From NCBI RefSeq assembly GCF_000148645.1, contig NC_014541.1:496001-560000 (forward strand): a stretch of DNA of 64,000 nt, in the 5' to 3' direction. Position numbers and translations under genes: made by a program. The notes beneath the pieces were generated by a model. The model did no database searches. It worked only from the letters and a program-made list of their open reading frames with translations, and had not been told where the DNA came from. Shown piece after piece: positions 1 to 64,000 of the stretch (position 1 is the stretch's first letter; each line of letters starts with the position of its first letter). The stretch comes from Ferrimonas balearica DSM 9799 (GTDB taxonomy: Bacteria > Pseudomonadota > Gammaproteobacteria > Enterobacterales > Shewanellaceae).

Positions 1-671
1 CTGATGGGTTTGACATAGGTGTCCTGATAAAGGGTGATGGCGTCGTTCAGGTGTTCGAAGTAGTGAAGTTGTTGGTTTATTAGCACTAACCCAGACTGGC
101 AGTATGTTTTGAGCTCTTTAAGCGAGTGGCTGACCATGATCAGCTTGGTGCGCTCAAATTTGCTTTGCAGTAAGGCTTCGCTCTTATTGCGGAAGTTGGC
201 ATCGCCAACGGCGCCAAGCTCATCGATCAGCAGCACATCGAAATCAAAATCAAAGGCCATGGTGAGGCCGAAGGTGATGCGGGAGCGCATGCCGCTGGAG
301 TAGGACTTCACCGGCTCATCAAAGTACTTGCCGATCTCGGCAAACTCCTCAACTCGCCGCTCGATGGGTTTAGTGTCTTTGTAGCCGTGAATGCGGGCGA
401 CAAAGCGTACATTTTCGCGGGCGGTCATTGAGCCCTGGAGCCCCCCCTGCAGGCCGAGCGGCCAGGAGATGTTCTGGTCTGAACTGATCTGTCCCCGGTT
501 GGGGATATCGGCGCCGCCCATCAGCCGTATCAGAGTGGATTTGCCAACACCGTTGGGGCCGAGAATCGCGATATTGCGGTCGGTGGGCAGTTCCAGATTC
601 ACATCCCGCAGTACGTAATGCCGACCGGATTTGGTGGGGTAGAACTTGCTGACGTTGTCAAAGCGGATCAT
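1..671 (-). CDS. kpsT: Capsular polysaccharide ABC exporter, ATP-binding subunit (KpsT-like), 3' end outside window
   Basis: The reading frame is open to the left edge of the window, so the C-terminus is missing. It is the nucleotide-binding subunit of an ABC-2 type exporter for capsule or related polysaccharide at the inner membrane. Seen: Walker A GPNGVGKST near residue 38, an ABC signature YSSGMRSR, and Walker B VLLIDE followed by a His switch region (MVSHS). The start ATG at 669-671 overlaps the stop of the upstream permease gene by ATGA, which fixes the start and implies translational coupling. Family assignment rests on the KpsT-style short NBD and the paired permease. The exported polymer cannot be deduced from the window. 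Confidence 0.85.
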   Translation of the reverse strand, partial: MIRFDNVSKFYPTKSGRHYVLRDVNLELPTDRNIAILGPNGVGKSTLIRLMGGADIPNRGQISSDQNISWPLGLQGGLQGSMTARENVRFVARIHGYKDTKPIERRVEEFAEIGKYFDEPVKSYSSGMRSRITFGLTMAFDFDFDVLLIDELGAVGDANFRNKSEALLQSKFERTKLIMVSHSLKELKTYCQSGLVLINQQLHYFEHLNDAITLYQDTYVKPI

Positions 672-1474
672 GAGGTGATAAACCTCTGCTGACACACCCG
701 AAAGGTCATCAACCCCAGAGTAAAACAGCTGAACGCCCAGAGTCCCAGGTACTCCCAACTGCCTACCGGGGTGGTGTAGGCGCTGAAGTAGGCGTCACGG
801 CTGAGCTCAGTGACATGGAACAGGGGATTCCAGCTGAACAGGTACCAGTACTGCTGCGGAATCATGGTGGCGCAGAAGAATATGCCGGAGATAAAGAACA
901 TCGGCTGCATTACCATGGCCACCACTTTGCCGGTGTCTTTCCAGTAGGTGACGGCGCTGCACAGCATCAGTCCCAATCCCAGCGCCAACATCAGCACGAG
1001 CGCGCTGACCCCAAGGAGCGCCAGCAGATTTTCCGGTACGACGCTAAAGTTCAGCCAGGCCAGGGTCGCCATCAATAACAGGTACACCACCAAAAACGTC
1101 ACGGTTTCAATAATGACGCGGCTGAGGATGGGGTCCGCTGCCGTTACCTGGCGGTAGCTCAGCAATCCTTTGTTGGCTTCGACGGCCGCAGTGAGTTGTG
1201 GCACCAGTTTGCTGAAAAACTTAAAGGGCAGAATGGCCACCAGCATAAACAAGGCGACAGGAACGCCAGAAATGCTATTGCGTCCTAGCAGAGTGAAGAT
1301 AAGAACCATGATGCCGGCTTGAGCAATAGGCTCCGCCAAGGCCCAAAAGTAGCCCAGTCGGTTGGCGCCAAAGCGGGTTTTCAGTTCCCGGATGATGAGG
1401 GCAAACACCACATCACAGGTGATCTGCCAATGGCTGCGCTTGGGCGGGCGGATAAGAGTGTTGGTTGTGTTCAT
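668..1474 (-). CDS. kpsM: Polysaccharide ABC exporter permease (KpsM-like, ABC-2 type)
   Basis: Inner-membrane permease that pairs with the downstream ATPase to move capsule-type polysaccharide across the membrane. About 268 residues with six predicted hydrophobic segments and the ABC-2 family N-terminal amphipathic region (LIIRELKTRFG) before the first membrane span, close to the usual 260 residues of KpsM. I chose ATG at 1474 (MNTTNTLIR); an in-frame start further upstream would add 54 residues with no family character. Its stop overlaps the next gene's ATG. The promoter must lie in the AT-rich region above 1475. Confidence 0.85.
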   Translation of the reverse strand: MNTTNTLIRPPKRSHWQITCDVVFALIIRELKTRFGANRLGYFWALAEPIAQAGIMVLIFTLLGRNSISGVPVALFMLVAILPFKFFSKLVPQLTAAVEANKGLLSYRQVTAADPILSRVIIETVTFLVVYLLLMATLAWLNFSVVPENLLALLGVSALVLMLALGLGLMLCSAVTYWKDTGKVVAMVMQPMFFISGIFFCATMIPQQYWYLFSWNPLFHVTELSRDAYFSAYTTPVGSWEYLGLWAFSCFTLGLMTFRVCQQRFITS

Positions 1475-2338
1475 TCTCAAAGATAAAGCGAGCAGAGAGG
1501 ATGCCTGCTGCGAAGTTGAGTGATTGTCTAGCGTGGGTGAGTGAACGCTATCTCCGCATGGCGCGGTTTTGATGGGGATTGCGCTTTTTGCAATCCTGCG
1601 TCTGGGCACGCTCCCGCCCTTAGGTGTCGCTCCCAAAGTGCGGAAAGGTCAGATTTTGTCTTAGCTGTCAGAAGATTGGCGCGCAATCTAGCATCTCTGT
1701 GCTAGCCTCACAATCGCGGGTGATTTTATTTTGTGATAAGGTTCCGCGTCAGCATCATTTTCTTGATTTGCCATACAAATATTGTTTTTCCACTGGCCAG
1801 ATGTACAAATTTGGCTTTTTGCCATCACTTCTGTAGGAAATCGCCCATAAATGCCCATATCCAATGGCTTACGTCATCGCTGCAGATATGGACGCTGCGC
1901 GGCATGCTGCTAAATCACAGAAAAACAGTCATTTCTCTTGAGTGAGCGGGGAAGCCTGCGCATGAAAGTGGGAGAAAGGGAAGGTGAGTTTGGTAGTGCG
2001 ACGAAATGCGTGGCATCTCGTGGCGAATCCTTGAAAAGGCTACGAACGTCAATCCTTTGACTCTTTCTTTCGGTAGGCGACATTAACAATCCCCCGTTCA
2101 CACTGTCAAAAGGCAATCTGGTTACAGTTTGTGCGCTTTGATGTGAAGGTGGGATTGCCAACGGTCTGATTCGCTGAAATTTTGTCTGGAAATGTAGCTC
2201 TTAAACTTGAGAGGGGGCGGATGGGCAGAGCAACTGACTATTTAGTCGGGAGTGGATGTGGCTCGTTTTTCCTCGCATTTTTTGAATAATGATGTCATTT
2301 CCGCTCAATATGTATCCACTGGCTCAATCGTCAGGCAC
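1475..2338. other. Intergenic region between kpsM and the fis terminator
   Basis: About 860 bases of comparatively AT-rich sequence with no reading frame that has both a credible ribosome site and family character. It should contain the kpsM promoter (minus strand). The only motif I can point to is an 11-base match (9 of 11) to the ops/RfaH element on the minus strand at 1545-1555. Nothing else recognised. Confidence 0.4.
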
Positions 2339-2370
2339 AAAAAAACCCGAGTCACAGGACTCGGGTTTTT
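2339..2370. terminator. Intrinsic terminator after fis
   Basis: Near-perfect hairpin with stem ACCCGAGTC/GACTCGGGT flanked by A and T runs. It is placed 20 bases beyond the fis stop on the minus strand. Confidence 0.85.
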
Positions 2371-2390
2371 GCATCTAAAGAGCCAGGCTC

Positions 2391-2699
2391 TTAGTTCATG
2401 CCGTACTTCTTCAGCTTCTTACGCAGGGTGCCGCGGTTGATGCCGAGGATGTTGGCGGCGCGGGTCTGGTTACCGCGGGTGTACTGCATGACGATGTCCA
2501 GCAGCGGTTGTTCCACTTCGCACAGCACCATTTCGTACACTTCGGAGGCTTCCTGACCGTCCAGTTGAGCAAAGTAGTTGCTTACGGCACGCTTCACGGA
2601 GTCGCGCAGTAACTGGGGCTTAACGGTACCGTTCGGGGTTTCGATCTGGCCTACGGTCAGCTGGTGCGCTTCAGAAAAGGAGTTCTGCTGGTCAAACAT
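2391..2699 (-). CDS. fis: DNA-binding protein Fis
   Basis: Nucleoid-associated factor for inversion that bends DNA and activates stable-RNA promoters. 102 residues. The C-terminal helix-turn-helix ([20 protein letters not shown]) is essentially identical to E. coli Fis, and the dimerisation helices ([16 protein letters not shown]) are conserved. The start at 2699 (MFDQQ) is chosen because Fis proteins begin MFEQ/MFDQ. It lies 26 bases after dusB and is the last gene of prmA-dusB-fis, the arrangement known from E. coli. Followed by a strong terminator. Confidence 0.98.
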
Positions 2700-2725
2700 A
2701 CTGTCTTTGCTCTGTCTCTTTACAA

Positions 2726-3691
2726 TCAATGTTGTTCGAAGAAGCCGGCCAGGGCATCGCGCTGTGCACAGGCGCTGTCCAGGGCATTGAACTGTCGGCG
2801 CAGTTCCGGCTGCTGTTGGTTGTCCAGATACCAGCCCACATGTTTACGGGCGATGCGCATGCCGCGCTCGTCGCCGTAAAAAGCGTGCAGGTGTTCCAGA
2901 TGTCCCGTCATCAGTTCCTTGCGTTCCTCCAGTGAAGGGGGCGCAAGGTGTTCTCCGGTGGCCAGGTAGTGCTGGATCTCACGGAAGATCCAGGGACGTC
3001 CCTGTGCCGGACGACCAATCATGAGCCCATCAACGCCGGTGTGGTCCAAGACGAACTTGGCTTTTTCCGGGCTGTCGATGTCGCCATTGGCGATCACCGG
3101 TATGGACACGGACCGCTTGATAGCAGCAATGGTGTCGTACTCTGCTTCGCCTTTATACATACATTGGCGTGTACGGCCATGTACGGCGAGTGCAGCGATA
3201 CCACTTTGCTCGGCGATTTGAGCAATCTCAACGCCGTTGCGGTTATCCGGGTCCCAACCGGTGCGGATCTTGAGGGTCACCGGCACCTCCACCGCGTTTA
3301 CCACGGCATGGAGGATTTGGCGCACCAGATCCGGGTGGCGCAGCAGGGCTGAGCCAGCCAGCTTCTTGTTAACTTTTTTGGCCGGGCAACCCATATTGAT
3401 GTCGATGATCTGCGCGCCCCGTTCAACGTTGAACTGGGCGGCCTGAGCCATCAACTCGGGTTCGCAGCCGGCGATCTGGACGGAACGGATACCGCTCTCA
3501 CTACTGTGGTCCATACGTGCCATGGATTTCTCCGTTGCCCACACCAAGGGGTTGGATGAGAGCATCTCTGACACGGCCAGACCGGCGCCTAAACGACGAC
3601 ACAGTTGGCGAAAGGGCAAATCCGTGACTCCGGCCATCGGGGCCACGATCAGCTGGTTGTCCAGGTGATAGGGTCCAATTTTCAAGGTCAC
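2726..3691 (-). CDS. dusB: tRNA-dihydrouridine synthase B
   Basis: FMN-dependent reduction of specific D-loop uridines in tRNA to dihydrouridine. TIM-barrel with the Dus hallmarks: N-terminal APMAGVTD, the catalytic Cys in [20 protein letters not shown], and IANGDI / [10 protein letters not shown] for FMN phosphate binding. The start is taken as GTG at 3689-3691 ([10 protein letters not shown]), which aligns with the E. coli N-terminus; an ATG 28 codons upstream would add a tail not seen in the family. The product is about 321 residues, as in E. coli. Cotranscribed with fis. Confidence 0.95.
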
Positions 3692-3906
3692 TTTTCCGTC
3701 CCGCTCGTTTACGAGGGGGCGAATATTACTCCTTTTTTCCAGACCTGGGAAGGTTAGAAAATGAACGCGGCGCAAATTTTTTTGCTTGACAATGTTTCGG
3801 AAAACCGGGCTTTAATGGGGACGCGAACGTTAGCGGTCACTCACTTTCATGACTTTCCCTGGCTTGCCTAATTTTTGAGCCGAGTAAGGAATAATCGAAT
3901 TGGCGT

Positions 3907-4794
3907 TTAGTCGATCCGCTTCTGGCCGTCGAGACGACACCAGTCGCCTTCGATTGCGGTCGGGTTCAGGTCGAACCATTGGCCGTAGATGGCACGCAGC
4001 TCTTCGGCCTGTTCCACCAGCAGGCCGGAGAGGGCCAATTGGCCGCCGGGCTTCACCAGGGCGCTGATCACCGGGGCCAGTTCACGCAGCGGGCCAGCCA
4101 GGATGTTGGCCACCACCACGTCGGCCTGTAGGTCGTCGGGCTGGTTCTTGGGCAGGTACACGGTCAGCTTCTCTTCGACGCCGTTACGCTGGGCGTTGTC
4201 GGCAGAAGCGGTCAGGGCCTGCGGGTCGATATCCAGGCCCACCACGCTTTGCGCGCCCAGTTTGATGGCGGCGATGGCCAGAATGCCGGAGCCACAACCG
4301 AAGTCGACCACGGACTTGTCGCCCAGCTCCAGGCCATCCAGCCAAGTCAGGCACAGGGCGGTGGTGGGGTGAGTGCCGGTACCAAAGGCCAGGCCCGGGT
4401 CCAGCATCACGTTGACGGCATCCGGCTCCGGCGCTTCACGCCAGGAGGGGCAGATCCAAAGGCGACGGCCAAACTGCATCGGGTGGAAGTTGTCCATCCA
4501 CTCGCGCTCCCAGTCCTTGTCTTCCAGCGCTTCCACTTTGTAGGTCATCTGCTGGGCCAGTTCCGGCATCGCCTTCAGGGCGTCGATCACCGGCGCCATG
4601 TCGGTGACGGCGTCGAACAGGCCAATCACGTCGGTATCGCCCCACAGGCGGGTTTCGCCCGGCAGCGGTTCGAACACCGGGGTGTCCTGGGCATCGACAA
4701 AGGTGACGGAGGCCGCGCCCAGTTCCATCAGTTCGTCGCTGATGGTTTCGGCGGTTTCATTGGTGGCATTAAGGCGGATCTGGATCCAGGCCAT
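3907..4794 (-). CDS. prmA: Ribosomal protein L11 methyltransferase
   Basis: SAM-dependent trimethylation of lysines and the N-terminus of ribosomal protein L11. 295 residues, matching the family. An N-terminal L11-recognition domain is followed by a Rossmann methyltransferase with motif [15 protein letters not shown], acidic loop LDIDPQA and the NPPY-like VVANILAG motif. First gene of prmA-dusB-fis, separated from dusB by about 215 bases that probably hold the dusB-fis promoter. Confidence 0.97.
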
Positions 4795-4921
4795 AGGTCT
4801 CTCTGGAGTAAGGGGGGATTTGGAGGCGAATTGTAATGGCTTGGCCCGGTTTCGCCAGCGTTTCTTTTTTCAGCGGTCGAACCCCAATGGCCCAAATGCA
4901 GGCGCAAGTGGATGGTTCAAT

Positions 4922-4935
4922 TTGATTCAAGTCAC
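4922..4935. promoter_or_regulatory. FNR-like half site upstream of the first cytochrome b gene
   Basis: TTGATTCAAGTCAC matches the left half of the FNR box TTGAT-N4-ATCAA exactly and 3 of 5 positions of the right half. It lies about 60 bases upstream of the gene starting at 4994. A TATACT -10-like hexamer at 4986-4991 is almost on the ATG, so the promoter geometry is uncertain. Confidence 0.3.
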
Positions 4936-4993
4936 GGTCTGGATCACACCAAGCTCGGTATGTTAGGGGACATTTTCTTACTTTGTATACTGT

Positions 4994-5659
4994 ATGGACA
5001 CGCCCTTCGCTTCGCCGCGCCGTTTTGCCCTCTATCGACGCTGGTTGCAGGCCACCCTTGGCGGCATTCTGGCCCTTGAGTGCCTGCTCTCATTTCAATG
5101 GGGTTTTGGCCAGATCCTCGGCCCCAGACCGCTCAGTCCGATCCGTGATTGGATCCATGGCTGCCCGCAGGAGCACACGCTGTCTGAGTGGGCTGCCACC
5201 ATTATCTTGCTCAGCTTATTCTTCCTGCATGGCTATCTGGCCATGACCCAGCCCTATGAAAAGCCGCCCCTGAAAGAGCGTCACGGCTTTGGCCGCAAGC
5301 CGGCAGTTTGCTGGGAAGCGGTGTATCACCACGTTCAGGTTGCCACCGGCATCCTGCTGGTGCCGCTCACCTTTATCTTCTGCTACACCCTGATGTTGTC
5401 ACCGCCGGACCCGACCGTCGACGACTGGTACCATCGCATGACCTCACTGGGCAGTCGCCTGGCCTACGTGATGCTGATCCCGCTGTTGCTGCTGCATGCC
5501 ACTCTGGGTCTTGCCCGCTTGGTGGTCCGCTGGCGCACCAGCAACCCGGAAGCGCCTTACCATGGCAGCCGAAAATGGGTATTGGGCTCCTACGCGGTAC
5601 TGATCAGCTCGGCGCTGACCATCGCCGTGATCCGCGGTGTACCGGGCTTTAGCTTCTGA
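4994..5659 (+). CDS. FrdC-like membrane cytochrome b protein
   Basis: 221-residue integral membrane protein with about five hydrophobic segments (near residues 26-45, 68-85, 112-135, 150-172, 197-215). His residues in or next to membrane spans (FFLHGYLA, YHHVQVATG, LLLHATLGLARL) suggest haem b binding. The segment HATLGLARLVVRW closely parallels [13 protein letters not shown] in the neighbouring frdC, so this looks like a diverged paralogue of the dihaem cytochrome b subunit of Wolinella-type fumarate reductases. No good Shine-Dalgarno precedes ATG 4994, and a -10-like TATACT sits just upstream, so the start is uncertain. Possible role: an alternative quinol-oxidising anchor for FrdAB, or a separate cytochrome. 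Confidence 0.6.
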   Translation: MDTPFASPRRFALYRRWLQATLGGILALECLLSFQWGFGQILGPRPLSPIRDWIHGCPQEHTLSEWAATIILLSLFFLHGYLAMTQPYEKPPLKERHGFGRKPAVCWEAVYHHVQVATGILLVPLTFIFCYTLMLSPPDPTVDDWYHRMTSLGSRLAYVMLIPLLLLHATLGLARLVVRWRTSNPEAPYHGSRKWVLGSYAVLISSALTIAVIRGVPGFSF

Positions 5660-5733
5660 AGAAATTTCCCTGAGGTACGCGGGCGTGATGTGGATCTCAC
5701 TCATTGGCCCGACCAATGTGATCTTGCTCTGAG

Positions 5734-5776
5734 TTTGATTCGAATCAAATCAAGCTCGCCCGCTGCCACCTATGTT
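5734..5776 (+). promoter_or_regulatory. FNR-type class II promoter of frdCAB
   Basis: A perfect 16-base palindrome at 5734-5749 contains TTGATTCGAATCAA, an exact FNR/EtrA consensus. Its centre is 5741.5. A -10 hexamer TATGTT occupies 5771-5776, exactly where a -10 box would lie if FNR binds at -41.5 with transcription starting near 5783. That is the geometry of a class II FNR-activated promoter. It drives frdC (ATG 5816) under anaerobiosis. Confidence 0.85.
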
Positions 5777-5815
5777 GATCAGCTCTGACCCTACCCAGTC
5801 TTGAGCCGACTCAAC

Positions 5816-6520
5816 ATGTTTAAACTCTCTCCCTTTGGCCGGGGGCCCGCCATTATGGATGGGCTCCAGGGGCTTAGCGGCGCGCTTTTGGCGCTGTTTC
5901 TGCTGCTCCACCTGCACCTTGAGGCCAGCATTCTGATTGGCCCTGAGGCGTTTGATGCCGTGGCCTGGTTCCTCCATGCCGGTTGGGCTGACCCCGCCGG
6001 GCACGGTTATGCCGCCATGGTGGTGGCCGCCAGTCTGGTGATCCTGACTCTGTTGGCCCTGCACGTCTGGACCGCCCTGCGCCGTGTGCCGATCCAGTTC
6101 CGCCAGTGGCGGGCGCTGAGCCGCCACCTGCACTGGGTACATCACTCCGGCACCCGCTGGTGGCTGGTGCAGCTGGTGACGGGCATGGCACTGATGATCT
6201 TCCTGCCGGTGCACCTGATCACCATGATGACCCAACCCCACCAGATCAGCGTTGAGCTGTCGGCGTTGCGCATCGTCAATGAGGGCGGCTGGCTGCTCTA
6301 TGGCGTGCTGCTGCCACTGGCGGTGTTGCACGGCGTGATTGGTCTGGCCCGTCTGGCACTGAAATGGTTGCCCAGCTTTACCGGTCGCCAGGGGCTGCGC
6401 CGCATCACCGCCGTGGTGGTGGTGTACCTGCTGGTGTTGGGGGGCGTCAGCCTCGCCGCCCACATCGACAATGGCCAGCGTCTGAACGACGGCCAATCCC
6501 TCTCCGTTCAATCGAGATAA
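5816..6520 (+). CDS. frdC: Fumarate reductase cytochrome b subunit
   Basis: Membrane anchor that oxidises menaquinol and passes electrons through two b haems to FrdB/FrdA. 234 residues with five hydrophobic segments. Candidate axial His in [33 protein letters not shown] and [11 protein letters not shown] match the four-His arrangement of the Wolinella dihaem subunit. Start at ATG 5816 ([10 protein letters not shown]); the in-frame TTG at 5801 has no ribosome site. It stops 5 bases before frdA, in the order frdC-frdA-frdB. Expression is expected to be FNR-dependent from the box at 5735-5748. Confidence 0.88.
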
Positions 6521-6525
6521 CCTGC

Positions 6526-8487
6526 ATGAAAACCCGTTATACCGACGCGTTGGTGATAGGTGGTGGCCTGGCCGGCCTGCGTGTGGCCATCGCCTGCCGT
6601 GAGCAGGGCCTCGACACCACTGTGCTGTCCCTGATCCCCGCCAAACGCTCTCACTCTGCGGCCGCCCAGGGCGGCATGCAAGCCAGCCTGGGCAATAGCC
6701 TCAAAGGCGAGGGCGACAACGAAGATGTCCACTTCCACGACACCGTCAAAGGCTCCGACTGGGGCTGCGACCAGGATGTGGCCCGCATGTTTACCCACGT
6801 GGCCCCCAAAGCGGTGCGCGAAGCCGCCAACTGGGGTGTGCCCTGGACTCGTGTTACCGCCGGCCCCCGCCAGGTGGTGGTGAACGCGGAGAAGGTCACG
6901 CTGGATGAGCCCAAAGAGGCGCACGGCCTGATCAATGCCCGCGACTTCGGTGGCACCAAGAAGTGGCGCACCTGCTACACCTCTGACGGCACCGGCCACT
7001 CTCTGCTGTACGCCCTGGATAATCAGGCCATCGGCATGGGCATCGAAGTGCATGAGCGGATGGAAGCGGTCCGTCTTATCCATGACGGCGAGCGCTGTCA
7101 CGGTGCCGTGGTGCGCTGCCTGGTTACCGGCGAGTTGATCGCCTACCTGGCCCGCACCACCACCATCGCCACCGGCGGTTATGGCCGGCTCTGGTCGGTC
7201 TCCACCAATGCCATCATCTGTGAAGGCACCGGTGCCGCCATTGCGCTGGAAACCGGCAAGGTGGCGCTGGGCAACCCGGAAGCGGTGCAGTTCCACCCCA
7301 CTGCCATTGTGCCGGTGGGCATTCTCACCACCGAAGGCTGCCGTGGTGACGGGGGTCTGCTGCGTGACGTGGATGGCCACCGCTTTATGCCGGACTATGA
7401 GCCGGAGAAGAAAGAGCTGGCCTCCCGCGACGTGGTGTCCCGCCGCATGACCGAACACATGCGCAAGGGCAAGGGCGTGCCCAGCCCCTACGGTGATCAC
7501 CTGTGGCTCGACATCACCCTGCTGGGCAAGGAGCACATTGAGAAGAACCTGCGTGAAGTGCAGGAGATCTGTCAGTACTTCCTCGGCATCGACCCGGTGA
7601 AGGAGTGGATCCCGGTCCGCCCGACCCAGCACTACTCCATGGGCGGTGTGCGCACCAATGCCCAGGGCGAGAGCGATGGCCTTAAGGGGCTGTACGCGGT
7701 GGGCGAAGCCGCCTGTTGGGACATGCACGGCTTTAACCGTCTTGGCGGTAACTCGCTGGCCGAAACCGTGGTGGCGGGGATGATCATTGGTGAATCGGTG
7801 GCGGTGGCCAGCAAGCAGACGCCGATGGGCGATCGCGACCTGGCGCAGCGCTTTGTGGAAGCCGAACAAGCCGAGATTGATGCCCTGCTGGCGCGGGAGA
7901 TTGGGGAGGACGTCTACGTTCTGCGCCGCGATATGGAAGCGCTGATGATGGACAAGGTGGGCATCTTCCGTACCGGCGCCGAGCTGGACAAGGCGGTCTC
8001 CGAGCTGACCAGCCTGCTGGAGCGCAGCGCCAATATCGCCCTGCTGAACAAGCGCCGTCACAGCAACCCGGAGTTGGTGGAAGCGCTGAAAGTGCCGCGC
8101 ATGCTCAAGCTGGCCCTGTGCATCGCCACTGCGGCGGCAGCCCGAACCGAGAGCCGCGGCGCCCACGCCCGGGAAGATTACCCGCAGCGTAATGACCGTG
8201 ACTGGCTGAAGCGGACTCTGGTGCGCTGGCCTGAAGGCCAGGCGGCGCCGCAACTGAGCTACGAAACCCTGGATGTGATGGCGATGGAGCTGCCACCGGG
8301 GTATCGCGGCTACGGCGTCGACAATGCCATTGCCCACCCGGATACCGAACGCCGCGAGGCGGAGATCGCCCAGTGGGATGCGGCCAACCCGGACGCCGAC
8401 CGTTTCCAACGTCAGCAGGCGCTGATGCCCTATGACCTGCCGAAGCCCTACCGGGCCCGTAACCAGCGCCGCACAGGAGAAGATTGA
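6526..8487 (+). CDS. frdA: Fumarate reductase flavoprotein subunit
   Basis: Catalytic subunit reducing fumarate to succinate at a covalently bound FAD on the cytoplasmic side. 653 residues, near the 656 of Wolinella FrdA. FAD-binding [10 protein letters not shown] at the N-terminus; the [10 protein letters not shown] segment carries the His that is normally the covalent flavin link; then FHPT, GCRGDGG and the late catalytic region [10 protein letters not shown] with [12 protein letters not shown] start at ATG 6526 (MKTRYTDAL); the frame is open far upstream but that part is shadow of frdC. Its TGA overlaps the ATG of frdB by one base. Confidence 0.96.
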
Positions 8488-9221
8488 TGAGCGCCCGTAC
8501 CCTGATCTTTGAGATCTTCCGATTTGATCCCCAGCTGCCGGGCGATAAGCCGCGCACCGAGCGGTTTGAGCTGGAGGAAACCCCGGGCATGACGGTGTTT
8601 ATCGCCCTCAACCGCCTGCGGGAAGAGCAGGACCGCTCGCTGCAGTTCGACTTTGTCTGCCGCGCCGGCATCTGTGGCAGTTGCGCCATGGTGATCAACG
8701 GCAAACCGACCCTGGCTTGCCGCACCCTGACCAGCACCTTCAGCAGCCCCATCATTACTCTGATGCCGCTGCCGGGCTTTGAGCTGATTGGCGACCTGTC
8801 GGTGAACACCGGCAAGTTTATGCGTGCGCTGTCTGAGCGGGTGGGTGCCTGGCTGCACCCGACCGACGCCAAGCCCTGCATCAATGCGCTGGAAGCACCG
8901 ATGGACCCGGCGGAAGCCGAAGCGATCTACGAGGCGGACCGTTGCGTGGAATGCGGCTGTTGCGTGGCCGGTTGTGCCACTGCGCAGATGCGGGAAACCT
9001 TTATCGCCGCGGTGGGATTCAACAAGGTGGCGCGTTTTGCACTGGACAGTCGCGATGCGCGCAAACCGGATGATTTCTACCACATCATCGGCGATGAAGA
9101 CGGCGTGTTCGGTTGCATGACCCTGCTGGGTTGTCACGACAACTGTCCGAAAGACCTCAACCACCAGGCCCAGATCGCCTACCTGCGCCGCCAGTTGCTG
9201 CGCGGCTCCCGCATCCTCTAA
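8487..9221 (+). CDS. frdB: Fumarate reductase iron-sulfur subunit
   Basis: Transfers electrons from FrdC haem to FrdA FAD. 244 residues. The N-terminal plant-type ferredoxin domain has CRAGICGSCAM and a downstream Cys (LACRT) for the [2Fe-2S] cluster. The C-terminal domain has CVECGCCVAGC and GCHDNCPKDL for the [4Fe-4S] and [3Fe-4S] clusters. ATG 8487 overlaps the frdA stop. Its 3' end overlaps the convergent viaA stop by four bases, so frd and ravA-viaA transcripts run into each other. Confidence 0.96.
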   Translation: MSARTLIFEIFRFDPQLPGDKPRTERFELEETPGMTVFIALNRLREEQDRSLQFDFVCRAGICGSCAMVINGKPTLACRTLTSTFSSPIITLMPLPGFELIGDLSVNTGKFMRALSERVGAWLHPTDAKPCINALEAPMDPAEAEAIYEADRCVECGCCVAGCATAQMRETFIAAVGFNKVARFALDSRDARKPDDFYHIIGDEDGVFGCMTLLGCHDNCPKDLNHQAQIAYLRRQLLRGSRIL

Positions 9222-10675
9222 GCCGACCCGGCCAGCCCCTGCCAATGTCCGTGTTGCACGGCAGCGGCAGGGGCTTCTCCCTCGCTCTGCTCAATGTCGC
9301 CCTGCAAGGGGCAGAACTGCCATTGGCAATCCAGTCGCGAATTCAGGTTGGTGGTTCGGACGATTTCGCCGATCGCCACCGCATGGATCTGGTGCCCCTG
9401 CCGCCGTGCTTCATCAATCCGCTGCAGCAGCGGCTGCGGCAGGTCCAGCAGCACCATATCGGACAGCAGCACCACGTCGGCCAGCTCGTAGTCCGGGCGG
9501 GACAGGGTGTTGAGGGCCGCCTCCAGCGCCAGCGCCACATCGGTGCCGCCATGAAAACTGAGCTGCAAAAAGCCCAACAGTCCCTCGCTGTGCTGAGTGA
9601 GGTCACGCTCGGCCAACTCGGTGGCGAAGTTGATCAGGTGCACCGGCCGGTGGTGGCTGCGGGCGGTGGCGCTCAGGCACAGGGCAATGGCCTTGGCGGC
9701 GCTTTCCGGGGTGCCCTGCATCGACAGGCTGGTGTCCACCGCGATCACCAGTGGGCCCCGGGCCCGTTCGGTTTCGCTGGGTTCCAGCCGGGTCTCCTGG
9801 CGCCATTGCAGCTCGCGTTGCCAGCCCCGGCGCTGATAGGCCAACAGGCGCGCTTCGAGGTATTTCAGTTCAAACAGGCTGGCCAGTTCGGGGTCACCGA
9901 GCTGGGCCCATTCGCTGGGCAGCAGCTGGGGCAGGTCGCGCCCCGGCAGCAGGCCAAACAGGCTTTCCGGCGCGGGCGCGTTGGCCTGCAAAGGCCAGTG
10001 GGCGACCCGCCGGGTGATGGGGTGCCACTCGGTCTGGCTTTGTGGCTGGCGGTGGCGACCGATGCGTTCACACAGGTCCAGAATGCCGGGGTTACCGCGC
10101 AGATAGTCGGCCCAACGGTTCAGCTCCGCCGCGGTTTGCTGCAGGGCATCGCTGTCGGCGAGGTCAACCAGCACTCCGGGGTCCAGCCCCAGCCCGCGGA
10201 AACGCTGTTGCAGTGCCAGCAGGGTATCGAGCCAGGCCTGAAGTCGGGCCAGGTAGTCCCGGCGCAGCACACTGAGGCGATTGAGCTGCCACTGGGCCTG
10301 GGCCTGCTCCAGCGCCCGGCGTTGCTGTTGCAGCAGCAGCCGTGCGAGGGGGAGAAGGCGCTCCGGTTGTTGCTTCAGCTGGCTCCGTTGCTGCTGCCAG
10401 AAGGGGCGGTTGGCGGGCACACCGCAGCGGGCCATCAGCGCGTCATGTTCCTCCAGCCAGGTCGCCAGCCGGGCCGGGGTGACGCCCTGCTCGGCCAGCT
10501 GCTGTTCCCGGCTCAGGCACTGAGACAGCTCAGGCTGGTAGGGGCACTCATTGGCCAGAGTGGCGCGGGCCTCACGATCCAGCTGGGCCAGGGTGTCGGT
10601 CAGTCGGGCCTGCAGGGCGGGGGACTGGGCCAGCAGGGAATCCAGCCCCTGCAGTTGTGGGGTCAGGTCGAGCAT
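9218..10675 (-). CDS. viaA: VWA-domain protein ViaA
   Basis: Partner of the MoxR ATPase RavA. 485 residues. A long helical N-terminal region precedes a C-terminal von Willebrand A domain with the MIDAS motif DTSLSMQG and later LLSDMVLLD. Known of the family: E. coli RavA-ViaA binds fumarate reductase FrdA and respiratory complex I subunits and influences anaerobic respiration and aminoglycoside sensitivity. The start overlaps the ravA stop by 13 bases, so the two are cotranslated. The position directly behind frdCAB supports the same functional link here. Confidence 0.9.
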   Translation of the reverse strand: MLDLTPQLQGLDSLLAQSPALQARLTDTLAQLDREARATLANECPYQPELSQCLSREQQLAEQGVTPARLATWLEEHDALMARCGVPANRPFWQQQRSQLKQQPERLLPLARLLLQQQRRALEQAQAQWQLNRLSVLRRDYLARLQAWLDTLLALQQRFRGLGLDPGVLVDLADSDALQQTAAELNRWADYLRGNPGILDLCERIGRHRQPQSQTEWHPITRRVAHWPLQANAPAPESLFGLLPGRDLPQLLPSEWAQLGDPELASLFELKYLEARLLAYQRRGWQRELQWRQETRLEPSETERARGPLVIAVDTSLSMQGTPESAAKAIALCLSATARSHHRPVHLINFATELAERDLTQHSEGLLGFLQLSFHGGTDVALALEAALNTLSRPDYELADVVLLSDMVLLDLPQPLLQRIDEARRQGHQIHAVAIGEIVRTTNLNSRLDCQWQFCPLQGDIEQSEGEAPAAAVQHGHWQGLAGSA

Positions 10676-12243
10676 GGCACGTCATTCGCGAGGCTGATCA
10701 GCGCATCGCAGCGCAACTGGGACAGCGCCAGATCCTCAATGCCATTGGCCCAGCCGTTGGCCATCTGTGCCAGCGCCTCGGCCCGCACGAACAGCGGCTC
10801 CGGTTGCTGTTGCAGCTGGCCCAGCAGCGACTCAGCTTCGGCTTTGAGTTGGTCCAGCCCCTGTCGCAGCTGGGCCAGAGCCGTTTGGGCTTCGGCCAGT
10901 TTGTCGGGGTCGATGTGGGCGCGGCGTTCCCCTTTGCGCTGCTTGAGTGGGGGAGAGAACGGTTCGACTTCGTAGGCGCTGTGGTCGAAGCGGCCCAGCT
11001 CGTCATAGCGAATGGTGAGGATGCCGTTGTCGCGGAACTGGCACTGCACGTTTTCACGCTGGTGGCCGAGGGGGTCAAAGGGGTGGAACGGGGCGCGGCT
11101 GGTCATTTGGGACTGGTGCACAAAGAAATCAAAGTGCACCGGCTCGGCGCGGCGATGGATATGCACCGCCTGACGTTTGACATAGAAGTAGCCTCCCCGC
11201 TCCTGGCGCTGTTCACCCTGGTTGGCAAAGAAGAACTGTTGGGGGAAGAACTCCACCGTGTCGTACGCGTCCTCCTGATAAAACAGCTGCTCATGCAGTC
11301 GCGATTCCCACCACTCCAGCTCGTTCAGCAGCGGCTCGCTGTTCAGCGGCAGCCGGGCCAGTTCATCGGCCACCAGTGCGGCCACGGTGGCCTGTTGCTC
11401 TGGCCGGTGCCAGAGCACATGGGTCAGCAGCAACAGGTCGCTGGGTTGGGTGTGGTGTCGCTGTTCAAAGTAGGCGGCGGCTTTGAGCAGCCCGGCGGCC
11501 CACTGCCAGCGACGATCCGACAGGTAGAGATCCGGCAGTTGCCGGGCCAGAGCGGAGCGCAGGCGGGCGATGGCCAGCAGGGTTTGCTGGTCAAGCCTGA
11601 CGGCGGCCATCTCACGGTGCCACTGTTGCCAGGTGGCGGTATCGATGGGCTGGCTTACCTGCACCGGCGGATTGGCGCTTCCCTGCAGCAGGGCACTGAA
11701 GTTGTCCCAGTCCTGAGTCGGCGCGGCGATAAGGCGCACCAGCAGGCGGTCATACAGTGCGTCCAGGCCGGCTTCCACCTCGGGGATCTCATTGGCAGCG
11801 GTGATCAGCCCTTTGAGGGGCACCGGCAGCAGCTGGTCACCATTGCGGAACTGGCGCTCGTTGATCAGGGTCAGCAGGGTGTTGAGGATGGCGGGGCTGG
11901 CTTTGAAGATCTCGTCGAGAAAGGCGAGATCGGCCCGGGGCAGGTAACCCTCAGTCTGGCGCTCGTAGCGGTCCGCTTTGAGGGCGCTGAGGGCCACCGG
12001 ACCAAACACCTCATCCGGGGTGCTGAAGCGGTTCATCAGGCATTCAAAGTAGGCGCTGTCGGCAAAGGCCGCTGCCACCCGTCGGGCCAGCAAACTTTTG
12101 CCGGTGCCCGGGGGGCCGAACAGAAAGGTGTGATGGCCGGACAGGGTGGCCAGCAGGGTCAGGGCCAGAGCATCGTCCCGCTCATACAACCCCGGTTTGA
12201 GCTCGTTCAGCAGCGTTTGCAGGCGCTGGCGTCGTGATGTCAT
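10663..12243 (-). CDS. ravA: MoxR-family AAA+ ATPase RavA
   Basis: Hexameric AAA+ ATPase acting with ViaA, probably as a chaperone for respiratory complexes. 526 residues (E. coli about 498). Walker A GPPGTGKSLLARR near residue 41, Walker B AFLDEIFKASP, sensor NE in TAANEIPE, then the RavA-specific insertion and C-terminal helical region. ATG 12241-12243 overlaps the stop of a small upstream gene as ATGA. The three genes (small zinc-ribbon protein, ravA, viaA) form one coupled unit. Confidence 0.92.
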   Translation of the reverse strand: MTSRRQRLQTLLNELKPGLYERDDALALTLLATLSGHHTFLFGPPGTGKSLLARRVAAAFADSAYFECLMNRFSTPDEVFGPVALSALKADRYERQTEGYLPRADLAFLDEIFKASPAILNTLLTLINERQFRNGDQLLPVPLKGLITAANEIPEVEAGLDALYDRLLVRLIAAPTQDWDNFSALLQGSANPPVQVSQPIDTATWQQWHREMAAVRLDQQTLLAIARLRSALARQLPDLYLSDRRWQWAAGLLKAAAYFEQRHHTQPSDLLLLTHVLWHRPEQQATVAALVADELARLPLNSEPLLNELEWWESRLHEQLFYQEDAYDTVEFFPQQFFFANQGEQRQERGGYFYVKRQAVHIHRRAEPVHFDFFVHQSQMTSRAPFHPFDPLGHQRENVQCQFRDNGILTIRYDELGRFDHSAYEVEPFSPPLKQRKGERRAHIDPDKLAEAQTALAQLRQGLDQLKAEAESLLGQLQQQPEPLFVRAEALAQMANGWANGIEDLALSQLRCDALISLANDVPCST

Positions 12244-12446
12244 GGCTGTTTCTCCGGATCAGGTTGCGGATACACCACGCAGTGACGGCACGGCGCTTTG
12301 GCGTAGCCGAGGGTGAACTTGCAGCGTGGGCAGGGGCGTGGCCCTTGTTCAGGAGGGGGCGGGGAAGCCACCGTGTGCGTTTTGCGCCGGTGCCACAGCC
12401 ACGCCAGACCCCCGACCAATCCAACCATCATCACCGTTTCGAGCAC
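12240..12446 (-). CDS. Small membrane-anchored zinc-ribbon protein, coupled to ravA
   Basis: About 68 residues. One hydrophobic N-terminal segment (VMMVGLVGGLAWLW) is followed by HRRK, a Pro-rich linker and a putative four-Cys zinc knuckle CPRCKFTLGYAKAPCRHC. I choose GTG at 12446 because GAGAGGAG lies 7 bases upstream; a TTG nine codons earlier lacks a ribosome site. The stop TGA overlaps the ravA ATG, so it is translated with ravA-viaA. I do not recognise a named family. Plausible role: a membrane tether or adaptor for RavA-ViaA (inference from coupling only). Confidence 0.65.
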   Translation of the reverse strand: MLETVMMVGLVGGLAWLWHRRKTHTVASPPPPEQGPRPCPRCKFTLGYAKAPCRHCVVYPQPDPEKQP

Positions 12447-12861
12447 GCTGCAGCTCCTCTCGATATTGAGCAACTAGCATACGGATAAGCCTAGCGGTGC
12501 TGCCGTGATCCAAGTGGGATGTTAGGCCCAGCGTTGAATATGGGAATATCGATATAGCCAAAGGGTATACATGCAATTCCATTACATAAATTTATCTAAA
12601 ATAATCATGTGGTTAATGGCTGTTGTGGTGAACTTGAGGCCAAGAGGACGTTCGGCTCTGACACAAAACATCGCAACGTTAACGGCTTGTTACAAAAGCA
12701 AAAAACACCAATATGATTAGGTGGTTAGACCTGATTGGTACAACCGATTGGCTTTTGCTTAAGCCTGCCGGTGCCGCTAGCTTGAGGCTCAGCGGTCAGA
12801 TTGTCGGCCAATAAGGCTGGACTGCTCATCGCACAACAATGACAAGTCATCAGGAGTGACA
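12447..12861. other. Divergent intergenic region between the ravA operon and a subtilase gene
   Basis: About 415 bases, AT-rich in the middle (around 12560-12720), with no credible gene. It must hold the divergent promoters for the ravA operon (left) and the protease (right). I see no clear operator; the protease ribosome site CAGGAG is at 12851-12856. Confidence 0.4.
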
Positions 12862-14448
12862 ATGAGCATGAAACACCCGAGTTTGGTGCTGGCAGGCATC
12901 GCAGCCGCGATGTGTGTCGGTCCTACCGCAGTGGCAGCCGAAGAGGCCCGCTACATCGTGAAATATCAGCAGGGCAAGGGACAGGCGGTCCGGGCCCAGA
13001 TGCAGGCCAGCAAAGGCAAAATGAAGCTGGACCTGCCCGGTCGCGGCGCAATGGCTGTGATGCTGTCCCCCGCCGCGTTGAAGGCGATGCAGAATCACCC
13101 CAACGTTGAATACGTCGAAGAGGACGTAAAGCGCTACCTGCTGGCGGAACAGGTGCCCTATGGCATCCCGATGGTGCAGGCAGACCAGCTGAGCGATGCC
13201 GCGGCGGGTAACACCAAAGTGTGCATTATCGATTCTGGCTATGACGGTGGCCATGAAGACCTCTACCAGGGGGCGGTGGTTAATGGCACCAATGATCCGG
13301 GCACCGGCAGCTGGAACACCGATGAAAACGGCCATGGTACCCATGTGGCAGGCACCATTGCCGGCATCGGCAATAACGGTACTGGCGTGATTGGCGTGCT
13401 GCCCAGCGGCAACCTGAACCTCCATATCATCAAGGTGTTTGGCGCGGATGGCTGGGCCTATTCCTCTGGTCTGGTGGCGGCTCTGGATGCCTGTAAGGCG
13501 GCCAAAGGCTCGGAGAACATGGTGATCAACATGAGCCTGGGTGGCGATCGTAAGAGTCGCACCGAAGAGCGCGCCTTTGCGCAGGCCGACAGTGAGGGGA
13601 TCCTCAGCATCGCGGCCGCGGGCAATGACGGCAACACCCGTCACTCCTATCCGGCGTCTTACAGCTCCGTGGTCTCTGTGGCCGCGATCGACAGCGCCAA
13701 AGTGGTGGCCGATTTCTCCCAGCAAACCGATCAGGTTGAGATGGCGGGCCCGGGTGTGGGCGTACTCTCCACCGTGCCCATGGGCAGCGCCAGCATTGCG
13801 GCTCTGACCGTGGCGGGTGGTGATGTGGATGCGGCGGGCATGGAGGGTTCCCCTCAGGGCAGCGCAACCGGTCAACTGGTGGACTGTGGTACCGGTGAAG
13901 CGGCCTGTACCGCGGCGGCTGGCAATATCTGCCTGATCGCCCGCGGTAACATCTCTTTCTCCGACAAGGTACTGGCCTGTGAGGCGGGCGGCGGTGTGGG
14001 TGCCATCATCTACAACAACGAGCCGGGCCAGCTGTATGGCACGCTCGGTGGTGTGGCAACCACCATCCCCTCCGTGGGCATCAGCGACACCGATGGGGCT
14101 GCACTGATGGGCCAACAGGGCGCCAGTGCCACCATTGATGTGACGGCGGATCACTACGCCTACTTCAACGGCACCTCCATGGCCACGCCGCACGTGGTTG
14201 GGGTTGCCGCACTGGTGTGGAGCAACAACGAGACCTGCAGCAACGCGGAAGTGCGCGCAGCACTGAATGCGACCGCGGAAGACCTTGGCGCTGCCGGGCG
14301 TGATAACGCTTATGGCCACGGCCTGGTTCAGGCCAAAGCGGCCAGCGATTACCTGGCCACCAATGGCTGCGGCGGTGGCGACACCGGCGGCGGTGGTGGC
14401 GGTGGCGGCAATGGCGGCGGCAAGCCGAATAAGGGCCCCAAGCGCTAA
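12862..14448 (+). CDS. Secreted S8 family serine protease (subtilase) with PA insert
   Basis: 528-residue extracellular endopeptidase. Signal peptide about residues 1-27 (cut after AVAA). Inhibitor I9-type propeptide about 29-95 (RYIVKYQQG ... HPNVEYVEED). Catalytic domain with Asp124 (IIDSGYD), His158 (NGHGTHVAG), oxyanion Asn254 (AAGND) and Ser439 (GTSMATPH). A protease-associated domain is inserted about 335-425. A Gly-rich tail (GGGGGGGGNGGG then KPNKGPKR) may be a linker or sorting tail. Start ATG 12862 is set by CAGGAG five bases upstream. A strong terminator follows. Confidence 0.9.
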   Translation: MSMKHPSLVLAGIAAAMCVGPTAVAAEEARYIVKYQQGKGQAVRAQMQASKGKMKLDLPGRGAMAVMLSPAALKAMQNHPNVEYVEEDVKRYLLAEQVPYGIPMVQADQLSDAAAGNTKVCIIDSGYDGGHEDLYQGAVVNGTNDPGTGSWNTDENGHGTHVAGTIAGIGNNGTGVIGVLPSGNLNLHIIKVFGADGWAYSSGLVAALDACKAAKGSENMVINMSLGGDRKSRTEERAFAQADSEGILSIAAAGNDGNTRHSYPASYSSVVSVAAIDSAKVVADFSQQTDQVEMAGPGVGVLSTVPMGSASIAALTVAGGDVDAAGMEGSPQGSATGQLVDCGTGEAACTAAAGNICLIARGNISFSDKVLACEAGGGVGAIIYNNEPGQLYGTLGGVATTIPSVGISDTDGAALMGQQGASATIDVTADHYAYFNGTSMATPHVVGVAALVWSNNETCSNAEVRAALNATAEDLGAAGRDNAYGHGLVQAKAASDYLATNGCGGGDTGGGGGGGGNGGGKPNKGPKR

Positions 14449-14459
14449 TACCAGTACGA

Positions 14460-14489
14460 AAAAGCCCCGGCTAAGGCCGGGGCTTTTTT
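14460..14489. terminator. Bidirectional intrinsic terminator, protease side and ancestral accC side
   Basis: Hairpin AAAGCCCCGGC/GCCGGGGCTTT with A and T runs on both sides, 12 bases after the protease stop. On the minus strand it lies 19 bases beyond the displaced accC stop codon (14508-14510). It therefore probably also terminated accBC before the island inserted. Confidence 0.85.
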
Positions 14490-14520
14490 ATGGCGTTAAC
14501 GCAGGGATTAACCCTCAGCG

Positions 14521-14538
14521 TCGAGCTTCTTCTCCAGA
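14521..14538. repeat. att site, distal copy
   Basis: 18-base direct repeat TCGAGCTTCTTCTCCAGA identical to 22952-22969. On the minus strand it continues into the lost ancestral end of accC (Asp-Ala-Glu-Gly-stop). Confidence 0.9.
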
Positions 14539-14610
14539 AAATTGGTCGTTTTGGCTGTGAGCCTTGGTATACCGCACTTGTAGGCTTGTTATCCTTTAGC
14601 TCTGGATGGC

Positions 14611-14630
14611 TGGGTAACATACCAGGTAAC
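14611..14630. promoter_or_regulatory. Putative integrase arm-type sites, distal end
   Basis: TGGGTAACAT, four variable bases, then GGTAAC. The same composite motif with the same 4-base spacing recurs at 22806-22825 near the other end of the island. Lying 73 bases inside the att repeat, it looks like a pair of integrase arm-binding sites. Confidence 0.5.
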
Positions 14631-14797
14631 TCAAAACCAATTTTGACTGCGTTGAAGTCGTCACACGCACTTCTGGGACTGCTGGTGAGAAGCTATCAAT
14701 TCCCTAGAAGGGGTAGGGGGGTCAAAACTTCGGGTGACTCCGAGTTGACCGCACCCCCTAACGCAATATTCTCACCCGCAAATTAGAAAGTTTTTTT

Positions 14798-17374
14798 TCA
14801 ACGCGCCAATAGGGGAGCTTGCTCTCTAATCTTCACGTTTATCCGCTCTTTGATCTCTTCGTAGATTTCTACATCTTCCCCTTCTGCCACTTCGAGCGTA
14901 ATTGCCAAGCCATACTTCACGGGTTCGGCAGTAGAGGTAGCGTCATCTTTACAGTTTACCTTTACTGTAAGCTCGCTTTGGCCTGCTAGTACGCTGATGT
15001 CTTCGCCCTCGAAAACTTCGTGATGAAGCGTGCCACGGCGAACTTGTAGCCAATCATATGTACGTTCTGTAGCAAACTCTCTGTTCTCTCCTTCAAGGGT
15101 TGCCCATAGAGCACTACCTCTGTACTTGATGTTTCTCGGGCTAGGTTTGGCAAACCATGCAAGTGTCACTGTCAGTTTTCGCCACAGCTCAACCCCACCA
15201 AGCTCTATAGGTATGGGGAGCTGGTACTCGTGGGCTTCACCACCAACCAAGCCGCCAAACCCGAGTACTGTCGCCCGATTGTCGAGGCAATAGATCGATT
15301 TAGATACATCTGGTTTTCCATACCCAATGTGCTGAGATACCAGAGATTTGAGCTTTGTTCTATTGGCCTCAGGAAACGCTTCAGAAATATGACCATAAAT
15401 ATCACCCCACCCAGCGCCATGAGCGACTAAAGCCTTAATCAGGACTGGGGCAAACTGTTCGAAGCTTCCCTGTCTATTATGTTCTTCGAAGAGCAACTCC
15501 AGCGCATCACAGACTTGAGCGCAACTTCTGGTCGCAATGGCATTCGCATTACTAGTGCCTCTGCTATACACAGTCTTGCAGAGCGACCCCCCATCGTGCG
15601 GGAAAGGAACCATCAATCCGGGTGCTGAACGGCTACCCCAAAGTCCACGCAAAGTAGCGTCACCCAACCCAATTGGCTCGTCATGGATAACTCTACCACC
15701 TGGTAACATCAGGTCTGGCTTTATTGATCTGCGGTAGCCATTTCCGTGAGCAGAGTACAAAGCTGGCATTTCATTTGTGTAAAGCTCGAGCTTCCCAGCA
15801 AGTAAGTTAACTTCCGAGGCATCTGCATGCGTGGCGCCAATCGTCAGAGCATTAATAGATTCAGCTGGAGAGAGTAATTTGCGGTTCCTGGTATCCAACT
15901 GCGCCGCGCGAAATGCTTCAATATGCTGCTGTTCTTCGGATAAATCTCGGAACGCACGTGATTCCATGTCTAGGCGAAGAGCTTGTGAATGGTTACCGGC
16001 ACTGACACAGAAAAGTACATTGTACTCCTCACTCAGCCAGTCAACTAAACGAGCTAAAGGACTCATCGTTCCATTGAAGTGAAGGTTAGGATCACCAATA
16101 GATAGATTTATTACCTTGACGGTTGGGGCGACAGGTTCTTCCTCGCCTTCTCCCTCGAACATTCGCTTCACAGCACGATGTATCAAGTCGACGGGGAGGT
16201 AATCTGCGGGGAGGGTTTCTACGCCCCCCAAAGTCCTTTGGTCTGGCTTTAGTATTGGCCTCACATACAGGGGGGAAGAGAGTGGGGCCCCAGCTTCACG
16301 AAGGTCTCCGTTGACGATTAGCGAAGCCATAGCGGTCCCATGTAGGCGCTGATTGGCTTGGTAGGAGTCTTCAAATGACTCAGGGTCATCAATGCGAAGC
16401 TTACCTTCAAGGTAAACATGGTTCGCCAAAGGTAGCCCGTCCAACAAAGCAACCCTAGGAGTATCTCGCATTGCATCGGATGCCGGTGCCTCAATGTTCA
16501 GTTCTTCGGGCTCAACTTCATCTCCGCCAATCGTACACATTTGCCCGATGGGACGGAAAAGCATTACCTCGTCGCTCTTCACTAAGGTTACATCTGCGTC
16601 ATCAAGTATTCTTTCAACGTGGATAGCTGGCAACTCAACAAGCAGAGAGTGATAAGCAATTCCTTCAATGCAGCAATTAGAAACAACTTGTCCCCCCAAT
16701 TGATTTACTTGGGACTCAATTCTTGCTTGGCTGTCAGCCCTTTTATATACGTCCGCTCTGAACCAAAGCTCAGCTTCGAACCTTACTGGCTGATCTGGCG
16801 CATACTCTAGCTCTTCCTGCCAGTACTCTATTACTCCAGTATCGTGCAATCGGTCTTCGACACTCCAGTATCTAATATCCTTTAGTGTATCGAAAACATC
16901 TCTAAACTTTGCCCAACCTCGAGCAAATTGCATTGTTGGATCATTGCCGTAGCCCTTCCATAAGCTAAGTAACTCATCGATGGCTCGTCTGTCAGAAAGA
17001 ACCAGCATTGTCCTTCCAGACATAGGCTTTTCTGCGTTTCTTTCATCTTGGAAGTCGTCGTTTGGTTCAAGTCCCTCTAACTCGTTTTCACCTAACCATT
17101 CAAGTCCAGGGATTCTTTGGATAGCTCTGAAAAACTCACTAACATGGCCATATGTCTCAATTACAACCGTATACTCTGGCTCAATTCCAGGAGCAGTATT
17201 GGCAATTTCTAATCTTCTTGCTGAAAGTGCCTGCTCTAATCTTGTGAATTGTGGTCCTAGCCTCTGGTATTGCTGGGTAACGGATGGAGTTCTTATGCTT
17301 CCTCCGCCTCGGGGACGACCACTTGGGTCTGCAGATTCTGGGCGCGGAAGCAGTATCAGAGGAAGACGACTCAT
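14798..17374 (-). CDS. ietS: IetS-like S8 family serine protease
   Basis: 858-residue subtilase-type protein without signal peptide, so probably cytoplasmic. A long N-terminal region of about 300 residues precedes the peptidase domain. Triad: Asp312 (VALLDG), His345 (LHGTAMAS), Ser608 (SRGTSNANA), with oxyanion Asn461 (SAGNH). A C-terminal beta-rich region of about 200 residues follows. It starts 14 bases after an AAA-ATPase gene. That pairing is IetA-IetS, described on the Agrobacterium Ti plasmid as a stability/incompatibility toxin-antitoxin module and later counted among anti-phage systems. Start ATG 17374 has AAGGA at a suitable distance. Confidence 0.8.
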   Translation of the reverse strand: MSRLPLILLPRPESADPSGRPRGGGSIRTPSVTQQYQRLGPQFTRLEQALSARRLEIANTAPGIEPEYTVVIETYGHVSEFFRAIQRIPGLEWLGENELEGLEPNDDFQDERNAEKPMSGRTMLVLSDRRAIDELLSLWKGYGNDPTMQFARGWAKFRDVFDTLKDIRYWSVEDRLHDTGVIEYWQEELEYAPDQPVRFEAELWFRADVYKRADSQARIESQVNQLGGQVVSNCCIEGIAYHSLLVELPAIHVERILDDADVTLVKSDEVMLFRPIGQMCTIGGDEVEPEELNIEAPASDAMRDTPRVALLDGLPLANHVYLEGKLRIDDPESFEDSYQANQRLHGTAMASLIVNGDLREAGAPLSSPLYVRPILKPDQRTLGGVETLPADYLPVDLIHRAVKRMFEGEGEEEPVAPTVKVINLSIGDPNLHFNGTMSPLARLVDWLSEEYNVLFCVSAGNHSQALRLDMESRAFRDLSEEQQHIEAFRAAQLDTRNRKLLSPAESINALTIGATHADASEVNLLAGKLELYTNEMPALYSAHGNGYRRSIKPDLMLPGGRVIHDEPIGLGDATLRGLWGSRSAPGLMVPFPHDGGSLCKTVYSRGTSNANAIATRSCAQVCDALELLFEEHNRQGSFEQFAPVLIKALVAHGAGWGDIYGHISEAFPEANRTKLKSLVSQHIGYGKPDVSKSIYCLDNRATVLGFGGLVGGEAHEYQLPIPIELGGVELWRKLTVTLAWFAKPSPRNIKYRGSALWATLEGENREFATERTYDWLQVRRGTLHHEVFEGEDISVLAGQSELTVKVNCKDDATSTAEPVKYGLAITLEVAEGEDVEIYEEIKERINVKIREQAPLLAR

Positions 17375-17388
17375 TAAACAAATCCTTG

Positions 17389-18363
17389 TTAGTTGTTCTT
17401 GTAGGTCACTTTATGCCAGTTCTTAACGGTTTCTGCACAAATGTCTTTCATATTGGCATCAGGCAAGCTGAGGACCATTTTTCTAAGTACAGTAGTCCCA
17501 AACTCTTTTACTTCTGAGAAATTAGCTCCTGATAGTTTTTTTGCCAATGTCTCAGGTGCATACCCTAGTGAAATACCATGATGCTGTTCAAAGTCGGAGA
17601 ACCACTTTGAAATTTGTGATCTAGTTGGCATTGGTACTTCCAGTCTAATTTGGAAGCGCCGCCATACAGCACGATCCAATAGCTCAGAATGGTTTGTCGC
17701 ACCAACTACAACAACATGAGATGGTAAAGAGTCAATCTGCATTAATAGTGAGCTAACAACCCTCTTTACTTCACCTGTATCGTGAGTGTCACCACGTTCT
17801 TTTCCTAATGTATCAAACTCGTCAAAAAACAAGACGCAACGTCTAGATGAGGCAAATTCAATAACCTTCTTTAGGTTAGAGGCGGTCTCTCCCAAATAAG
17901 AACCGATTACACCTTCATATCTGACTACAATCAACGGCACCATTAACGCTTCAGCCAAAGCTTCTGCAATGGAAGTTTTGCCATTACCTGGGGGGCCGAT
18001 AAGTAGGAGTCGATTTCTCGGCTCCAAGCTGTATGAGCGAAGCAAATCAGCCCGAGACTGCTCTGCGATTAACTCATTAATCGACTCTGTAATTGAAGGG
18101 TTTAAGACTAGTTCGGACAGCTTGATGGCAGGGTGCCGCTCATCCACCAAGGAGGCAATTTTAGAAAAGCCGTAGTCTCTGGGTCTTAGAGTTGCGTTGG
18201 ATACACTTATTGTTCTGAGTGCATCTTCCAAGCGCTCAGCTATCACATGATGCTTCTTGGCCCGCTCATCTGCGATCAAGGATTCTGTTACGCGCTTGAA
18301 CTGCTGCTTATCGCCTAGTGCGCCTGCTTTTACCAAGCTTATGATTTTATCGGACTTTGCCAT
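17389..18363 (-). CDS. ietA: IetA-like AAA-family ATPase
   Basis: 324-residue AAA ATPase with Walker A GPPGNGKT (residues 123-130), Walker B CVLFFDEFD (about 176-184), sensor 1 VVGATNH and an Arg-finger region RAVWRRFQ. The N-terminal 90 residues are helical and probably recognise the partner. In the Ti-plasmid IetAS module the ATPase is the antitoxin/regulator of the protease; whether the same polarity holds here is inference. It is the first gene of a two-gene unit with the protease and has its own upstream gap of about 400 bases. Confidence 0.8.
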   Translation of the reverse strand: MAKSDKIISLVKAGALGDKQQFKRVTESLIADERAKKHHVIAERLEDALRTISVSNATLRPRDYGFSKIASLVDERHPAIKLSELVLNPSITESINELIAEQSRADLLRSYSLEPRNRLLLIGPPGNGKTSIAEALAEALMVPLIVVRYEGVIGSYLGETASNLKKVIEFASSRRCVLFFDEFDTLGKERGDTHDTGEVKRVVSSLLMQIDSLPSHVVVVGATNHSELLDRAVWRRFQIRLEVPMPTRSQISKWFSDFEQHHGISLGYAPETLAKKLSGANFSEVKEFGTTVLRKMVLSLPDANMKDICAETVKNWHKVTYKNN

Positions 18364-18758
18364 TGGGACTCACTCTCGTACCAGTCAGTTCTAAAACTCG
18401 TTCAAAGGGACAGGAGAACGACAAAGCTAGTATTGCAAGTGAATCATTTGGAGCCCCATAGGATGTCAAAGGTGTTTGTTCGCTCAGTTTAACAGCAACT
18501 TATAGAAAGGCCATGCGGATAAGTGCATCAAGAGTGCCTTCTTGCTTGGTTTATGTACCTTTATCAGGACCGCACAGTGACACAGCATCCTTGGTGCAAG
18601 GTGGAAAGGAGCTTAGCATCAGGGCTTTGTGATCAGAGTCGCAAGGCTGGTATACACCTTAACCACTTTTTCTATCTTGTAGCCTTCCCCTGCGCTCTGG
18701 AGCAATGGGTGCTCATTGGGGGAAGGAAAACATACAAAATTGGTAATAGTGGTAAACG
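18364..18758. other. Island intergenic region upstream of ietA
   Basis: About 395 bases, AT-rich, between the terminator of the RepA-like gene and ietA. It presumably holds the ietA promoter (minus strand). The plus-strand frame through it has no ribosome site or recognisable product, and I see no operator palindrome. Confidence 0.35.
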
Positions 18759-18783
18759 CCAAAAGAGCCCGCTTTCGGGCTCT
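18759..18783 (-). terminator. Intrinsic terminator after the RepA-like gene
   Basis: Stem AGAGCCCG/CGGGCTCT with a four-base loop. On the minus strand it is followed by TTTT. It separates the replication/regulation genes from ietAS. Confidence 0.75.
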
Positions 18784-18805
18784 CTACCATTTACACGATA
18801 GCCGC

Positions 18806-20113
18806 TTAGCTTCTGTAAAGGTGTCTAACTATCTTACTTTTTCCCTCTTTCTGAACCAGCCATAGCTCATTATTGAATAGATCAATGACGTTCCTGGCGG
18901 TGCGGCGGGACACGAACTCTTGTTTGTATACAGCATTCACGAGGCTAGTCACCATAACCTCCCCTCCCTCATCCATGAGCACTTCGAGGATCTTGTTGGC
19001 ATCGTCTTGGAGTCGCGCCCTCTTTGCCTGGATAGCGCGTTCACAGTCAGCTTTGGTTTTAAACTCTTTGGCTTTTGTACCCTCAATCATATCGACACTG
19101 TTCATCCGCTCTTGATAGCTGAGTCCATCGCTCTCGTCATACTGAAAAGCCACCTCTTTGACGTTTTCGCCTCGGCGCTTGATGTTCTCAGCCAGTACTG
19201 TCTTCAGCTCTGAGTTGCTCTCATTGGCCGGGTCGATGATGTAGGCCGCGTCGGTATCATCGACTGAATCTGCGACACCGCCGAAAACCAGCTTTCCTGA
19301 TTCGTCACGGTTTTTGTTGCAATGAGCCAAACTGATAACCGTTCCACCTGCCATGGTGAAGCGTCTTAACTCCTCATAAAAAGCTGGAGCATCTTTTTTA
19401 TTCATCACGTCGACAAACTTTTTGAGGGTGTCCAGAACGATGACCTGGTTAGCGGCAGCACCACTAGCGCATGATGCTGCCATAAGCGTTGCCAGATGCT
19501 GGGACTTGAACCCATTTTCACCCAGGACAATAGCGTTGATTCCGCTAGCGTGAAGGATTTTAGCTTTGGTGATTGCCCCTTTACCGCCATCATCGCAGTT
19601 GATGTAAATTACACCTCCACCATCAAGCAGACCTGAGTCGGCATCACGAGCAAGCATGGTTAGTACGATAAGGGTTTTACCCGTATTGGGTGGTGCAAAG
19701 AACACCGTCATTTGTCCCTTAACTACCATTCCGCCAGCGAGCATGACATCGTCACTCATCTGTTGTAGTCGCTCTTCAATCTGACTATCCGTTAATACGA
19801 AGTTCTCAAAAGTCGATGCCTTAGCCTGTGCCTCCTGCCTTAGTTTTTGTAGCTGTTTTTCCACCGCCGCTTTGGTTGTTTTGAGAAAGGGCGTTATTAC
19901 ATGCATCATTTCCGGGTTGTGTCGGTGAACGAAGTTGATGATATGCCCAGTGATCTCACTGTCAGAAGCTCCCTCGGCTTCTTGCGCGTCCTTGTATAGT
20001 TTCACTCCAGCAGTGAACTGAAAAGGATCATCAGTTGTGTAGTCCAAGGCCGCGTTTCTAAAGTGCTCTTTGATGTAGTAGCACTCGCTGTGTGTCTCTA
20101 TTCCACCGATCAT
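18806..20113 (-). CDS. RepA/RecA-like AAA ATPase of the island (AAA_25-type)
   Basis: 435-residue P-loop ATPase of the KaiC/RepA helicase-like class common in satellite phages and integrative elements, probably for element replication. Walker A APPNTGKTL near residue 132; Walker B-like VIVLDTLKKF; HCNKN switch region; C-terminal winged-helix-like part (about 360-430, LVNAVYKQEFVSRRTARNVI). I choose ATG 20113 because it overlaps the upstream stop as ATGA with GGGGCG before it; two earlier in-frame ATGs lie inside the previous gene. A terminator follows. Confidence 0.7.
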   Translation of the reverse strand: MIGGIETHSECYYIKEHFRNAALDYTTDDPFQFTAGVKLYKDAQEAEGASDSEITGHIINFVHRHNPEMMHVITPFLKTTKAAVEKQLQKLRQEAQAKASTFENFVLTDSQIEERLQQMSDDVMLAGGMVVKGQMTVFFAPPNTGKTLIVLTMLARDADSGLLDGGGVIYINCDDGGKGAITKAKILHASGINAIVLGENGFKSQHLATLMAASCASGAAANQVIVLDTLKKFVDVMNKKDAPAFYEELRRFTMAGGTVISLAHCNKNRDESGKLVFGGVADSVDDTDAAYIIDPANESNSELKTVLAENIKRRGENVKEVAFQYDESDGLSYQERMNSVDMIEGTKAKEFKTKADCERAIQAKRARLQDDANKILEVLMDEGGEVMVTSLVNAVYKQEFVSRRTARNVIDLFNNELWLVQKEGKSKIVRHLYRS

Positions 20114-20463
20114 TGATCGCCCCATGCTGCCAACCATTCATCAATGGTCTGTTTGGCCAGTGGGCAGTCGCCACGAGCTAACCGGTATTGGTTCATAAGG
20201 TGGCTTGCTGCGATAGCATCAGCTTGGCCCACTAAAGCCAAAGGCTCATAGCGCCCAATGGAAGTCCGAATGCCTCTGCGTCGAAGAAGGTGGGTGAAGT
20301 GGGCGACATTTCGAGACTTAATTTTGCCCATCAAAGTCCATGCGGAAATACCTCTGGGCCCGGCTTCCAATAGGATTTGGGTTACGTTTTCCAGTTTTGT
20401 AGATTTTCGCGGGACGTTGCTTTTCTCTGCTACCTGGTAGTGCTGCTCAGTATTTTTAGGCAT
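20110..20463 (-). CDS. Hypothetical island protein, possible winged-helix
   Basis: 117 residues, not recognised. An N-terminal basic region precedes a pattern (LLEAGPRGISAWTLMGKI) that resembles a winged-helix or replication-accessory fold. A perfect ribosome site AGGAGGTG is seven bases before ATG 20463. It overlaps the next gene as ATGA and follows the AlpA-type gene closely, so it sits in the regulation/replication operon of the island. Confidence 0.55.
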   Translation of the reverse strand: MPKNTEQHYQVAEKSNVPRKSTKLENVTQILLEAGPRGISAWTLMGKIKSRNVAHFTHLLRRRGIRTSIGRYEPLALVGQADAIAASHLMNQYRLARGDCPLAKQTIDEWLAAWGDQ

Positions 20464-20466
20464 TGA

Positions 20467-20799
20467 TTACACCTCCTGTCTTACTGCTCGATAGCTGGCT
20501 GGGTCTGCCAGCCAAGCTAAGACGTCAGACAGGCGATAGCCGCTGCAACGATGCCCAACACGAATGCGTTGGGGGAAAATGCCTTCTTTCTCCATTTGGA
20601 AGTGACGAGTATTGCTCAAGCTGGTGAGTTGTGTTGCCTCCTTGATGCGGATAAATCGATCTGGATGTCCCGATTCCAAGGCGATTTGACGGTATAGCCT
20701 TAACCTTGCGTCGACTCCCGAAAGAGAGTTATGACTGTGCGTGCCTTTGTTTGAATTGGACTTAGGTACTGGTGAAGTGTGGTGCGTTTGAGTGGTCAT
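20467..20799 (-). CDS. AlpA-family transcriptional regulator
   Basis: 110-residue small regulator. The C-terminal half (FIRIKEATQLTSLSNTRHFQME ... in pieces: RIKEATQLT, LSDVLAWLADP) has the MerR-like winged HTH of AlpA excisionase/regulator proteins from P4-type satellites. It carries a Ser/Thr-rich N-terminal extension of about 30 residues. In such elements AlpA activates integrase or directs excision. First gene of alpA-117aa-RepA-like. Confidence 0.75.
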   Translation of the reverse strand: MTTQTHHTSPVPKSNSNKGTHSHNSLSGVDARLRLYRQIALESGHPDRFIRIKEATQLTSLSNTRHFQMEKEGIFPQRIRVGHRCSGYRLSDVLAWLADPASYRAVRQEV

Positions 20800-20862
20800 A
20801 TCCTGGCCTCATGCATTGAAAGTGAGGCTAGGATATGGGGCTGGTTCACTAGGAAAAATGTC

Positions 20863-20894
20863 GCAACTACTTGTTTCCTGAAGCAAGTAGTTGC
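20863..20894 (-). terminator. 11-base inverted repeat between the integrase operon and alpA
   Basis: Perfect arms GCAACTACTTG (20863-20873) and CAAGTAGTTGC (20884-20894) with a 10-base loop. On the minus strand it follows the 211-residue gene and is trailed by GACATTTTT, so it may be a terminator. Its place just upstream of alpA also allows an operator. Confidence 0.5.
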
Positions 20895-20907
20895 TTCCAA
20901 AGCACCC

Positions 20908-21543
20908 TTACTTTTGTGCTTTGACTGCGGCTTTCAAGATGCTGTTCTGGTGTCGCTCAGTCGGGATTGCCGTTTCCTTTGACAAGGTCTTAGCCAATTC
21001 GCGAAGCCACGATGCTCCCTCTCTTGGCCCAGGCTCGCCGTGAGTCCTTAGCTTTAGTGCTACAGCCTTTTCGAAGGGACCATACTGCTTGGATTGGCCT
21101 CCTTTAGACTTCCCTTCGCGTTCTTTGATGATGGGCTCCAGTTGGTACTCAAGGTTTGCGTGTGCTGTCGATATTCCCAGGCGAAACATCTGCATTGCGA
21201 TGAAGTTTAGATATGAGTCCACCTCGTGGTATTCGTACGAATTTGGGCAATACCTTAGTGCGTCAGGCAGATGCTGTATTAAGTCGTGCTTGAGCATAGT
21301 CGCGTCGTCGCGGACTCCCATAAGCTCATAAACCTGTCGCTGAGTCTCGTCTTTCGTAAGGTCCTCCCCGTCGGTACGCAACGGGATAAGCCTGTTCGCC
21401 TCCGCTACAAGGCGCTCAAGTAAGGCGACACGACTGTCAAATGGATAGAACTGTTCTCGGAGGTCTTTACTTAGCTTGAATGGGTACGGAGGGGCATCCT
21501 TGAATCTGACTAAAAGGTTCGGGTCTACTTTTGTCTTCGTCAT
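20908..21543 (-). CDS. Hypothetical island protein cotranslated with integrase
   Basis: 211 residues, not recognised, charged and soluble, no motif I can name. Its ATG overlaps the integrase stop as ATGA, so it is coupled to integrase. Possible accessory in recombination or copy control, from position only. Confidence 0.55.
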   Translation of the reverse strand: MTKTKVDPNLLVRFKDAPPYPFKLSKDLREQFYPFDSRVALLERLVAEANRLIPLRTDGEDLTKDETQRQVYELMGVRDDATMLKHDLIQHLPDALRYCPNSYEYHEVDSYLNFIAMQMFRLGISTAHANLEYQLEPIIKEREGKSKGGQSKQYGPFEKAVALKLRTHGEPGPREGASWLRELAKTLSKETAIPTERHQNSILKAAVKAQK

Positions 21544-22787
21544 TGTGTATGTTGGAAATCTTTTCGTTCTTCGATGGTTACGACGTTGTCGGTCGAAAGC
21601 TCTCGCAGCTTATTGCCCCACAGCTCTAGCAGGGCTAGCTGCTCATTGAAAAAGTCGTAGTGTAGGTAGTGCGCCCTAGTACCTGCGATGGCGTGCCCCA
21701 CTGTCCGCTCTACGATGTCGTATGGCTGGCCTAACTCCGCTAATCGGCTAACGAAAGTGTCCCGAAGAGCATGAGGGTGAAAGTGCTCTAGCTTCTCTTT
21801 GCCGTCGTCGTTGTGGCACTTCAACATTTGCCGGATCACAGCGTTAACGGAGGTGTTGACCGGAGGCTCATCGCTCTTCTGTTTTGGAAAAACGCACTTC
21901 CAACGTGCAGGCACATACTGTCGCTGGTGCTCAAGGATGCTGACCATGAAGTCGGATAAGGGGAGCTTTCTGGATTTCTTGCTCTTGGTGTATCGTTCTT
22001 CACTAGAGGCAGGAATTGTCCATATCCTGGCTGCCATATCGAACTCTGACCATCGGGCGCTGAGTACCGTGGAGATCCTCTGGCCGCTGGCTAGCGTCAT
22101 GGTAATAGCGTTTTTATATGTCGGACTGGTTCCGGATTTCTCGATGATAGTCAGGAGTTGTCTGATCTCAGCGAACGCCAGGTTGCGATCACGCTTGTTG
22201 CTACTCCCGCCAACATCCTTAGCTCGAAGCCCAAAGATCGCGTCTGAGCGAACCTCTCCTCGGTTGACACCAAAGGTTAGCAGCAGCTTTACGAGAGAGA
22301 ACACACTCTCGCAGGCTCCCGGGGTTTTCTCCAGGGGTCGGAATATCTCAAGTACGTCGGCTTTACCCAGGTTTGCACAGGGGATCTTTCCAATGATTGG
22401 CAGGATGTACTTAACTGCTAGGTATCGAGGTTGCTCAGGTCGCTGTCGCTTACTGATCTTTATCTGGTCAAATTCTTCCCACAGCGCGGTTACGGTATAC
22501 CCCTTACGCTGCGCTTCTAACTTTTCTTGTCTGATGTATTCGCGGGGACTTGTGCCATTTTCCAGCTCACTGGCCAGTTGGACCGTTCTCATCCTGGCCT
22601 GCTTTAGGCTCATTAGTGGGTAACTGCCTAGCGTTAAGGTGTCAGCCTTCCCACCATACCTAAATCGGTAGATCCAGCTCTTCGCGCCACTGGGCCTGAT
22701 ACGGAGGGATAACCCGTTCTGGTCGGCGATGGCAAAGCTTTTGTCCTTGGGCTTTAGGTTCTCTATCTGCTTAGCGTTAAGTGCCAT
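21540..22787 (-). CDS. int: Tyrosine-type site-specific integrase (P4-like)
   Basis: 415-residue recombinase that inserts and excises the island at the accC 3' end. The N-terminal DUF4102-type domain (MALNAKQIENLK ... GLSLRIRPSGAKSWIYRFR) precedes a core domain and catalytic domain with ASGQRIST (first Arg), HPHALRDTF (His-x-x-Arg) and GHAIAGTRAHYLHYD (His and nucleophile Tyr). I choose ATG 22787 (MALNAKQ), as usual for the family; an ATG six codons upstream at 22805 abuts the putative arm sites. Beside attL, as expected. Confidence 0.92.
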   Translation of the reverse strand: MALNAKQIENLKPKDKSFAIADQNGLSLRIRPSGAKSWIYRFRYGGKADTLTLGSYPLMSLKQARMRTVQLASELENGTSPREYIRQEKLEAQRKGYTVTALWEEFDQIKISKRQRPEQPRYLAVKYILPIIGKIPCANLGKADVLEIFRPLEKTPGACESVFSLVKLLLTFGVNRGEVRSDAIFGLRAKDVGGSSNKRDRNLAFAEIRQLLTIIEKSGTSPTYKNAITMTLASGQRISTVLSARWSEFDMAARIWTIPASSEERYTKSKKSRKLPLSDFMVSILEHQRQYVPARWKCVFPKQKSDEPPVNTSVNAVIRQMLKCHNDDGKEKLEHFHPHALRDTFVSRLAELGQPYDIVERTVGHAIAGTRAHYLHYDFFNEQLALLELWGNKLRELSTDNVVTIEERKDFQHTQ

Positions 22788-22805
22788 AACTACTGCCTGC
22801 TGCAT

Positions 22806-22825
22806 TGGGTAACATGATGGGTAAC
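22806..22825. promoter_or_regulatory. Putative integrase arm-type sites, accC-proximal end
   Basis: TGGGTAACAT, four variable bases, GGTAAC: the same composite motif and spacing as at 14611-14630. It lies between the integrase start and the att repeat. Confidence 0.5.
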
Positions 22826-22872
22826 GCAGATTTCATTGCAGGACGGCGTTTCTACGGAAATATATGAGGCCA

Positions 22873-22913
22873 TAAAAAAACCGCAAACCCCTGTCGTGAT
22901 GGGATTTGCGGTC
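22873..22913 (-). terminator. Intrinsic terminator between accC and int
   Basis: On the minus strand ACCGCAAATCCC pairs with GGGGTTTGCGGT and is followed by seven T. It lies inside the island end, so after insertion it replaces the ancestral accBC terminator and insulates int from accBC transcription. Confidence 0.8.
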
Positions 22914-22935
22914 AATGTATCAGGCTCTATGAGAA

Positions 22936-24285
22936 CTAGCTAGATTCTTGATCGAGCTTCTTCTCCAGATAGTGGATGTTGGTGCCACCGTTCTGGAAGT
23001 TCTCGTCGGCCATGATGCGCTGCTGCAGCGGCACGTTGGTTTTGATGCCGTCCACCACCAGCTCGTGCAGCGCGTTGCGCATGCGGGCGATGGCGATGCC
23101 ACGGTTTTCACCGTAGGTGATCAGCTTGCCAATCATGGAGTCGTAGTAGGGCGGTACCCGGTAGCCAGCGTAGATGTGGCTGTCCCAGCGGATGCCCATG
23201 CCACCCGGCGGGTGGAAATGGGTGATGGTACCCGGGGACGGGATGAAGTTTTTCGGGTCTTCCGCGTTGATGCGGCACTCAATGGCGTGACCACGAATCA
23301 CCACCTGCTCCTGACTGATGGAGAGCGGTTGGCCGGCCGCGATACGCAGCTGTTCCTTAATCAGGTCAACGCCGGTCACCATCTCGGTAACGGGGTGCTC
23401 AACCTGGATACGGGTGTTCATCTCGATAAAGTAGAACTCGCCGTTTTCGTACAGGAACTCGAAGGTACCGGCACCACGGTAGCCGATCTCAACACAGGCT
23501 TTGGCACAGCGCTCACCGATGAACTTACGCATCTCTTCGGTGATGCCCGGAGCCGGGGCTTCCTCAACCACTTTCTGGTGGCGACGCTGCATGGAGCAAT
23601 CACGCTCACCCAGGTGGATGGCGCTGCCCTGACCGTCAGCCAGTACCTGCACCTCAATGTGGCGCGGGTTCTCGAGGAATTTCTCCATGTAGACGGTGTC
23701 GTTGCCGAACGCGGCACCGGCTTCCGCCTTGGTCAGCTCGATGGACTTGAGCAGTTCCGCTTCGCTGCGAACCACACGCATGCCGCGACCACCACCGCCA
23801 CCGGCGGCCTTGATGATCACCGGGTAACCGATGCGCTTGGCAATCTGGATGTTACGGGTGTTGTCTTCGGTCAGCGGGCCATCGGAACCCGGTACGCAGG
23901 GCACACCGGCTTTCTTCATGGAGTTGATGGCGGACACCTTGTCGCCCATCAGGCGGATCACATCGGCGGTGGGACCGATAAAGATGAATCCGCTGTTCTC
24001 CACCTGCTCGGCAAAGTCGGCGTTTTCCGCCAGGAAGCCGTAGCCCGGGTGGATGGCGATGGCGTCAGTCACCTCAGCGGCGGCGATGATCGCCGGGATG
24101 TTGAGGTAACTTTCGGTGGCCGGAGCGTTGCCGATGCAGATGGTCTCATCGGCCAGCAGTACGTGCTTCAGCTCGCGGTCGGCGGTGGAGTGCACCGCTA
24201 CGGTTTTGATCCCCAGTTCGCGACAAGCGCGGAGGATGCGCAAGGCAATTTCGCCGCGGTTGGCGATCACCACTTTATCCAACAT
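22936..24285 (-). CDS. accC: Acetyl-CoA carboxylase, biotin carboxylase subunit
   Basis: ATP-dependent carboxylation of biotin on AccB, the first half-reaction of malonyl-CoA synthesis. 449 residues: N-terminal biotin-carboxylase fold ([13 protein letters not shown]), Gly-rich ATP loop [27 protein letters not shown] with metal-binding Glu, [10 protein letters not shown]. The last five residues (DQESS) come from the integrated island; the ancestral ending was DAEG, preserved beyond the distal att. The change is in a poorly conserved tail, so the enzyme should be intact. Lies 11 bases after accB. Confidence 0.97.
22952..22969. repeat. att site, accC-proximal copy
   Basis: 18-base direct repeat identical to 14521-14538, encoding the LEKKL part of the AccC C-terminus. 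Integration leaves accC in frame with a new stop (22936-22938). Confidence 0.9.
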
Positions 24286-24296
24286 GGTGGCCTTCC

Positions 24297-24749
24297 TTAC
24301 TCGATGATGAACAGGGGCTCGTCAAACTCGATGGGATCGCCGTTCTCCGCCAGGATGGCTTTGATCACACCGGCTTTATCCGCTTCGATCTGGTTCATCA
24401 TCTTCATGGCTTCGATGATGCACAGGGTGTCACCGACGTTGACGGTGTCGCCCACTTCAACGAACGGCTTGGCACCCGGAGTCGGGGCGCGGTAGAAGGA
24501 GCCAACCATCGGGGACAGCACCTTGTGGCCAGCCGGCTCTGCGGCTTCAGCCGCCGGGGCAGCCGGGGCAGCGGCCGGAGCGGCAGCCGGAGCAGCCGCA
24601 ACCGGGGCAGGAGCAGCGTAGGTTACCGGCGCCGGAGCGGTGCTGGTGCTGGCGATGCGTACGCTCTCTTCGCCTTCGGTGATCTCCAGTTCGGCGATGC
24701 CGGATTCCTGAACCAGTTCAATCAGTTTTTTAATCTTGCGAATGTCCAT
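24297..24749 (-). CDS. accB: Acetyl-CoA carboxylase biotin carboxyl carrier protein
   Basis: Carries biotin between AccC and AccAD. About 150 residues. N-terminal [13 protein letters not shown] as in E. coli, a flexible Ala/Pro-rich linker (many AAPAA repeats, about residues 45-75), then the biotinyl domain with the biotin-accepting Lys in IEAMKMMN. Start ATG 24749 follows the E. coli N-terminus; the frame extends four codons upstream. Operon accB-accC. Confidence 0.97.
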
Positions 24750-24769
24750 GGTGGCGCTCAATCCTGTTT

Positions 24770-25222
24770 TTATTCAGATGCTTGCCGTTTGAGAAAAGCG
24801 AGGGCGGCGTCCAGGGCATAACGGTAGCCGTCAGCGCCCAGGCCGCAGATCACCCCGATGGCCACGTCAGAAAAGTAGGAGGTGTGACGAAACGACTCCC
24901 GGGCGTGGACGTTGGAAAGGTGAACCTCGATAAAGGGTTTGGCGACGCCGAGCAGGGCATCCCGCAGGGCAACGCTGGTGTGGGTGTAGGCGGCGGGGTT
25001 GATGATGACGAAATCCGCCTCGCTTTGCTGGATGGTGTCGATCAGCACGCCCTCGTGATTACTCTGCACGTGGGACAGCGTCGCGCCTGCCTGCTCCGCT
25101 TGCTGGCGGAGGGCGTCGACAATGGTCTCCAGGGTCTGATGGCCATAGTGGCCAGGCTCACGCTGACCCAGCAGGTTCAGGTTCGGGCCGTTGACCAGCA
25201 GTATCTGGAAATTATTCGACAT
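24770..25222 (-). CDS. aroQ: 3-dehydroquinate dehydratase, type II
   Basis: Third step of the shikimate pathway: 3-dehydroquinate to 3-dehydroshikimate. 150 residues. [12 protein letters not shown] with the catalytic Tyr in the flexible loop (HYGHQTLE), [14 protein letters not shown] and the catalytic His in [20 protein letters not shown] 25222 is preceded by GGGAG. It sits directly upstream of accB, a common gammaproteobacterial arrangement. Confidence 0.97.
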
Positions 25223-25389
25223 ATTGCTCCCATCCGCAGCGATATCTCCGGGAAAAGTCGACCATCTGGCGCAATGCCTAAAGTCTGACCAGTAAGTCCC
25301 GGCACCCATGACTTGGAAGGCCATTATAACTACTTAGCCGGATATGGCAGCATAATACTGGTCTAATCTCAGCAAAATCCGACCAGTAG

Positions 25390-25815
25390 TCAGTCGTGCA
25401 TCCCCGGTTTGCTCTGACGCAGCTTTTTGGTCTGTCCCTGCCGTTTTTTGCTGTCGACGCGACGTTTCTGCGAGGCGCGGGTGGGCTTGGTGGCGATCCG
25501 CTTCTTCTGTACCACCATGGCGGCATCAATCATCGCTTTCAGACGTTCCAGCGCATCCTGGCGGTTCATCTCCTGGGAGCGGTACTGCTGCGCTTTGATG
25601 ATGATCTTGCCGCCCGGAGTCAGATTGGGATGGGCGCGGGCGAGGATCCGACTCTTGTAGTGGTCAGGCAGGGCGGTGGAGTGTTTCACGTCGAAGATCA
25701 GCATGATGGCGGTGCTGGTCTTATTGACGTGCTGACCGCCGGGGCCGGAGGCCCGGATCATCTGAAATTCGAGTTCGTTGGCCGGTATCGAGACCCGGCT
25801 GGAGAGGGTAAGCAT
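25390..25815 (-). CDS. arfB: Alternative ribosome-rescue factor ArfB (peptidyl-tRNA hydrolase)
   Basis: Hydrolyses peptidyl-tRNA on ribosomes stalled without a stop codon. 141 residues. GGQ motif in ASGPGGQHVNKTST, and a basic C-terminal tail (KKRQGQTKKLRQSK) that enters the empty mRNA channel. Single gene with no obvious operon partner. Confidence 0.93.
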   Translation of the reverse strand: MLTLSSRVSIPANELEFQMIRASGPGGQHVNKTSTAIMLIFDVKHSTALPDHYKSRILARAHPNLTPGGKIIIKAQQYRSQEMNRQDALERLKAMIDAAMVVQKKRIATKPTRASQKRRVDSKKRQGQTKKLRQSKPGMHD

Positions 25816-25854
25816 GGCGCCATGGTACTCCCAAAGGCGCTGCGATTCACCTGC

Positions 25855-26268
25855 TCAGCGGCTCAGCAGGGCATTCACCGCCTGATTGTAACGGTAGGTC
25901 TGGTAAGGGATGGGTTGCTGCTGACTGGTCAGGCTGAACTCTGGGTCGCGGGCAAAGCGGCGCGCCGCTTCCAGCTCAGTGGGGAGTGTGGCGCTGATGC
26001 GGTAATGCTGGTTGCTGGCATCAAAAACCAGATACAGCGGGGCGGACACCAGCACTTCGTGGAACTCTTTATGGAACAGGTAGGGGTTGGCGTACCGCAG
26101 TGTTACCACCTGACGACCTGAGCCCAGGTTCAGCCGGTTTTGATGGGGGGAGACCGCCTGACCATTGACGGCAGTGGCGTAGAACCCTTCCGGCAGGTGA
26201 AGTTCACCGGCCATTGCCAGGGGGCAGAACAGGGCCATCAGGGGCCAGTAGCGTGCTTTCATAATCAT
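25855..26268 (-). CDS. DUF2057 family periplasmic protein, copy 1
   Basis: 137 residues with a signal peptide (cut near AMAGELHLPEG). Conserved DUF2057 blocks LPEGFYATAVNGQ, QVVTLRYANPY and SAPLYLVFDA. Function unknown for the family (E. coli YccT). Tandem paralogue of the next gene, sharing the first block almost exactly. Confidence 0.75.
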   Translation of the reverse strand: MIMKARYWPLMALFCPLAMAGELHLPEGFYATAVNGQAVSPHQNRLNLGSGRQVVTLRYANPYLFHKEFHEVLVSAPLYLVFDASNQHYRISATLPTELEAARRFARDPEFSLTSQQQPIPYQTYRYNQAVNALLSR

Positions 26269-26319
26269 CCCTCCCTCTGTCCAAGTATATGCCCAACTTT
26301 GGCCGTACGCCGGACAGCA

Positions 26320-26346
26320 AAAAGCGACGCCATGGGCGTCGCTTTT
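26320..26346. terminator. Intrinsic terminator between the two DUF2057 genes
   Basis: AAAAGCGACGCC/GGCGTCGCTTTT with a three-base loop, just after the stop of copy 2 on the minus strand. T runs flank it on both strands. Confidence 0.85.
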
Positions 26347-26368
26347 GGGATCATCGGCAGAGGCAATC

Positions 26369-26755
26369 TTACAGAGACAGTGCCTTGTTGATGGCTTGGC
26401 TTTCGCTGTGCACTTCTACCGGTACGGACTGGCTGCGGCTCACCAGTGCGATGGTGTCGCCAGATTTCTCAATCTGGTAAGTGGCGCCGGTGTCGGCGTT
26501 AAATACCAGGTGCATCGGGGCAGACACTTTGTACTCGTTCAGCTCTTTGCTGATGATGGTGTTCTCTTCGTAGCGGACGGTAACCACCTGCTTGCCGGCA
26601 CCCAGCTGTACGCTGTCGGCGTGGGCGGAGACGGACTGGCCGTTAACGGCGGTGGCGTAGAAGCCTTCCGGCAGTTCCAGCTGACCCGCAGTAGCAGCAG
26701 CAGACAGAACCAGAGAGGTAGCCAGGGTAGTCAGGGTAGTGATGGTGTTGCGCAT
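26369..26755 (-). CDS. DUF2057 family periplasmic protein, copy 2
   Basis: 128 residues. Signal peptide about residues 1-23 (cut near ATAGQLELPEG). Same family blocks as copy 1 (LPEGFYATAVNGQ, QVVTVRYEEN, SAPMHLVFNA). It has its own terminator, so it may be transcribed more strongly than copy 1. Function unknown. Confidence 0.75.
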   Translation of the reverse strand: MRNTITTLTTLATSLVLSAAATAGQLELPEGFYATAVNGQSVSAHADSVQLGAGKQVVTVRYEENTIISKELNEYKVSAPMHLVFNADTGATYQIEKSGDTIALVSRSQSVPVEVHSESQAINKALSL

Positions 26756-27236
26756 AGTGATTCTCCTTCTTAGTTACAGCGCTAGAAGGTTCATCGCTGG
26801 CCGCTGCCTGTCGATGACCCACGCAACCGCTGGGTTTGGCCCTTCCAGTTAGGCCTTTCCCGTGACCTTAAGGTTGTTATCAGGTTGGTCACTGCGGCTG
26901 TGATTCTTTTTTACCACTCTGTAACAGGAAAGTGAACTCGGCAGTGGATATGAGCTGCGGTTTAGGGGGTAATTTAGTGGGATCGTCGGTTTTGGATCAG
27001 TGACATAGTGATCCTGTGTTTTTTTTCTGTTCAATTCCTTAGCGCTTTGGTAGGGGTACTGGGGAAAAAAGATGCAGATCCTCCAAATTTTAACAACCAG
27101 GGTGAATAACTTTGTCCATTCTGGTGGAAAATGCGCCTTGATGCGGGGTAGGGGGTGTTAACAGCGTCAATGGCGCCGCTACACTGTCAACCTGACTGAA
27201 CACTCATGACCGATTTCAGAGCGAGAGCGACACAGG
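26756..27236. other. Divergent intergenic region, DUF2057 / patatin-like gene
   Basis: 480 bases without a credible gene. A good promoter for the rightward gene is present: TTAACA at 27158-27163, 16-base spacer, TACACT at 27180-27185, about 50 bases before ATG 27237. The leftward promoter for DUF2057 copy 2 is not obvious. Confidence 0.5.
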
Positions 27237-28271
27237 ATGTTACAACTGGTGGTGGGGCCGGAGGCCCGGCGACAGATTAGCCAGTCGGGTTTGCAGCCCG
27301 AACTGTTCGATAAAGTGATTGCGGCCAGTGGTGGCCCCAAGTGGATCCCACTGGCAGCGCTCGACCGTCACCTGCTGTATCAGTTCTTCCCTGCCGAACA
27401 ACCGTTGTCCCTGTTGGGCACCTCCTCCGGGGCGTGGCGTTGCACCACCCTGTCCAATCCCGGCAGCGATGCCGCCCATCGTCGCCTGCAACACGCCTAT
27501 ATCCATCAGCGCTATGACCGGCCGCCGATGCCGGCGGAAGTGGATGCCATGTGTGAGGGGATACTCTCTGATGCGCTGGGGGAGTGTGCTCCGGCGATCT
27601 GTGACAATCTCTACCGTCAGCTCAATATCATTGTTTGTCGTGGCCGCCACCTGAATGACAGCGCCCGTCGTGGCAGCCAACTGGCGGGGCTGGCCTTTAC
27701 CGCGCTGACCAATCTGGCCCGTCGCCGGAGCCTGTCGATGTCGTGGCAGCGGCTGGTGGCCAGCACCGGGTTGGATACGCCTTTTGTGCCGATGGATGAC
27801 CTGCCCACGGAGGCGGCCCCTCTGGATGCCAATAACCTGCTGCCGGTGATGCTGGCCAGTGGCAGCATTCCTCTGGTGTTATCCGGTGTAACCGGGATCC
27901 CTGGGCTGCCCCCCGGCCGCTACTTTGACGGCGGTGTGACCGACTACCATCTGGACCTGCCAGCTTTGCAACGCGGTGGCCTGACCCTATACCCCCACTT
28001 CTACCCTCATGCGGCGCCGGGCTGGTTTGATAAGAAGTTGCCCTGGCGCCGGGCCAGCACCAACTTCGACAAGGTGGCGATCCTGACACCCGATCCCACC
28101 TTTATTGCCCGTCTGCCCCGCGGGCGGCTGCCGGACCGGAGTGACTTTAAGACTCTGGACAGCGATCGTCGGATCCGTGACTGGGAGCGCGCGGCGGAAC
28201 TGGGTGAAGCCTTGGTGGATACCTTTCAGAAGTTGGTGCAGGACCCGATGCCCTACTTACGTTCGCTTTAA
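27237..28271 (+). CDS. Patatin-like phospholipase family protein
   Basis: 344 residues. Lipolytic acyl hydrolase fold with a Ser/Asp dyad: nucleophile elbow GTSSGAW (near residue 62) and the Asp motif YFDGGVTDYH; the oxyanion-type glycines are in AASGGPKW. No signal peptide, so cytosolic or peripheral membrane. Substrate unknown. Transcribed from the promoter at 27158-27185. Confidence 0.75.
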   Translation: MLQLVVGPEARRQISQSGLQPELFDKVIAASGGPKWIPLAALDRHLLYQFFPAEQPLSLLGTSSGAWRCTTLSNPGSDAAHRRLQHAYIHQRYDRPPMPAEVDAMCEGILSDALGECAPAICDNLYRQLNIIVCRGRHLNDSARRGSQLAGLAFTALTNLARRRSLSMSWQRLVASTGLDTPFVPMDDLPTEAAPLDANNLLPVMLASGSIPLVLSGVTGIPGLPPGRYFDGGVTDYHLDLPALQRGGLTLYPHFYPHAAPGWFDKKLPWRRASTNFDKVAILTPDPTFIARLPRGRLPDRSDFKTLDSDRRIRDWERAAELGEALVDTFQKLVQDPMPYLRSL

Positions 28272-28309
28272 TCGATAAGGGTAAGCGGCGCATGGAGCCT
28301 TGCGATGCA

Positions 28310-28328
28310 AATGATAACTGTTATCATT
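28310..28328. promoter_or_regulatory. Fur box upstream of the DUF2061 gene
   Basis: A perfect 9-1-9 palindrome AATGATAACTGTTATCATT fits the 7-1-7 Fur consensus (TGATAAT-N-ATTATCA) with one change per half. It lies 25 bases before ATG 28354, so iron repression is likely. Confidence 0.75.
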
Positions 28329-28353
28329 GAGTCATCACTTAGGAGGACACCAT

Positions 28354-28570
28354 CATGCTCAAGACTTTCACTTTCGCCGTAATGCACTTTTCCATCGCTT
28401 TTGCCCTGGCCTACCTGATTACCGGCAGCATCGTGATTGGTGGCCTGCTGGCGGTACTTGAACCGATGGTGAACACCGTGGGGTACGCGATTCATGAGCG
28501 GGTCTGGAAACGCATTGAAGCGCGCCGTGAGGCTGAGGCCCCCTCTGCGGACGTGGCTTTGCCAGCCTGA
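28354..28570 (+). CDS. DUF2061 family small membrane protein
   Basis: About 71 residues with two closely spaced hydrophobic segments (FAVMHFSIAFALAYLITG, IVIGGLLAVLEPMVNTVGY) and the family motif HERVWKRI. The predicted inner-membrane protein has no known function. Strong ribosome site AGGAGGAC. The Fur box overlapping its promoter suggests it is induced by iron limitation. Confidence 0.75.
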
Positions 28571-28608
28571 CTTCCCCTGAATTGCCTCCGTTGATGATTG
28601 CCGAGAAG

Positions 28609-28631
28609 CGGGCCCGCATTGTGCGGGCCCG
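28609..28631 (+). terminator. Hairpin after the DUF2061 gene
   Basis: Perfect stem CGGGCCCGCA/TGCGGGCCCG with a three-base loop. The tail is GTTGTCGTTTT, so the T run is weak, but the position 40 bases after the stop fits a terminator. Confidence 0.55.
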
Positions 28632-28673
28632 TTGTCGTTTTGGGGTGGAGAGCGGGCGGCGGACAAAGCGCCA

Positions 28674-28822
28674 TAAAAAAACGCCAGCCGGGCTGACGTT
28701 TTTGCGGAGGAGGATGATGAAAGACCAACCGACGTGCAGGCGGGCTAACCGACCTTTGAGGCCGAGCCTTCTGTCTGGGTCTGGCTTTACCCTCTCATAC
28801 CTTTGAGGCTCGGGGCCAATGC
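28674..28822 (-). ncRNA. Candidate structured small RNA, array unit 1
   Basis: Read on the minus strand: TTGGC (28815-28819), 13 bases, then GGTATGAGAG; long-range helix CCGAGCCT/AGGCTCGG (arms at 28762-28769 and 28806-28813). Linker TTTCATCATCCTCCT follows, then terminator hairpin AACGTCAG/CTGGCGTT with a run of seven T. The single imperfect pair of the terminator is G-U on the minus strand but C-A on the plus strand. Between the helices AGACC may pair with GGTCT next to the linker (pseudoknot). No open reading frame. Diverged relative of the four units that follow. Confidence 0.55.
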
Positions 28823-29072
28823 CTTATCCCTATTGCTGCCATCGTTTTTTATCGCGAACTTTTCGGCAGTTATGGGGCCTGTAAGTCGGTTCATGCGATC
28901 CCTCTCCCCGGCTCCTCTCCCCGCCGCTTTCTCCGCAGTGTGCTGCCGCACAACTCGAATCTTATCTGGCGCGTTTGCCTGGCGCCTATCGCCATCCAGC
29001 TGGCCCTGATGTCGCCGTTACCGCGGGCGCTAAGCCCATGCGAAAGCAGGATAAGTGGTGGTGAAGTGCAAA

Positions 29073-29237
29073 CAAAAACGCCAGCGTGGGAAACGCCGGC
29101 GTTTTGCTTCAGGAGGATGATGAAAGACCAGAAACCACATTTGCAGGGAGGTAAAGGATGGGTCGGAGGGAAGCCGTTGGCCCATCGCCTTGGTCTGGTT
29201 ATTACCTTCTCACAGTGGTTTGGTCGGGGGCCAACGG
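29073..29237 (-). ncRNA. Candidate structured small RNA, array unit 2
   Basis: Minus strand: TTGGC (29230-29234), 13 bases, ACTGTGAGAA. Ten-base-pair helix CCGTTGGCCC/GGGCCAACGG (arms at 29174-29183 and 29228-29237). ACCAGA within that loop can pair with TCTGGT just before the linker CTTTCATCATCCTCCT. Terminator arms are 29077-29086 and 29094-29103, tail TTTTTGTTTG. Its one non-Watson-Crick pair is G-U on this strand, A-C on the other. Confidence 0.55.
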
Positions 29238-29318
29238 GTCTGGCCTATGGGGGTTATCGGGTTTTTCGGGGAACGTTTAGTGTGGGCGGCTGCCCCGTCT
29301 GTCGACCGGCAATCCAAA

Positions 29319-29483
29319 CAAAAACGCCAGCGTGGGAAACGCCGGCGTTTTGCTTTAGGAGGATGATGAAAGACCAGAAACCACATTTGCAGGGAGGTAA
29401 AGGATGGGTCGGAGGGAAGCCGTTGGCCCATCGCCTTGGTCTGGTTACTACCTTCTCACAGTGGTTTGGTCGGGGGCCAACGG
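29319..29483 (-). ncRNA. Candidate structured small RNA, array unit 3
   Basis: Second 246-base copy with the same elements as unit 2: helix arms 29420-29429 and 29474-29483, terminator arms 29323-29332 and 29340-29349. The linker before the terminator reads CATCATCCTCCTAAAG. Confidence 0.55.
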
Positions 29484-29564
29484 GTCTGGCCTATGGGGGT
29501 CATCGGGTTTTTCGGGGAACGTTTAGTGTGGGCGATTGCCGCCGCAGTCGACCGGCAACCCAAA

Positions 29565-29729
29565 CAAAAACGCCAGCGTGGGAAACGCCGGCGTTTTGCT
29601 TCAGGAGGATGATGAAAGACCAGAAACCACATTTGCAGGGAGGTAAAGGATGGGTCGGAGGGAAGCCATTGGCCCATCGCCTTGGTCTGGTTACTACCTT
29701 CTCACAGTGGTTTGGTCGGGGGCCAACGG
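29565..29729 (-). ncRNA. Candidate structured small RNA, array unit 4
   Basis: Third copy. One helix arm has changed (29666-29675 reads CCATTGGCCC on the plus strand), turning a G-C pair into G-U if the minus strand is the RNA, but a mismatch if the plus strand is. Terminator arms 29569-29578 and 29586-29595. Linker as in units 2 and 3. Confidence 0.55.
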
Positions 29730-29845
29730 GTCTGGCCTATGGGGGTCATCGGGTTTTTCGGAGAACGTTTGGTGCGGGCAGTTGCCCTGGGGTCTTAATC
29801 GTAGCGTGAACATTCAGCCCACGGTCCGGCAGGTCAAACAAGCAA

Positions 29846-30003
29846 TAAAAAACGCCAGCGGCGAGCTGGCGTTTTTCAAGGATGATGATGAAGGTCAGAC
29901 AGGCAATCGAGGGCGAGTTCGAAGGGATGGACCGTGTTGGGAAAGACACGGACTGCCTGTCTGACTGGGTTCAGACTCTCATACCGTCGCATCGTGTTGC
30001 CAA
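29846..30003 (-). ncRNA. Candidate structured small RNA, array unit 5
   Basis: Diverged unit. Minus strand: TTGGC (29999-30003), 13 bases, GGTATGAGAG. A first helix (plus 29946-29953 with 29986-29988 and 29993-29997) encloses one arm of a perfect 12-base-pair helix GTCAGACAGGCA/TGCCTGTCTGAC (29954-29965 with 29894-29905), giving a pseudoknot-like layout. The linker CTTCATCATCATCCTTG and terminator AACGCCAGC/GCTGGCGTT with six T follow. Confidence 0.55.
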
Positions 30004-30117
30004 TGCAAAAGACACATCACTTCAATCGCTTTTTTGCCAATGAAAGGGGGGAACTTCCCCCCCGGTCTTGTTCTTCAGGGCTACACTTTTGGAGACACCG
30101 TCAGCGAGGAGCCCGCT

Positions 30118-30690
30118 ATGAAGCGCATCGAAGCGGCGCTGCTCCCGATCGACGATCCGGTACTGCCGGAGGGTCGCAAAGAGCTGCGCATCGTGACTCC
30201 CGGGCAACTAAGGATGGTGGCCGCCTCTCTCAAGGATGGATCGAGCCTTGCGGTTTGCATGAGCCGTGAGGAGGGCGACATGCCCTGTTATCCCATCGCG
30301 ACCCTGGTGGACGTGGTGGATTTTTTCCAACTGGATGATGACACCCTGTCGGTGGTGGTTGAAGGGCGTCAGCGGGTTCGGGTGCTTAACACCTGGGCCG
30401 CCCCCGATGGTGTATGGATGGGGGAAACGTTGACCATGACCAACTGGCCATCGTTTCCGTTGGATAACAACTTTTCGGTATTGGGCGAGGCGTTGCGACG
30501 GCTTTATGAAGCCCAGCCTGAGCTGGGGCATCTGTACCATGACCCCCACCTGGAGGACGCCAGTTGGGTCAGTCAGCGTTGGTTAGAGGTGTTGCCCCTG
30601 GTTGAGCAGGAGAAGCAGCGATTGATGGGACAGCCGGACTGCGGCAAGACCATGCAATACGTGCTGTCGCTTATCCTGTCCCATCAATAA
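30118..30690 (+). CDS. LON substrate-binding domain protein
   Basis: 190 residues consisting of the Lon N-terminal (PUA-like) domain only, with no AAA or protease domain: VLPEGRKELRIVTPGQ, GTLVDV-like ATLVDVVDFFQLDDDTLSVVVEGRQRVRV. Such stand-alone proteins are of uncertain function, possibly adaptors or regulators of proteolysis. Start ATG 30118 is set by GCGAGGAG seven bases upstream; the frame is open further left but without a ribosome site. Confidence 0.8.
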   Translation: MKRIEAALLPIDDPVLPEGRKELRIVTPGQLRMVAASLKDGSSLAVCMSREEGDMPCYPIATLVDVVDFFQLDDDTLSVVVEGRQRVRVLNTWAAPDGVWMGETLTMTNWPSFPLDNNFSVLGEALRRLYEAQPELGHLYHDPHLEDASWVSQRWLEVLPLVEQEKQRLMGQPDCGKTMQYVLSLILSHQ

Positions 30691-30691
30691 C

Positions 30692-30716
30692 AGCCCGCCG
30701 TCAGGCGGGCTTTTTC
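30692..30716. terminator. Intrinsic terminator shared by convergent genes
   Basis: Stem AGCCCGCC/GGCGGGCT with a four-base loop followed by TTTTT on the plus strand. It terminates the LON-domain gene and contains the stop codon region of the convergent antiporter gene. Confidence 0.8.
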
Positions 30717-32281
30717 ACTAACTCCACCACCTGTTCCGCTACCCCGCTACCGGCGGCTTCGTAGATGTTGTAGACCGAATGCACGCCCATCTCTTTCAGT
30801 GCCTCGGCCTCTTCCGGCCAGCGTGAAATGGCGGCCACCCGGCCCTGGAATTCGATGCGCGCCAGCTGCTCGGCGGTGAACAGGTTACCGTGGTGGGCGG
30901 GCATAGCCAGAATCACCAGTTCGACGCTGTCGGAGTGTTCCAGCTTGTCCCAGAAGTCGGTATCGGTGGCGTCGCCCATCACCACGCGACGGCCTGCCTG
31001 TTCGTGCCGCTCGATGATCTCCTGCTTGTGGTCGATGCCCAGCAGGGTGTCACCGAAGTGCTGTTTCAACTCGTCATAAGCCCCGGAGCCGATGCGGCCC
31101 ATACCAAAAATCAGCACCCGGGGCTGGCCCAGGCGGATGGGTTGGTCGTCCGGATGCAGTGGGTGGCGTTCCAGCTGGAGCAGTTGGTCGCGCAGGCGCA
31201 GGTAGATGCTCTGGCCGTGGGTCGACAGTGGGGCCGCCAACAGGAAGCTGAAGGCCACCAGCAAAGCCATAACCCGCAGCCAGCTTGGGTCCATGCTGCC
31301 GGCGGCAATGGCGGCGGTCAGGACGATCAGGCCGAATTCGGAGAAGTTGCCCAGCGACAGACTGGCCATCAGGGCGCTGCGCAGACGCAGGCGGAAGCGG
31401 GCCAGCAGCAGCAGGAAAAGCCCCAGTTTTATTGGCAGCAGCAGCATCAGTGCCAGGGCGGTCAGTACTTCGGCCCCGGTTGGCAGCCCCTGTTGGCCGA
31501 TGGTCAGGAAGAAGGCGACAAGAAACAGCTCTTTAAACAGGAACAGGGACTTGGACAGCTCGGAGGCTTTGACGTGGCCAGCCAGCAGGATCCCGAGCAC
31601 CAGTGCGCCGAGATCCGGTTTCAGGCCCACCGCTTCAAACAGGGCGGCACCGGGCACAAGCGCCATGGCGAGGCCAAACAGGACCAGCATCTCGCCGTGG
31701 CCGACCCGATCCATCAGTCGGTAGAACAGCGGACGCAGCAGCGGCAGCCCCAGCAGCAACAGGGCCCAGGGGGAGGGCAGCGCGCCTTTGCTGATGGTCA
31801 GGTACAGCACCGCGAACAGGTCCTGCATGATCAGGATGCCGATGGCCGTGCGGCCATACAGGGATTGGGTTTCGCCCCGCTCCTCCAGCATCTTGATGGC
31901 GAATACGGTACTGGAGAAACCCAGTGCAAAGGCCAGCAGTACCGCCTGGTTCAGGCTCAGTTCGTCAAACAGGGCGATGCCCATCACGCTGAACAGCTTG
32001 ATGGCGGAGGTGGTGATCACCATGGTCAGCGCCAGGTGAATGGAGGCACCGCCCCAGATCTCGGCCCGGGCCAGCCCGCGCAGGTCCAGTTTCAGGCCGA
32101 TGGCAAACAGCAGCAGCAATACGCCGAGGTCGGCGATGGGTTGCAGGAAAGGCAGCGCGTCAACGCCTGCGGCATAGAGGGCAAAGCCCGCGGCCAGATA
32201 GCCAATCAGAGGGGGAAAGCCCAATCCGGTTGCCAGAAGGGCCAGCAACAGCGGAAACAGCAGCAGGGAGGGGTCCAACAT
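30701..32281 (-). CDS. CPA2-family cation/proton antiporter with RCK domain (Kef-like)
   Basis: 526 residues. About 12 membrane segments (residues 1-360) of the monovalent cation:proton antiporter-2 fold, then a cytoplasmic TrkA-N/RCK nucleotide-binding domain (LIFGMGRIGSGAYDEL, DATDTDFW). Likely K+ or Na+ efflux controlled by nucleotide or glutathione-type ligands, as in KefB/KefC. KefB itself is about 600 residues, so I give no gene symbol. Confidence 0.85.
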   Translation of the reverse strand: MLDPSLLLFPLLLALLATGLGFPPLIGYLAAGFALYAAGVDALPFLQPIADLGVLLLLFAIGLKLDLRGLARAEIWGGASIHLALTMVITTSAIKLFSVMGIALFDELSLNQAVLLAFALGFSSTVFAIKMLEERGETQSLYGRTAIGILIMQDLFAVLYLTISKGALPSPWALLLLGLPLLRPLFYRLMDRVGHGEMLVLFGLAMALVPGAALFEAVGLKPDLGALVLGILLAGHVKASELSKSLFLFKELFLVAFFLTIGQQGLPTGAEVLTALALMLLLPIKLGLFLLLLARFRLRLRSALMASLSLGNFSEFGLIVLTAAIAAGSMDPSWLRVMALLVAFSFLLAAPLSTHGQSIYLRLRDQLLQLERHPLHPDDQPIRLGQPRVLIFGMGRIGSGAYDELKQHFGDTLLGIDHKQEIIERHEQAGRRVVMGDATDTDFWDKLEHSDSVELVILAMPAHHGNLFTAEQLARIEFQGRVAAISRWPEEAEALKEMGVHSVYNIYEAAGSGVAEQVVELVKKPA

Positions 32282-32386
32282 TCCTACGGTCCTTGTAAGG
32301 GTGAGCGTGGGCGCAAATGTTACCCAATTTTAGTGGCGTGAGATCCTTGATTGCCAATCAAATTTGGGGCAGGGCGCTGCGCTGGA

Positions 32387-32794
32387 TCACAAACCGGGTT
32401 TCCGATCCGGCGTGCTCACCCGGTTGGCGCGTCTCCCCGGAGCCAGTTTATGGGGACTGGGGCGACCGTTGGCATCCAGGTTTACAAACACCATCGCCTC
32501 CACCGTAGCCAGTACCGCAAGGCTTTGCTTATTCCTGACTTCGCAGCGCACGGTAACGGCGGTGCGGCCAGTGTGCGTCAGGGCCAGGCCAAACTCAATG
32601 ACTTCCCCCTGACGGCCGGGGCGGTGGAAGGTGATGTCGCGGATCTGGCGGGTGACCAGCTGATGGCTGCCCATCTGGCAGGCGGCAAAGATCCCCGCTT
32701 CTTCGTCCAGCCAGCTCAGCAGGCGTCCGCCAAACAGGCTTTGGCCCGGGTTGAGATCCTCCGGTTTGATCACCCGTCGACTGTAGTACTTCAT
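32387..32794 (-). CDS. Acyl-CoA thioesterase, hotdog fold (YciA-like)
   Basis: 135 residues. Hotdog thioesterase pattern: NPGQSLFGGRLLSWLDEEAG with the catalytic Asp, RDITFHRPGRQGEVIEF, and VEAMVFVNLDANGRP. Hydrolyses acyl-CoA esters; chain-length preference unknown. Ribosome site AGGAGGGG before ATG 32794. Not linked to obvious pathway genes. Confidence 0.85.
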   Translation of the reverse strand: MKYYSRRVIKPEDLNPGQSLFGGRLLSWLDEEAGIFAACQMGSHQLVTRQIRDITFHRPGRQGEVIEFGLALTHTGRTAVTVRCEVRNKQSLAVLATVEAMVFVNLDANGRPSPHKLAPGRRANRVSTPDRKPGL

Positions 32795-32938
32795 CGCGCC
32801 CCTCCTGCAAACCGTCGGGGAAGCGCAGCGAAAACTGTGCCAATGGCTAAGCGATTGATCCGTCGAGCAGGGGAGAGAAAGGACGGACTCTTCCTGCCCC
32901 GTTATGGGGCGAGCGGCGGCGACGTTGCCCTAAAACGA

Positions 32939-32962
32939 CACCGCCCGGCAGAGCCGGGCGGT
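32939..32962 (-). terminator. Terminator after dsbD
   Basis: Stem CACCGCCCGGC/GCCGGGCGGTG with a three-base loop, directly after the dsbD stop on the minus strand, tail TCGTTTTA. Confidence 0.7.
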
Positions 32963-32968
32963 GGGGGA

Positions 32969-34738
32969 TTACTGGGCCAGGACGGCGTCCAGATGGTCAG
33001 CAAACGGGTTGGGGCCCATAAAGCCGGTGACCCGCAGCTGATTCAGCTCCTCACCCTCAGGGGTGAAGAACAGCAGGGTGGGCAGGCCCAGCACTTGATA
33101 GGACTCCAGCAGTTCGATGTCCTGAGCGTCGTTGGCGGTCACGTCGGCCTGCAGCAGCACCATCTTATCGGTGCGGGCAGTCACCTGCGGCTGCGGGAAG
33201 GTCTTGTGCTCAAACTCTTTACAGGCCACACACCAGTCGGCGTAGAGGTCGAGCATCACGGTTTTGCCTTCAGCGCCGGCTTTGGCCACTTCGCGCTCCA
33301 GGTCCTGGACGGTTTTCACCTTGATGAACTGTACGGCGTGTTGCGCGCTGGCCAGGGTTTCGCCACGGTTCATCACCGCGTGGAAACCGTAGGAGACGCT
33401 GGCAAACAGGCCCAGCACCACCACCACGTTACGCACGGTCTGCATCCAGCTGAACGCGGTCTTCTTGTTCTGGTGCAGCAGGTAGCCCGCCAGTGCCACG
33501 CCCCACAGGGCCCAGATGACGTCCATGATGGTGCCCGGCCACAGGCGGTCCAGCATCATGATGGAGACGGCAATCAGCAGGAAGCCAAACACGTGCTTGA
33601 TCGCTTCCATCCAGGCGCCGGCCTTGGGCAGCAGCTTGCCGCCGGAGGTGCCGAGCAGCAGCAGCGGCAGACCCATACCCATGGAGAGGGCGTACAGGGC
33701 CAGGCCGCCGAGCACCAGATCACCACTCTGAGCCACGTAGATCAGGGCGCCGGAGAGCGGCGCGGTGGTGCAGGGCGAGGCCACCAATCCGGAGATCAGG
33801 CCCATCACGAACACACCAATAAAGGAGCCGCCTTTCTGCTGGTTCTGGGCGTTGGCCAGTTTGCCCTGCAGGCTGGAGGGCAGCTGCAGGTTATAGAGGC
33901 CGAACATCGACAGCGACAGCACCACAAACAGAATGGCCAGTCCGATAAGTACCGCCGGGCTTTGCAGCGCCGCCTGGTATTTCACCCCGGCGGAAGCCAC
34001 CACCAGGCCCAGCAGGGAGTAGGTCAGCGCCATACCCTGGACGTAGGTCATCGACAGGGCGAAGGCTTTGCCGGTGGACAGCTTCTTGCCCTGGCCCGCG
34101 ATGATGCCGGTCAGGATCGGGTACATCGGGAACACGCAGGGGGTAAAGGCCAGCAGGATGCCGAGGCCGAAGAAGGTCACCAGCGGCAGCAGCAGGCCGT
34201 CACCGGCCAGCAGGGCGGCCAGGCCATCCTGCTGGGTTTGCGGGGCAGCCGGTGCCGGTGCGGCGGTGGTCAGTAGGCCATCATTGGCAGCCACCGCACT
34301 GAGGTAGACGGTTTGCTTGGTGGGCGGGTAGCACAGCACCTTGTCCAGGCAGCCCTGGTAGGTGACGGTGACGGCGGCTTCACCCTGGGCTTCCAGTACC
34401 GGAATGGTCAGGGTGACGTCATTGAAGTACACCGGCTGGTCGCCAAAGAATTCGTCGGTGTGGATCACCGGGCTGGGGTATTGGATCGGCCCCAGTTCGG
34501 CACTGCCGTCGACTTCGACTTTCAGGACAAACTTATCCTGGTAGAGGTAGTACTGGTCGCCGGCCATGGTCCAGGTCAGCTGCAGGGCATTGTCCTGTTG
34601 GCGGAAGTCGAACAGGTAAGCCTGATCCACCGGCAGCACCTGCGGCTCCTGCTTAAGGAAGGAGAAGTTGGCGGAGGCGCCCAGGCTGAGCAGGCCCAGC
34701 AGCGGCAGTAACAGAAGTCGTGTCAGTGTCTTGGTCAT
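32969..34738 (-). CDS. dsbD: Thiol:disulfide interchange protein DsbD
   Basis: Transports electrons from cytoplasmic thioredoxin to periplasmic DsbC, DsbG and CcmG. 589 residues: signal peptide 1-23; N-terminal alpha domain with Cys pair GCLDKVLCYPP; eight-span beta domain with redox Cys in FTPCVFPMYP and SPCTTAPLSG; C-terminal gamma thioredoxin domain with WCVACK. All six functional cysteines are visible. ATG overlaps the cutA stop as ATGA. Confidence 0.96.
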   Translation of the reverse strand: MTKTLTRLLLLPLLGLLSLGASANFSFLKQEPQVLPVDQAYLFDFRQQDNALQLTWTMAGDQYYLYQDKFVLKVEVDGSAELGPIQYPSPVIHTDEFFGDQPVYFNDVTLTIPVLEAQGEAAVTVTYQGCLDKVLCYPPTKQTVYLSAVAANDGLLTTAAPAPAAPQTQQDGLAALLAGDGLLLPLVTFFGLGILLAFTPCVFPMYPILTGIIAGQGKKLSTGKAFALSMTYVQGMALTYSLLGLVVASAGVKYQAALQSPAVLIGLAILFVVLSLSMFGLYNLQLPSSLQGKLANAQNQQKGGSFIGVFVMGLISGLVASPCTTAPLSGALIYVAQSGDLVLGGLALYALSMGMGLPLLLLGTSGGKLLPKAGAWMEAIKHVFGFLLIAVSIMMLDRLWPGTIMDVIWALWGVALAGYLLHQNKKTAFSWMQTVRNVVVVLGLFASVSYGFHAVMNRGETLASAQHAVQFIKVKTVQDLEREVAKAGAEGKTVMLDLYADWCVACKEFEHKTFPQPQVTARTDKMVLLQADVTANDAQDIELLESYQVLGLPTLLFFTPEGEELNQLRVTGFMGPNPFADHLDAVLAQ

Positions 34739-35082
34739 GGCTGGCAGTGTTGGTTAATCCATTCCAAATAGGGGCGGTGGCCCCATTCAACGGGCAGGGC
34801 CAGGATCTCGGGAACCTCGTACGGGTGGTGAGCCCGGATGCAGGTTTCCAATGCTGGCAGGCACGATGCCCGGGTTTTCAGCACAAGTTGCACCTCGTTG
34901 TCGCGGCACAGTTCGCCCTTCCAATGGTAGAGCGAAGTGATGCCCGGCAGCAGGTTTACGCAGGCCACCAGCTTCTGGCTCAACAACGCGTCCGCCACGC
35001 GCTCGGCGCTGGCGTTATCCGGGCAGGTGCAGAGCACGACCCGATGGTCGTTGGTTGGGTCAGTTTGAGCTGAAGACAACAC
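34735..35082 (-). CDS. cutA: Divalent-cation tolerance protein CutA
   Basis: About 115 residues of a trimeric PII-like protein. CutA hallmarks: VVLCTCPDNASAERVADALL, LVACVNLLPGITSLYHWKGEL, VQLVLKT, HPYEVPEILALPV and WGHRPYLEWI. I start at GTG 35082, matching the family N-terminus; a longer frame upstream has no family character. Upstream of and coupled to dsbD, the usual gammaproteobacterial order. Confidence 0.9.
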   Translation of the reverse strand: MLSSAQTDPTNDHRVVLCTCPDNASAERVADALLSQKLVACVNLLPGITSLYHWKGELCRDNEVQLVLKTRASCLPALETCIRAHHPYEVPEILALPVEWGHRPYLEWINQHCQP

Positions 35083-35233
35083 GTTACCTATCGATGGCTG
35101 AATTGGCTGCTTACTGTACGTGACTTTGCGGGTCGGCGCACAGGCTTGTGTAACAGGACATGATCCCGGCTTGAAAACAGACCGCCTCCCCCCCATTAGA
35201 GTTTCAGTACTGACCGAAAAATGTGAGGCCTGT

Positions 35234-35731
35234 GTGCTCTTTTACCTGTTTTTGCTGTTTGCGGTGATGCCCATCGTTGAGATCTACATCCTGATCCAGG
35301 TTGGCAATGCCTTTGGCGCCCTGGCCACCATCGGCCTGGTGCTGCTGACTGCTGCCCTGGGGGCATCGCTGGTGCGCAGCCAGGGCCTGAGCACCCTGAT
35401 GTCGGTGCAAACCCGACTGAACCAGGGCGAGATCCCCGGCCAGCAGATTGTCGAAGGGATGTTGCTGGCAGTGGCGGGTGTGCTGTTGGTGACACCGGGC
35501 TTTGTGACCGATTTCCTTGGCCTGCTGATCCTGACCCCTGCCACCCGTGCCCCAATTGCCGCGGCACTGCTGAAGCGAATGCAGCTGAAAGTGGTGCAGG
35601 GCCAAGGCTTCTCCGCTGGTTTCGGTGGCGGCTTCCAGGGCCACGACCCCTTTGCCGGTGGCCAGCAACCGGGGCCGCGTCAGCCGGACGATGGCCGCAC
35701 CATCGACGGCGACTTTGAACGCAAAGAGTAA
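35234..35731 (+). CDS. fxsA: FxsA family membrane protein
   Basis: 165 residues. Inner-membrane protein whose E. coli homologue relieves F-exclusion of phage T7. Four hydrophobic stretches (LFYLFLLFAVMPIVEIYILIQV region, LATIGLVLLTAALGASLVR, GMLLAVAGVLLVTPGFVTDFLG), Gly-rich C-terminal cytoplasmic tail. GTG 35234 is chosen because GAGG lies five bases upstream and the product then matches the family length. Divergent from cutA-dsbD. Confidence 0.88.
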   Translation: MLFYLFLLFAVMPIVEIYILIQVGNAFGALATIGLVLLTAALGASLVRSQGLSTLMSVQTRLNQGEIPGQQIVEGMLLAVAGVLLVTPGFVTDFLGLLILTPATRAPIAAALLKRMQLKVVQGQGFSAGFGGGFQGHDPFAGGQQPGPRQPDDGRTIDGDFERKE

Positions 35732-35745
35732 GTCGACGGAGAACG

Positions 35746-35774
35746 AAAAAGGGACGCTGAGGCGTCCCTTTTTT
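35746..35774. terminator. Bidirectional terminator between fxsA and the MATE gene
   Basis: AAAAAGGGACGC/GCGTCCCTTTTTT hairpin between convergent genes. Confidence 0.85.
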
Positions 35775-35780
35775 GATGGC

Positions 35781-37127
35781 TCAGCGCAGCAGGGGGGCCA
35801 GCGAGGGTTCGGTCAGCTGGCGGGCCAGAAAATAGCAGGCGGCCCCCATCAGCAGGTTGGCCAGGGTGATGGCGATAAAGATCCCTTCTACGCCGACCCA
35901 CTGGCTGCCCAGCCAGGCGCCGGGCAGCAGCAACAGGCCGAGGCGGGAGAGGTTCAGGCCCAGCGCACTCATGGGGCGGTGATAGGCGTTCAGCGACATC
36001 GCCAGCAGGATCACCACACCCAGCGCGCCGTAGGCGGCCGGCACCCAGCGCAGGTATTGGGTCAGGTAGTGGGTGACGGTGCCGTCGGTGCTGAACAGGC
36101 TGGCCAGATGGGGCGCCAGCGGCCACAGCACCAGGTAGATCGCCAGTTGGGCCAGCAGCACGGAGTGCAGGCTGCCCATCAGCGCCCGTGCGGCCCGGTC
36201 GGTCTGACCCGCCCCCAGATTCTGGGCAATAAAGGGGGTCAGGGCGCCGCACAGGGCGGTAACCAGGATCAGCAGCAGCGATTCAATGCGGGTGCCCGCC
36301 CCAAAGGCGGCGACCGCGTGGGTGTCCATCCGCGCCAGCAGGGCGATCAGAACCGCGTTGGCCAGCGGGTTCAGCAGATTGGAGAGGGTGGCCGGGCGGG
36401 CGATGTGCAGCATCAGGCGCCAGTGGGCGCGCAGCCGATCCAGCTTAAGGCGGGCCAACAGATTGTGGCGGGCGGTCAGCATATAGAGCGCCACCACAAA
36501 GGTGAGGATCCAGGACAGCACCGTCGCGATGGCCGCGCCCTGCATCTCCAGCCGCGGGAACGGGCCGATGCCGAAGATCAGCAGCGGATCGAGAATGGCA
36601 TTAACCAGGGCCGCCACCGCCGTCACCAGCGCCGGGGTAAAGGTGTTGCCGGTGGCCCGCAGGGCCTGGTTGCCCACCATCGGTAGCACCAGGAAACCGA
36701 TGCCGAGATACCACACCAGCATGTAGTCGTGCACCAGCCCCAGCAAGGCGTCATCGGCGCCCAGCAGGCGGAACAGCGGATCGATGGTCAGCGCCCCGCC
36801 AATGGCAAACAGGGTCACGATAACGATGGTGAGCAGCAGCCCGTGGGTGACAAACTGGCGGCCTTGGGCACGGTCTCCCTCGCCAAGCAGACGCCCCAGT
36901 TGCGCACTCATCCCTGCACCCAATCCCAGCGCCACCGAGGAGACCACCAGTGTCACCGGAAAGGTCAGGCTCAGAGCGGCCAGCGGTTGGGTGCCAAGAC
37001 GGCTGATAAAGAAGGTGTCGGTCAGGTGATAGAGCAACAGGCTCAGCACGGCAAACAGGTTCGGCAGGGCCAGCCGGGCAAGGGTTCCGGCGATGGATCC
37101 GCTGAGCAAGTCATGCTCTCGATGCAT
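35781..37127 (-). CDS. MATE family multidrug efflux transporter
   Basis: 448 residues with about 12 membrane segments in two homologous halves. MATE-type motifs near the start (LTDTFFISRLGTQPLAALSL) and repeated in the second half (TRIESLLLI, GQTDRAARAL). Exports cationic drugs or metabolites using a Na+ or H+ gradient; substrate unknown. Ribosome site AGGAG before ATG 37127. Confidence 0.88.
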   Translation of the reverse strand: MHREHDLLSGSIAGTLARLALPNLFAVLSLLLYHLTDTFFISRLGTQPLAALSLTFPVTLVVSSVALGLGAGMSAQLGRLLGEGDRAQGRQFVTHGLLLTIVIVTLFAIGGALTIDPLFRLLGADDALLGLVHDYMLVWYLGIGFLVLPMVGNQALRATGNTFTPALVTAVAALVNAILDPLLIFGIGPFPRLEMQGAAIATVLSWILTFVVALYMLTARHNLLARLKLDRLRAHWRLMLHIARPATLSNLLNPLANAVLIALLARMDTHAVAAFGAGTRIESLLLILVTALCGALTPFIAQNLGAGQTDRAARALMGSLHSVLLAQLAIYLVLWPLAPHLASLFSTDGTVTHYLTQYLRWVPAAYGALGVVILLAMSLNAYHRPMSALGLNLSRLGLLLLPGAWLGSQWVGVEGIFIAITLANLLMGAACYFLARQLTEPSLAPLLR

Positions 37128-37230
37128 CCTGACTCCTGTTCAGTCACTGACGGGAAAGCGTCAGGTTACGGCAAGGCGGGCATGGTAACAGTGGCTCAGC
37201 GCCCACCCAAGAAAAAAAATTCTGAGGGGC

Positions 37231-37262
37231 CCCTTGTATTGAAATCCCCCCCGCCCCATATA
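37231..37262 (+). promoter_or_regulatory. Sigma-32 type heat-shock promoter of groESL
   Basis: CCCTTGTAT followed after 14 bases by CCCCATATA (37254-37262) resembles the sigma-32 consensus CTTGAAA / CCCCATNT. It lies 74 bases before the groES ATG. No CIRCE element is seen. Confidence 0.7.
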
Positions 37263-37302
37263 GAAGTGCAACTGCAGCGCGTCTGCATCTCTCAATTAGT
37301 AA

Positions 37303-37626
<324 letters not shown>

Positions 37627-37649
37627 GTTCAATCGATTTCGAAGTTTAG

Positions 37650-39302
<1,653 letters not shown>

Positions 39303-39344
39303 TCGCCTCCCGTCTCTAAGCTCTGACTTAGCGACCCCATAACG

Positions 39345-39386
39345 AAAGGCCCCGGAAAACTGCATTGCAGGGTTCCGGGGCCTTTT
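39345..39386 (+). terminator. Intrinsic terminator after groEL
   Basis: Stem AAAGGCCCCGGAA/TTCCGGGGCCTTTT with a loop that itself holds the small hairpin CTGCATTGCAG. Confidence 0.85.
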
Positions 39387-39423
39387 CTATGGGCGCTCGA
39401 CAGCCCGGGCAGCTGCTAGAGCG

Positions 39424-41337
39424 TCAGGGATCGATCTGATCAAACGGCCGCTGTCGGTCTACCCAGGCAAAGAGTTGCTGCATATCCCCGGCCAGCCAGC
39501 GCTGGATATCTCCCTCCGTGTGGGGCGCTGCGCCTCTGTTGGCCAGTAAGCACCAGTGGGCGTTAAGCCGGTCGCGGTAGAGCGTTCGCCATTGCTGGAA
39601 CTGGTGCGTTATCACCGGGTCCGGGGCGTGGTGGCTGCGGGCCAGCATGCCGAGGCAGGCGTGTAACCTCAGCCCCAGCCACAGCAGGGATTGCCAGTCA
39701 CGGAGATCCCGGGCGCTGGTGTTGGGTTCAAGCTGCATGTAGCCAATCTCCTGGCTGAGCTGGCGCAGCGCCGCATGGGCCTGCCAGCGCAGCGGACTGT
39801 TCTGCTCTCCCTGCTCAATGGCCTGCAGCCATTGGCACTCCAACTCCCACCACTTGTCGACGTAGCTGTCGAGCCAACGCCGGGTCCAGCTGGGGATAAA
39901 CAGGTGCATGGCCAGAAAGGCCAGCAGTGCGCCGGTCATGGTGTCCAGCGCCCGATAAAAGGCGATATAGGGGTCGCTGGGCAGCAGCAGGGTGATGGCA
40001 AACACCATCATCATGGTCAGCCAGAACACGTGAATCTCATAGCGGGTCTTGTAGTAGGTGGCAAAGGCCAGAAATACCGTGAGACCGGTGGCCCCATAGA
40101 GCCAGTCACCCTGTCCCAGAAACCAGATCATCGACAGCGCCAGCAGGCTGCCCAGCAGGGTGCCGTAAAAGCGGTTCCATATCCGCACCTGAAGCTGCCC
40201 CAATGGCGCGGCCATCAGCACAATGAAGGCGGTCAGGGTGACCCAGTACCCCTGCGGCAGTTTGAGCAGAATGACGATGCCTTCACAGCACATCAGGGTA
40301 AACAGGATGCGCAGGCCGTGGTGCCACTCCCGCGACTGTCGCCGTATCGCCTTACGCCACTGAACCCCTATGCTCTCGGCATCCGATGGCCAGACCTGGC
40401 TCAGACGGGCGCGCCAGCCCGGCGCCGGGGCGGGGCACTGTTGCGCCTGCCGGAGCCTGTCCTCAGCCTGCAGCAGCAACGGGTGGTGAATGTCTTCCGG
40501 CAGGGGCGGCACTGGCCTGTCTGTCGCCAGTGCGTCAGCGGCGCTGTGCAGGTAGTCCGCCAATGACGCCTGATTGCGGATCTGCAGGCGGATTCGGCTG
40601 ATCACCTCCAGCGTCTCGATCATGGTCAGCAGGGTAAAGAGTCGGGCGGCCACGTGGGTCACCTGCGGTTTATCGGGCATCTCCAACAGCCAGTGAGACA
40701 GGACGGCAATGGATTCATCCAGCTGCTCCCGCAGTGCCAGTCGCTGTTTGACCTGGTCCGGCCCCGTCTGCGCCAGAATGGCACACCAGTCCGCCAGTTT
40801 CTGATGGCAGCGCCCCAGCAGCTGTTCGCCCTGATGTCGGCTGCGCCAGGGACCGGCAATGACGGCACTGAATACGGCGGTGACGGCGCCAAACAGGGAG
40901 GAGGCGAAAATCATTCTGGCCTCGACCCCGGAATCCAGCAGGTGCAGAGCGCAGATAAAGCAGAAACCCGCGTTATAGGTGATGAGCTGAATGTATTTGC
41001 GCTGGTTTGAGGTGAGGCCGTACAGCAGGCCTATCAGCGCCAGGATCCCACTGCCCAGCAACGGGTGCCACAGGCTCAGCAAGGCCAGTGCACTGGAGAG
41101 GCAGCAGATGGCCGCGGACAGGCTTAACAGGCTGGCCCGTTTCGGGTAAGCCAGATTGCGCCCCTGTACGCCGACCAGCCAGGCCACGATAAGGGCATTG
41201 ACCCCGGCGGCTTGCTGGCCAAGCAGGGTGAAAATAAGTAAGCCGGCCATCATGGGCAGGCCGATGCGCAGTCCATCTGGCAGATCAGCGCGATCGGGCA
41301 ACCATCCACAGAGGCGTGCCAAAGCGGGGGAGGGCAT
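39424..41337 (-). CDS. FUSC family inner-membrane protein (YccS-like)
   Basis: About 637 residues in two repeats of several membrane segments each, separated by a cytoplasmic helical region: the FUSC arrangement (GLRIGLPMMAGLLIFTLLG early, GLRILFTLMCCEGIVILLK late). Related proteins are implicated in export of aromatic acids or fusaric acid; no substrate can be assigned. The start is uncertain. I take ATG 41337 (MPSPALARL); in-frame starts at 41373 and 41436 are possible and none has a clear ribosome site. Confidence 0.75.
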   Translation of the reverse strand: MPSPALARLCGWLPDRADLPDGLRIGLPMMAGLLIFTLLGQQAAGVNALIVAWLVGVQGRNLAYPKRASLLSLSAAICCLSSALALLSLWHPLLGSGILALIGLLYGLTSNQRKYIQLITYNAGFCFICALHLLDSGVEARMIFASSLFGAVTAVFSAVIAGPWRSRHQGEQLLGRCHQKLADWCAILAQTGPDQVKQRLALREQLDESIAVLSHWLLEMPDKPQVTHVAARLFTLLTMIETLEVISRIRLQIRNQASLADYLHSAADALATDRPVPPLPEDIHHPLLLQAEDRLRQAQQCPAPAPGWRARLSQVWPSDAESIGVQWRKAIRRQSREWHHGLRILFTLMCCEGIVILLKLPQGYWVTLTAFIVLMAAPLGQLQVRIWNRFYGTLLGSLLALSMIWFLGQGDWLYGATGLTVFLAFATYYKTRYEIHVFWLTMMMVFAITLLLPSDPYIAFYRALDTMTGALLAFLAMHLFIPSWTRRWLDSYVDKWWELECQWLQAIEQGEQNSPLRWQAHAALRQLSQEIGYMQLEPNTSARDLRDWQSLLWLGLRLHACLGMLARSHHAPDPVITHQFQQWRTLYRDRLNAHWCLLANRGAAPHTEGDIQRWLAGDMQQLFAWVDRQRPFDQIDP

Positions 41338-41699
41338 GGAGTCACAGGGAGATGAAGACAATCGGGGCGCCATTCTAGCGACCCGCATTGCAGCAAATGG
41401 TGATCTGTACGGCGAATTGAGGAGCGAACGTGACACAGCCTCAGCGGTTGCCGCGTTTTGGGTCGCCGGTCTTAACGGGGTGGAGATGGTGCTGGATGGG
41501 GCCGGATGTACGCCCCGATAGCGCGAGAGGCGGGGGCTGAGGGCCAGGTCGGTGCACTCACAATGCCAGCCATTGAGTCAGCTGGATTCTGAACCGACTT
41601 TGAATCGGTGAAATTGTGAGCCATGATTTTTTGAATCTTTTTTGTTCTACTGCTTCTAAGTCAATGAATGCACACCAATGTGCCGTGAGGAGTTGGCAA

Positions 41700-42227
41700 A
41701 TGAGAAAAATGATCTGGCTGGCACTGGCCCTGTTTACTGGTTCTGCAATGGCGGAAGATGCGCCGAAGTGGCCCACCCAGGATGGTGATGTGACGGTGAT
41801 TTGGCAGGAGCCGGACAACTACCGCGATGTGAAGACCGGTTCCGGGGTGCAATCCCGCTACCAGAACCACGTGTTTGCCACCTTGGGCAAACACATGCAG
41901 AAGAAGATTGAGCCGCTGCTGGCGGAGGGGGAAACCGCCACCTTTACCGTGACCGATCTGGACCTGGCTGGTGATGTGCGCCCCTCTTTCGGTGCCACTC
42001 CCAATGACATCCGTATCGTGAAGAGCGTGTACCCGCCGCGCATTGAGTTCAGTTACGAGGTGAAGGGCGCCGATGGCAGTGTGAAGGTGTCCGGTGAAGA
42101 GAAGCTGGCTGACCTCGGCTTTGATACCCGCAGCGTCACCCGTTATCGCAACGATGCCCTGCGCTATGAGATGCAGATGCTGGACGACTGGATCAGCCGC
42201 ACTCTGGAGCCGCAGCTGAAGCCCTGA
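41700..42227 (+). CDS. DUF3016 family periplasmic protein
   Basis: 175 residues. Signal peptide about 1-18 (cut at SAMAEDAP). Family-like blocks VIWQEPDNYRDVK and APNDIRIVKSVYPPRIEF-type region; function unknown. Start ATG 41700 is set by GTGAGGAG 8 bases upstream. Monocistronic, with its own terminator. Confidence 0.7.
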   Translation: MRKMIWLALALFTGSAMAEDAPKWPTQDGDVTVIWQEPDNYRDVKTGSGVQSRYQNHVFATLGKHMQKKIEPLLAEGETATFTVTDLDLAGDVRPSFGATPNDIRIVKSVYPPRIEFSYEVKGADGSVKVSGEEKLADLGFDTRSVTRYRNDALRYEMQMLDDWISRTLEPQLKP

Positions 42228-42239
42228 TGCCACACCCAC

Positions 42240-42267
42240 AAAAAAGCCGCTGAACAGCGGCTTTTTT
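42240..42267. terminator. Intrinsic terminator after the DUF3016 gene
   Basis: AAAAAGCCGCTG/CAGCGGCTTTTT hairpin with a two-base loop drawn tightly, between convergent genes. Confidence 0.85.
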
Positions 42268-42324
42268 CCGTTTTACCCCTTGGGTTGTTGGCGCAGCATT
42301 CGCTTTTAAGCTGCTGCCGCACTG

Positions 42325-42633
42325 TTACCCTTTGAGCTGCTGTCGCAGCTGGGCCAACGTGCTCAGTACCAGCTCCAGCTGTTGCACCATCTGCGGCAGG
42401 GCTTCGGCGTTGGGCTCAGCTTCAAACTGGCTGAGTCCTTCGGCCAGCTCCTGCACATAGGGCACAAAGCGGCTGGCCTGAGTGGTAAAACCGGCGTCGT
42501 CGCGGAAGATGGCGTTGAACTGGCCTTTGCCATCTTGCTGCAGGCTGTCGAGCAGGGCGTCGGCGTCGACGGATTGGCGGTAAGCCACCTGCAGGCTCTG
42601 ACGATACTGTTCAATCACGGTGTCGAAAGACAT
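42325..42633 (-). CDS. Conserved-looking hypothetical protein, helical
   Basis: 102 residues, soluble, acidic, predicted almost wholly alpha-helical with heptad-like leucines at the C-terminus (QQLELVLSTLAQLRQQL). I do not recognise the family. Codon use and GC match its neighbours, and AGGACA precedes the ATG, so it is probably a real gene. Confidence 0.6.
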   Translation of the reverse strand: MSFDTVIEQYRQSLQVAYRQSVDADALLDSLQQDGKGQFNAIFRDDAGFTTQASRFVPYVQELAEGLSQFEAEPNAEALPQMVQQLELVLSTLAQLRQQLKG

Positions 42634-42721
42634 GGTCTGTCCTGTAAGCTGAATCGGAAAATCGCCCCAGTATAACCAAATCCGAGCACCACCGGGGCGG
42701 TGGTGCTTGTCGGGAGACTCT

Positions 42722-43549
42722 ATGCGCGCGTTACTGCTGTTACTGTTGCTGCCCTTTATCGTATGGGCGGCACCGGATGATCGGCCCCCGTTTTACCAGG
42801 TGGAGGCCAACGGTCGCACCGCCTGGCTGCTGGGCACCATTCACGTCGGTTCGCGGGATTTCTACCCGCTGCCCGCCCCGGTGGAATCGGCCTTTGAACA
42901 GGCTCAGGTGCTGGCACTGGAAGCAGACCCCAATGACCCTGAGGTGCCCGCTCTGCTGGCCCGCTACGGCCGCAGCGACACACCGCTGCCGGAGCCGTTG
43001 GCCAAGCAGGTGGCGCAGCGTTGTCAGCAACTGGGTTTTGCCTGTGATCTTGGCGTCAGCCCCTGGCTGCTGAGCGCCCAGCTGGCGATGCTGCAGATGG
43101 CCCAGGCCGGTTATCAGCCGGACCTCGGTGTCGACAGCATGCTGTTGTCGCGCAAGGGGCAGAAGCCGTTGTGGCAGCTGGAGAGCATGGGGCGGCAGAT
43201 GGCGATCTTCACCGAGCTGAGCCAGTCGGCGCAGTGGGCGATGCTGGAGTCGACGCTTGAAGATGCCGACCCTACCGAGCTGGTGCAGGCCTGGCGGGGC
43301 GGCAATGCGGCCGAACTGGATGCGCTGATGCGCGATGGCCTGTCTGACTCCGATGAGCTGTGGCAGCGCCTGATGGTGGACCGCAACCACGATATGGCGA
43401 GCACCATCGGTGATTGGCTGGAGCGTCAGGACCGGGTGTTTATCGCCGTCGGGGCCGGGCACCTGGTGGGGCCGGATGGGATCCCGACGCTGCTGAAGCA
43501 GGCCGGGGTCACCGTGCGGGATTGCTGGCAGGAGGCCTGCCAGCCCTGA
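42722..43549 (+). CDS. TraB/GumN family protein
   Basis: 275 residues. Signal peptide about 1-16 (LLLLLLLPFIVWA). TraB/GumN (Tiki-like) motifs: GTIHVGSRDFYPLP with the conserved His, LEAD acidic motif, LESMGRQMAIF and VAVGAGHLVG-type ending (FIAVGAGHLVGPDG). Members are putative metal-dependent peptidases. Start ATG 42722 is set by GGGAG. Its stop abuts the next convergent gene. Confidence 0.8.
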   Translation: MRALLLLLLLPFIVWAAPDDRPPFYQVEANGRTAWLLGTIHVGSRDFYPLPAPVESAFEQAQVLALEADPNDPEVPALLARYGRSDTPLPEPLAKQVAQRCQQLGFACDLGVSPWLLSAQLAMLQMAQAGYQPDLGVDSMLLSRKGQKPLWQLESMGRQMAIFTELSQSAQWAMLESTLEDADPTELVQAWRGGNAAELDALMRDGLSDSDELWQRLMVDRNHDMASTIGDWLERQDRVFIAVGAGHLVGPDGIPTLLKQAGVTVRDCWQEACQP

Positions 43550-44101
43550 TCATCGGGTCAGCTGCTGCTGCAGCCAGGCCTCCGCTTCGGCGGCCGCATC
43601 CGGGTGATAGCCGGGGGCGCGGGGATTGAGGAAACCGTGGGGGGCGTCGCTCAGCAACAGGGTCGAGTGCTGGGCCAGTCGCTCCTGATGCCCGGTGACG
43701 CCGTTGTCGCCGCGACACAGCAGCAACGCGGTGTCACAACGAGGGGTAATGGGTTGCTCCGGAATGGTGCTGCCGTAGACCAGCACCGCTTTGCGGATCT
43801 TGCTGGCCAGCGGACCGTCAAGCAGGGGCCACAGGGCATTGGCACCGGCGCTGCACGCCAGCAGGGTGAGTGGCTGCTGAGCCTGCTCCAGCACCGCTTC
43901 CAGCTTCTGCTGGTAGGTCGCTTTGCTGCAGCGATGGAGAAAATACTGGTAGGCCTGGGTCTCGTCTTCGAAGGCAAAGCGCTGGCCGCTGTAGGGGTCC
44001 AATACCTGCCAGTCCGGCGCAATGGCTTCGAGCCGCCGGAGAAAGGGATCGAGGGTGGCGTGCTGCCCCCAGATATCGGTGATAAGCCAGTGGGTGGACA
44101 T
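43550..44101 (-). CDS. Alpha/beta hydrolase family protein
   Basis: 183 residues. Small alpha/beta hydrolase with a nucleophile-elbow-like LLACSAGANA, a DTALLLCRGDNGV strand for the acidic residue and a C-terminal His (DAPHGFLN) that would complete the triad; similar to dienelactone-hydrolase-like proteins. Start ATG 44101 has AAGGAGG four bases upstream. Substrate unknown. Confidence 0.65.
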   Translation of the reverse strand: MSTHWLITDIWGQHATLDPFLRRLEAIAPDWQVLDPYSGQRFAFEDETQAYQYFLHRCSKATYQQKLEAVLEQAQQPLTLLACSAGANALWPLLDGPLASKIRKAVLVYGSTIPEQPITPRCDTALLLCRGDNGVTGHQERLAQHSTLLLSDAPHGFLNPRAPGYHPDAAAEAEAWLQQQLTR

Positions 44102-44156
44102 GGGGCCTCCTTGCTGCCCGGACAACAGGGCGCCCATCCTACCCAAGCCGGAGGCG

Positions 44157-45179
44157 CTACACCAGTTTCAGGTCGATGGGGGTTTTGCTGGCCTCGCCGG
44201 CGATCTCCCGCACCAGTCTCGGCACCAGAAAGCCCGGCAGACGTTGCAGCTGCTCCGCCATCAGGGCGCGGGCACGATCCTCATCCACTTCGAAATGGGC
44301 AGCACCGGCCACACGGTCCAGCAGGTGCAGGTAGTAGGGCAGCACCCCGGCATCAAACAACCCCTCAGCCAGCGCCACCAGAGTGTCGGCGTGGTCATTC
44401 ACCCCTTTGAGCAGCACCGCCTGGTTCAGCAACGTGACGCCCGCCGCCTTCAGTCGGGCCAGTCCTGCCACCAGTTCCGGCTGCAGCTCGTTGGGATGGT
44501 TGATGTGCAGCACCATCACCACCCGCCACGGTGCATCGGCCAACAGGCTCACCAGCTGATCGGTGATGCGACTGGGCAGCACCACCGGCAGGCGGGTGTG
44601 GATGCGCAGGCGCTTGAGGTGGGGCAGGTCACTGAACCGCGCCACCAGCTCGGCCAGATGGTCGTCCCGCGCCATCAGCGGGTCGCCGCCGGACAGCAGC
44701 AGCTCGTTGATGCGGGTGTCCGAGGCGATGTACTCGTGAGCCTGGGCCAGTTCTGCTGCGCCCACCTTGTGGTCGGCGTAGGGGAAGTGGCGGCGGAAAC
44801 AGTAGCGGCAGTTCACCGCGCAGCCGGTACGTAACATCAGCAGCACCCGGCTCTGGTATTTGTGCAGCAGCCCCGGCATCGGTCCATCCTGCTCGCCAAT
44901 GGGGTCCGGCCCAAATCCGTCGGCAACCAGAAACTCATCGCCCACCGGCAGCACCTGGCGCAGCAAGGGATCCTGGGCGTCACCGGGCCGCATGGCCGCC
45001 GCAAACGCCTTGGGCACCAGCATCGGGAACAGGCGACGGGCCTCCAGACCCTGGCCAAACTCGGCCGGATCCAACTGCAGATCGGTCAGCAGCTCAACGG
45101 GTGAGCGGTAGGCTTCGGCGAGCTCGCGCTGCCAGGCGCGGTCAACACCCTGCACAGAGTGGGAATTTCGGGTTATCAT
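44157..45179 (-). CDS. epmB: EF-P beta-lysylation protein EpmB (lysine 2,3-aminomutase type)
   Basis: Radical-SAM/PLP enzyme converting L-alpha-lysine to R-beta-lysine for EF-P modification. 340 residues. Radical-SAM motif [26 protein letters not shown]-lysine region and conserved C-terminus ([11 protein letters not shown]). Start ATG 45179 (MITRNS); the frame extends six codons upstream from a TTG without a ribosome site. Divergent from efp, 42 bases apart, so expression is probably linked. Confidence 0.95.
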
Positions 45180-45221
45180 TGGGCGGTTAAACTTCAACAG
45201 AACTGCTGGAAGAGAGTAAAG

Positions 45222-45794
45222 ATGGCTTCTTACGCAACAAACGAATTTCGTTCCGGGCTAAAGATAATGCTGGACGGTGAGCCGTGCAACATCATCGAGA
45301 ACGAGTTCGTTAAGCCGGGCAAAGGCCAAGCCTTTAACCGTGTGAAAATCCGCAAACTGCTGACCGGCAAGGTACTGGAAAAAACCTTTAAATCCGGCGA
45401 CACCGTTGAAGCGGCTGACGTGATGGACCACGAACTGGCTTACCTCTACAACGACGGTGAGTTCTGGCACTTTATGAACAACGACACCTTCGAGCAGATC
45501 GCCGCTGACGCGAAAGCCGTGGGCGACGCTGAGAAGTGGCTGGTGGAGCAGGACGTATGCACCATCACCGTGTGGGACGGTAACCCGATCACCGTGACCC
45601 CGCCGAACTTCGTTGAGCTGGAAGTGACCGAAACTGACCCGGGCCTGAAAGGCGACACCCAGGGCACCGGCGGCAAGCCCGCTACCCTGGTAACCGGCGC
45701 TGTGGTTCGCGTACCGCTGTTTATCGCCATCGGCGAAGTGGTGAAAGTGGACACCCGTACCGGCGAATACGTCGAGCGCGTACGCAGCAAGTAA
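45222..45794 (+). CDS. efp: Translation elongation factor P
   Basis: 190 residues. Promotes peptide bond formation on polyproline stretches. The modified lysine is in [12 protein letters not shown] at about residue 34, the site for beta-lysylation by EpmAB. Three beta-barrel domains with the C-terminal signature ([10 protein letters not shown]). Ribosome site AGAG before ATG 45222. epmB and epmA flank it. Confidence 0.98.
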
Positions 45795-45816
45795 TTGCCG
45801 CCACGTACCGAGTAAG

Positions 45817-45845
45817 AAAATAGTGGGCCACGGCCCACTATTTTT
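45817..45845 (+). terminator. Terminator after efp
   Basis: AAAATAGTGGGCC/GGCCCACTATTTT hairpin with a short loop and T run. Confidence 0.85.
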
Positions 45846-45907
45846 GTTTGTGGCACCCGGGATCGGAAGCGGGTGTCGTTGCAGTGATTAGCACAAGGGG
45901 AGGGGCG

Positions 45908-46879
45908 ATGAGCCAGTCCTGGCAACCTACCGCTACCATGGCGGTGCTGAAACAGCGGGCCCAGTTGATGGGCCGGATCCGTGACTTCTTTGCCGAGCGT
46001 GGCGTGTGGGAAGTGGAAACCCCTTGCCTGTCCCAGGCAGCGGTCACCGACGTGCATCTGCACAACTTTGATACCCGCTTTGTTGGCCCCGGTGCCGCCG
46101 AAGGCATCCCGCTCTACCTGATGACCTCGCCGGAATACCACATGAAGCGCCTGCTGTGCGCGGGCAGTGGCTCCATCTTCCAGCTGTGCCGCAGCTTCCG
46201 TAATGAAGAGGCCGGGCGTTTTCACAATCCCGAGTTCACCATGCTGGAGTGGTATCGGGTTGGGTTTGATCACCATGCCCTGATGGATGAGATGGCGGAC
46301 CTGCTGCAAGCGGTGCTGGGCTGCGGTGCGCCGCAGCGGATGACCTACGCCCAGGCCTTTGAGCAGGCTCTGGGGGTGAACCCTCTGGAAGCGTCGCTGG
46401 CGCAGCTGAAAGCCCTGTGTGAACAGCACGGCATGGGCGACCTGGCCGAAGCGGAACAGGATGCCGATACCCTGCTGCAACTGCTGTTTGCCACACAAGT
46501 GGAGTCCCGCATCGGCCAAACGGTGCCGGCGATGGTGTATCACTTCCCGGCTTCACAGGCGGCACTGGCCCGCATCGATGAACAGGACCCCCGTGTTGCA
46601 CGGCGCTTTGAGGTCTATTTCAAAGGGGTGGAGCTGGCAAACGGCTTCCACGAACTGGCGGACGCGGATGAACAGCGGGCCCGTTTTGTTGCGGACAATG
46701 CGCAGCGTGCGGCCCACGGCTTACCGCAACGTCCGATCGATGAGCACCTGATTGCCGCGCTGGCAGCGGGACTGCCGGATTGTGCCGGAGTGGCGCTGGG
46801 GATCGATCGACTGGTGATGCTGGCGCTGGACGCCAAAGCGATAAAAGATGTGATCCCCTTCCCAGTTTTTAACGCCTAA
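45908..46879 (+). CDS. epmA: EF-P--(R)-beta-lysine ligase EpmA
   Basis: Lysyl-tRNA-synthetase paralogue that attaches beta-lysine to EF-P. 323 residues: catalytic class II aaRS core only, without anticodon-binding domain. Motif 2 [20 protein letters not shown], motif 3 [12 protein letters not shown]. Start ATG 45908 is set by GGGGAGGGG. Complete set epmB-efp-epmA in one place. Confidence 0.96.
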
Positions 46880-46933
46880 GTTACTATTACCCGGCCCCGG
46901 ATGGGCAAGGGACTCAGTTGGTTAGGAGTGATG

Positions 46934-47227
46934 GTGGTTCGGATACCCCGTGCATCAGCGATGATAATGGCGTTCTGGCTGCTGGCGATTGCGCTGGTGG
47001 CCCCTGCCCATGAGCTGAGTCACGTCCACGACGACATCACCTTTTCCGAACACTGCGACTTCTTTGCCCACCAGGCCCAGCTGCAGCAGCTTTTCAGCCA
47101 CCAGCTGGCGCCGCTTGACCCGGTTACCCCATTCCGTTGGCAGGCGGACACTCTGCCCCTTTCCCCCTGGCTGTCGCTACAGGTTGCCTACACCGCCCGC
47201 GCACCACCACTTAATTCTCGAGTTTGA
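46934..47227 (+). CDS. Small His-rich membrane or secreted protein of the zinc cluster
   Basis: About 98 residues. One N-terminal hydrophobic segment (MIMAFWLLAIALVAPA) that can serve as signal or anchor, followed by a His/Asp-rich stretch (HELSHVHDD, HCDFFAHQ) typical of metal-handling proteins. The start is probably GTG 46934, five bases after AGGAG; ATG 46931 is too close to it. Its last codons form one arm of a stem that covers the ribosome site of the next gene, so the two are likely translationally coupled. Confidence 0.55.
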   Translation: MVRIPRASAMIMAFWLLAIALVAPAHELSHVHDDITFSEHCDFFAHQAQLQQLFSHQLAPLDPVTPFRWQADTLPLSPWLSLQVAYTARAPPLNSRV

Positions 47228-47277
47228 CCTGTTTCCAACCGGCACCGGACTGTCGGTGCCAACACTCGAAAATTAAG
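47210..47277 (+). promoter_or_regulatory. Intercistronic stem-loop covering the ribosome site of the outer-membrane gene
   Basis: CTTAATTCTCGAGT (47210-47223) pairs with ACTCGAAAATTAAG (47264-47277), 13 of 14 positions. Inside is a second hairpin GGCACCG/CGGTGCC (47241-47260). The right arm ends inside AAGGA, the ribosome site of the gene at 47287. The left arm is the final codons of the upstream gene (stop 47225-47227). Confidence 0.6.
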
Positions 47278-47286
47278 GATCACCCA

Positions 47287-48474
47287 ATGAAAAACCGGAT
47301 TTCCCTTGCTGTCGGCGTGGCGCTGGCTGGCGCGCCTTTTCTGTCTCTGGCTGCCCCGGAAGGCACCCTGACCAATCCCAACCTGTCCCTGGTACTGGAC
47401 GGCTACTATCAGGATGGTGAGCGCGCCTTGGGCGAACGCGAGGAGGGTTTTAACCTGGGCCACACCGAGCTGGCCATCTCCGCCGCCATCGACGACAAGT
47501 TCTACGGCAAACTGACCACCGTGCTGGAAACCCACGACGGTGAAACCGAGATTGGCCTGGAAGAGGCCTTTATCCAGACTCTGGCCATGCCCGGTGGCCT
47601 ATCGGTTCGCGCCGGTCGCTTCCTGTCCGACATCGGTTACCTGAACAACCAGCACCTGCACACCGACGCCTTTGTTGAGCGCCCGGCGGCCTACCGTGCT
47701 TTCCTCGGTGGTCACTACTTTGATGATGGTGTGCGCATCAACTGGGTAGCCCCGACCGACTTCTACTGGGAGTTTGGCGGTGAGGCCTTCAGTGGTGATC
47801 CGCTGCAGGCGGAGGAGCTGGAGAGCGTCGAAACCGTTGGCGTTTACCACCTCTACACCAAACTGGGTGGCGACATTGGCCAGTCCCACAGCTGGCAGGC
47901 CAGCCTGTCCTGGCTGCGCAATGAGAATGGCCAGTCGCACGCCGGTGAGCATGACCATGATCTTGAAGTGGCAGAGCTGGCCGACGATCACGACCACGAG
48001 CATGGCCACGGCGCCGCGTTTACCGGCCGCGACCTGTTCAATGTCTCCGCTGTGTACAAGTGGGCGCCGGGCGGCAACTACAAGTACAACCACTTCACCC
48101 TGAGCGGCGAATACTTCTACCTCGATGCGCCCTTTGAACATGAAGAGGGCCACGACGAAGAGGAAGCCGGTCCGGACTATTACGACGGCTGGTACCTGTC
48201 CGGCGTTTATCAGTTCAGCCCGAGCTGGTCCGCCGGTGTGCGGTATGGCGAGATGAGTGCGGCCATGCTCGAGATCCACGATGATCACGGCCACTTCCAT
48301 GATGCCCGCATCAAGGAAACCGAAGCGATGGTGGCCTGGCACCCGAGCCACTTCTCTGCGGTTCGCCTGCAGTACACCCATCAGGATCTGACCGAGTTCG
48401 GTGATTTCGACGATCAGGTGATTACCCTCCAGTACGTGATGACACTGGGAGCGCATGGTGCACATCAATTCTGA
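47287..48474 (+). CDS. Outer-membrane protein with His-rich loops, zinc cluster
   Basis: 395 residues. Signal peptide about 1-22 (cut near SLAAPEG). Beta-barrel porin-like repeats ending in an aromatic residue (HQF), with several His/Asp/Glu-rich loops (GEHDHDLEV, DDHDHEHGHG, HEEGHDEEE, DDHGHFHD). Such loops suggest capture of Zn2+ at the surface. Not a TonB receptor, since no plug domain is visible. Followed directly by genes for a metal-binding protein and permease, so likely delivers zinc to them. Confidence 0.7.
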   Translation: MKNRISLAVGVALAGAPFLSLAAPEGTLTNPNLSLVLDGYYQDGERALGEREEGFNLGHTELAISAAIDDKFYGKLTTVLETHDGETEIGLEEAFIQTLAMPGGLSVRAGRFLSDIGYLNNQHLHTDAFVERPAAYRAFLGGHYFDDGVRINWVAPTDFYWEFGGEAFSGDPLQAEELESVETVGVYHLYTKLGGDIGQSHSWQASLSWLRNENGQSHAGEHDHDLEVAELADDHDHEHGHGAAFTGRDLFNVSAVYKWAPGGNYKYNHFTLSGEYFYLDAPFEHEEGHDEEEAGPDYYDGWYLSGVYQFSPSWSAGVRYGEMSAAMLEIHDDHGHFHDARIKETEAMVAWHPSHFSAVRLQYTHQDLTEFGDFDDQVITLQYVMTLGAHGAHQF

Positions 48475-49396
48475 TATCAATCGTGGCCTGAGCCGGCAGC
48501 TGCCCTGGCTGCTGCTGGCGGCTCTGGTGATGCTGTGGGCGCCCCGCAGCTGGGCCCTGTCGGTGTTTGCCTGTGAGCCGGAGTACGCGTCGCTGGCGCG
48601 TGAACTGGCGCCCGAGGCCGACATCTTCAGTGCCACCACTGCCCTGCAGGACCCGCACCAGGTGCAGGCTCGTCCGAGCCTGATCGCCAAGATGCGGCGT
48701 GCTGATCTGGCGGTGTGCGCCGGGGCGGAACTGGAAGTGGGCTGGCTGCCGATGTTGCAGATGAAGGCCAACAATCCCCGCATCCGCAACGGTCAGCCCG
48801 GTATGTTCTATGCCGCTGATCAGGTGGAAACGCTGGATAAGATGGACAATGTCGACCGCACCATGGGGGATGTGCATGCGCAGGGTAACCCGCATATGCA
48901 GTTCTCCCCGGAGCGCGTTACCGCCATTGCCACCGCCCTGGCGAAACGCATGGCTGAACTGGACCCGGACAACGGCACCCGCTATCAGGCCAACCTGGCG
49001 GACTTCCTCGGTCGTTGGCAGGCCGCCGTGCCGCAATGGCAGGCCAAGGCTCAGCCTCTGGAAGGGCACAAGGTGATCGCCTACCACACCAGCTTCCGCT
49101 ACCTGTTTGACTGGGTGGGCATCAGCCAGGTGGGCGACCTTGAGCCCAAGCCGGGCCTGCCGCCGACCACGTCACACCTGGCGACGCTGCTGAAACGGGC
49201 TGAGCAGGGGGACGTGATGGCGGTGGTCTACACCGGCTATCAGGACAGTCGCGGTGCCCAGTGGCTGGCCCAGCGGGCGGATCTGCCCCTGGTCGAGCTG
49301 CCGTTTGGCCCGGGTGTGGATGGCATCGCTGATCTGTTTGATCTCTACGATCACGCCATCGATGCCCTCGTGGCGGCCCAGCGGGAGCCGCGCTGA
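48455..49396 (+). CDS. Zinc/manganese-type ABC transporter substrate-binding protein
   Basis: 313 residues. Cluster A-I (ZnuA-type) periplasmic protein with an N-terminal signal anchor (WLLLAALVMLW, cut near SWALS). Candidate metal ligands: His in DPHQVQARP, His in GNPHMQFSP, His in AYHTSFRYL and an acidic residue near the C-terminus. The ATG at 48455 overlaps the end of the outer-membrane gene by 20 bases; coupling with the permease is by TGATG. Confidence 0.85.
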   Translation: MVHINSDINRGLSRQLPWLLLAALVMLWAPRSWALSVFACEPEYASLARELAPEADIFSATTALQDPHQVQARPSLIAKMRRADLAVCAGAELEVGWLPMLQMKANNPRIRNGQPGMFYAADQVETLDKMDNVDRTMGDVHAQGNPHMQFSPERVTAIATALAKRMAELDPDNGTRYQANLADFLGRWQAAVPQWQAKAQPLEGHKVIAYHTSFRYLFDWVGISQVGDLEPKPGLPPTTSHLATLLKRAEQGDVMAVVYTGYQDSRGAQWLAQRADLPLVELPFGPGVDGIADLFDLYDHAIDALVAAQREPR

Positions 49397-50148
49397 TGGA
49401 CACCACGCTGCTGAGCATTCTGTTGCCCGCCATGGCGGCGGGCCTGTTGGTACTGGCGAGCCACGTGGTGATGGGCCGACAGGTGCTGGCTCGTGGCATC
49501 ATCTTTATCGATCTGGCCCTGGCGCAGATTGCGGCACTGGGCGCGGTACTGGCCCACACCCAGCACGACCTGGCTCATCTGCCGGGGATGGAGTGGTTGC
49601 TGCCTGCGCTGTTTGCTCTGGCGGGTGCCGCGTTGATCGCGGTGCTGGAGCGTCACTACAAGAGTGAACTGGAGGCGCTGATTGGCTGCCTCTACGTCCT
49701 CTCGGCGGTGGCGGCGATGCTGATGCTGGCGCAGGACCCTCATGGCGGGGAGCTGCTCAAGCAGCTGCTGTCCGGCCAGATCCTGTGGACCGACTGGGAT
49801 GCCCTGGTGCTGCCCGCTCTGGTAACGGCCGTGGTGCTGGCGCTGTTGGTCTGGCGTCCGGCGATGCTCCGGGGGCGGGCGTTCTATCCGCTGTTTGCTG
49901 TGGTGATCACCTTCTCGGTGCAGCTGGTGGGGGTTTACCTGGTGTTTTCCAGCCTGATCCTGCCGGCCCTGGCGGTCAATCGCCTGCGGGGACAGAGTGC
50001 GCTGTGGTGGGGATACGCCACCGGCATCGTCGGCTACGGTGCGGGACTCTGGTTGTCGGCGGGGTGGGACCTGCCCTCCGGCGCGACCATTGTCTGTACC
50101 CTTGCGGTCACCGCCGTCGTCGTCCGGATCTTTACCGGCCGCCACTGA
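49396..50148 (+). CDS. Zinc/manganese-type ABC transporter permease
   Basis: 250 residues with about eight membrane segments of the ZnuB/MntB (ABC-3) family: FIDLALAQIAALGAV and SLILPALAVNRLRG motifs, the latter being the ATPase-docking region. ATG 49396 overlaps the upstream stop. No ATP-binding subunit gene is present next to it, so an ATPase encoded elsewhere must be used. Confidence 0.85.
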   Translation: MDTTLLSILLPAMAAGLLVLASHVVMGRQVLARGIIFIDLALAQIAALGAVLAHTQHDLAHLPGMEWLLPALFALAGAALIAVLERHYKSELEALIGCLYVLSAVAAMLMLAQDPHGGELLKQLLSGQILWTDWDALVLPALVTAVVLALLVWRPAMLRGRAFYPLFAVVITFSVQLVGVYLVFSSLILPALAVNRLRGQSALWWGYATGIVGYGAGLWLSAGWDLPSGATIVCTLAVTAVVVRIFTGRH

Positions 50149-50163
50149 ACGGACAGCAACAAC

Positions 50164-50190
50164 AAGGGGCGCTTTGGGCGCCCCTTTTTT
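50164..50190 (+). terminator. Terminator after the zinc uptake cluster
   Basis: AGGGGCGC/GCGCCCCT hairpin with six T. Confidence 0.85.
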
Positions 50191-50266
50191 GTGGCGCCTC
50201 ATCACCACGTGAGGACGCTTTGCCTCTTGGTCGCGTGGGCTTTGAGCTCAGGTTGTTAACCTGGAC

Positions 50267-50746
50267 TCAGCCCTCTTCGTCGATGGTCTGGGTTTGCAGG
50301 TAGTTCTGAATGCCCACCTTGTCGATCAGCTCCAGTTGGGTCTCCAGCCAGTCGACGTGCTCCTCTTCATCTTCGAGAATATCCTGCATCAGGTCGCGGC
50401 TGACAAAATCCCGTACCGATTCGCAGTAGGCGATCCCTTCACGCAGGTCCGGAATGGCGTCCATCTCCAGCGCCAGGTCGCACTCCAGCATCTCTTTGGT
50501 GTGCTCACCGATCCGCAGCTTGCCCAGAGATTGCAGATTGGGCAGGCCCTCCAGAAACAGAATGCGTTCGATCAGGTGGTCCGCGTGATTCATCTCATCG
50601 ATGGACTCGTGGTACTCCTTATCGGCGATCCGCTTCAGGCCCCAGTCTTTGTACATGCGGGCGTGCAGGAAGTACTGGTTGATGGCGATAAGCTCGTTAC
50701 CCAGCACCTTATTGAGGTGGGCGATCACCTTGGGGTCGGCTTTCAT
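50267..50746 (-). CDS. bfr: Bacterioferritin
   Basis: 159 residues; 24-mer iron-storage shell with haem at dimer interfaces. Close to E. coli Bfr ([21 protein letters not shown]). Ferroxidase ligands Glu18, Glu51, His54, Glu94, Glu127, His130 are present in [21 protein letters not shown] and EEEHVDW. Haem ligand Met52 is in DEMNHAD. bfd lies just upstream on the same strand. Confidence 0.97.
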
Positions 50747-50852
50747 GGGATGGTCCTTGGCTGTGACGGTCTGCCAAGCTTAGATAAGGGCGCGCAGCGT
50801 CGCCACGCGCCAGCGGGGAAAAGGCGCGAGAGGGAGGGCCCGAAAGGGGGTG

Positions 50853-51044
50853 TCAGGCCACTTCGTAGTAGTTTGGTGTGACGTCGAGCTGTTGCTGCAT
50901 CACCTCCAGAGTCGTTTTGATGCACTTACCGCATTGGGTGCCAACGTTCAGCGCTTTCTGCAGGGACTTCAGATCCACGGCACCATTATCCACCGCTTGT
51001 TTCACCTGCTTGTCGGTTACGCCGTAGCACACACACACGTACAT
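50853..51044 (-). CDS. bfd: Bacterioferritin-associated ferredoxin
   Basis: 63 residues. [2Fe-2S] protein that binds Bfr and reduces core iron for release. Cys ligands in YVCVCYGVTD and QCGKCIKTT. Start ATG 51044 has AGAGG upstream; an earlier in-frame start would add 16 non-conserved residues. A Fur-like palindrome lies upstream, as expected for an iron-starvation gene. Confidence 0.93.
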   Translation of the reverse strand: MYVCVCYGVTDKQVKQAVDNGAVDLKSLQKALNVGTQCGKCIKTTLEVMQQQLDVTPNYYEVA

Positions 51045-51084
51045 CGTTGCCTCTGTCGAATCCTGTTCAAGTTGTAGAGAGAGT

Positions 51085-51103
51085 AAATGCAAACGATTCG
51101 CAT
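51085..51103. promoter_or_regulatory. Possible Fur box, bfd promoter
   Basis: AAATGCAAACGATTCGCAT is an imperfect 9-1-9 palindrome resembling the Fur consensus, 41 bases upstream of the bfd ATG on the minus strand. Confidence 0.45.
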
Positions 51104-51122
51104 GTCTAATTGCAAATTAGAC
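51104..51122. promoter_or_regulatory. Perfect palindrome in the bfd / DUF6494 divergent region
   Basis: GTCTAAT-N5-ATTAGAC, perfect arms. Directly adjoins the Fur-like box and may be an operator for either divergent gene. Confidence 0.4.
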
Positions 51123-51202
51123 CTGTTCTGGCCGATTGGCCCCTTTGCCGTTATAAAAAACTGTGAGCCGGATCGACCGGATTTTGAACAGAGGAGCGCA
51201 AA

Positions 51203-51418
51203 GTGCAGCAGGAACAATTGGATATGGCGATTCGCCGGTTTCTCAAAGAGGTGGGCATCACCAGTCACCGTGCGTTGGCTGAAGCGGTGGGCAAGGCGGA
51301 GCAGGAGGGGCGGCTCAGCGCCGACACCCCGGTGGCCCTGACCATGACCCTCGAGGTGCCGGAGCTGGGATTAACCCACCAGATAGAGGGAACGCTGGAC
51401 CTTAATACCCCCGAGTGA
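51203..51418 (+). CDS. DUF6494-like small protein
   Basis: 71 residues, soluble: N-terminal helical half (RRFLKEVGITSHRALAEAV) and C-terminal beta half (VALTMTLEVPELGLTHQIEG). Resembles the DUF6494 family; no function known. GTG start 51203 is set by GAGGAG eight bases upstream. Its 3' end overlaps the convergent dehydrogenase gene by 17 bases. Confidence 0.65.
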   Translation: MQQEQLDMAIRRFLKEVGITSHRALAEAVGKAEQEGRLSADTPVALTMTLEVPELGLTHQIEGTLDLNTPE

Positions 51419-52298
51419 AACACACCCGGTTCTGCAGCGCCTCACCGCGGCGATAGCGGGCGAGGTTATCGAGAAACTGGCCCGCCACCTGCTCAGCGAA
51501 GCTGGTGGCGGCGATGTGGGGCGTCAGGGTGACACGCGGGTGGTGCCACAGTGGTGAGTCCGGGGCCAGCGGCTCCTGCTCAAACACGTCCAGTACGGCG
51601 TGGGCCAGCGCATCGGTATCGAGCTGATGCCGTAATGCGTCGAGGCAGAGGGTATGGCCCCGGCCAACGTTAAACAGCACCGCGTGCGCTGGCAGGTGTG
51701 GCAGGGTGTGTTCGTTCAGCAGGTGGTAGCTGGCTGGGGTGTTGGGCAGCACCGATACCAGTACATCGGCCTGACTCAGTGCCAGTGGCAACTGGTCGAC
51801 GGCATACACCCGATCAAACTCGACGGAGGCGTTGCCGCTGCGGTTAACCCCGACCACCGTCATGCCAAAAGCGCGACCCACCCGGGCGATATGTTGGCTG
51901 ATGTCACCGGTACCCAGCAGCACCAGGGTCTGCCCCTCCAGCGAGCCATAACCGTGCGGTTGCCACAGCCCTTGCCGCTGCTGCTCGGCATAGCGGGGCA
52001 GTTCCCGCAGCCGCGACAGCAAGTGGGCAAAAACGTACTGCGCCATCAGCGGGCCGAACAGGCCACGGATGTTGGTGAGCTGGTAGTCCCGGGGCAGCTC
52101 CGGCGCCATCAGGGCATCGACCCCGGCGTAGGTGCTGGCCAGCCAGTCCGGGCGGTGTCCCTGCTGCAGCAGCGCGGCGGCACGGGCCGGTTCAGCCAGC
52201 CAGATGCGGGCGGCATCCGGGTCATCGGTAAACTGGCAGGTGCCCAACCGCTGTTGGTAGAGGGGGTTGTCGCTGGTCAGCAGCAGAATTTTTTCCAT
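51402..52298 (-). CDS. D-2-hydroxyacid dehydrogenase family protein
   Basis: 298 residues. NAD(P)-dependent reductase of 2-keto acids such as glyoxylate or hydroxypyruvate. Rossmann motif LLGTGDISQHIARVGRAFGM, catalytic-type FNVGRGHTL (Arg region), Glu in DVFEQEPL and His in LTPHIAA. The usual catalytic domain order is present, with a slightly short N-terminus. Start ATG 52298 (MEKILLLTSDN); the longer frame is shadow. Confidence 0.88.
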   Translation of the reverse strand: MEKILLLTSDNPLYQQRLGTCQFTDDPDAARIWLAEPARAAALLQQGHRPDWLASTYAGVDALMAPELPRDYQLTNIRGLFGPLMAQYVFAHLLSRLRELPRYAEQQRQGLWQPHGYGSLEGQTLVLLGTGDISQHIARVGRAFGMTVVGVNRSGNASVEFDRVYAVDQLPLALSQADVLVSVLPNTPASYHLLNEHTLPHLPAHAVLFNVGRGHTLCLDALRHQLDTDALAHAVLDVFEQEPLAPDSPLWHHPRVTLTPHIAATSFAEQVAGQFLDNLARYRRGEALQNRVCFTRGY

Positions 52299-52367
52299 GG
52301 TATCCAATATCCTGACGTTCCTGTCGCTGTAAGATACGAACTGAATCTGACAAGGAAAAGTATCGGT

Positions 52368-52700
52368 ATGGATTGGCTGTCCGACTTGGCCGCCGCAATG
52401 GGCGGCACCCTCTATCCCTATCTTGGCTCCATCGCCACCGCCATGGTGGCGTGCACCCTGGTGGTGCTGCACGGTGATATCCAGAGCTTTATTCGCGCCC
52501 GGATCCGCACCTGGCCCTTTCTGTTTCGTACCCTGCTTTATGTTGGCCTGATCGCCTTCGGCTATGGCCTGTTGATTGCCGCGCTGGCCCCGTGGCTGGC
52601 GCAGCAGCTGGCGGGGTTAACCGCTCAGTGGTTGTTGGCTGTGGTGACCCTGACCTTCCTGTTTATCGGCGTCTGGGCCGAACGTCACCGCCAGATCTGA
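52368..52700 (+). CDS. DUF3392 family membrane protein
   Basis: 110 residues with three hydrophobic segments (YLGSIATAMVACTLVVLHG, TLLYVGLIAFGYGLLIAAL, WLLAVVTLTFLFIGVWA). Conserved in marine gammaproteobacteria with unknown function. Start ATG 52368 (MDWLSDLAA); AAGGAAAAG lies about 11 bases upstream. Divergent from the dehydrogenase gene. Confidence 0.75.
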   Translation: MDWLSDLAAAMGGTLYPYLGSIATAMVACTLVVLHGDIQSFIRARIRTWPFLFRTLLYVGLIAFGYGLLIAALAPWLAQQLAGLTAQWLLAVVTLTFLFIGVWAERHRQI

Positions 52701-52701
52701 T

Positions 52702-53424
52702 TCAGCGCCAGCACTGACCGGGGGCGCGGGTGGTGCCCCCCAGTCGGGCTCGCGAGTGGTCGGGCAGGTTACTGAAGATGCCGTCAACGCCCATCCTGGC
52801 CAGAGCCGCAATGTCCTCGGGCTGATCCACGGTGTAGACGTACACCTTCAGGCCCCGCTGGTGGGCATCGTCCACCAGCGCCTGATCGACAAAATCCACA
52901 TCCACATTGATGGAGTGCGCGTTGAGAGCGCTGCCGAAAGCGGCGTAATCCAGTGGCAGGCTGGCGGTCAGAGCGCCGATGGCCAGATCGGGCCGGGCCG
53001 CCTTCAGCTGTGCCAGCAGCGGGTGGTGGAAGGAGGAGATCAGGAACTGCTCCGGGCGGTAGCCCAGCTCCTGCTCCGCTCGTGCCAGCGTGGTCAGCAG
53101 TGGCGCCAGGGTATCATGCCCCTTCAGCTCCAGATTGAAATCGCAGCGTCCCGCCACCCGTTCCAACACCTGCCATAGGGTTGGCACCCGCTCGCCCTGA
53201 CCCGCATCGAGCTGCGCCAGAGAAGCCAGGGTCTGGGCACTGAGGGGGCCTTTGCCGGAGGTGGTTTTATGCAGGTAGCGGTCGTGCAGCACCACCAGGG
53301 TGCCTTCGACACACTGCAGGTCCAGCTCGATGGCATCGGCACCCAGCGCCAGTGCCTGGTCCATGGCGGCCAGGGTGTTTTCTGGGGCGTGCCCGGAGGC
53401 GCCGCGGTGCGCGATGATCAGCAT
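52702..53424 (-). CDS. Glycerophosphodiester phosphodiesterase
   Basis: 240 residues. Cleaves glycerophosphodiesters to glycerol-3-phosphate and an alcohol. TIM-barrel GDPD signature: IIAHRGASGHAPENTLAA with catalytic His, ELDLQ metal site, VVLHDRYLHKTT second His. No signal peptide, so UgpQ-like cytosolic form. Shares the neighbourhood of phospholipid genes (psd). Confidence 0.92.
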   Translation of the reverse strand: MLIIAHRGASGHAPENTLAAMDQALALGADAIELDLQCVEGTLVVLHDRYLHKTTSGKGPLSAQTLASLAQLDAGQGERVPTLWQVLERVAGRCDFNLELKGHDTLAPLLTTLARAEQELGYRPEQFLISSFHHPLLAQLKAARPDLAIGALTASLPLDYAAFGSALNAHSINVDVDFVDQALVDDAHQRGLKVYVYTVDQPEDIAALARMGVDGIFSNLPDHSRARLGGTTRAPGQCWR

Positions 53425-53436
53425 GACTCTCTCCCG

Positions 53437-56400
53437 TTAGCGGATAAGGCCGCTCTCTTTGACGTCGCCGGACTTGATGTGCAGGTCCATCTGCGGGTAG
53501 GCCAGCACCACGCCCGCTTCGCGGAACTTGGCGATGATGCGCATGTGCAGATCGTGGCGCAGCGGCCAGCGTTTGCCCATCTCGTCGGCGTAAGCCCGCA
53601 GTTCGAAGTCCTGAGTGTGGGAACCGAAGCCACCAAAGTAGATCTCCGGCTCTGGTTGCTCCAGCGACAGCGGACACTCTTTGACGGCCTGGTGCAGCAA
53701 GGCTTCCACCAGCGCGGGGTCGGAGTCCCGCGCCACAGAGATGGTCATGCAGACCCGGGTGATGGGGTCGGACAACGACCAGTTGACCAACTGCTCGGTA
53801 ATAAACGCCTTATTGGGGACGATGATCTCTTTGCGATCCCAATCCACGATGGTGGTGGCGCGGATCTGGATCTTGGAGACGGTGCCGGTCAGATCGCGGA
53901 TCGTGACGGTGTCGCCGATCCGGATCGGCTTCTCAAACAGGATGATGATGCCGGAGATGAAGTTGGCAAAGATCTCCTGCAGGCCAAAAGCCAGGCCGAA
54001 GGTGAGTGCGGCGATCAACCACTGCAGTTTGTTCCAGGCCAGCCCCAGCAAGGAGAAGGTGACGAACACCCCGACCGTGTAGATCACGTACTTGCTGACC
54101 GAGGTGATGGCAAAGCCGGTGCCGGGACTCAGCTCCAGCCGCTGCAGCAGCACCAGCTCCAGCAGACCGGGCAGGTTGCGGGCGATCATGGCGGTAAACA
54201 CCGCCACCATGGCAGCGGTGGCAAACGACATCAGGGTGATCGGCACGGTCTGCTCAACGCCATCCACCATCTGGGTGCTGGACCACAGGGTGATGCCCTC
54301 AAGGAAGCTGAACATGGCGGAGTGGGTTTGGCTCCACAGTGCGATCAGCGACAGGAAGAAGGCCAGCACCATCAGACTGCGCATCAGGCTGAGGGACTGG
54401 GTGGAGATGGTGTCGAGATCAATTTGCGGCTCGTCACCGCCCTCCAGCTGACCTTCGGCACTGGAGGCGGGGATCCCCTCTGCTTTTTCACGTTCACGCT
54501 GGGCCAGGGCTTCGGCGCGCTTGGCCTTGGCCCGCTCAAACTGGAGTCGACGGCGCTCAATCAGGGTCCAGCGCTTGACCATCAGGTAAGCCAGCAGGAA
54601 CAGCAGGGCCAGCAGTACGGTGAGCTGGGCCTGGCTCAGCACCTGCTGCGCGCTGTAGTAGTAACCGCGCGCCGCCAGGACGACGGCCACCAGCGGCACC
54701 ACGATCAGGGCCAGCCAGATCAGTTTCTCCAGCAGACGACGACGGCTGTCGTGGCCACGGCTGTGATGGTGGTGGTACTGGCTGGCAAAGCCGGACAGGC
54801 GGCGATAGAAGTACGCCAGCACCAGGCAGAGCACCAGGAAAGCGCCACGACCGAGGCTGGCTTTGATCATCTCCAGATCGAGCGCTTCGGTCATCACCAC
54901 CAGGATGATCAGTGGCGTTGCCACCCACAGGGATTTGCGCAGGAACCGCAGGACGTGGTTCACCAGCGGCGGGTAGCGACGGAAGTGGGCGATCATCAGG
55001 CCGTCAGGGCGGCTCAGCTGATGGATGCTCCAGTACAGTTGGATCGGCACCGCGGCGAACAGCAGCGCCTTACCCAGAGCCTGAGCAAACAGGTGGCCTT
55101 CACTGATGTAGAGCAGCGCGCCGGCAGCCCACAGCGGCAGCGGGGCCAGCAGGCTGAAGGCGACGGACGTCAGCAGGGCGGCGACACTGGCGCTGAAACG
55201 GTCGAGGGTAACGTTACCGATGTAGCGTGCCTGTCGGCCCTGAATGCGGGCATAGGGGCCTTTGAGCAGATCCGACAACACCACCACGATGGTGACCAGT
55301 ACCAGCCACAGCGACCACGCGGTGCTGTTCTGCTGATAGGCGGCTTTGAGCTCGGCAATGCGCTGGGCGTCGGTGAGCCAGCTCAGGCTCAGGGCCAGCT
55401 CGCCGCTCCAGTTGCGATCCAGCGGCCGGTTGTTGGGCAGCCAGAACAGGTGCTCGTTGATCAGGCGACGGAAGCGGTCGGACTGCAGCTGCAACTGCTC
55501 CTGCTGGATCTTGAGGCGGGTGAGGTCCAGCACCAGCTGTTCATGGGCGCCGATCAGCTGGTCCAGCAACTCCAATTGCCGCTGCAGCAGTTCCTTGGAG
55601 GGATCTTTGCTGTCGGTGGCGCGGAGGCGGCGTTGCAGCGGTTCACGTTGCTGTTCGTAATCGTAACGGGCCAGTCGGGACTGGCTCAGCTGGCGGCTAG
55701 TGTCGGTGGTGATCGGCTGCTTCTTGAGCACCTTCAGCTGGCGGATCAGCGCTTCACCAAAGGCCGCGCTGGCGCCACCCCACTGCAGTTGCTCCTGGGT
55801 TTCGCTCAGGTGTGTGCTGAGCTGCTTGTCGGCCAGCTCCGCTTCGACAATCTGGTTGCCCAGCTGCTCCAGTCGACCATTAATGCGAGCCAACGCGCGG
55901 GCCAGTTCGGCGTTCTCCTCGCTGATCTGACTCAGGGAGGGGTCGCCACTGGCGCGGGGCAGGGTGGTGGTGATGGCTGAACGGCTCTGGGCCCGACGCT
56001 CCGCGGTGATGGCGTCGTTGAGGTTGGCCAGACGCTGCTCCTGCGCCACCTGCTGGTTGTGCACCAGGCGTTCGCGCAGCTGAATCAGCTGCAGCTGCAG
56101 CGGCAGCGCTTTCTGTTCGGTGCGGACGGTTTCCAGCAGCTGGGTGAAGTAGCCGGTGCGGGCTTGTCGAAGCGCCTCGCTGCCGCTGGCGTTGAGGCGC
56201 AGCTGGGCGGTGGCCTGCTGCTCCAGTTGCGGCAGGGTGGCGATGCGATCACGCATCTCGGTGCGCATATCGGACAGGGCACGGGCGCTGGCCTTAAGCT
56301 CCTGCAATTCGAGATGCACCAGAGACAGCTGTTGTGCCAGCCCCTGGCCCTCATCCACTTCGGTGGGCAGAGTGCGGTTTAACTGGCTTTGCAGTTCCGC

Positions 56401-56610
56401 CTGGCGAACCGGGAATTCGGTCAGCAGGCTTTGATACTGGGCCTGCTCTTTGGCCAGCTGCTGTTGCTGGGCTTGCCATTGCTCGGCGGTGGTCTGGGTG
56501 TTTTCCTGCGCGCCGAAAGGACTCAGCCGGCGTTCCAGTGAGAAAGGGGAGTTGGCTTGGACGCTGAAGGCGACCAGCAGGGCGAGCAGGGGCAGAAAAA
56601 GACGCCGCAT
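53437..56610 (-). CDS. mscM: Mechanosensitive channel, MscK/MscM (YjeP) type
   Basis: 1057 residues. Signal peptide about 1-20; large periplasmic helical/coiled-coil region about 30-480 rich in Gln and Leu; about 11 membrane segments; MscS-type pore helix and beta domain near the C-terminus (FGLQEIFANFISGIIILFEKP-type region, then VSKIQIRATTIVDWDRKEIIVPNK). Protects from osmotic downshock. Start ATG 56610 (MRRLFLPLL); 36 extra codons upstream lack a signal sequence. Near psd, as in E. coli. Confidence 0.88.
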   Translation of the reverse strand: MRRLFLPLLALLVAFSVQANSPFSLERRLSPFGAQENTQTTAEQWQAQQQQLAKEQAQYQSLLTEFPVRQAELQSQLNRTLPTEVDEGQGLAQQLSLVHLELQELKASARALSDMRTEMRDRIATLPQLEQQATAQLRLNASGSEALRQARTGYFTQLLETVRTEQKALPLQLQLIQLRERLVHNQQVAQEQRLANLNDAITAERRAQSRSAITTTLPRASGDPSLSQISEENAELARALARINGRLEQLGNQIVEAELADKQLSTHLSETQEQLQWGGASAAFGEALIRQLKVLKKQPITTDTSRQLSQSRLARYDYEQQREPLQRRLRATDSKDPSKELLQRQLELLDQLIGAHEQLVLDLTRLKIQQEQLQLQSDRFRRLINEHLFWLPNNRPLDRNWSGELALSLSWLTDAQRIAELKAAYQQNSTAWSLWLVLVTIVVVLSDLLKGPYARIQGRQARYIGNVTLDRFSASVAALLTSVAFSLLAPLPLWAAGALLYISEGHLFAQALGKALLFAAVPIQLYWSIHQLSRPDGLMIAHFRRYPPLVNHVLRFLRKSLWVATPLIILVVMTEALDLEMIKASLGRGAFLVLCLVLAYFYRRLSGFASQYHHHHSRGHDSRRRLLEKLIWLALIVVPLVAVVLAARGYYYSAQQVLSQAQLTVLLALLFLLAYLMVKRWTLIERRRLQFERAKAKRAEALAQREREKAEGIPASSAEGQLEGGDEPQIDLDTISTQSLSLMRSLMVLAFFLSLIALWSQTHSAMFSFLEGITLWSSTQMVDGVEQTVPITLMSFATAAMVAVFTAMIARNLPGLLELVLLQRLELSPGTGFAITSVSKYVIYTVGVFVTFSLLGLAWNKLQWLIAALTFGLAFGLQEIFANFISGIIILFEKPIRIGDTVTIRDLTGTVSKIQIRATTIVDWDRKEIIVPNKAFITEQLVNWSLSDPITRVCMTISVARDSDPALVEALLHQAVKECPLSLEQPEPEIYFGGFGSHTQDFELRAYADEMGKRWPLRHDLHMRIIAKFREAGVVLAYPQMDLHIKSGDVKESGLIR

Positions 56611-56689
56611 GATGTTCCGCGTTTTGGCAAGGGAGTGACAGTTACGAGCAGCGTCAGTGTAGCGAAGAAAGTTTAAGGTGCCTATGGCG

Positions 56690-57541
56690 TTAGCGTCGAT
56701 GTGCCCGCGCAGTCTCATAAAGTGCTGCCGCCAGAATCAATCCGCCGCCCATCAGGGTCTTGAGGTCGGGCCACTCGGACAGCAACAGGGCAGCCAGAAC
56801 CGTGGCGTAAAGCGGTTGCATGCAGGAAACCAGGCTGACGGTTTTGGCGCTGAGGCTGCGCAAAGATTGTGACAGCATGGCGTGAGGCAGGGCGGTAAAG
56901 CCGATCCCCAGCAGCAGCAGAAGCCCCCAGTCGGTGGTGGCCATGGCCCCCTCCGGCACTGAGATAAAGGGCAGCAGCATCAGTGCGGCCACTGAGGTTT
57001 GGTAGGCCATGGTCTGGGCCCCACTGTAGTGGGCGAAGTAACGGCGCTGCAGCAGGTTGCGGGCGGTAAACAGGGCGGCGGACAAGATGCCCAGCAGCAC
57101 CCCTTGGGTCACGTCACTGTCGAGGCTGGGGGTGGGGACCAGTAAGGCCACACCGAGCAGCACAATCAGTGCGCTGGCCAGATCGGCCAGGGCCGGACGT
57201 TGGCGCGCCAACAGGGGCTCCGCCAGAACCGTCATCACCGGGTAGGTGAAGAAGGCGATCATGCCGATGGCGACGGTGGAGAACTGCATGGCGGCAAAGT
57301 AGGTGGCCCAGTGCAGGCCGATCAGCATGCCCAGTCCAATCACGATGCCGTAATCGCGGGGACGCAGCAGGCGGGCGCGCTGGCCGGTCAGGCCAAGCAG
57401 GGTAAACAGGGCGAGGCCAGCCAGTACCGAACGCAAGGCGGTGATTTCGGTGGCGGGCAGGGGGATCAGTTTGGAGAACAGCGCGGTGCCGCTGAACAGC
57501 AGCACCGCGAGATGTAACTGCAGGGTTGGGGTCACAACCAC
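56690..57541 (-). CDS. DMT superfamily (EamA) transporter
   Basis: 283 residues, ten membrane segments in two EamA repeats (LFSGTALFSKLIPLPATEITALRS; ALFTARNLLQRRYF). Probable metabolite exporter. It sits between mscM and psd, which are adjacent in E. coli. Confidence 0.85.
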   Translation of the reverse strand: MVVTPTLQLHLAVLLFSGTALFSKLIPLPATEITALRSVLAGLALFTLLGLTGQRARLLRPRDYGIVIGLGMLIGLHWATYFAAMQFSTVAIGMIAFFTYPVMTVLAEPLLARQRPALADLASALIVLLGVALLVPTPSLDSDVTQGVLLGILSAALFTARNLLQRRYFAHYSGAQTMAYQTSVAALMLLPFISVPEGAMATTDWGLLLLLGIGFTALPHAMLSQSLRSLSAKTVSLVSCMQPLYATVLAALLLSEWPDLKTLMGGGLILAAALYETARAHRR

Positions 57542-57559
57542 ATCCTTGTGTGATGGGCC

Positions 57560-58432
57560 TCAGTCGTCCTGAACCTTGGCCATAGCACGACCCAATCGGG
57601 TCACTTTGCCGGGCTCGAAGTCGTCATCGAACTCGTCCACCATGCCGCGGCCAAAACAGGCCACCACGGTGCTGCCCAGTTTAAAGCGGCCCATCTCCTC
57701 ACCTTTGGCCAGGTGGATGGCGTGTTCGCCCTCGGCCGGATAGTCCCAGTCAAACACCTGGCTGCCGGTGGGCGGAGTGACGGTACCGGCCCAGACGGTT
57801 TCGATGCTGGCGACAATGGTGGCGCCCACCAGAACCATGGCCATGGGGCCGTGCTCGGTGTCGAAGATGGTCACGACGCGTTCGTTGCGGGCGAACAGGC
57901 CTGGCACATTCTGGGTGGTCAGCGGGTTCACGGAGAACAGGTCGCCGGGTACGTAGATCATGCGGCGCAGAGTGCCTGCCACCGGCATGTGGATGCGGTG
58001 GTAGTCCTGCGGCGACAGGTAGATGGTGGCGAAGTGCCCTTCTTTGAAGGGTTCGGCGTCTTTGTCGAAGCCACCCAGCAGCTCCTTCAGGCCAAAGTCA
58101 TGGCCCTTGGCCTGGAACAGGCGCTCGTCGCGGATCGGACCGCACTGGCTGACGCAACCGTCCACCGGCTGCAGCAGCAGGTCGTCACCCTCAGCCAGCG
58201 GACGCAGGCCAGGTTTCAGCGGACGGGTAAAGAATTCATTGAAGGTGCGATAGGACTTGGGATCCTCCTGCACAGCCTCTTCCATCTTGATGTCGTACTG
58301 ACGGATAAACCACTTGATGAAAGCGGTGGTCAGCGGCCCGGCTTCCGAGGCGGCAAATTTGCCGACCAGTCGGGACAGGCCGTGCTTGGGCATCACGTAT
58401 TGCAGGTTAACTTTCAGTTTGTCCAAAGACAC
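57560..58432 (-). CDS. psd: Phosphatidylserine decarboxylase proenzyme
   Basis: Makes phosphatidylethanolamine. 290 residues. The self-cleavage site LGST in [11 protein letters not shown] yields the pyruvoyl group on the Ser; [14 protein letters not shown] and the active-site His in [10 protein letters not shown] are present. Lies 17 bases after rsgA, in the order rsgA-psd known from E. coli. Confidence 0.97.
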
Positions 58433-58449
58433 TGGGGCACCTTGAGGTT

Positions 58450-59502
58450 CTACTTGTTGGTTAACGGGTTGCCGAAGTGGCGGTTGGGTTTGTCCGTATT
58501 CATGGTTTCCAGAATACGGTGGTAGTTGTCAAATCGCTGAGTGCTGATTTGACCAGCTTCGACCGCCGCACGCAGCGCGCAGCCCGGATCGTCGCCGTGT
58601 TTGCAGTCCCGGAACTTACAGGTGCCCAGCACCTCGCGGAACTCTTTAAAGCCCCAGGTGACACGCTCTGGCGCCAGGTGCCAGAGGGCAAACTCGCGCA
58701 CCCCGGGGGAGTCGATCAGGTCACCGCCGTCGGTAAAGTGCAGCAAGCGGGCGGTGGTGGTGGTGTGTTGGCCGAGACCGGAGTTGCTGGAGACATCTCC
58801 GGTCAGCAACTCGGCGTCCGGCAGCAGCTGGTTGATCATGGACGATTTGCCCACGCCGGACTGACCCACAAAGATGCTGATTTTATCTTTCAGGCAGTCG
58901 GCCAGTTCCGCCATCCCTTCCCCCGTCTGGCTGCTCACCAGATAGATGGGGTAGCCGATGTCGCGGTAGGGTTCGAGGATCTCTTCGACAAGGGCAAAGC
59001 CTTCGTCATCGAGCAGGTCGACCTTATTCAGTACCAGCACCGGCGGAATGCCGGTGTCTTCCGCTGCCACCAAGTAGCGGTCGATGATCTGGGAGGAGAG
59101 TTCCGGTACGACCGCGGAGACCACCAGGATCTGGTCGATGTTGGCGGCCACCACTTTCAGACCATCATAGTAGTCAGGGCGCGCCAGTTGACTACGACGG
59201 GGATGCACGGCCTCAATGACGCCGGCGATACCGGCGAGCTGCTCGGCACCTTTGCGCCAGGCTACGGCGTCACCGACCACCAGGCTGTTGATGGTGCGAC
59301 GCAGGTTGCAACGAAAGATCTCGCCCTGGTCATCTTCCACATCGGCATGCTGGCCGAAACGGCTGATCACCCGGCCCGTCAATTGCGGCCCAAGGCTGTC
59401 GTTGTCCCACTGCGGCTCGTCGCCACCTTTAAGGCGGCGGCTCTGGTTAGCCCGTACTCGTCTTAGCTGGCCTTTGGTCAGCTTTTTCTTGCCTTTGCTC
59501 AC
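58450..59502 (-). CDS. rsgA: Ribosome small-subunit GTPase RsgA
   Basis: Late 30S assembly factor. 350 residues: basic N-terminus ([13 protein letters not shown]), OB fold, circularly permuted GTPase (NKVDLLDD G4 first, then [15 protein letters not shown]1, DSPGVREF G3), C-terminal zinc knuckle with CKFRDCKH and C. GTG 59502 is chosen because AGGAG lies four bases upstream and the N-terminus then matches E. coli. orn diverges 87 bases away. Confidence 0.96.
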
Positions 59503-59589
59503 GTCGCTCCTGGCGAAATCGGTGTCATCACCCAAATTAGGCCGTATGATACTCGATTCTGATCAAAAAGCCCTTAGCGAGAGGCGTGG

Positions 59590-60135
59590 ATGGCACAACA
59601 AGCCAGCAATCTTATCTGGATCGATCTGGAGATGACCGGACTGGATCCCGAGCAGAACACCATTATCGAAATTGCCACCATCGTGACCGACAGTGAACTG
59701 AACGTCCTGGCCGAGGGGCCGGTTCTGGCGGTTCATCAGCCTGAAAGTGAACTGGCTAAGATGGATGAGTGGAATGTCCGCACCCACGGCAACAGCGGTC
59801 TTACCGAGCGTGTACGGGCCAGTAAAGTGGATATGGCTGAAGCGGAGCGTCAGACTCTGGCGTTTCTTGCCGAGTGGGTGCCAGCAGGCGCTTCGCCTAT
59901 TTGTGGTAACAGTGTGGGACAGGATCGCCGTTTCCTGGTGAAGTACATGCCTGCACTGGAGGCGTATTTCCACTATCGCACCATCGATGTGAGCACGGTC
60001 AAAGAGCTGGTTCGTCGCTGGGAGCCCTCGCTGTTGGACCAGTTTTCCAAGGCCGGTACCCACCAGGCACTGGACGATATCCGGGAATCCATTGCCGAAT
60101 TGACATTTTATCGCCGCAAAGTTTTCACTATTTGA
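59590..60135 (+). CDS. orn: Oligoribonuclease
   Basis: 3'-5' exoribonuclease that finishes RNA decay and degrades pGpG. 181 residues. DEDDh motifs: [33 protein letters not shown]. Essential in many gammaproteobacteria. Divergent from rsgA, upstream of a tRNA-Gly array. Confidence 0.98.
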
Positions 60136-60165
60136 GCAAGCGAGCGGAAATTGGAAAACTAGGGG

Positions 60166-60193
60166 TTGCAGGGCAGAGGTTTTTGCTTATAAT
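60166..60193 (+). promoter_or_regulatory. Promoter of the tRNA-Gly array
   Basis: TTGCAG (60166-60171), 16 bases, TATAAT (60188-60193), then the GC-rich discriminator GCGCCC typical of stringently controlled stable-RNA promoters. Confidence 0.8.
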
Positions 60194-60229
60194 GCGCCCT
60201 CGCTTGGGACGAATGGCTCAAGTAGTGAA

Positions 60230-60275
60230 GCGGCACTGGCTCAGTGTGAGTACAGAGAGTAGCGCAACCTTAGGG
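60230..60275 (+). pseudogene. Remnant of a tRNA-Gly 5' half
   Basis: GCGGCACTGGCTCAG differs from the intact tRNA 5' end by one base, and a degraded GAGTAGCGCAACCTTAGG follows in place of the D-arm and anticodon stem. No 3' half. Probably a decayed first copy of the array. Confidence 0.6.
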
Positions 60276-60311
60276 AAGCTCCTCTGCACACAAAACAGTG
60301 TAAAAATCGAA

Positions 60312-60387
60312 GCGGCACTAGCTCAGCTGGTAGAGCGCAACCTTGCCAAGGTTGAGGTCACGAGTTCGAACCTCGTGTGCCGCTCCA
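60312..60387 (+). tRNA. glyV: tRNA-Gly(GCC), copy 1
   Basis: 76 bases, cloverleaf with acceptor GCGGCAC/GTGCCGC, T-loop TTCGAAC, encoded CCA. Anticodon GCC at 34-36 (loop TTGCCAA). Confidence 0.97.
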
Positions 60388-60418
60388 AATTCTCACCTCA
60401 GGGTGAACAAAAATCGAA

Positions 60419-60494
60419 GCGGCACTAGCTCAGCTGGTAGAGCGCAACCTTGCCAAGGTTGAGGTCACGAGTTCGAACCTCGTGTGCCGCTCCA
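60419..60494 (+). tRNA. tRNA-Gly(GCC), copy 2
   Basis: Identical to copy 1. Spacer of 31 bases containing CTCACCTCAGGGTGA. Confidence 0.97.
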
Positions 60495-60525
60495 AATTCT
60501 CACCTCAGGGTGAACAAAAATCGAA

Positions 60526-60601
60526 GCGGCACTAGCTCAGCTGGTAGAGCGCAACCTTGCCAAGGTTGAGGTCACGAGTTCGAACCTCGTGTGCCGCTCC
60601 A
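60526..60601 (+). tRNA. tRNA-Gly(GCC), copy 3
   Basis: Identical to copy 1. Same upstream spacer as copy 2 (107-base period). Confidence 0.97.
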
Positions 60602-60636
60602 ATTTCAAAAGTCTTCCTTCGGGGAGCAACTGTGAA

Positions 60637-60712
60637 GCGGCACTAGCTCAGCTGGTAGAGCGCAACCTTGCCAAGGTTGAGGTCACGAGTTCGAACCTCG
60701 TGTGCCGCTCCA
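60637..60712 (+). tRNA. tRNA-Gly(GCC), copy 4
   Basis: Identical sequence; the upstream spacer switches to a second type (CTTCCTTCGGGGAGC), period 111 bases from here. Confidence 0.97.
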
Positions 60713-60747
60713 ATTTCAAAAGTCTTCCTTCGGGGAGCAACTGTGAA

Positions 60748-60823
60748 GCGGCACTAGCTCAGCTGGTAGAGCGCAACCTTGCCAAGGTTGAGGTCACGAG
60801 TTCGAACCTCGTGTGCCGCTCCA
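60748..60823 (+). tRNA. tRNA-Gly(GCC), copy 5
   Basis: Identical sequence; second spacer type upstream. Confidence 0.97.
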
Positions 60824-60858
60824 ATTTCAAAAGTCTTCCTTCGGGAAGCAACTGTGAA

Positions 60859-60934
60859 GCGGCACTAGCTCAGCTGGTAGAGCGCAACCTTGCCAAGGTT
60901 GAGGTCACGAGTTCGAACCTCGTGTGCCGCTCCA
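60859..60934 (+). tRNA. tRNA-Gly(GCC), copy 6
   Basis: Identical sequence; second spacer type with one base change upstream. Followed by two terminators. Confidence 0.97.
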
Positions 60935-60941
60935 AATTGTC

Positions 60942-60971
60942 AAAAAGGCCATCCGAAAGGATGGCCTTTTT
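60942..60971 (+). terminator. First terminator of the tRNA array
   Basis: AAAAAGGCCATCC/GGATGGCCTTTTT with GAAA tetraloop. Confidence 0.9.
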
Positions 60972-61003
60972 GCTTTGTGCTTTTCGCATTGGACTGTTGA
61001 ACC

Positions 61004-61029
61004 GGCCACCTCATAAGGTGGCCTTTTTT
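61004..61029 (+). terminator. Second terminator of the tRNA array
   Basis: GGCCACC/GGTGGCC hairpin followed by six T, 33 bases after the first. The next 220 bases up to 61250 show no gene. Confidence 0.8.
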
Positions 61030-61250
61030 GTATTATTCATCAGTGGGATAGCGTACTAAAGGCGAGTGCCTCGTTTCCGAAGGGGTTTAAGCACAACTTT
61101 TTTCGTTGCTGTTGTTGTTCTGTGATCACTGCCATGGTTGTGCTGGCAAAAAGATGACGCCCTTCAAATCTTTTCGTCGGCTAGGCTTCCATAATCAAAA
61201 CATACGAAATGTTGACCGTACGTTAACCCCTAGTTTTTCGGAGCCATACT

Positions 61251-61706
61251 ATGCGATTTCAGCAACTTAAAGAGATTTTGGATCATATGATCGACAGTCG
61301 GTCAGCGATGAGCCAACTGTATCGCCGCATGACCGGGCAGGCTGACTCTCCCCGCGCCAAGATGTTGCTCGAGTACATGGTTATCCATGAGAAAGAGGTG
61401 ATCGAAAAACTGAGCAATTACCAGGACGAGGCATCCCCGCGGGTACTGGACACCTGGTTTGAGAATGTTCAGGGGGAAGACTTTACTCTGCTGTGCCAGA
61501 AGATCGAACTGCCCGCGACCATGACTGAGCAGGACGTGCTGGGTATGGCACTGGACCTGGAAAACCGTTTGCTGGATGTGCTGCATGCTGCGCTGGAAGT
61601 GGCGCCGACCCAGGACGTGAAATCCGCCATTGAGTCGCTGCTGCAGGCGGAGCGGGTGCGTCAACAGCGGTTTGTTCACTCCACGATGCGAATGGACGAT
61701 ATGTAA
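61251..61706 (+). CDS. Ferritin-like/rubrerythrin-like helical protein
   Basis: 151 residues, predicted four-helix bundle with a His/Glu pattern (EYMVIHEKEVIEKL; LENRLLDVLHAALE) reminiscent of ferritin-like proteins, although a full di-iron ligand set is not obvious. Soluble. Function unknown. It occupies, with the next gene, the place where queG lies in E. coli between orn and nnr. Confidence 0.55.
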   Translation: MRFQQLKEILDHMIDSRSAMSQLYRRMTGQADSPRAKMLLEYMVIHEKEVIEKLSNYQDEASPRVLDTWFENVQGEDFTLLCQKIELPATMTEQDVLGMALDLENRLLDVLHAALEVAPTQDVKSAIESLLQAERVRQQRFVHSTMRMDDM

Positions 61707-61708
61707 GG

Positions 61709-61735
61709 AAACGGCGCCGAAAGGCGCCGTTTTTG
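61709..61735. terminator. Bidirectional terminator
   Basis: ACGGCGCC/GGCGCCGT with GAAA loop and T run, between two convergent genes. Confidence 0.85.
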
Positions 61736-61737
61736 GT

Positions 61738-61911
61738 TTAGGGGTCTGTGCGTCGCTCCATGCCCCGGGGGGGACGGAGCAGCATCACTAAATTGAGGAC
61801 CACCATAACCACAGCCACCAGCATCAATGCCTGTATCAGCAGTGTGGATTGGAGGGGGAGGGTGAGTACCAGGGCAGTCAGGCACAGTACCAGCAAGGTC
61901 ATCAGCATCAT
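61738..61911 (-). CDS. 57-residue two-span membrane protein
   Basis: A short gene of 58 codons including stop. Two hydrophobic helices (MTLLVLCLTALVLTL and LIQALMLVAVVMVVLNLVML) flank a short polar turn, and the tail is basic (LRPPRGMERRTDP). Ribosome site AAGGA 11 bases before ATG 61911; an ATG three codons later (61902) is nearly as likely. It ends directly at a shared terminator, and codon usage is normal. Function unknown. Confidence 0.6.
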   Translation of the reverse strand: MMLMTLLVLCLTALVLTLPLQSTLLIQALMLVAVVMVVLNLVMLLRPPRGMERRTDP

Positions 61912-62026
61912 GAGGTTACACTTTCCTTGTTGTTATTGAGCGTAATTCCGATCTAACGCAAAGCCGATTCAGTGCTCGGCATCTACAGTCTAGTAGACTT
62001 TTTGAACAACGGTTTGGGCTGACTCT

Positions 62027-63514
62027 ATGCGCGCTGATCTGGCTTCATTGCCAACCTCCCTTTACCACGCGGATACCATCCGCGATCTGGAACCCGAGTT
62101 GGCCAAGGCGCTCGATATTCCCCTTTATGACGTGATGGAAGCGGCCGGAGCTGCAGCCTGGAACCTGCTGAAACAGCGCTGGGGTGATAACGCCCAGCGA
62201 TTGTTGGTGCTGTGCGGGCGTGGCAACAACGGTGGCGATGGCTATGTTTTGGCTCGGCTGGCCAAAGCGGAGGGGCGAGCCGTCACCCTCCTGCAGGCGG
62301 ACCCTGAACGTGAACTGTCGGGGGATGCGGCACTGGCGCAGGCCGCCTGGCTGGCGGCGGGAGGCGAGCTGGCACCGCTCAGTGGAGAGTGGCCGGAGGC
62401 GGACGTTATTGTCGATGGTTTGCTGGGGACCGGACTGAGTGGCCCGCTGAATGCACCGATGCAACAGGCGATCGAGCGCATCAATGCGCACCCGGGCGCC
62501 GTTCTGGCGCTGGACCTGCCCTCCGGACTATCCGGCCAGAGTGGTCAGGCTCTGCCGATTGCCGTGATCGCGGACGTGACCCTGACCTTTGTGGGGGCCA
62601 AGCCCGGACTGCTGACCGGTGCCGCACCGGCCTACATCGGTGAACTGCATCTGGCGCCGCTGCAACTGGGGCCGGGACTGGTTGCGCACCCGGCTTCCGT
62701 GACCAAATGCTCGCTGAACGATTTCCTGCACTGGCTGGGGCCCCGTCGGGTCGACAGCCACAAGGGGGATCATGGCAAAGTGGTGATTCTTGGGGGGCAG
62801 GCTGGCATGGCCGGTGCGGTGAGGCTGGCTGGCGAGGCCGCGCTGCGCTCCGGTGCCGGGCTGGTTGCTGTGGTGTCCTGGCCAGATAATCTGGCTCAGA
62901 TCCAGGCCGGGCGGCCGGAGCTGATGACACTGGGCGTCGATGTGGTGGACATGGAGGTGTACGCCAAATTGGGTTGGGCGGGGGCCATCGCCGTGGGGCC
63001 GGGGATGGGCCAGAGTGATTGGGCGCGGCACCTGCTGATCGGCGCGATCCGCAGTGAACGGCCGTTGGTGGTGGACGCGGATGCGCTTAACCTGCTGGCG
63101 CTGGAGCCGCAGCGCCGTGACAACTGGATCCTGACGCCGCACCCCGGTGAGGCGGCGCGTCTGCTGGGACAAAGCACCGAACAGGTGCAGGCGGATCGCT
63201 TTGCTGCTGTGGCTGAACTGCAGCGCCGCTATGGTGGAGTGGTGGTGCTGAAAGGGGCGGGCACCCTTATCCATGACGGTGAGCAATGCTGCCTGGCGCC
63301 GGTGGGGAACCCAGGGCTGGCAACAGGGGGCAGCGGCGATCTGTTATCTGGTATAATCGCCAGCCTTTTGGCGCAGGGGCTGTCACCAATGGCGGCCGCC
63401 TGTTGCGGGGTATGCGTCCACGGCGAAGCGGCAGATGCCGCCGCCATCGATGGCCAGCGCGGTATGCTGGCGTCGGATCTGCTCCCCCATATCCGACAAC
63501 TGGTCAATCCATAG
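62027..63514 (+). CDS. nnr: Bifunctional NAD(P)H-hydrate epimerase / ADP-dependent dehydratase
   Basis: Repairs hydrated NAD(P)H. 495 residues. N-terminal YjeF_N epimerase domain ([34 protein letters not shown]), C-terminal ribokinase-like dehydratase domain ([44 protein letters not shown]). Same fusion and length as E. coli YjeF. Followed after 7 bases by tsaE, the conserved order. Confidence 0.97.
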
Positions 63515-63521
63515 AGGTGCT

Positions 63522-63986
63522 ATGACATCCCTTCAACGTGTGCTGGCAGCGGAAGCCGACACCCTGGCGCTGGGCCGTGAGCTGGCCGAGCGCGTTAGTG
63601 CCCCCTTTGTTATCCACCTGCACGGTGATCTGGGTGCAGGCAAAACCACCCTGACCCGCGGCCTGGTGCAGGCGATGGGCCATCAAGGTGCGGTTAAGAG
63701 TCCAACCTATACGCTGGTTGAGCCCTATGAACTGGGCTCAATTCAGCTGTATCACTTCGATCTTTACCGCCTCGCCGATCCCGAAGAACTTGAATTTATG
63801 GGGATCCGTGATTATTTTGCCGACAATACCCTGGCATTAGTTGAGTGGCCCAGCAAAGGCCATGGGGTGTTGCCAGAACCGGACTTAAGCATTGAACTGG
63901 CGTATCTGAATGAGGGACGGCGAGTCACCATGACCGCCCACAGCGAGCGCGGTAATGCGCTGCTGGCACAACTGCGAGAAGAATGA
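63522..63986 (+). CDS. tsaE: tRNA threonylcarbamoyladenosine biosynthesis ATPase TsaE
   Basis: P-loop ATPase that activates the TsaBD complex in t6A synthesis. 154 residues. Walker [39 protein letters not shown]. Start ATG 63522 has AGAGG upstream. Its stop overlaps the next gene's ATG. Confidence 0.97.
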
Positions 63987-64000
63987 AAAACCTATCCTGG
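63983..64000 (+). CDS. Start of next gene, probably N-acetylmuramoyl-L-alanine amidase AmiB
   Basis: Only six codons (MKNLSW) lie in the window, overlapping the tsaE stop as ATGA. In E. coli and relatives tsaE is followed by amiB, so the identity is inferred from gene order only. Confidence 0.4.

Follow-up and report, generated by a model that had tools for sequence, protein, structure and literature searches.

Five minus-strand units that lie between a DUF2061 gene and a LON-domain gene of Ferrimonas balearica are, in our reading, five tandem genes for trans-acting small RNAs (sRNAs), each with its own promoter, probably controlled by OxyR and with nrfA as the best target candidate. Based on sequence comparison, we give this reading a probability of about 0.55. 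The window, as used here, is the whole 64,000-nucleotide stretch of DNA that was analyzed.

Array organization

An earlier sequence-only reading of this DNA described five minus-strand units between these two genes, of which units 2-4 are near-identical over 246 bases. Both descriptions are borne out: the array is composed of three 246-nt repeats (29069-29806; copies with 96% and 91% identity to the reference copy) and two diverged outer units, and the block CATCATCC has five copies in it. In its own genome the array lies at G000:C1:524675-526039; the genome of the type strain (PAT-T), a single contig here, is given as 4,279,159 bases in an excerpt of PMC3035368. The features are as follows.

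28355..28570, plus strand: DUF2061 gene, flanking, convergent with the array
28675..28782, minus strand: predicted RNA of unit 1 (DUF2061-proximal), 108 nt; linker 28708-28721; terminator from folding, absent from the simple scan
28789..28819, minus strand: core promoter of unit 1, predicted by comparison of units
28819..28855, minus strand: OxyR-like upstream element of unit 1, 11/20 consensus matches
29074..29197, minus strand: predicted RNA of unit 2; linker 29111-29124; terminator from folding, absent from the simple scan
29204..29234, minus strand: core promoter of unit 2, predicted by comparison of units
29234..29270, minus strand: OxyR-like upstream element of unit 2, 11/20 consensus matches
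29320..29443, minus strand: predicted RNA of unit 3; linker 29357-29370; terminator 29321-29351
29450..29480, minus strand: core promoter of unit 3, predicted by comparison of units
29480..29516, minus strand: OxyR-like upstream element of unit 3, so nearly a duplicate of unit 4 that logo and matrix were made without it
29566..29689, minus strand: predicted RNA of unit 4; linker 29603-29616; terminator 29567-29597
29696..29726, minus strand: core promoter of unit 4, predicted by comparison of units
29726..29762, minus strand: OxyR-like upstream element of unit 4, 11/20 consensus matches
29847..29966, minus strand: predicted RNA of unit 5 (LON-proximal), 120 nt; linker 29879-29892; terminator 29846-29878; shuffle z -6.1 without the terminator
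29973..30003, minus strand: core promoter of unit 5, from the -35 TTGG to the -7 T, predicted by comparison
30003..30039, minus strand: OxyR-like upstream element of unit 5, -73 to -37; 9/20 consensus matches in this register, among the weakest
30118..30690, plus strand: LON substrate-binding-domain gene, flanking, divergent from unit 5

Around the array, a Fur-box-like palindrome (AATGATAAC.GTTATCATT) was seen upstream of the DUF2061 gene (28305-28330), kept in loci L034, L035 and L038, and the stretch from unit 5 to the LON gene contains a short inverted repeat (GGGGGGAACTTCCCCCC; 30046-30063) that is perfect here and imperfect in L034 and L035.

Predicted promoter architecture

Comparison of the units shows a promoter-like spacing. 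The elements CGAT, AT, TTGG, TG.GA and T stand at constant, gap-free distances in 15/15 non-duplicate units, in contrast to the distance from the predicted start to the linker, which varies from 44 to 76 nt. The layout is CGAT-N7-ATAG, a -35 TTGG and an extended -10 TGnGAnnnT; with +1 set seven bases past the invariant T, the A-tract falls at -68 to -64, CGAT at -62 to -59, ATAG at -51 to -48, TTGGC at -37 to -33, TG at -15/-14, GA at -12/-11 and the T at -7. As predicted from this comparison, the upstream layout is that of an activator site followed by a -35 and an extended -10. We infer that the units are transcribed from the start site so placed; the 5'/3' helix of the RNA (see below), which is independent of promoter spacing, begins at most three bases from it in 16/17 folds. 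A simple scan gave no sigma-70 site and the -10 is weak, which is compatible with transcription that depends on an activator. Reading the block as a sigma-54, sigma-28 or heat-shock promoter was considered and dropped because the spacings misfit. Qrr promoters, for example, are sigma-54 promoters of the form GG-N10-GC, and the promoter logo has GG at -35/-34 and no conserved GC ten bases on.

The sequence-only reading had taken TTGGC and a TRTGAGA block, 13 bases apart, for part of the RNA, with a long-range helix around TRTGAGA. The block is present in the five units, the spacer is 15 bases, and TRTGAGA is much more likely a predicted -10 region than an RNA motif. The complementarities that had been quoted are present in the sequence, and the helix did not withstand a partner swap among 14 of the 18 units, from five genomes (window_1 and the near-duplicates window_2, L034_3 and L034_4 were dropped). 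In just 4/14 units did a unit's own partner beat all foreign ones, in 8/14 at least six of the 13 foreign partners were equal or better, and a label permutation reached the observed total in 35 of 5000 trials. Since foreign partners are as good in most units, this helix, which mostly spans the probable promoter, was rejected as a conserved family feature, and the compensatory changes claimed for it are unsupported. Two window types are among the 4/14 units whose promoter region finds its best partner in the RNA of the same unit (CCGTTGGCCC/GGGCCAACGG and CCGAGCCT/AGGCTCGG). The -35 region is complementary to an arm of the RNA's inner hairpin, over 8 to 10 bp; this applies to units 1 and 2-4 of the window and to 4/14 units overall.

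The putative regulator

The upstream element reads C-K-A-T-N7-A-T-M-G and occupies -73 to -37, abutting the -35. The OxyR motif, as given in an excerpt of PMC8787470, has the repeat ATAG-N7-CTAT twice in tandem, 7 to 10 bp apart, and its inner halves give CTAT-N7-ATAG, which resembles the element of the units. With the 20-position OxyR consensus in the register -73 to -37, the units show 8 to 13 matches each, and this register is the best fit to the consensus in 9/15 units. Among 127,928 positions of the window, 13 or more matches occur six times and 11 or more occur 162 times. In E. coli, the best upstream stretches reach 16 (oxyR/oxyS), 14 (dps) and 14 (katG) of 20, and the LON-proximal units 8 or 9.

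A matrix was made from the units alone (15 units, as for the logo; window_2, L034_3 and L034_4 were dropped as near-duplicates) and tested against 137 control upstream regions, one of which is an outlier at 34.9 and is very probably L038, the array locus of G004. The best matrix score was above the control 95th percentile for dps in 5/6, ahpC in 10/17, katG in 6/12 and oxyR in 7/14 regions, orthologues that are not independent of each other; the same holds for 4/14 gmk regions (gmk is head to head with dps in several genomes) and for 0/6 nrfA regions. The strongest ahpC/oxyR sites are intergenic ones in six genomes where no sRNA unit was found, with 16 to 20 bits against a top score of 17.6 in 308,838 background positions; these six ahpC regions are close orthologues whose site is common with oxyR, and do not count as independent. 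In the F. balearica genome itself, the regions of dps (p 0.02) and of one katG gene (p 0.009) pass, unlike those of ahpC (p 0.15) and of the second katG gene (p 0.11). In E. coli, the best matrix hit fell on a promoter in two of the four stretches scored, directly before dsbG, an OxyR target, and directly before katG; the dps and oxyS promoters were missed. Every one of the 14 Ferrimonas genomes encodes a single OxyR-like protein that stands out, with 34-36% identity to OxyR of E. coli, and in 14/14 this protein retains the two redox cysteines, spaced by eight residues. The oxyR gene is far from the array (G000:C1:777916).

One alternative is that the array is under another dyad-site regulator, LysR-type or a response regulator, in which case the likeness to dps and ahpC would reflect shared control by that factor. 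The moderate match to the OxyR consensus, lower still in the LON-proximal units, and the failure of ahpC in the own genome are in line with such a factor; yet three peroxide gene families all score above controls, and the OxyR register coincides with the conserved block in the 9/15 units, so that we consider another regulator rather unlikely. OxyR control of the units appears likely, given the consensus register and the matrix scores of the peroxide genes.

Structure of the predicted RNAs

The predicted RNAs are 90-128 nt long and follow one plan, in which the 5' end pairs with the bases before an unpaired linker, TCATCRTCVTCC (UCAUCRUCVUCC), and an intrinsic terminator follows; by eye, most units also show a hairpin with a C-rich loop. 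On folding, every unit closes with a terminator hairpin and a T run, and the 3' ends proposed earlier (28674, 29073, 29319, 29565 and 29846) lie 1 nt from the ends of minus-strand terminator hairpins. A simple terminator scan of the window found 12 sites against 2.5 expected and named three of the five unit terminators, the other two coming from folding. The units thus have an intrinsic terminator with a U run after an unpaired stretch, as do trans-acting Hfq-type sRNAs.

The segment that had been said to pair with the bases just before the linker does form such a helix, and this helix covaries. It is present in the minimum-energy fold of 16/17 units; it is missing from those of L034 unit 6 and the L050 unit, and the L050 row, with some extra bases, is poorly aligned here. 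Over the 5'/3' helix and the terminator together (17 pairs, 15 sequences), 95.5% of cells pair and double-sided changes occur at 6 pairs, compared with 2.5 +/- 1.0 in shuffles, of which 2/500 reach 6; the 5'/3' helix alone has double-sided changes at 3/6 pairs (AU to GC, CG to UA). When partners of this helix were permuted among 14 units, the observed energy was equalled in 0/5000 trials, a test dominated by the long LON-proximal helix. Without the terminator the shuffle z is low, with a mean of -1.7 over 18 units, and is strong in just three of the four LON-proximal units; in the window, the LON-proximal unit has -6.1 and the other four -0.1 to -0.7. With covariation on the one hand and this low mean z on the other, the RNA structure is supported by comparison rather than by stability.

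Candidate target of the linker

The linker is complementary to Shine-Dalgarno and start-codon sequences of the type GGAUGAUGAUGA. The 12-mer GGAKGATGATGA occurs outside the arrays 6, 4, 4 and 6 times in G000 (the F. balearica genome), G007, G003 and G004, and one match is the start of the same gene in all four; four other matches lie in coding regions, for example in a thiI-like gene in G007 and G004. The gene that starts at GGAKGATGATGA matches models of the ammonia-forming cytochrome c nitrite reductase, at scores below the full-length cut-offs because just 288 residues were given. NrfA-like matches number 3 to 6 in each of the 14 Ferrimonas genomes (nrfA loci L228-L256).

The longest pairing between linker and nrfA is 16 bp (G007). 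For five of the 17 units tested (four from G007, one from G004) none of the 48 window gene starts pairs as well as nrfA; in the F. balearica genome 4 to 7 of the 48 do so, and nrfA is not outstanding. The 12-mer is found at the nrfA start in 6/8 genomes with a unit at either locus (the array locus or the gmk locus described below) and in 0/6 without, which is weak evidence since the genome groups follow clades. We infer the pairing from these matches, and the nrfA start region is the leading candidate for a target of the array RNAs. Small-RNA control of nrfA has a precedent, as an excerpt of PMC5826389 describes that RyhB, with Hfq, destabilises nrfA mRNA in S. oneidensis.

Another hypothesis is that the RNAs are sponges, whose C-rich loops and linker would sequester a protein or a further RNA instead of repressing mRNAs. 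Several short unpaired pyrimidine motifs in each RNA and the many copies would suit this role. However, the linker is much better conserved than the loops and fits a Shine-Dalgarno and start region, which makes sponges improbable in our view.

Relatives and evolution

A search of related genomes had been proposed, and it revealed orthologues of the units at this locus in four more Ferrimonas genomes. The array is thus present in 5/14 Ferrimonas genomes, with 5 units in G000, 6 in G007, 4 in G003, 2 in G004 and 1 in G006, a comparison that shows both conservation and change of copy number. The LON gene was found in 14/14; in the nine other genomes the gap between the DUF2061 and LON genes is about 105 to 350 bases and no unit was seen in it on reading. 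The contig that carries the G007 array (L044) is filed as Marinobacter nauticus DP3N21-5, and we assign it to the genus of the window. Of 60 relatives searched by BLAST, two further Ferrimonas genomes matched strongly and a third had weak matches at the locus.

A covariance model, R2, was built from 15 units (an earlier model, R1, from alignment A1, had the terminator as its only structure and was not used to search). R2 gives matches above 100 bits at the array locus in the 5/14 Ferrimonas genomes; these are the units used to build it or near-copies, and so indicate completeness and not independent confirmation. Since R2 matches a seed plus terminator widely, only full-length matches were counted, and a scan of 152 genomes of the family gave no credible full-length member outside Ferrimonas, under stricter filters that could miss diverged ones. 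Two full-length matches there were rejected: L264 (35.5 bits) lies largely inside a coding region, presumably rraA-like, and L270 (29.2 bits) is a terminator that follows a cytochrome-like gene. We also rejected a relative on a plasmid or phage, as blastn gave no match in either collection.

In the tree, the LON-proximal units of four genomes join (100/99), as do the DUF2061-proximal units of three (89/80), and internal copies cluster by genome (97/98 both for w1-w3 and for a2-a4); the remaining forks have weak support. Judged from this tree, the outer units are old and the inner units were amplified anew in at least two species.

Related units were found beside gmk: one between gmk and dps in G010, two there in G011 and one between gmk and rmuC in G001. 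They have a CGATAAC-type upstream element, a folded 5' part and a terminator, and three of the four have an unpaired UCAUC-type linker, the first G011 unit having just CAUCCC. The matrix gives 16.3 on the G001 element, a score that no background position of 123,938 reaches, and 10.8 on the second G011 element; the G010 unit's own element is absent from the top hits. The G001 unit scores 36.4 bits, about the same as the false L264 hit, and is unreported in a stricter family scan; it was retained on account of synteny, promoter element and fold rather than score. An element of similar form is also present upstream of the dps genes. These data suggest that a gene beside dps may be ancestral to the array or parallel with it, and, with two tandem sRNA-like units beside dps in L104 (G011), a second, smaller array may exist there. 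In another genus of the family, locus L265 (G061; about 1500-1590, minus strand) has a Dps-like gene with UUCAUCAUCAUCCC and a terminator after it, the arrangement seen in the Ferrimonas RNAs; this may be a 3'-UTR relative or may be chance.

Could the array be a duplicated terminator or repeat element without regulatory function? Seed-plus-terminator look-alikes do occur behind unrelated genes in other genomes and the internal copies are recent duplicates, but the strongly diverged outer units keep the promoter spacing and the linker, and a helix of the RNAs covaries; we hold such an element to be very improbable. Even less credit can be given to cis-acting leaders or attenuators of a riboswitch-like kind, which would also have a folded 5' part and then a terminator, because no minus-strand gene lies between any unit and the next promoter and unit 1 is followed by a plus-strand gene. 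Coding of small or repeat proteins on the plus strand, where most units have a Shine-Dalgarno-like AGGAGG and then ATGATGAAA with its ATG, and a 289-residue frame (28940-29809) is open across the three repeats, was rejected: the frame stays open mechanically as 246 is a multiple of 3, the repeat period in G007 is 221 nt, frames after the same ATG in 18 units have 10 to 66 mutually unlike residues, and the Pfam matches of the long frame (BCAS3, 24.5 bits; CENP-W, 21.8 bits) include no single stretch that passes.

Proposed mechanism

If the array is a set of trans-acting sRNA genes, each unit would be transcribed from its own minus-strand promoter and ended by its terminator. Each promoter has an OxyR-like site abutting the -35 and a weak extended -10, so oxidised OxyR would bind at -73 to -37 and probably turn on all copies together under peroxide stress. 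The RNA would then fold its 5' end onto the bases before the linker and leave the linker unpaired. As the linker is complementary to Shine-Dalgarno and start sequences, it would cover these in chosen mRNAs and most likely block translation initiation, the best candidate being the mRNA of nrfA. The earlier claim of a multicopy minus-strand regulatory RNA family is retained on the grounds of orthologues in four other Ferrimonas genomes, constant promoter spacing and one covarying helix, and its argument from the TRTGAGA helix falls away.

A more ambitious scenario, which we offer tentatively and with odds well below even, is that of a peroxide-triggered RNA switch scaled by copy number: OxyR would fire five or six tandem sRNA genes, the linker would cover the Shine-Dalgarno and start codons of nrfA, and perhaps of other respiratory genes, and ammonifying respiration would be shut down under oxidants, in a family that originated next to dps, relocated afterwards to a second locus and there expanded its inner copies separately in each species. 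The RNAs may in this way switch off nitrite breathing on oxidant exposure in a marine metal-breathing bacterium. The predictions are directly testable in the culturable type strain, and the copy numbers of 0, 1, 2, 4, 5 and 6 across species form a natural series on why sRNA genes multiply.

Comparison with known sRNA systems

Rfam 15 includes OxyS, Qrr, RyhB and LhrC. In a scan of the whole window only six tRNAs passed the gathering cut-off (six tandem genes at 60312-60931, with identical scores); in the array stretch at a permissive threshold the best match was anti-hemB, with 20.3 bits against a cut-off of 49.5, and seven related loci gave no match. A known Rfam family was rejected as the identity of the units on these scores, and the earlier remark that no named family matches them agrees with this result. 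As judged from these searches, the array RNAs are a predicted small-RNA family absent from Rfam 15. In the open-licence literature we found no work on Ferrimonas sRNAs and no OxyR-linked multicopy or OxyS-like sRNA array.

LhrC of Listeria is a multicopy family with unpaired C-rich motifs, as here, in another phylum and under another regulator, and the Ferrimonas units have no Rfam match. RyhB of Shewanella oneidensis is similar in acting on nrfA mRNA, the candidate here, and differs in being Fur-controlled and in that the Ferrimonas units lack an Rfam match. OmrA/OmrB, PrrF1/PrrF2 and AbcR1/AbcR2 have regulators other than an OxyR-like one. They are described in an excerpt of PMC4211561 as tandem siblings with conserved ends and divergent middles, as in Ferrimonas, with two copies each, and they differ from the Ferrimonas units in this number and in that the latter match no Rfam family. 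Sibling sRNAs, tandem ones included, were thus already known (excerpt of PMC4211561), and four Ferrimonas genomes, with 5, 6, 4 and 2 units that are predicted to be genes on sequence alone, likewise have at least two homologous sRNA genes each. The same excerpt gives four or five sibling Qrr sRNAs per Vibrio genome, dispersed over the genome and activated by LuxO (PMC4211561). The Ferrimonas array shares the several siblings per genome; it differs from Qrr in its tandem layout, in its OxyR-like element and in lacking the sigma-54 spacing of Qrr promoters. OxyS of E. coli is a small RNA activated by OxyR, which for the Ferrimonas array is proposed only; OxyS is annotated as a single gene beside oxyR, whereas Ferrimonas has five tandem genes far from oxyR. 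If OxyR drives all copies, metal reducers living at redox boundaries would have in this array a counterpart of OxyS that is multicopy and OxyR-wired.
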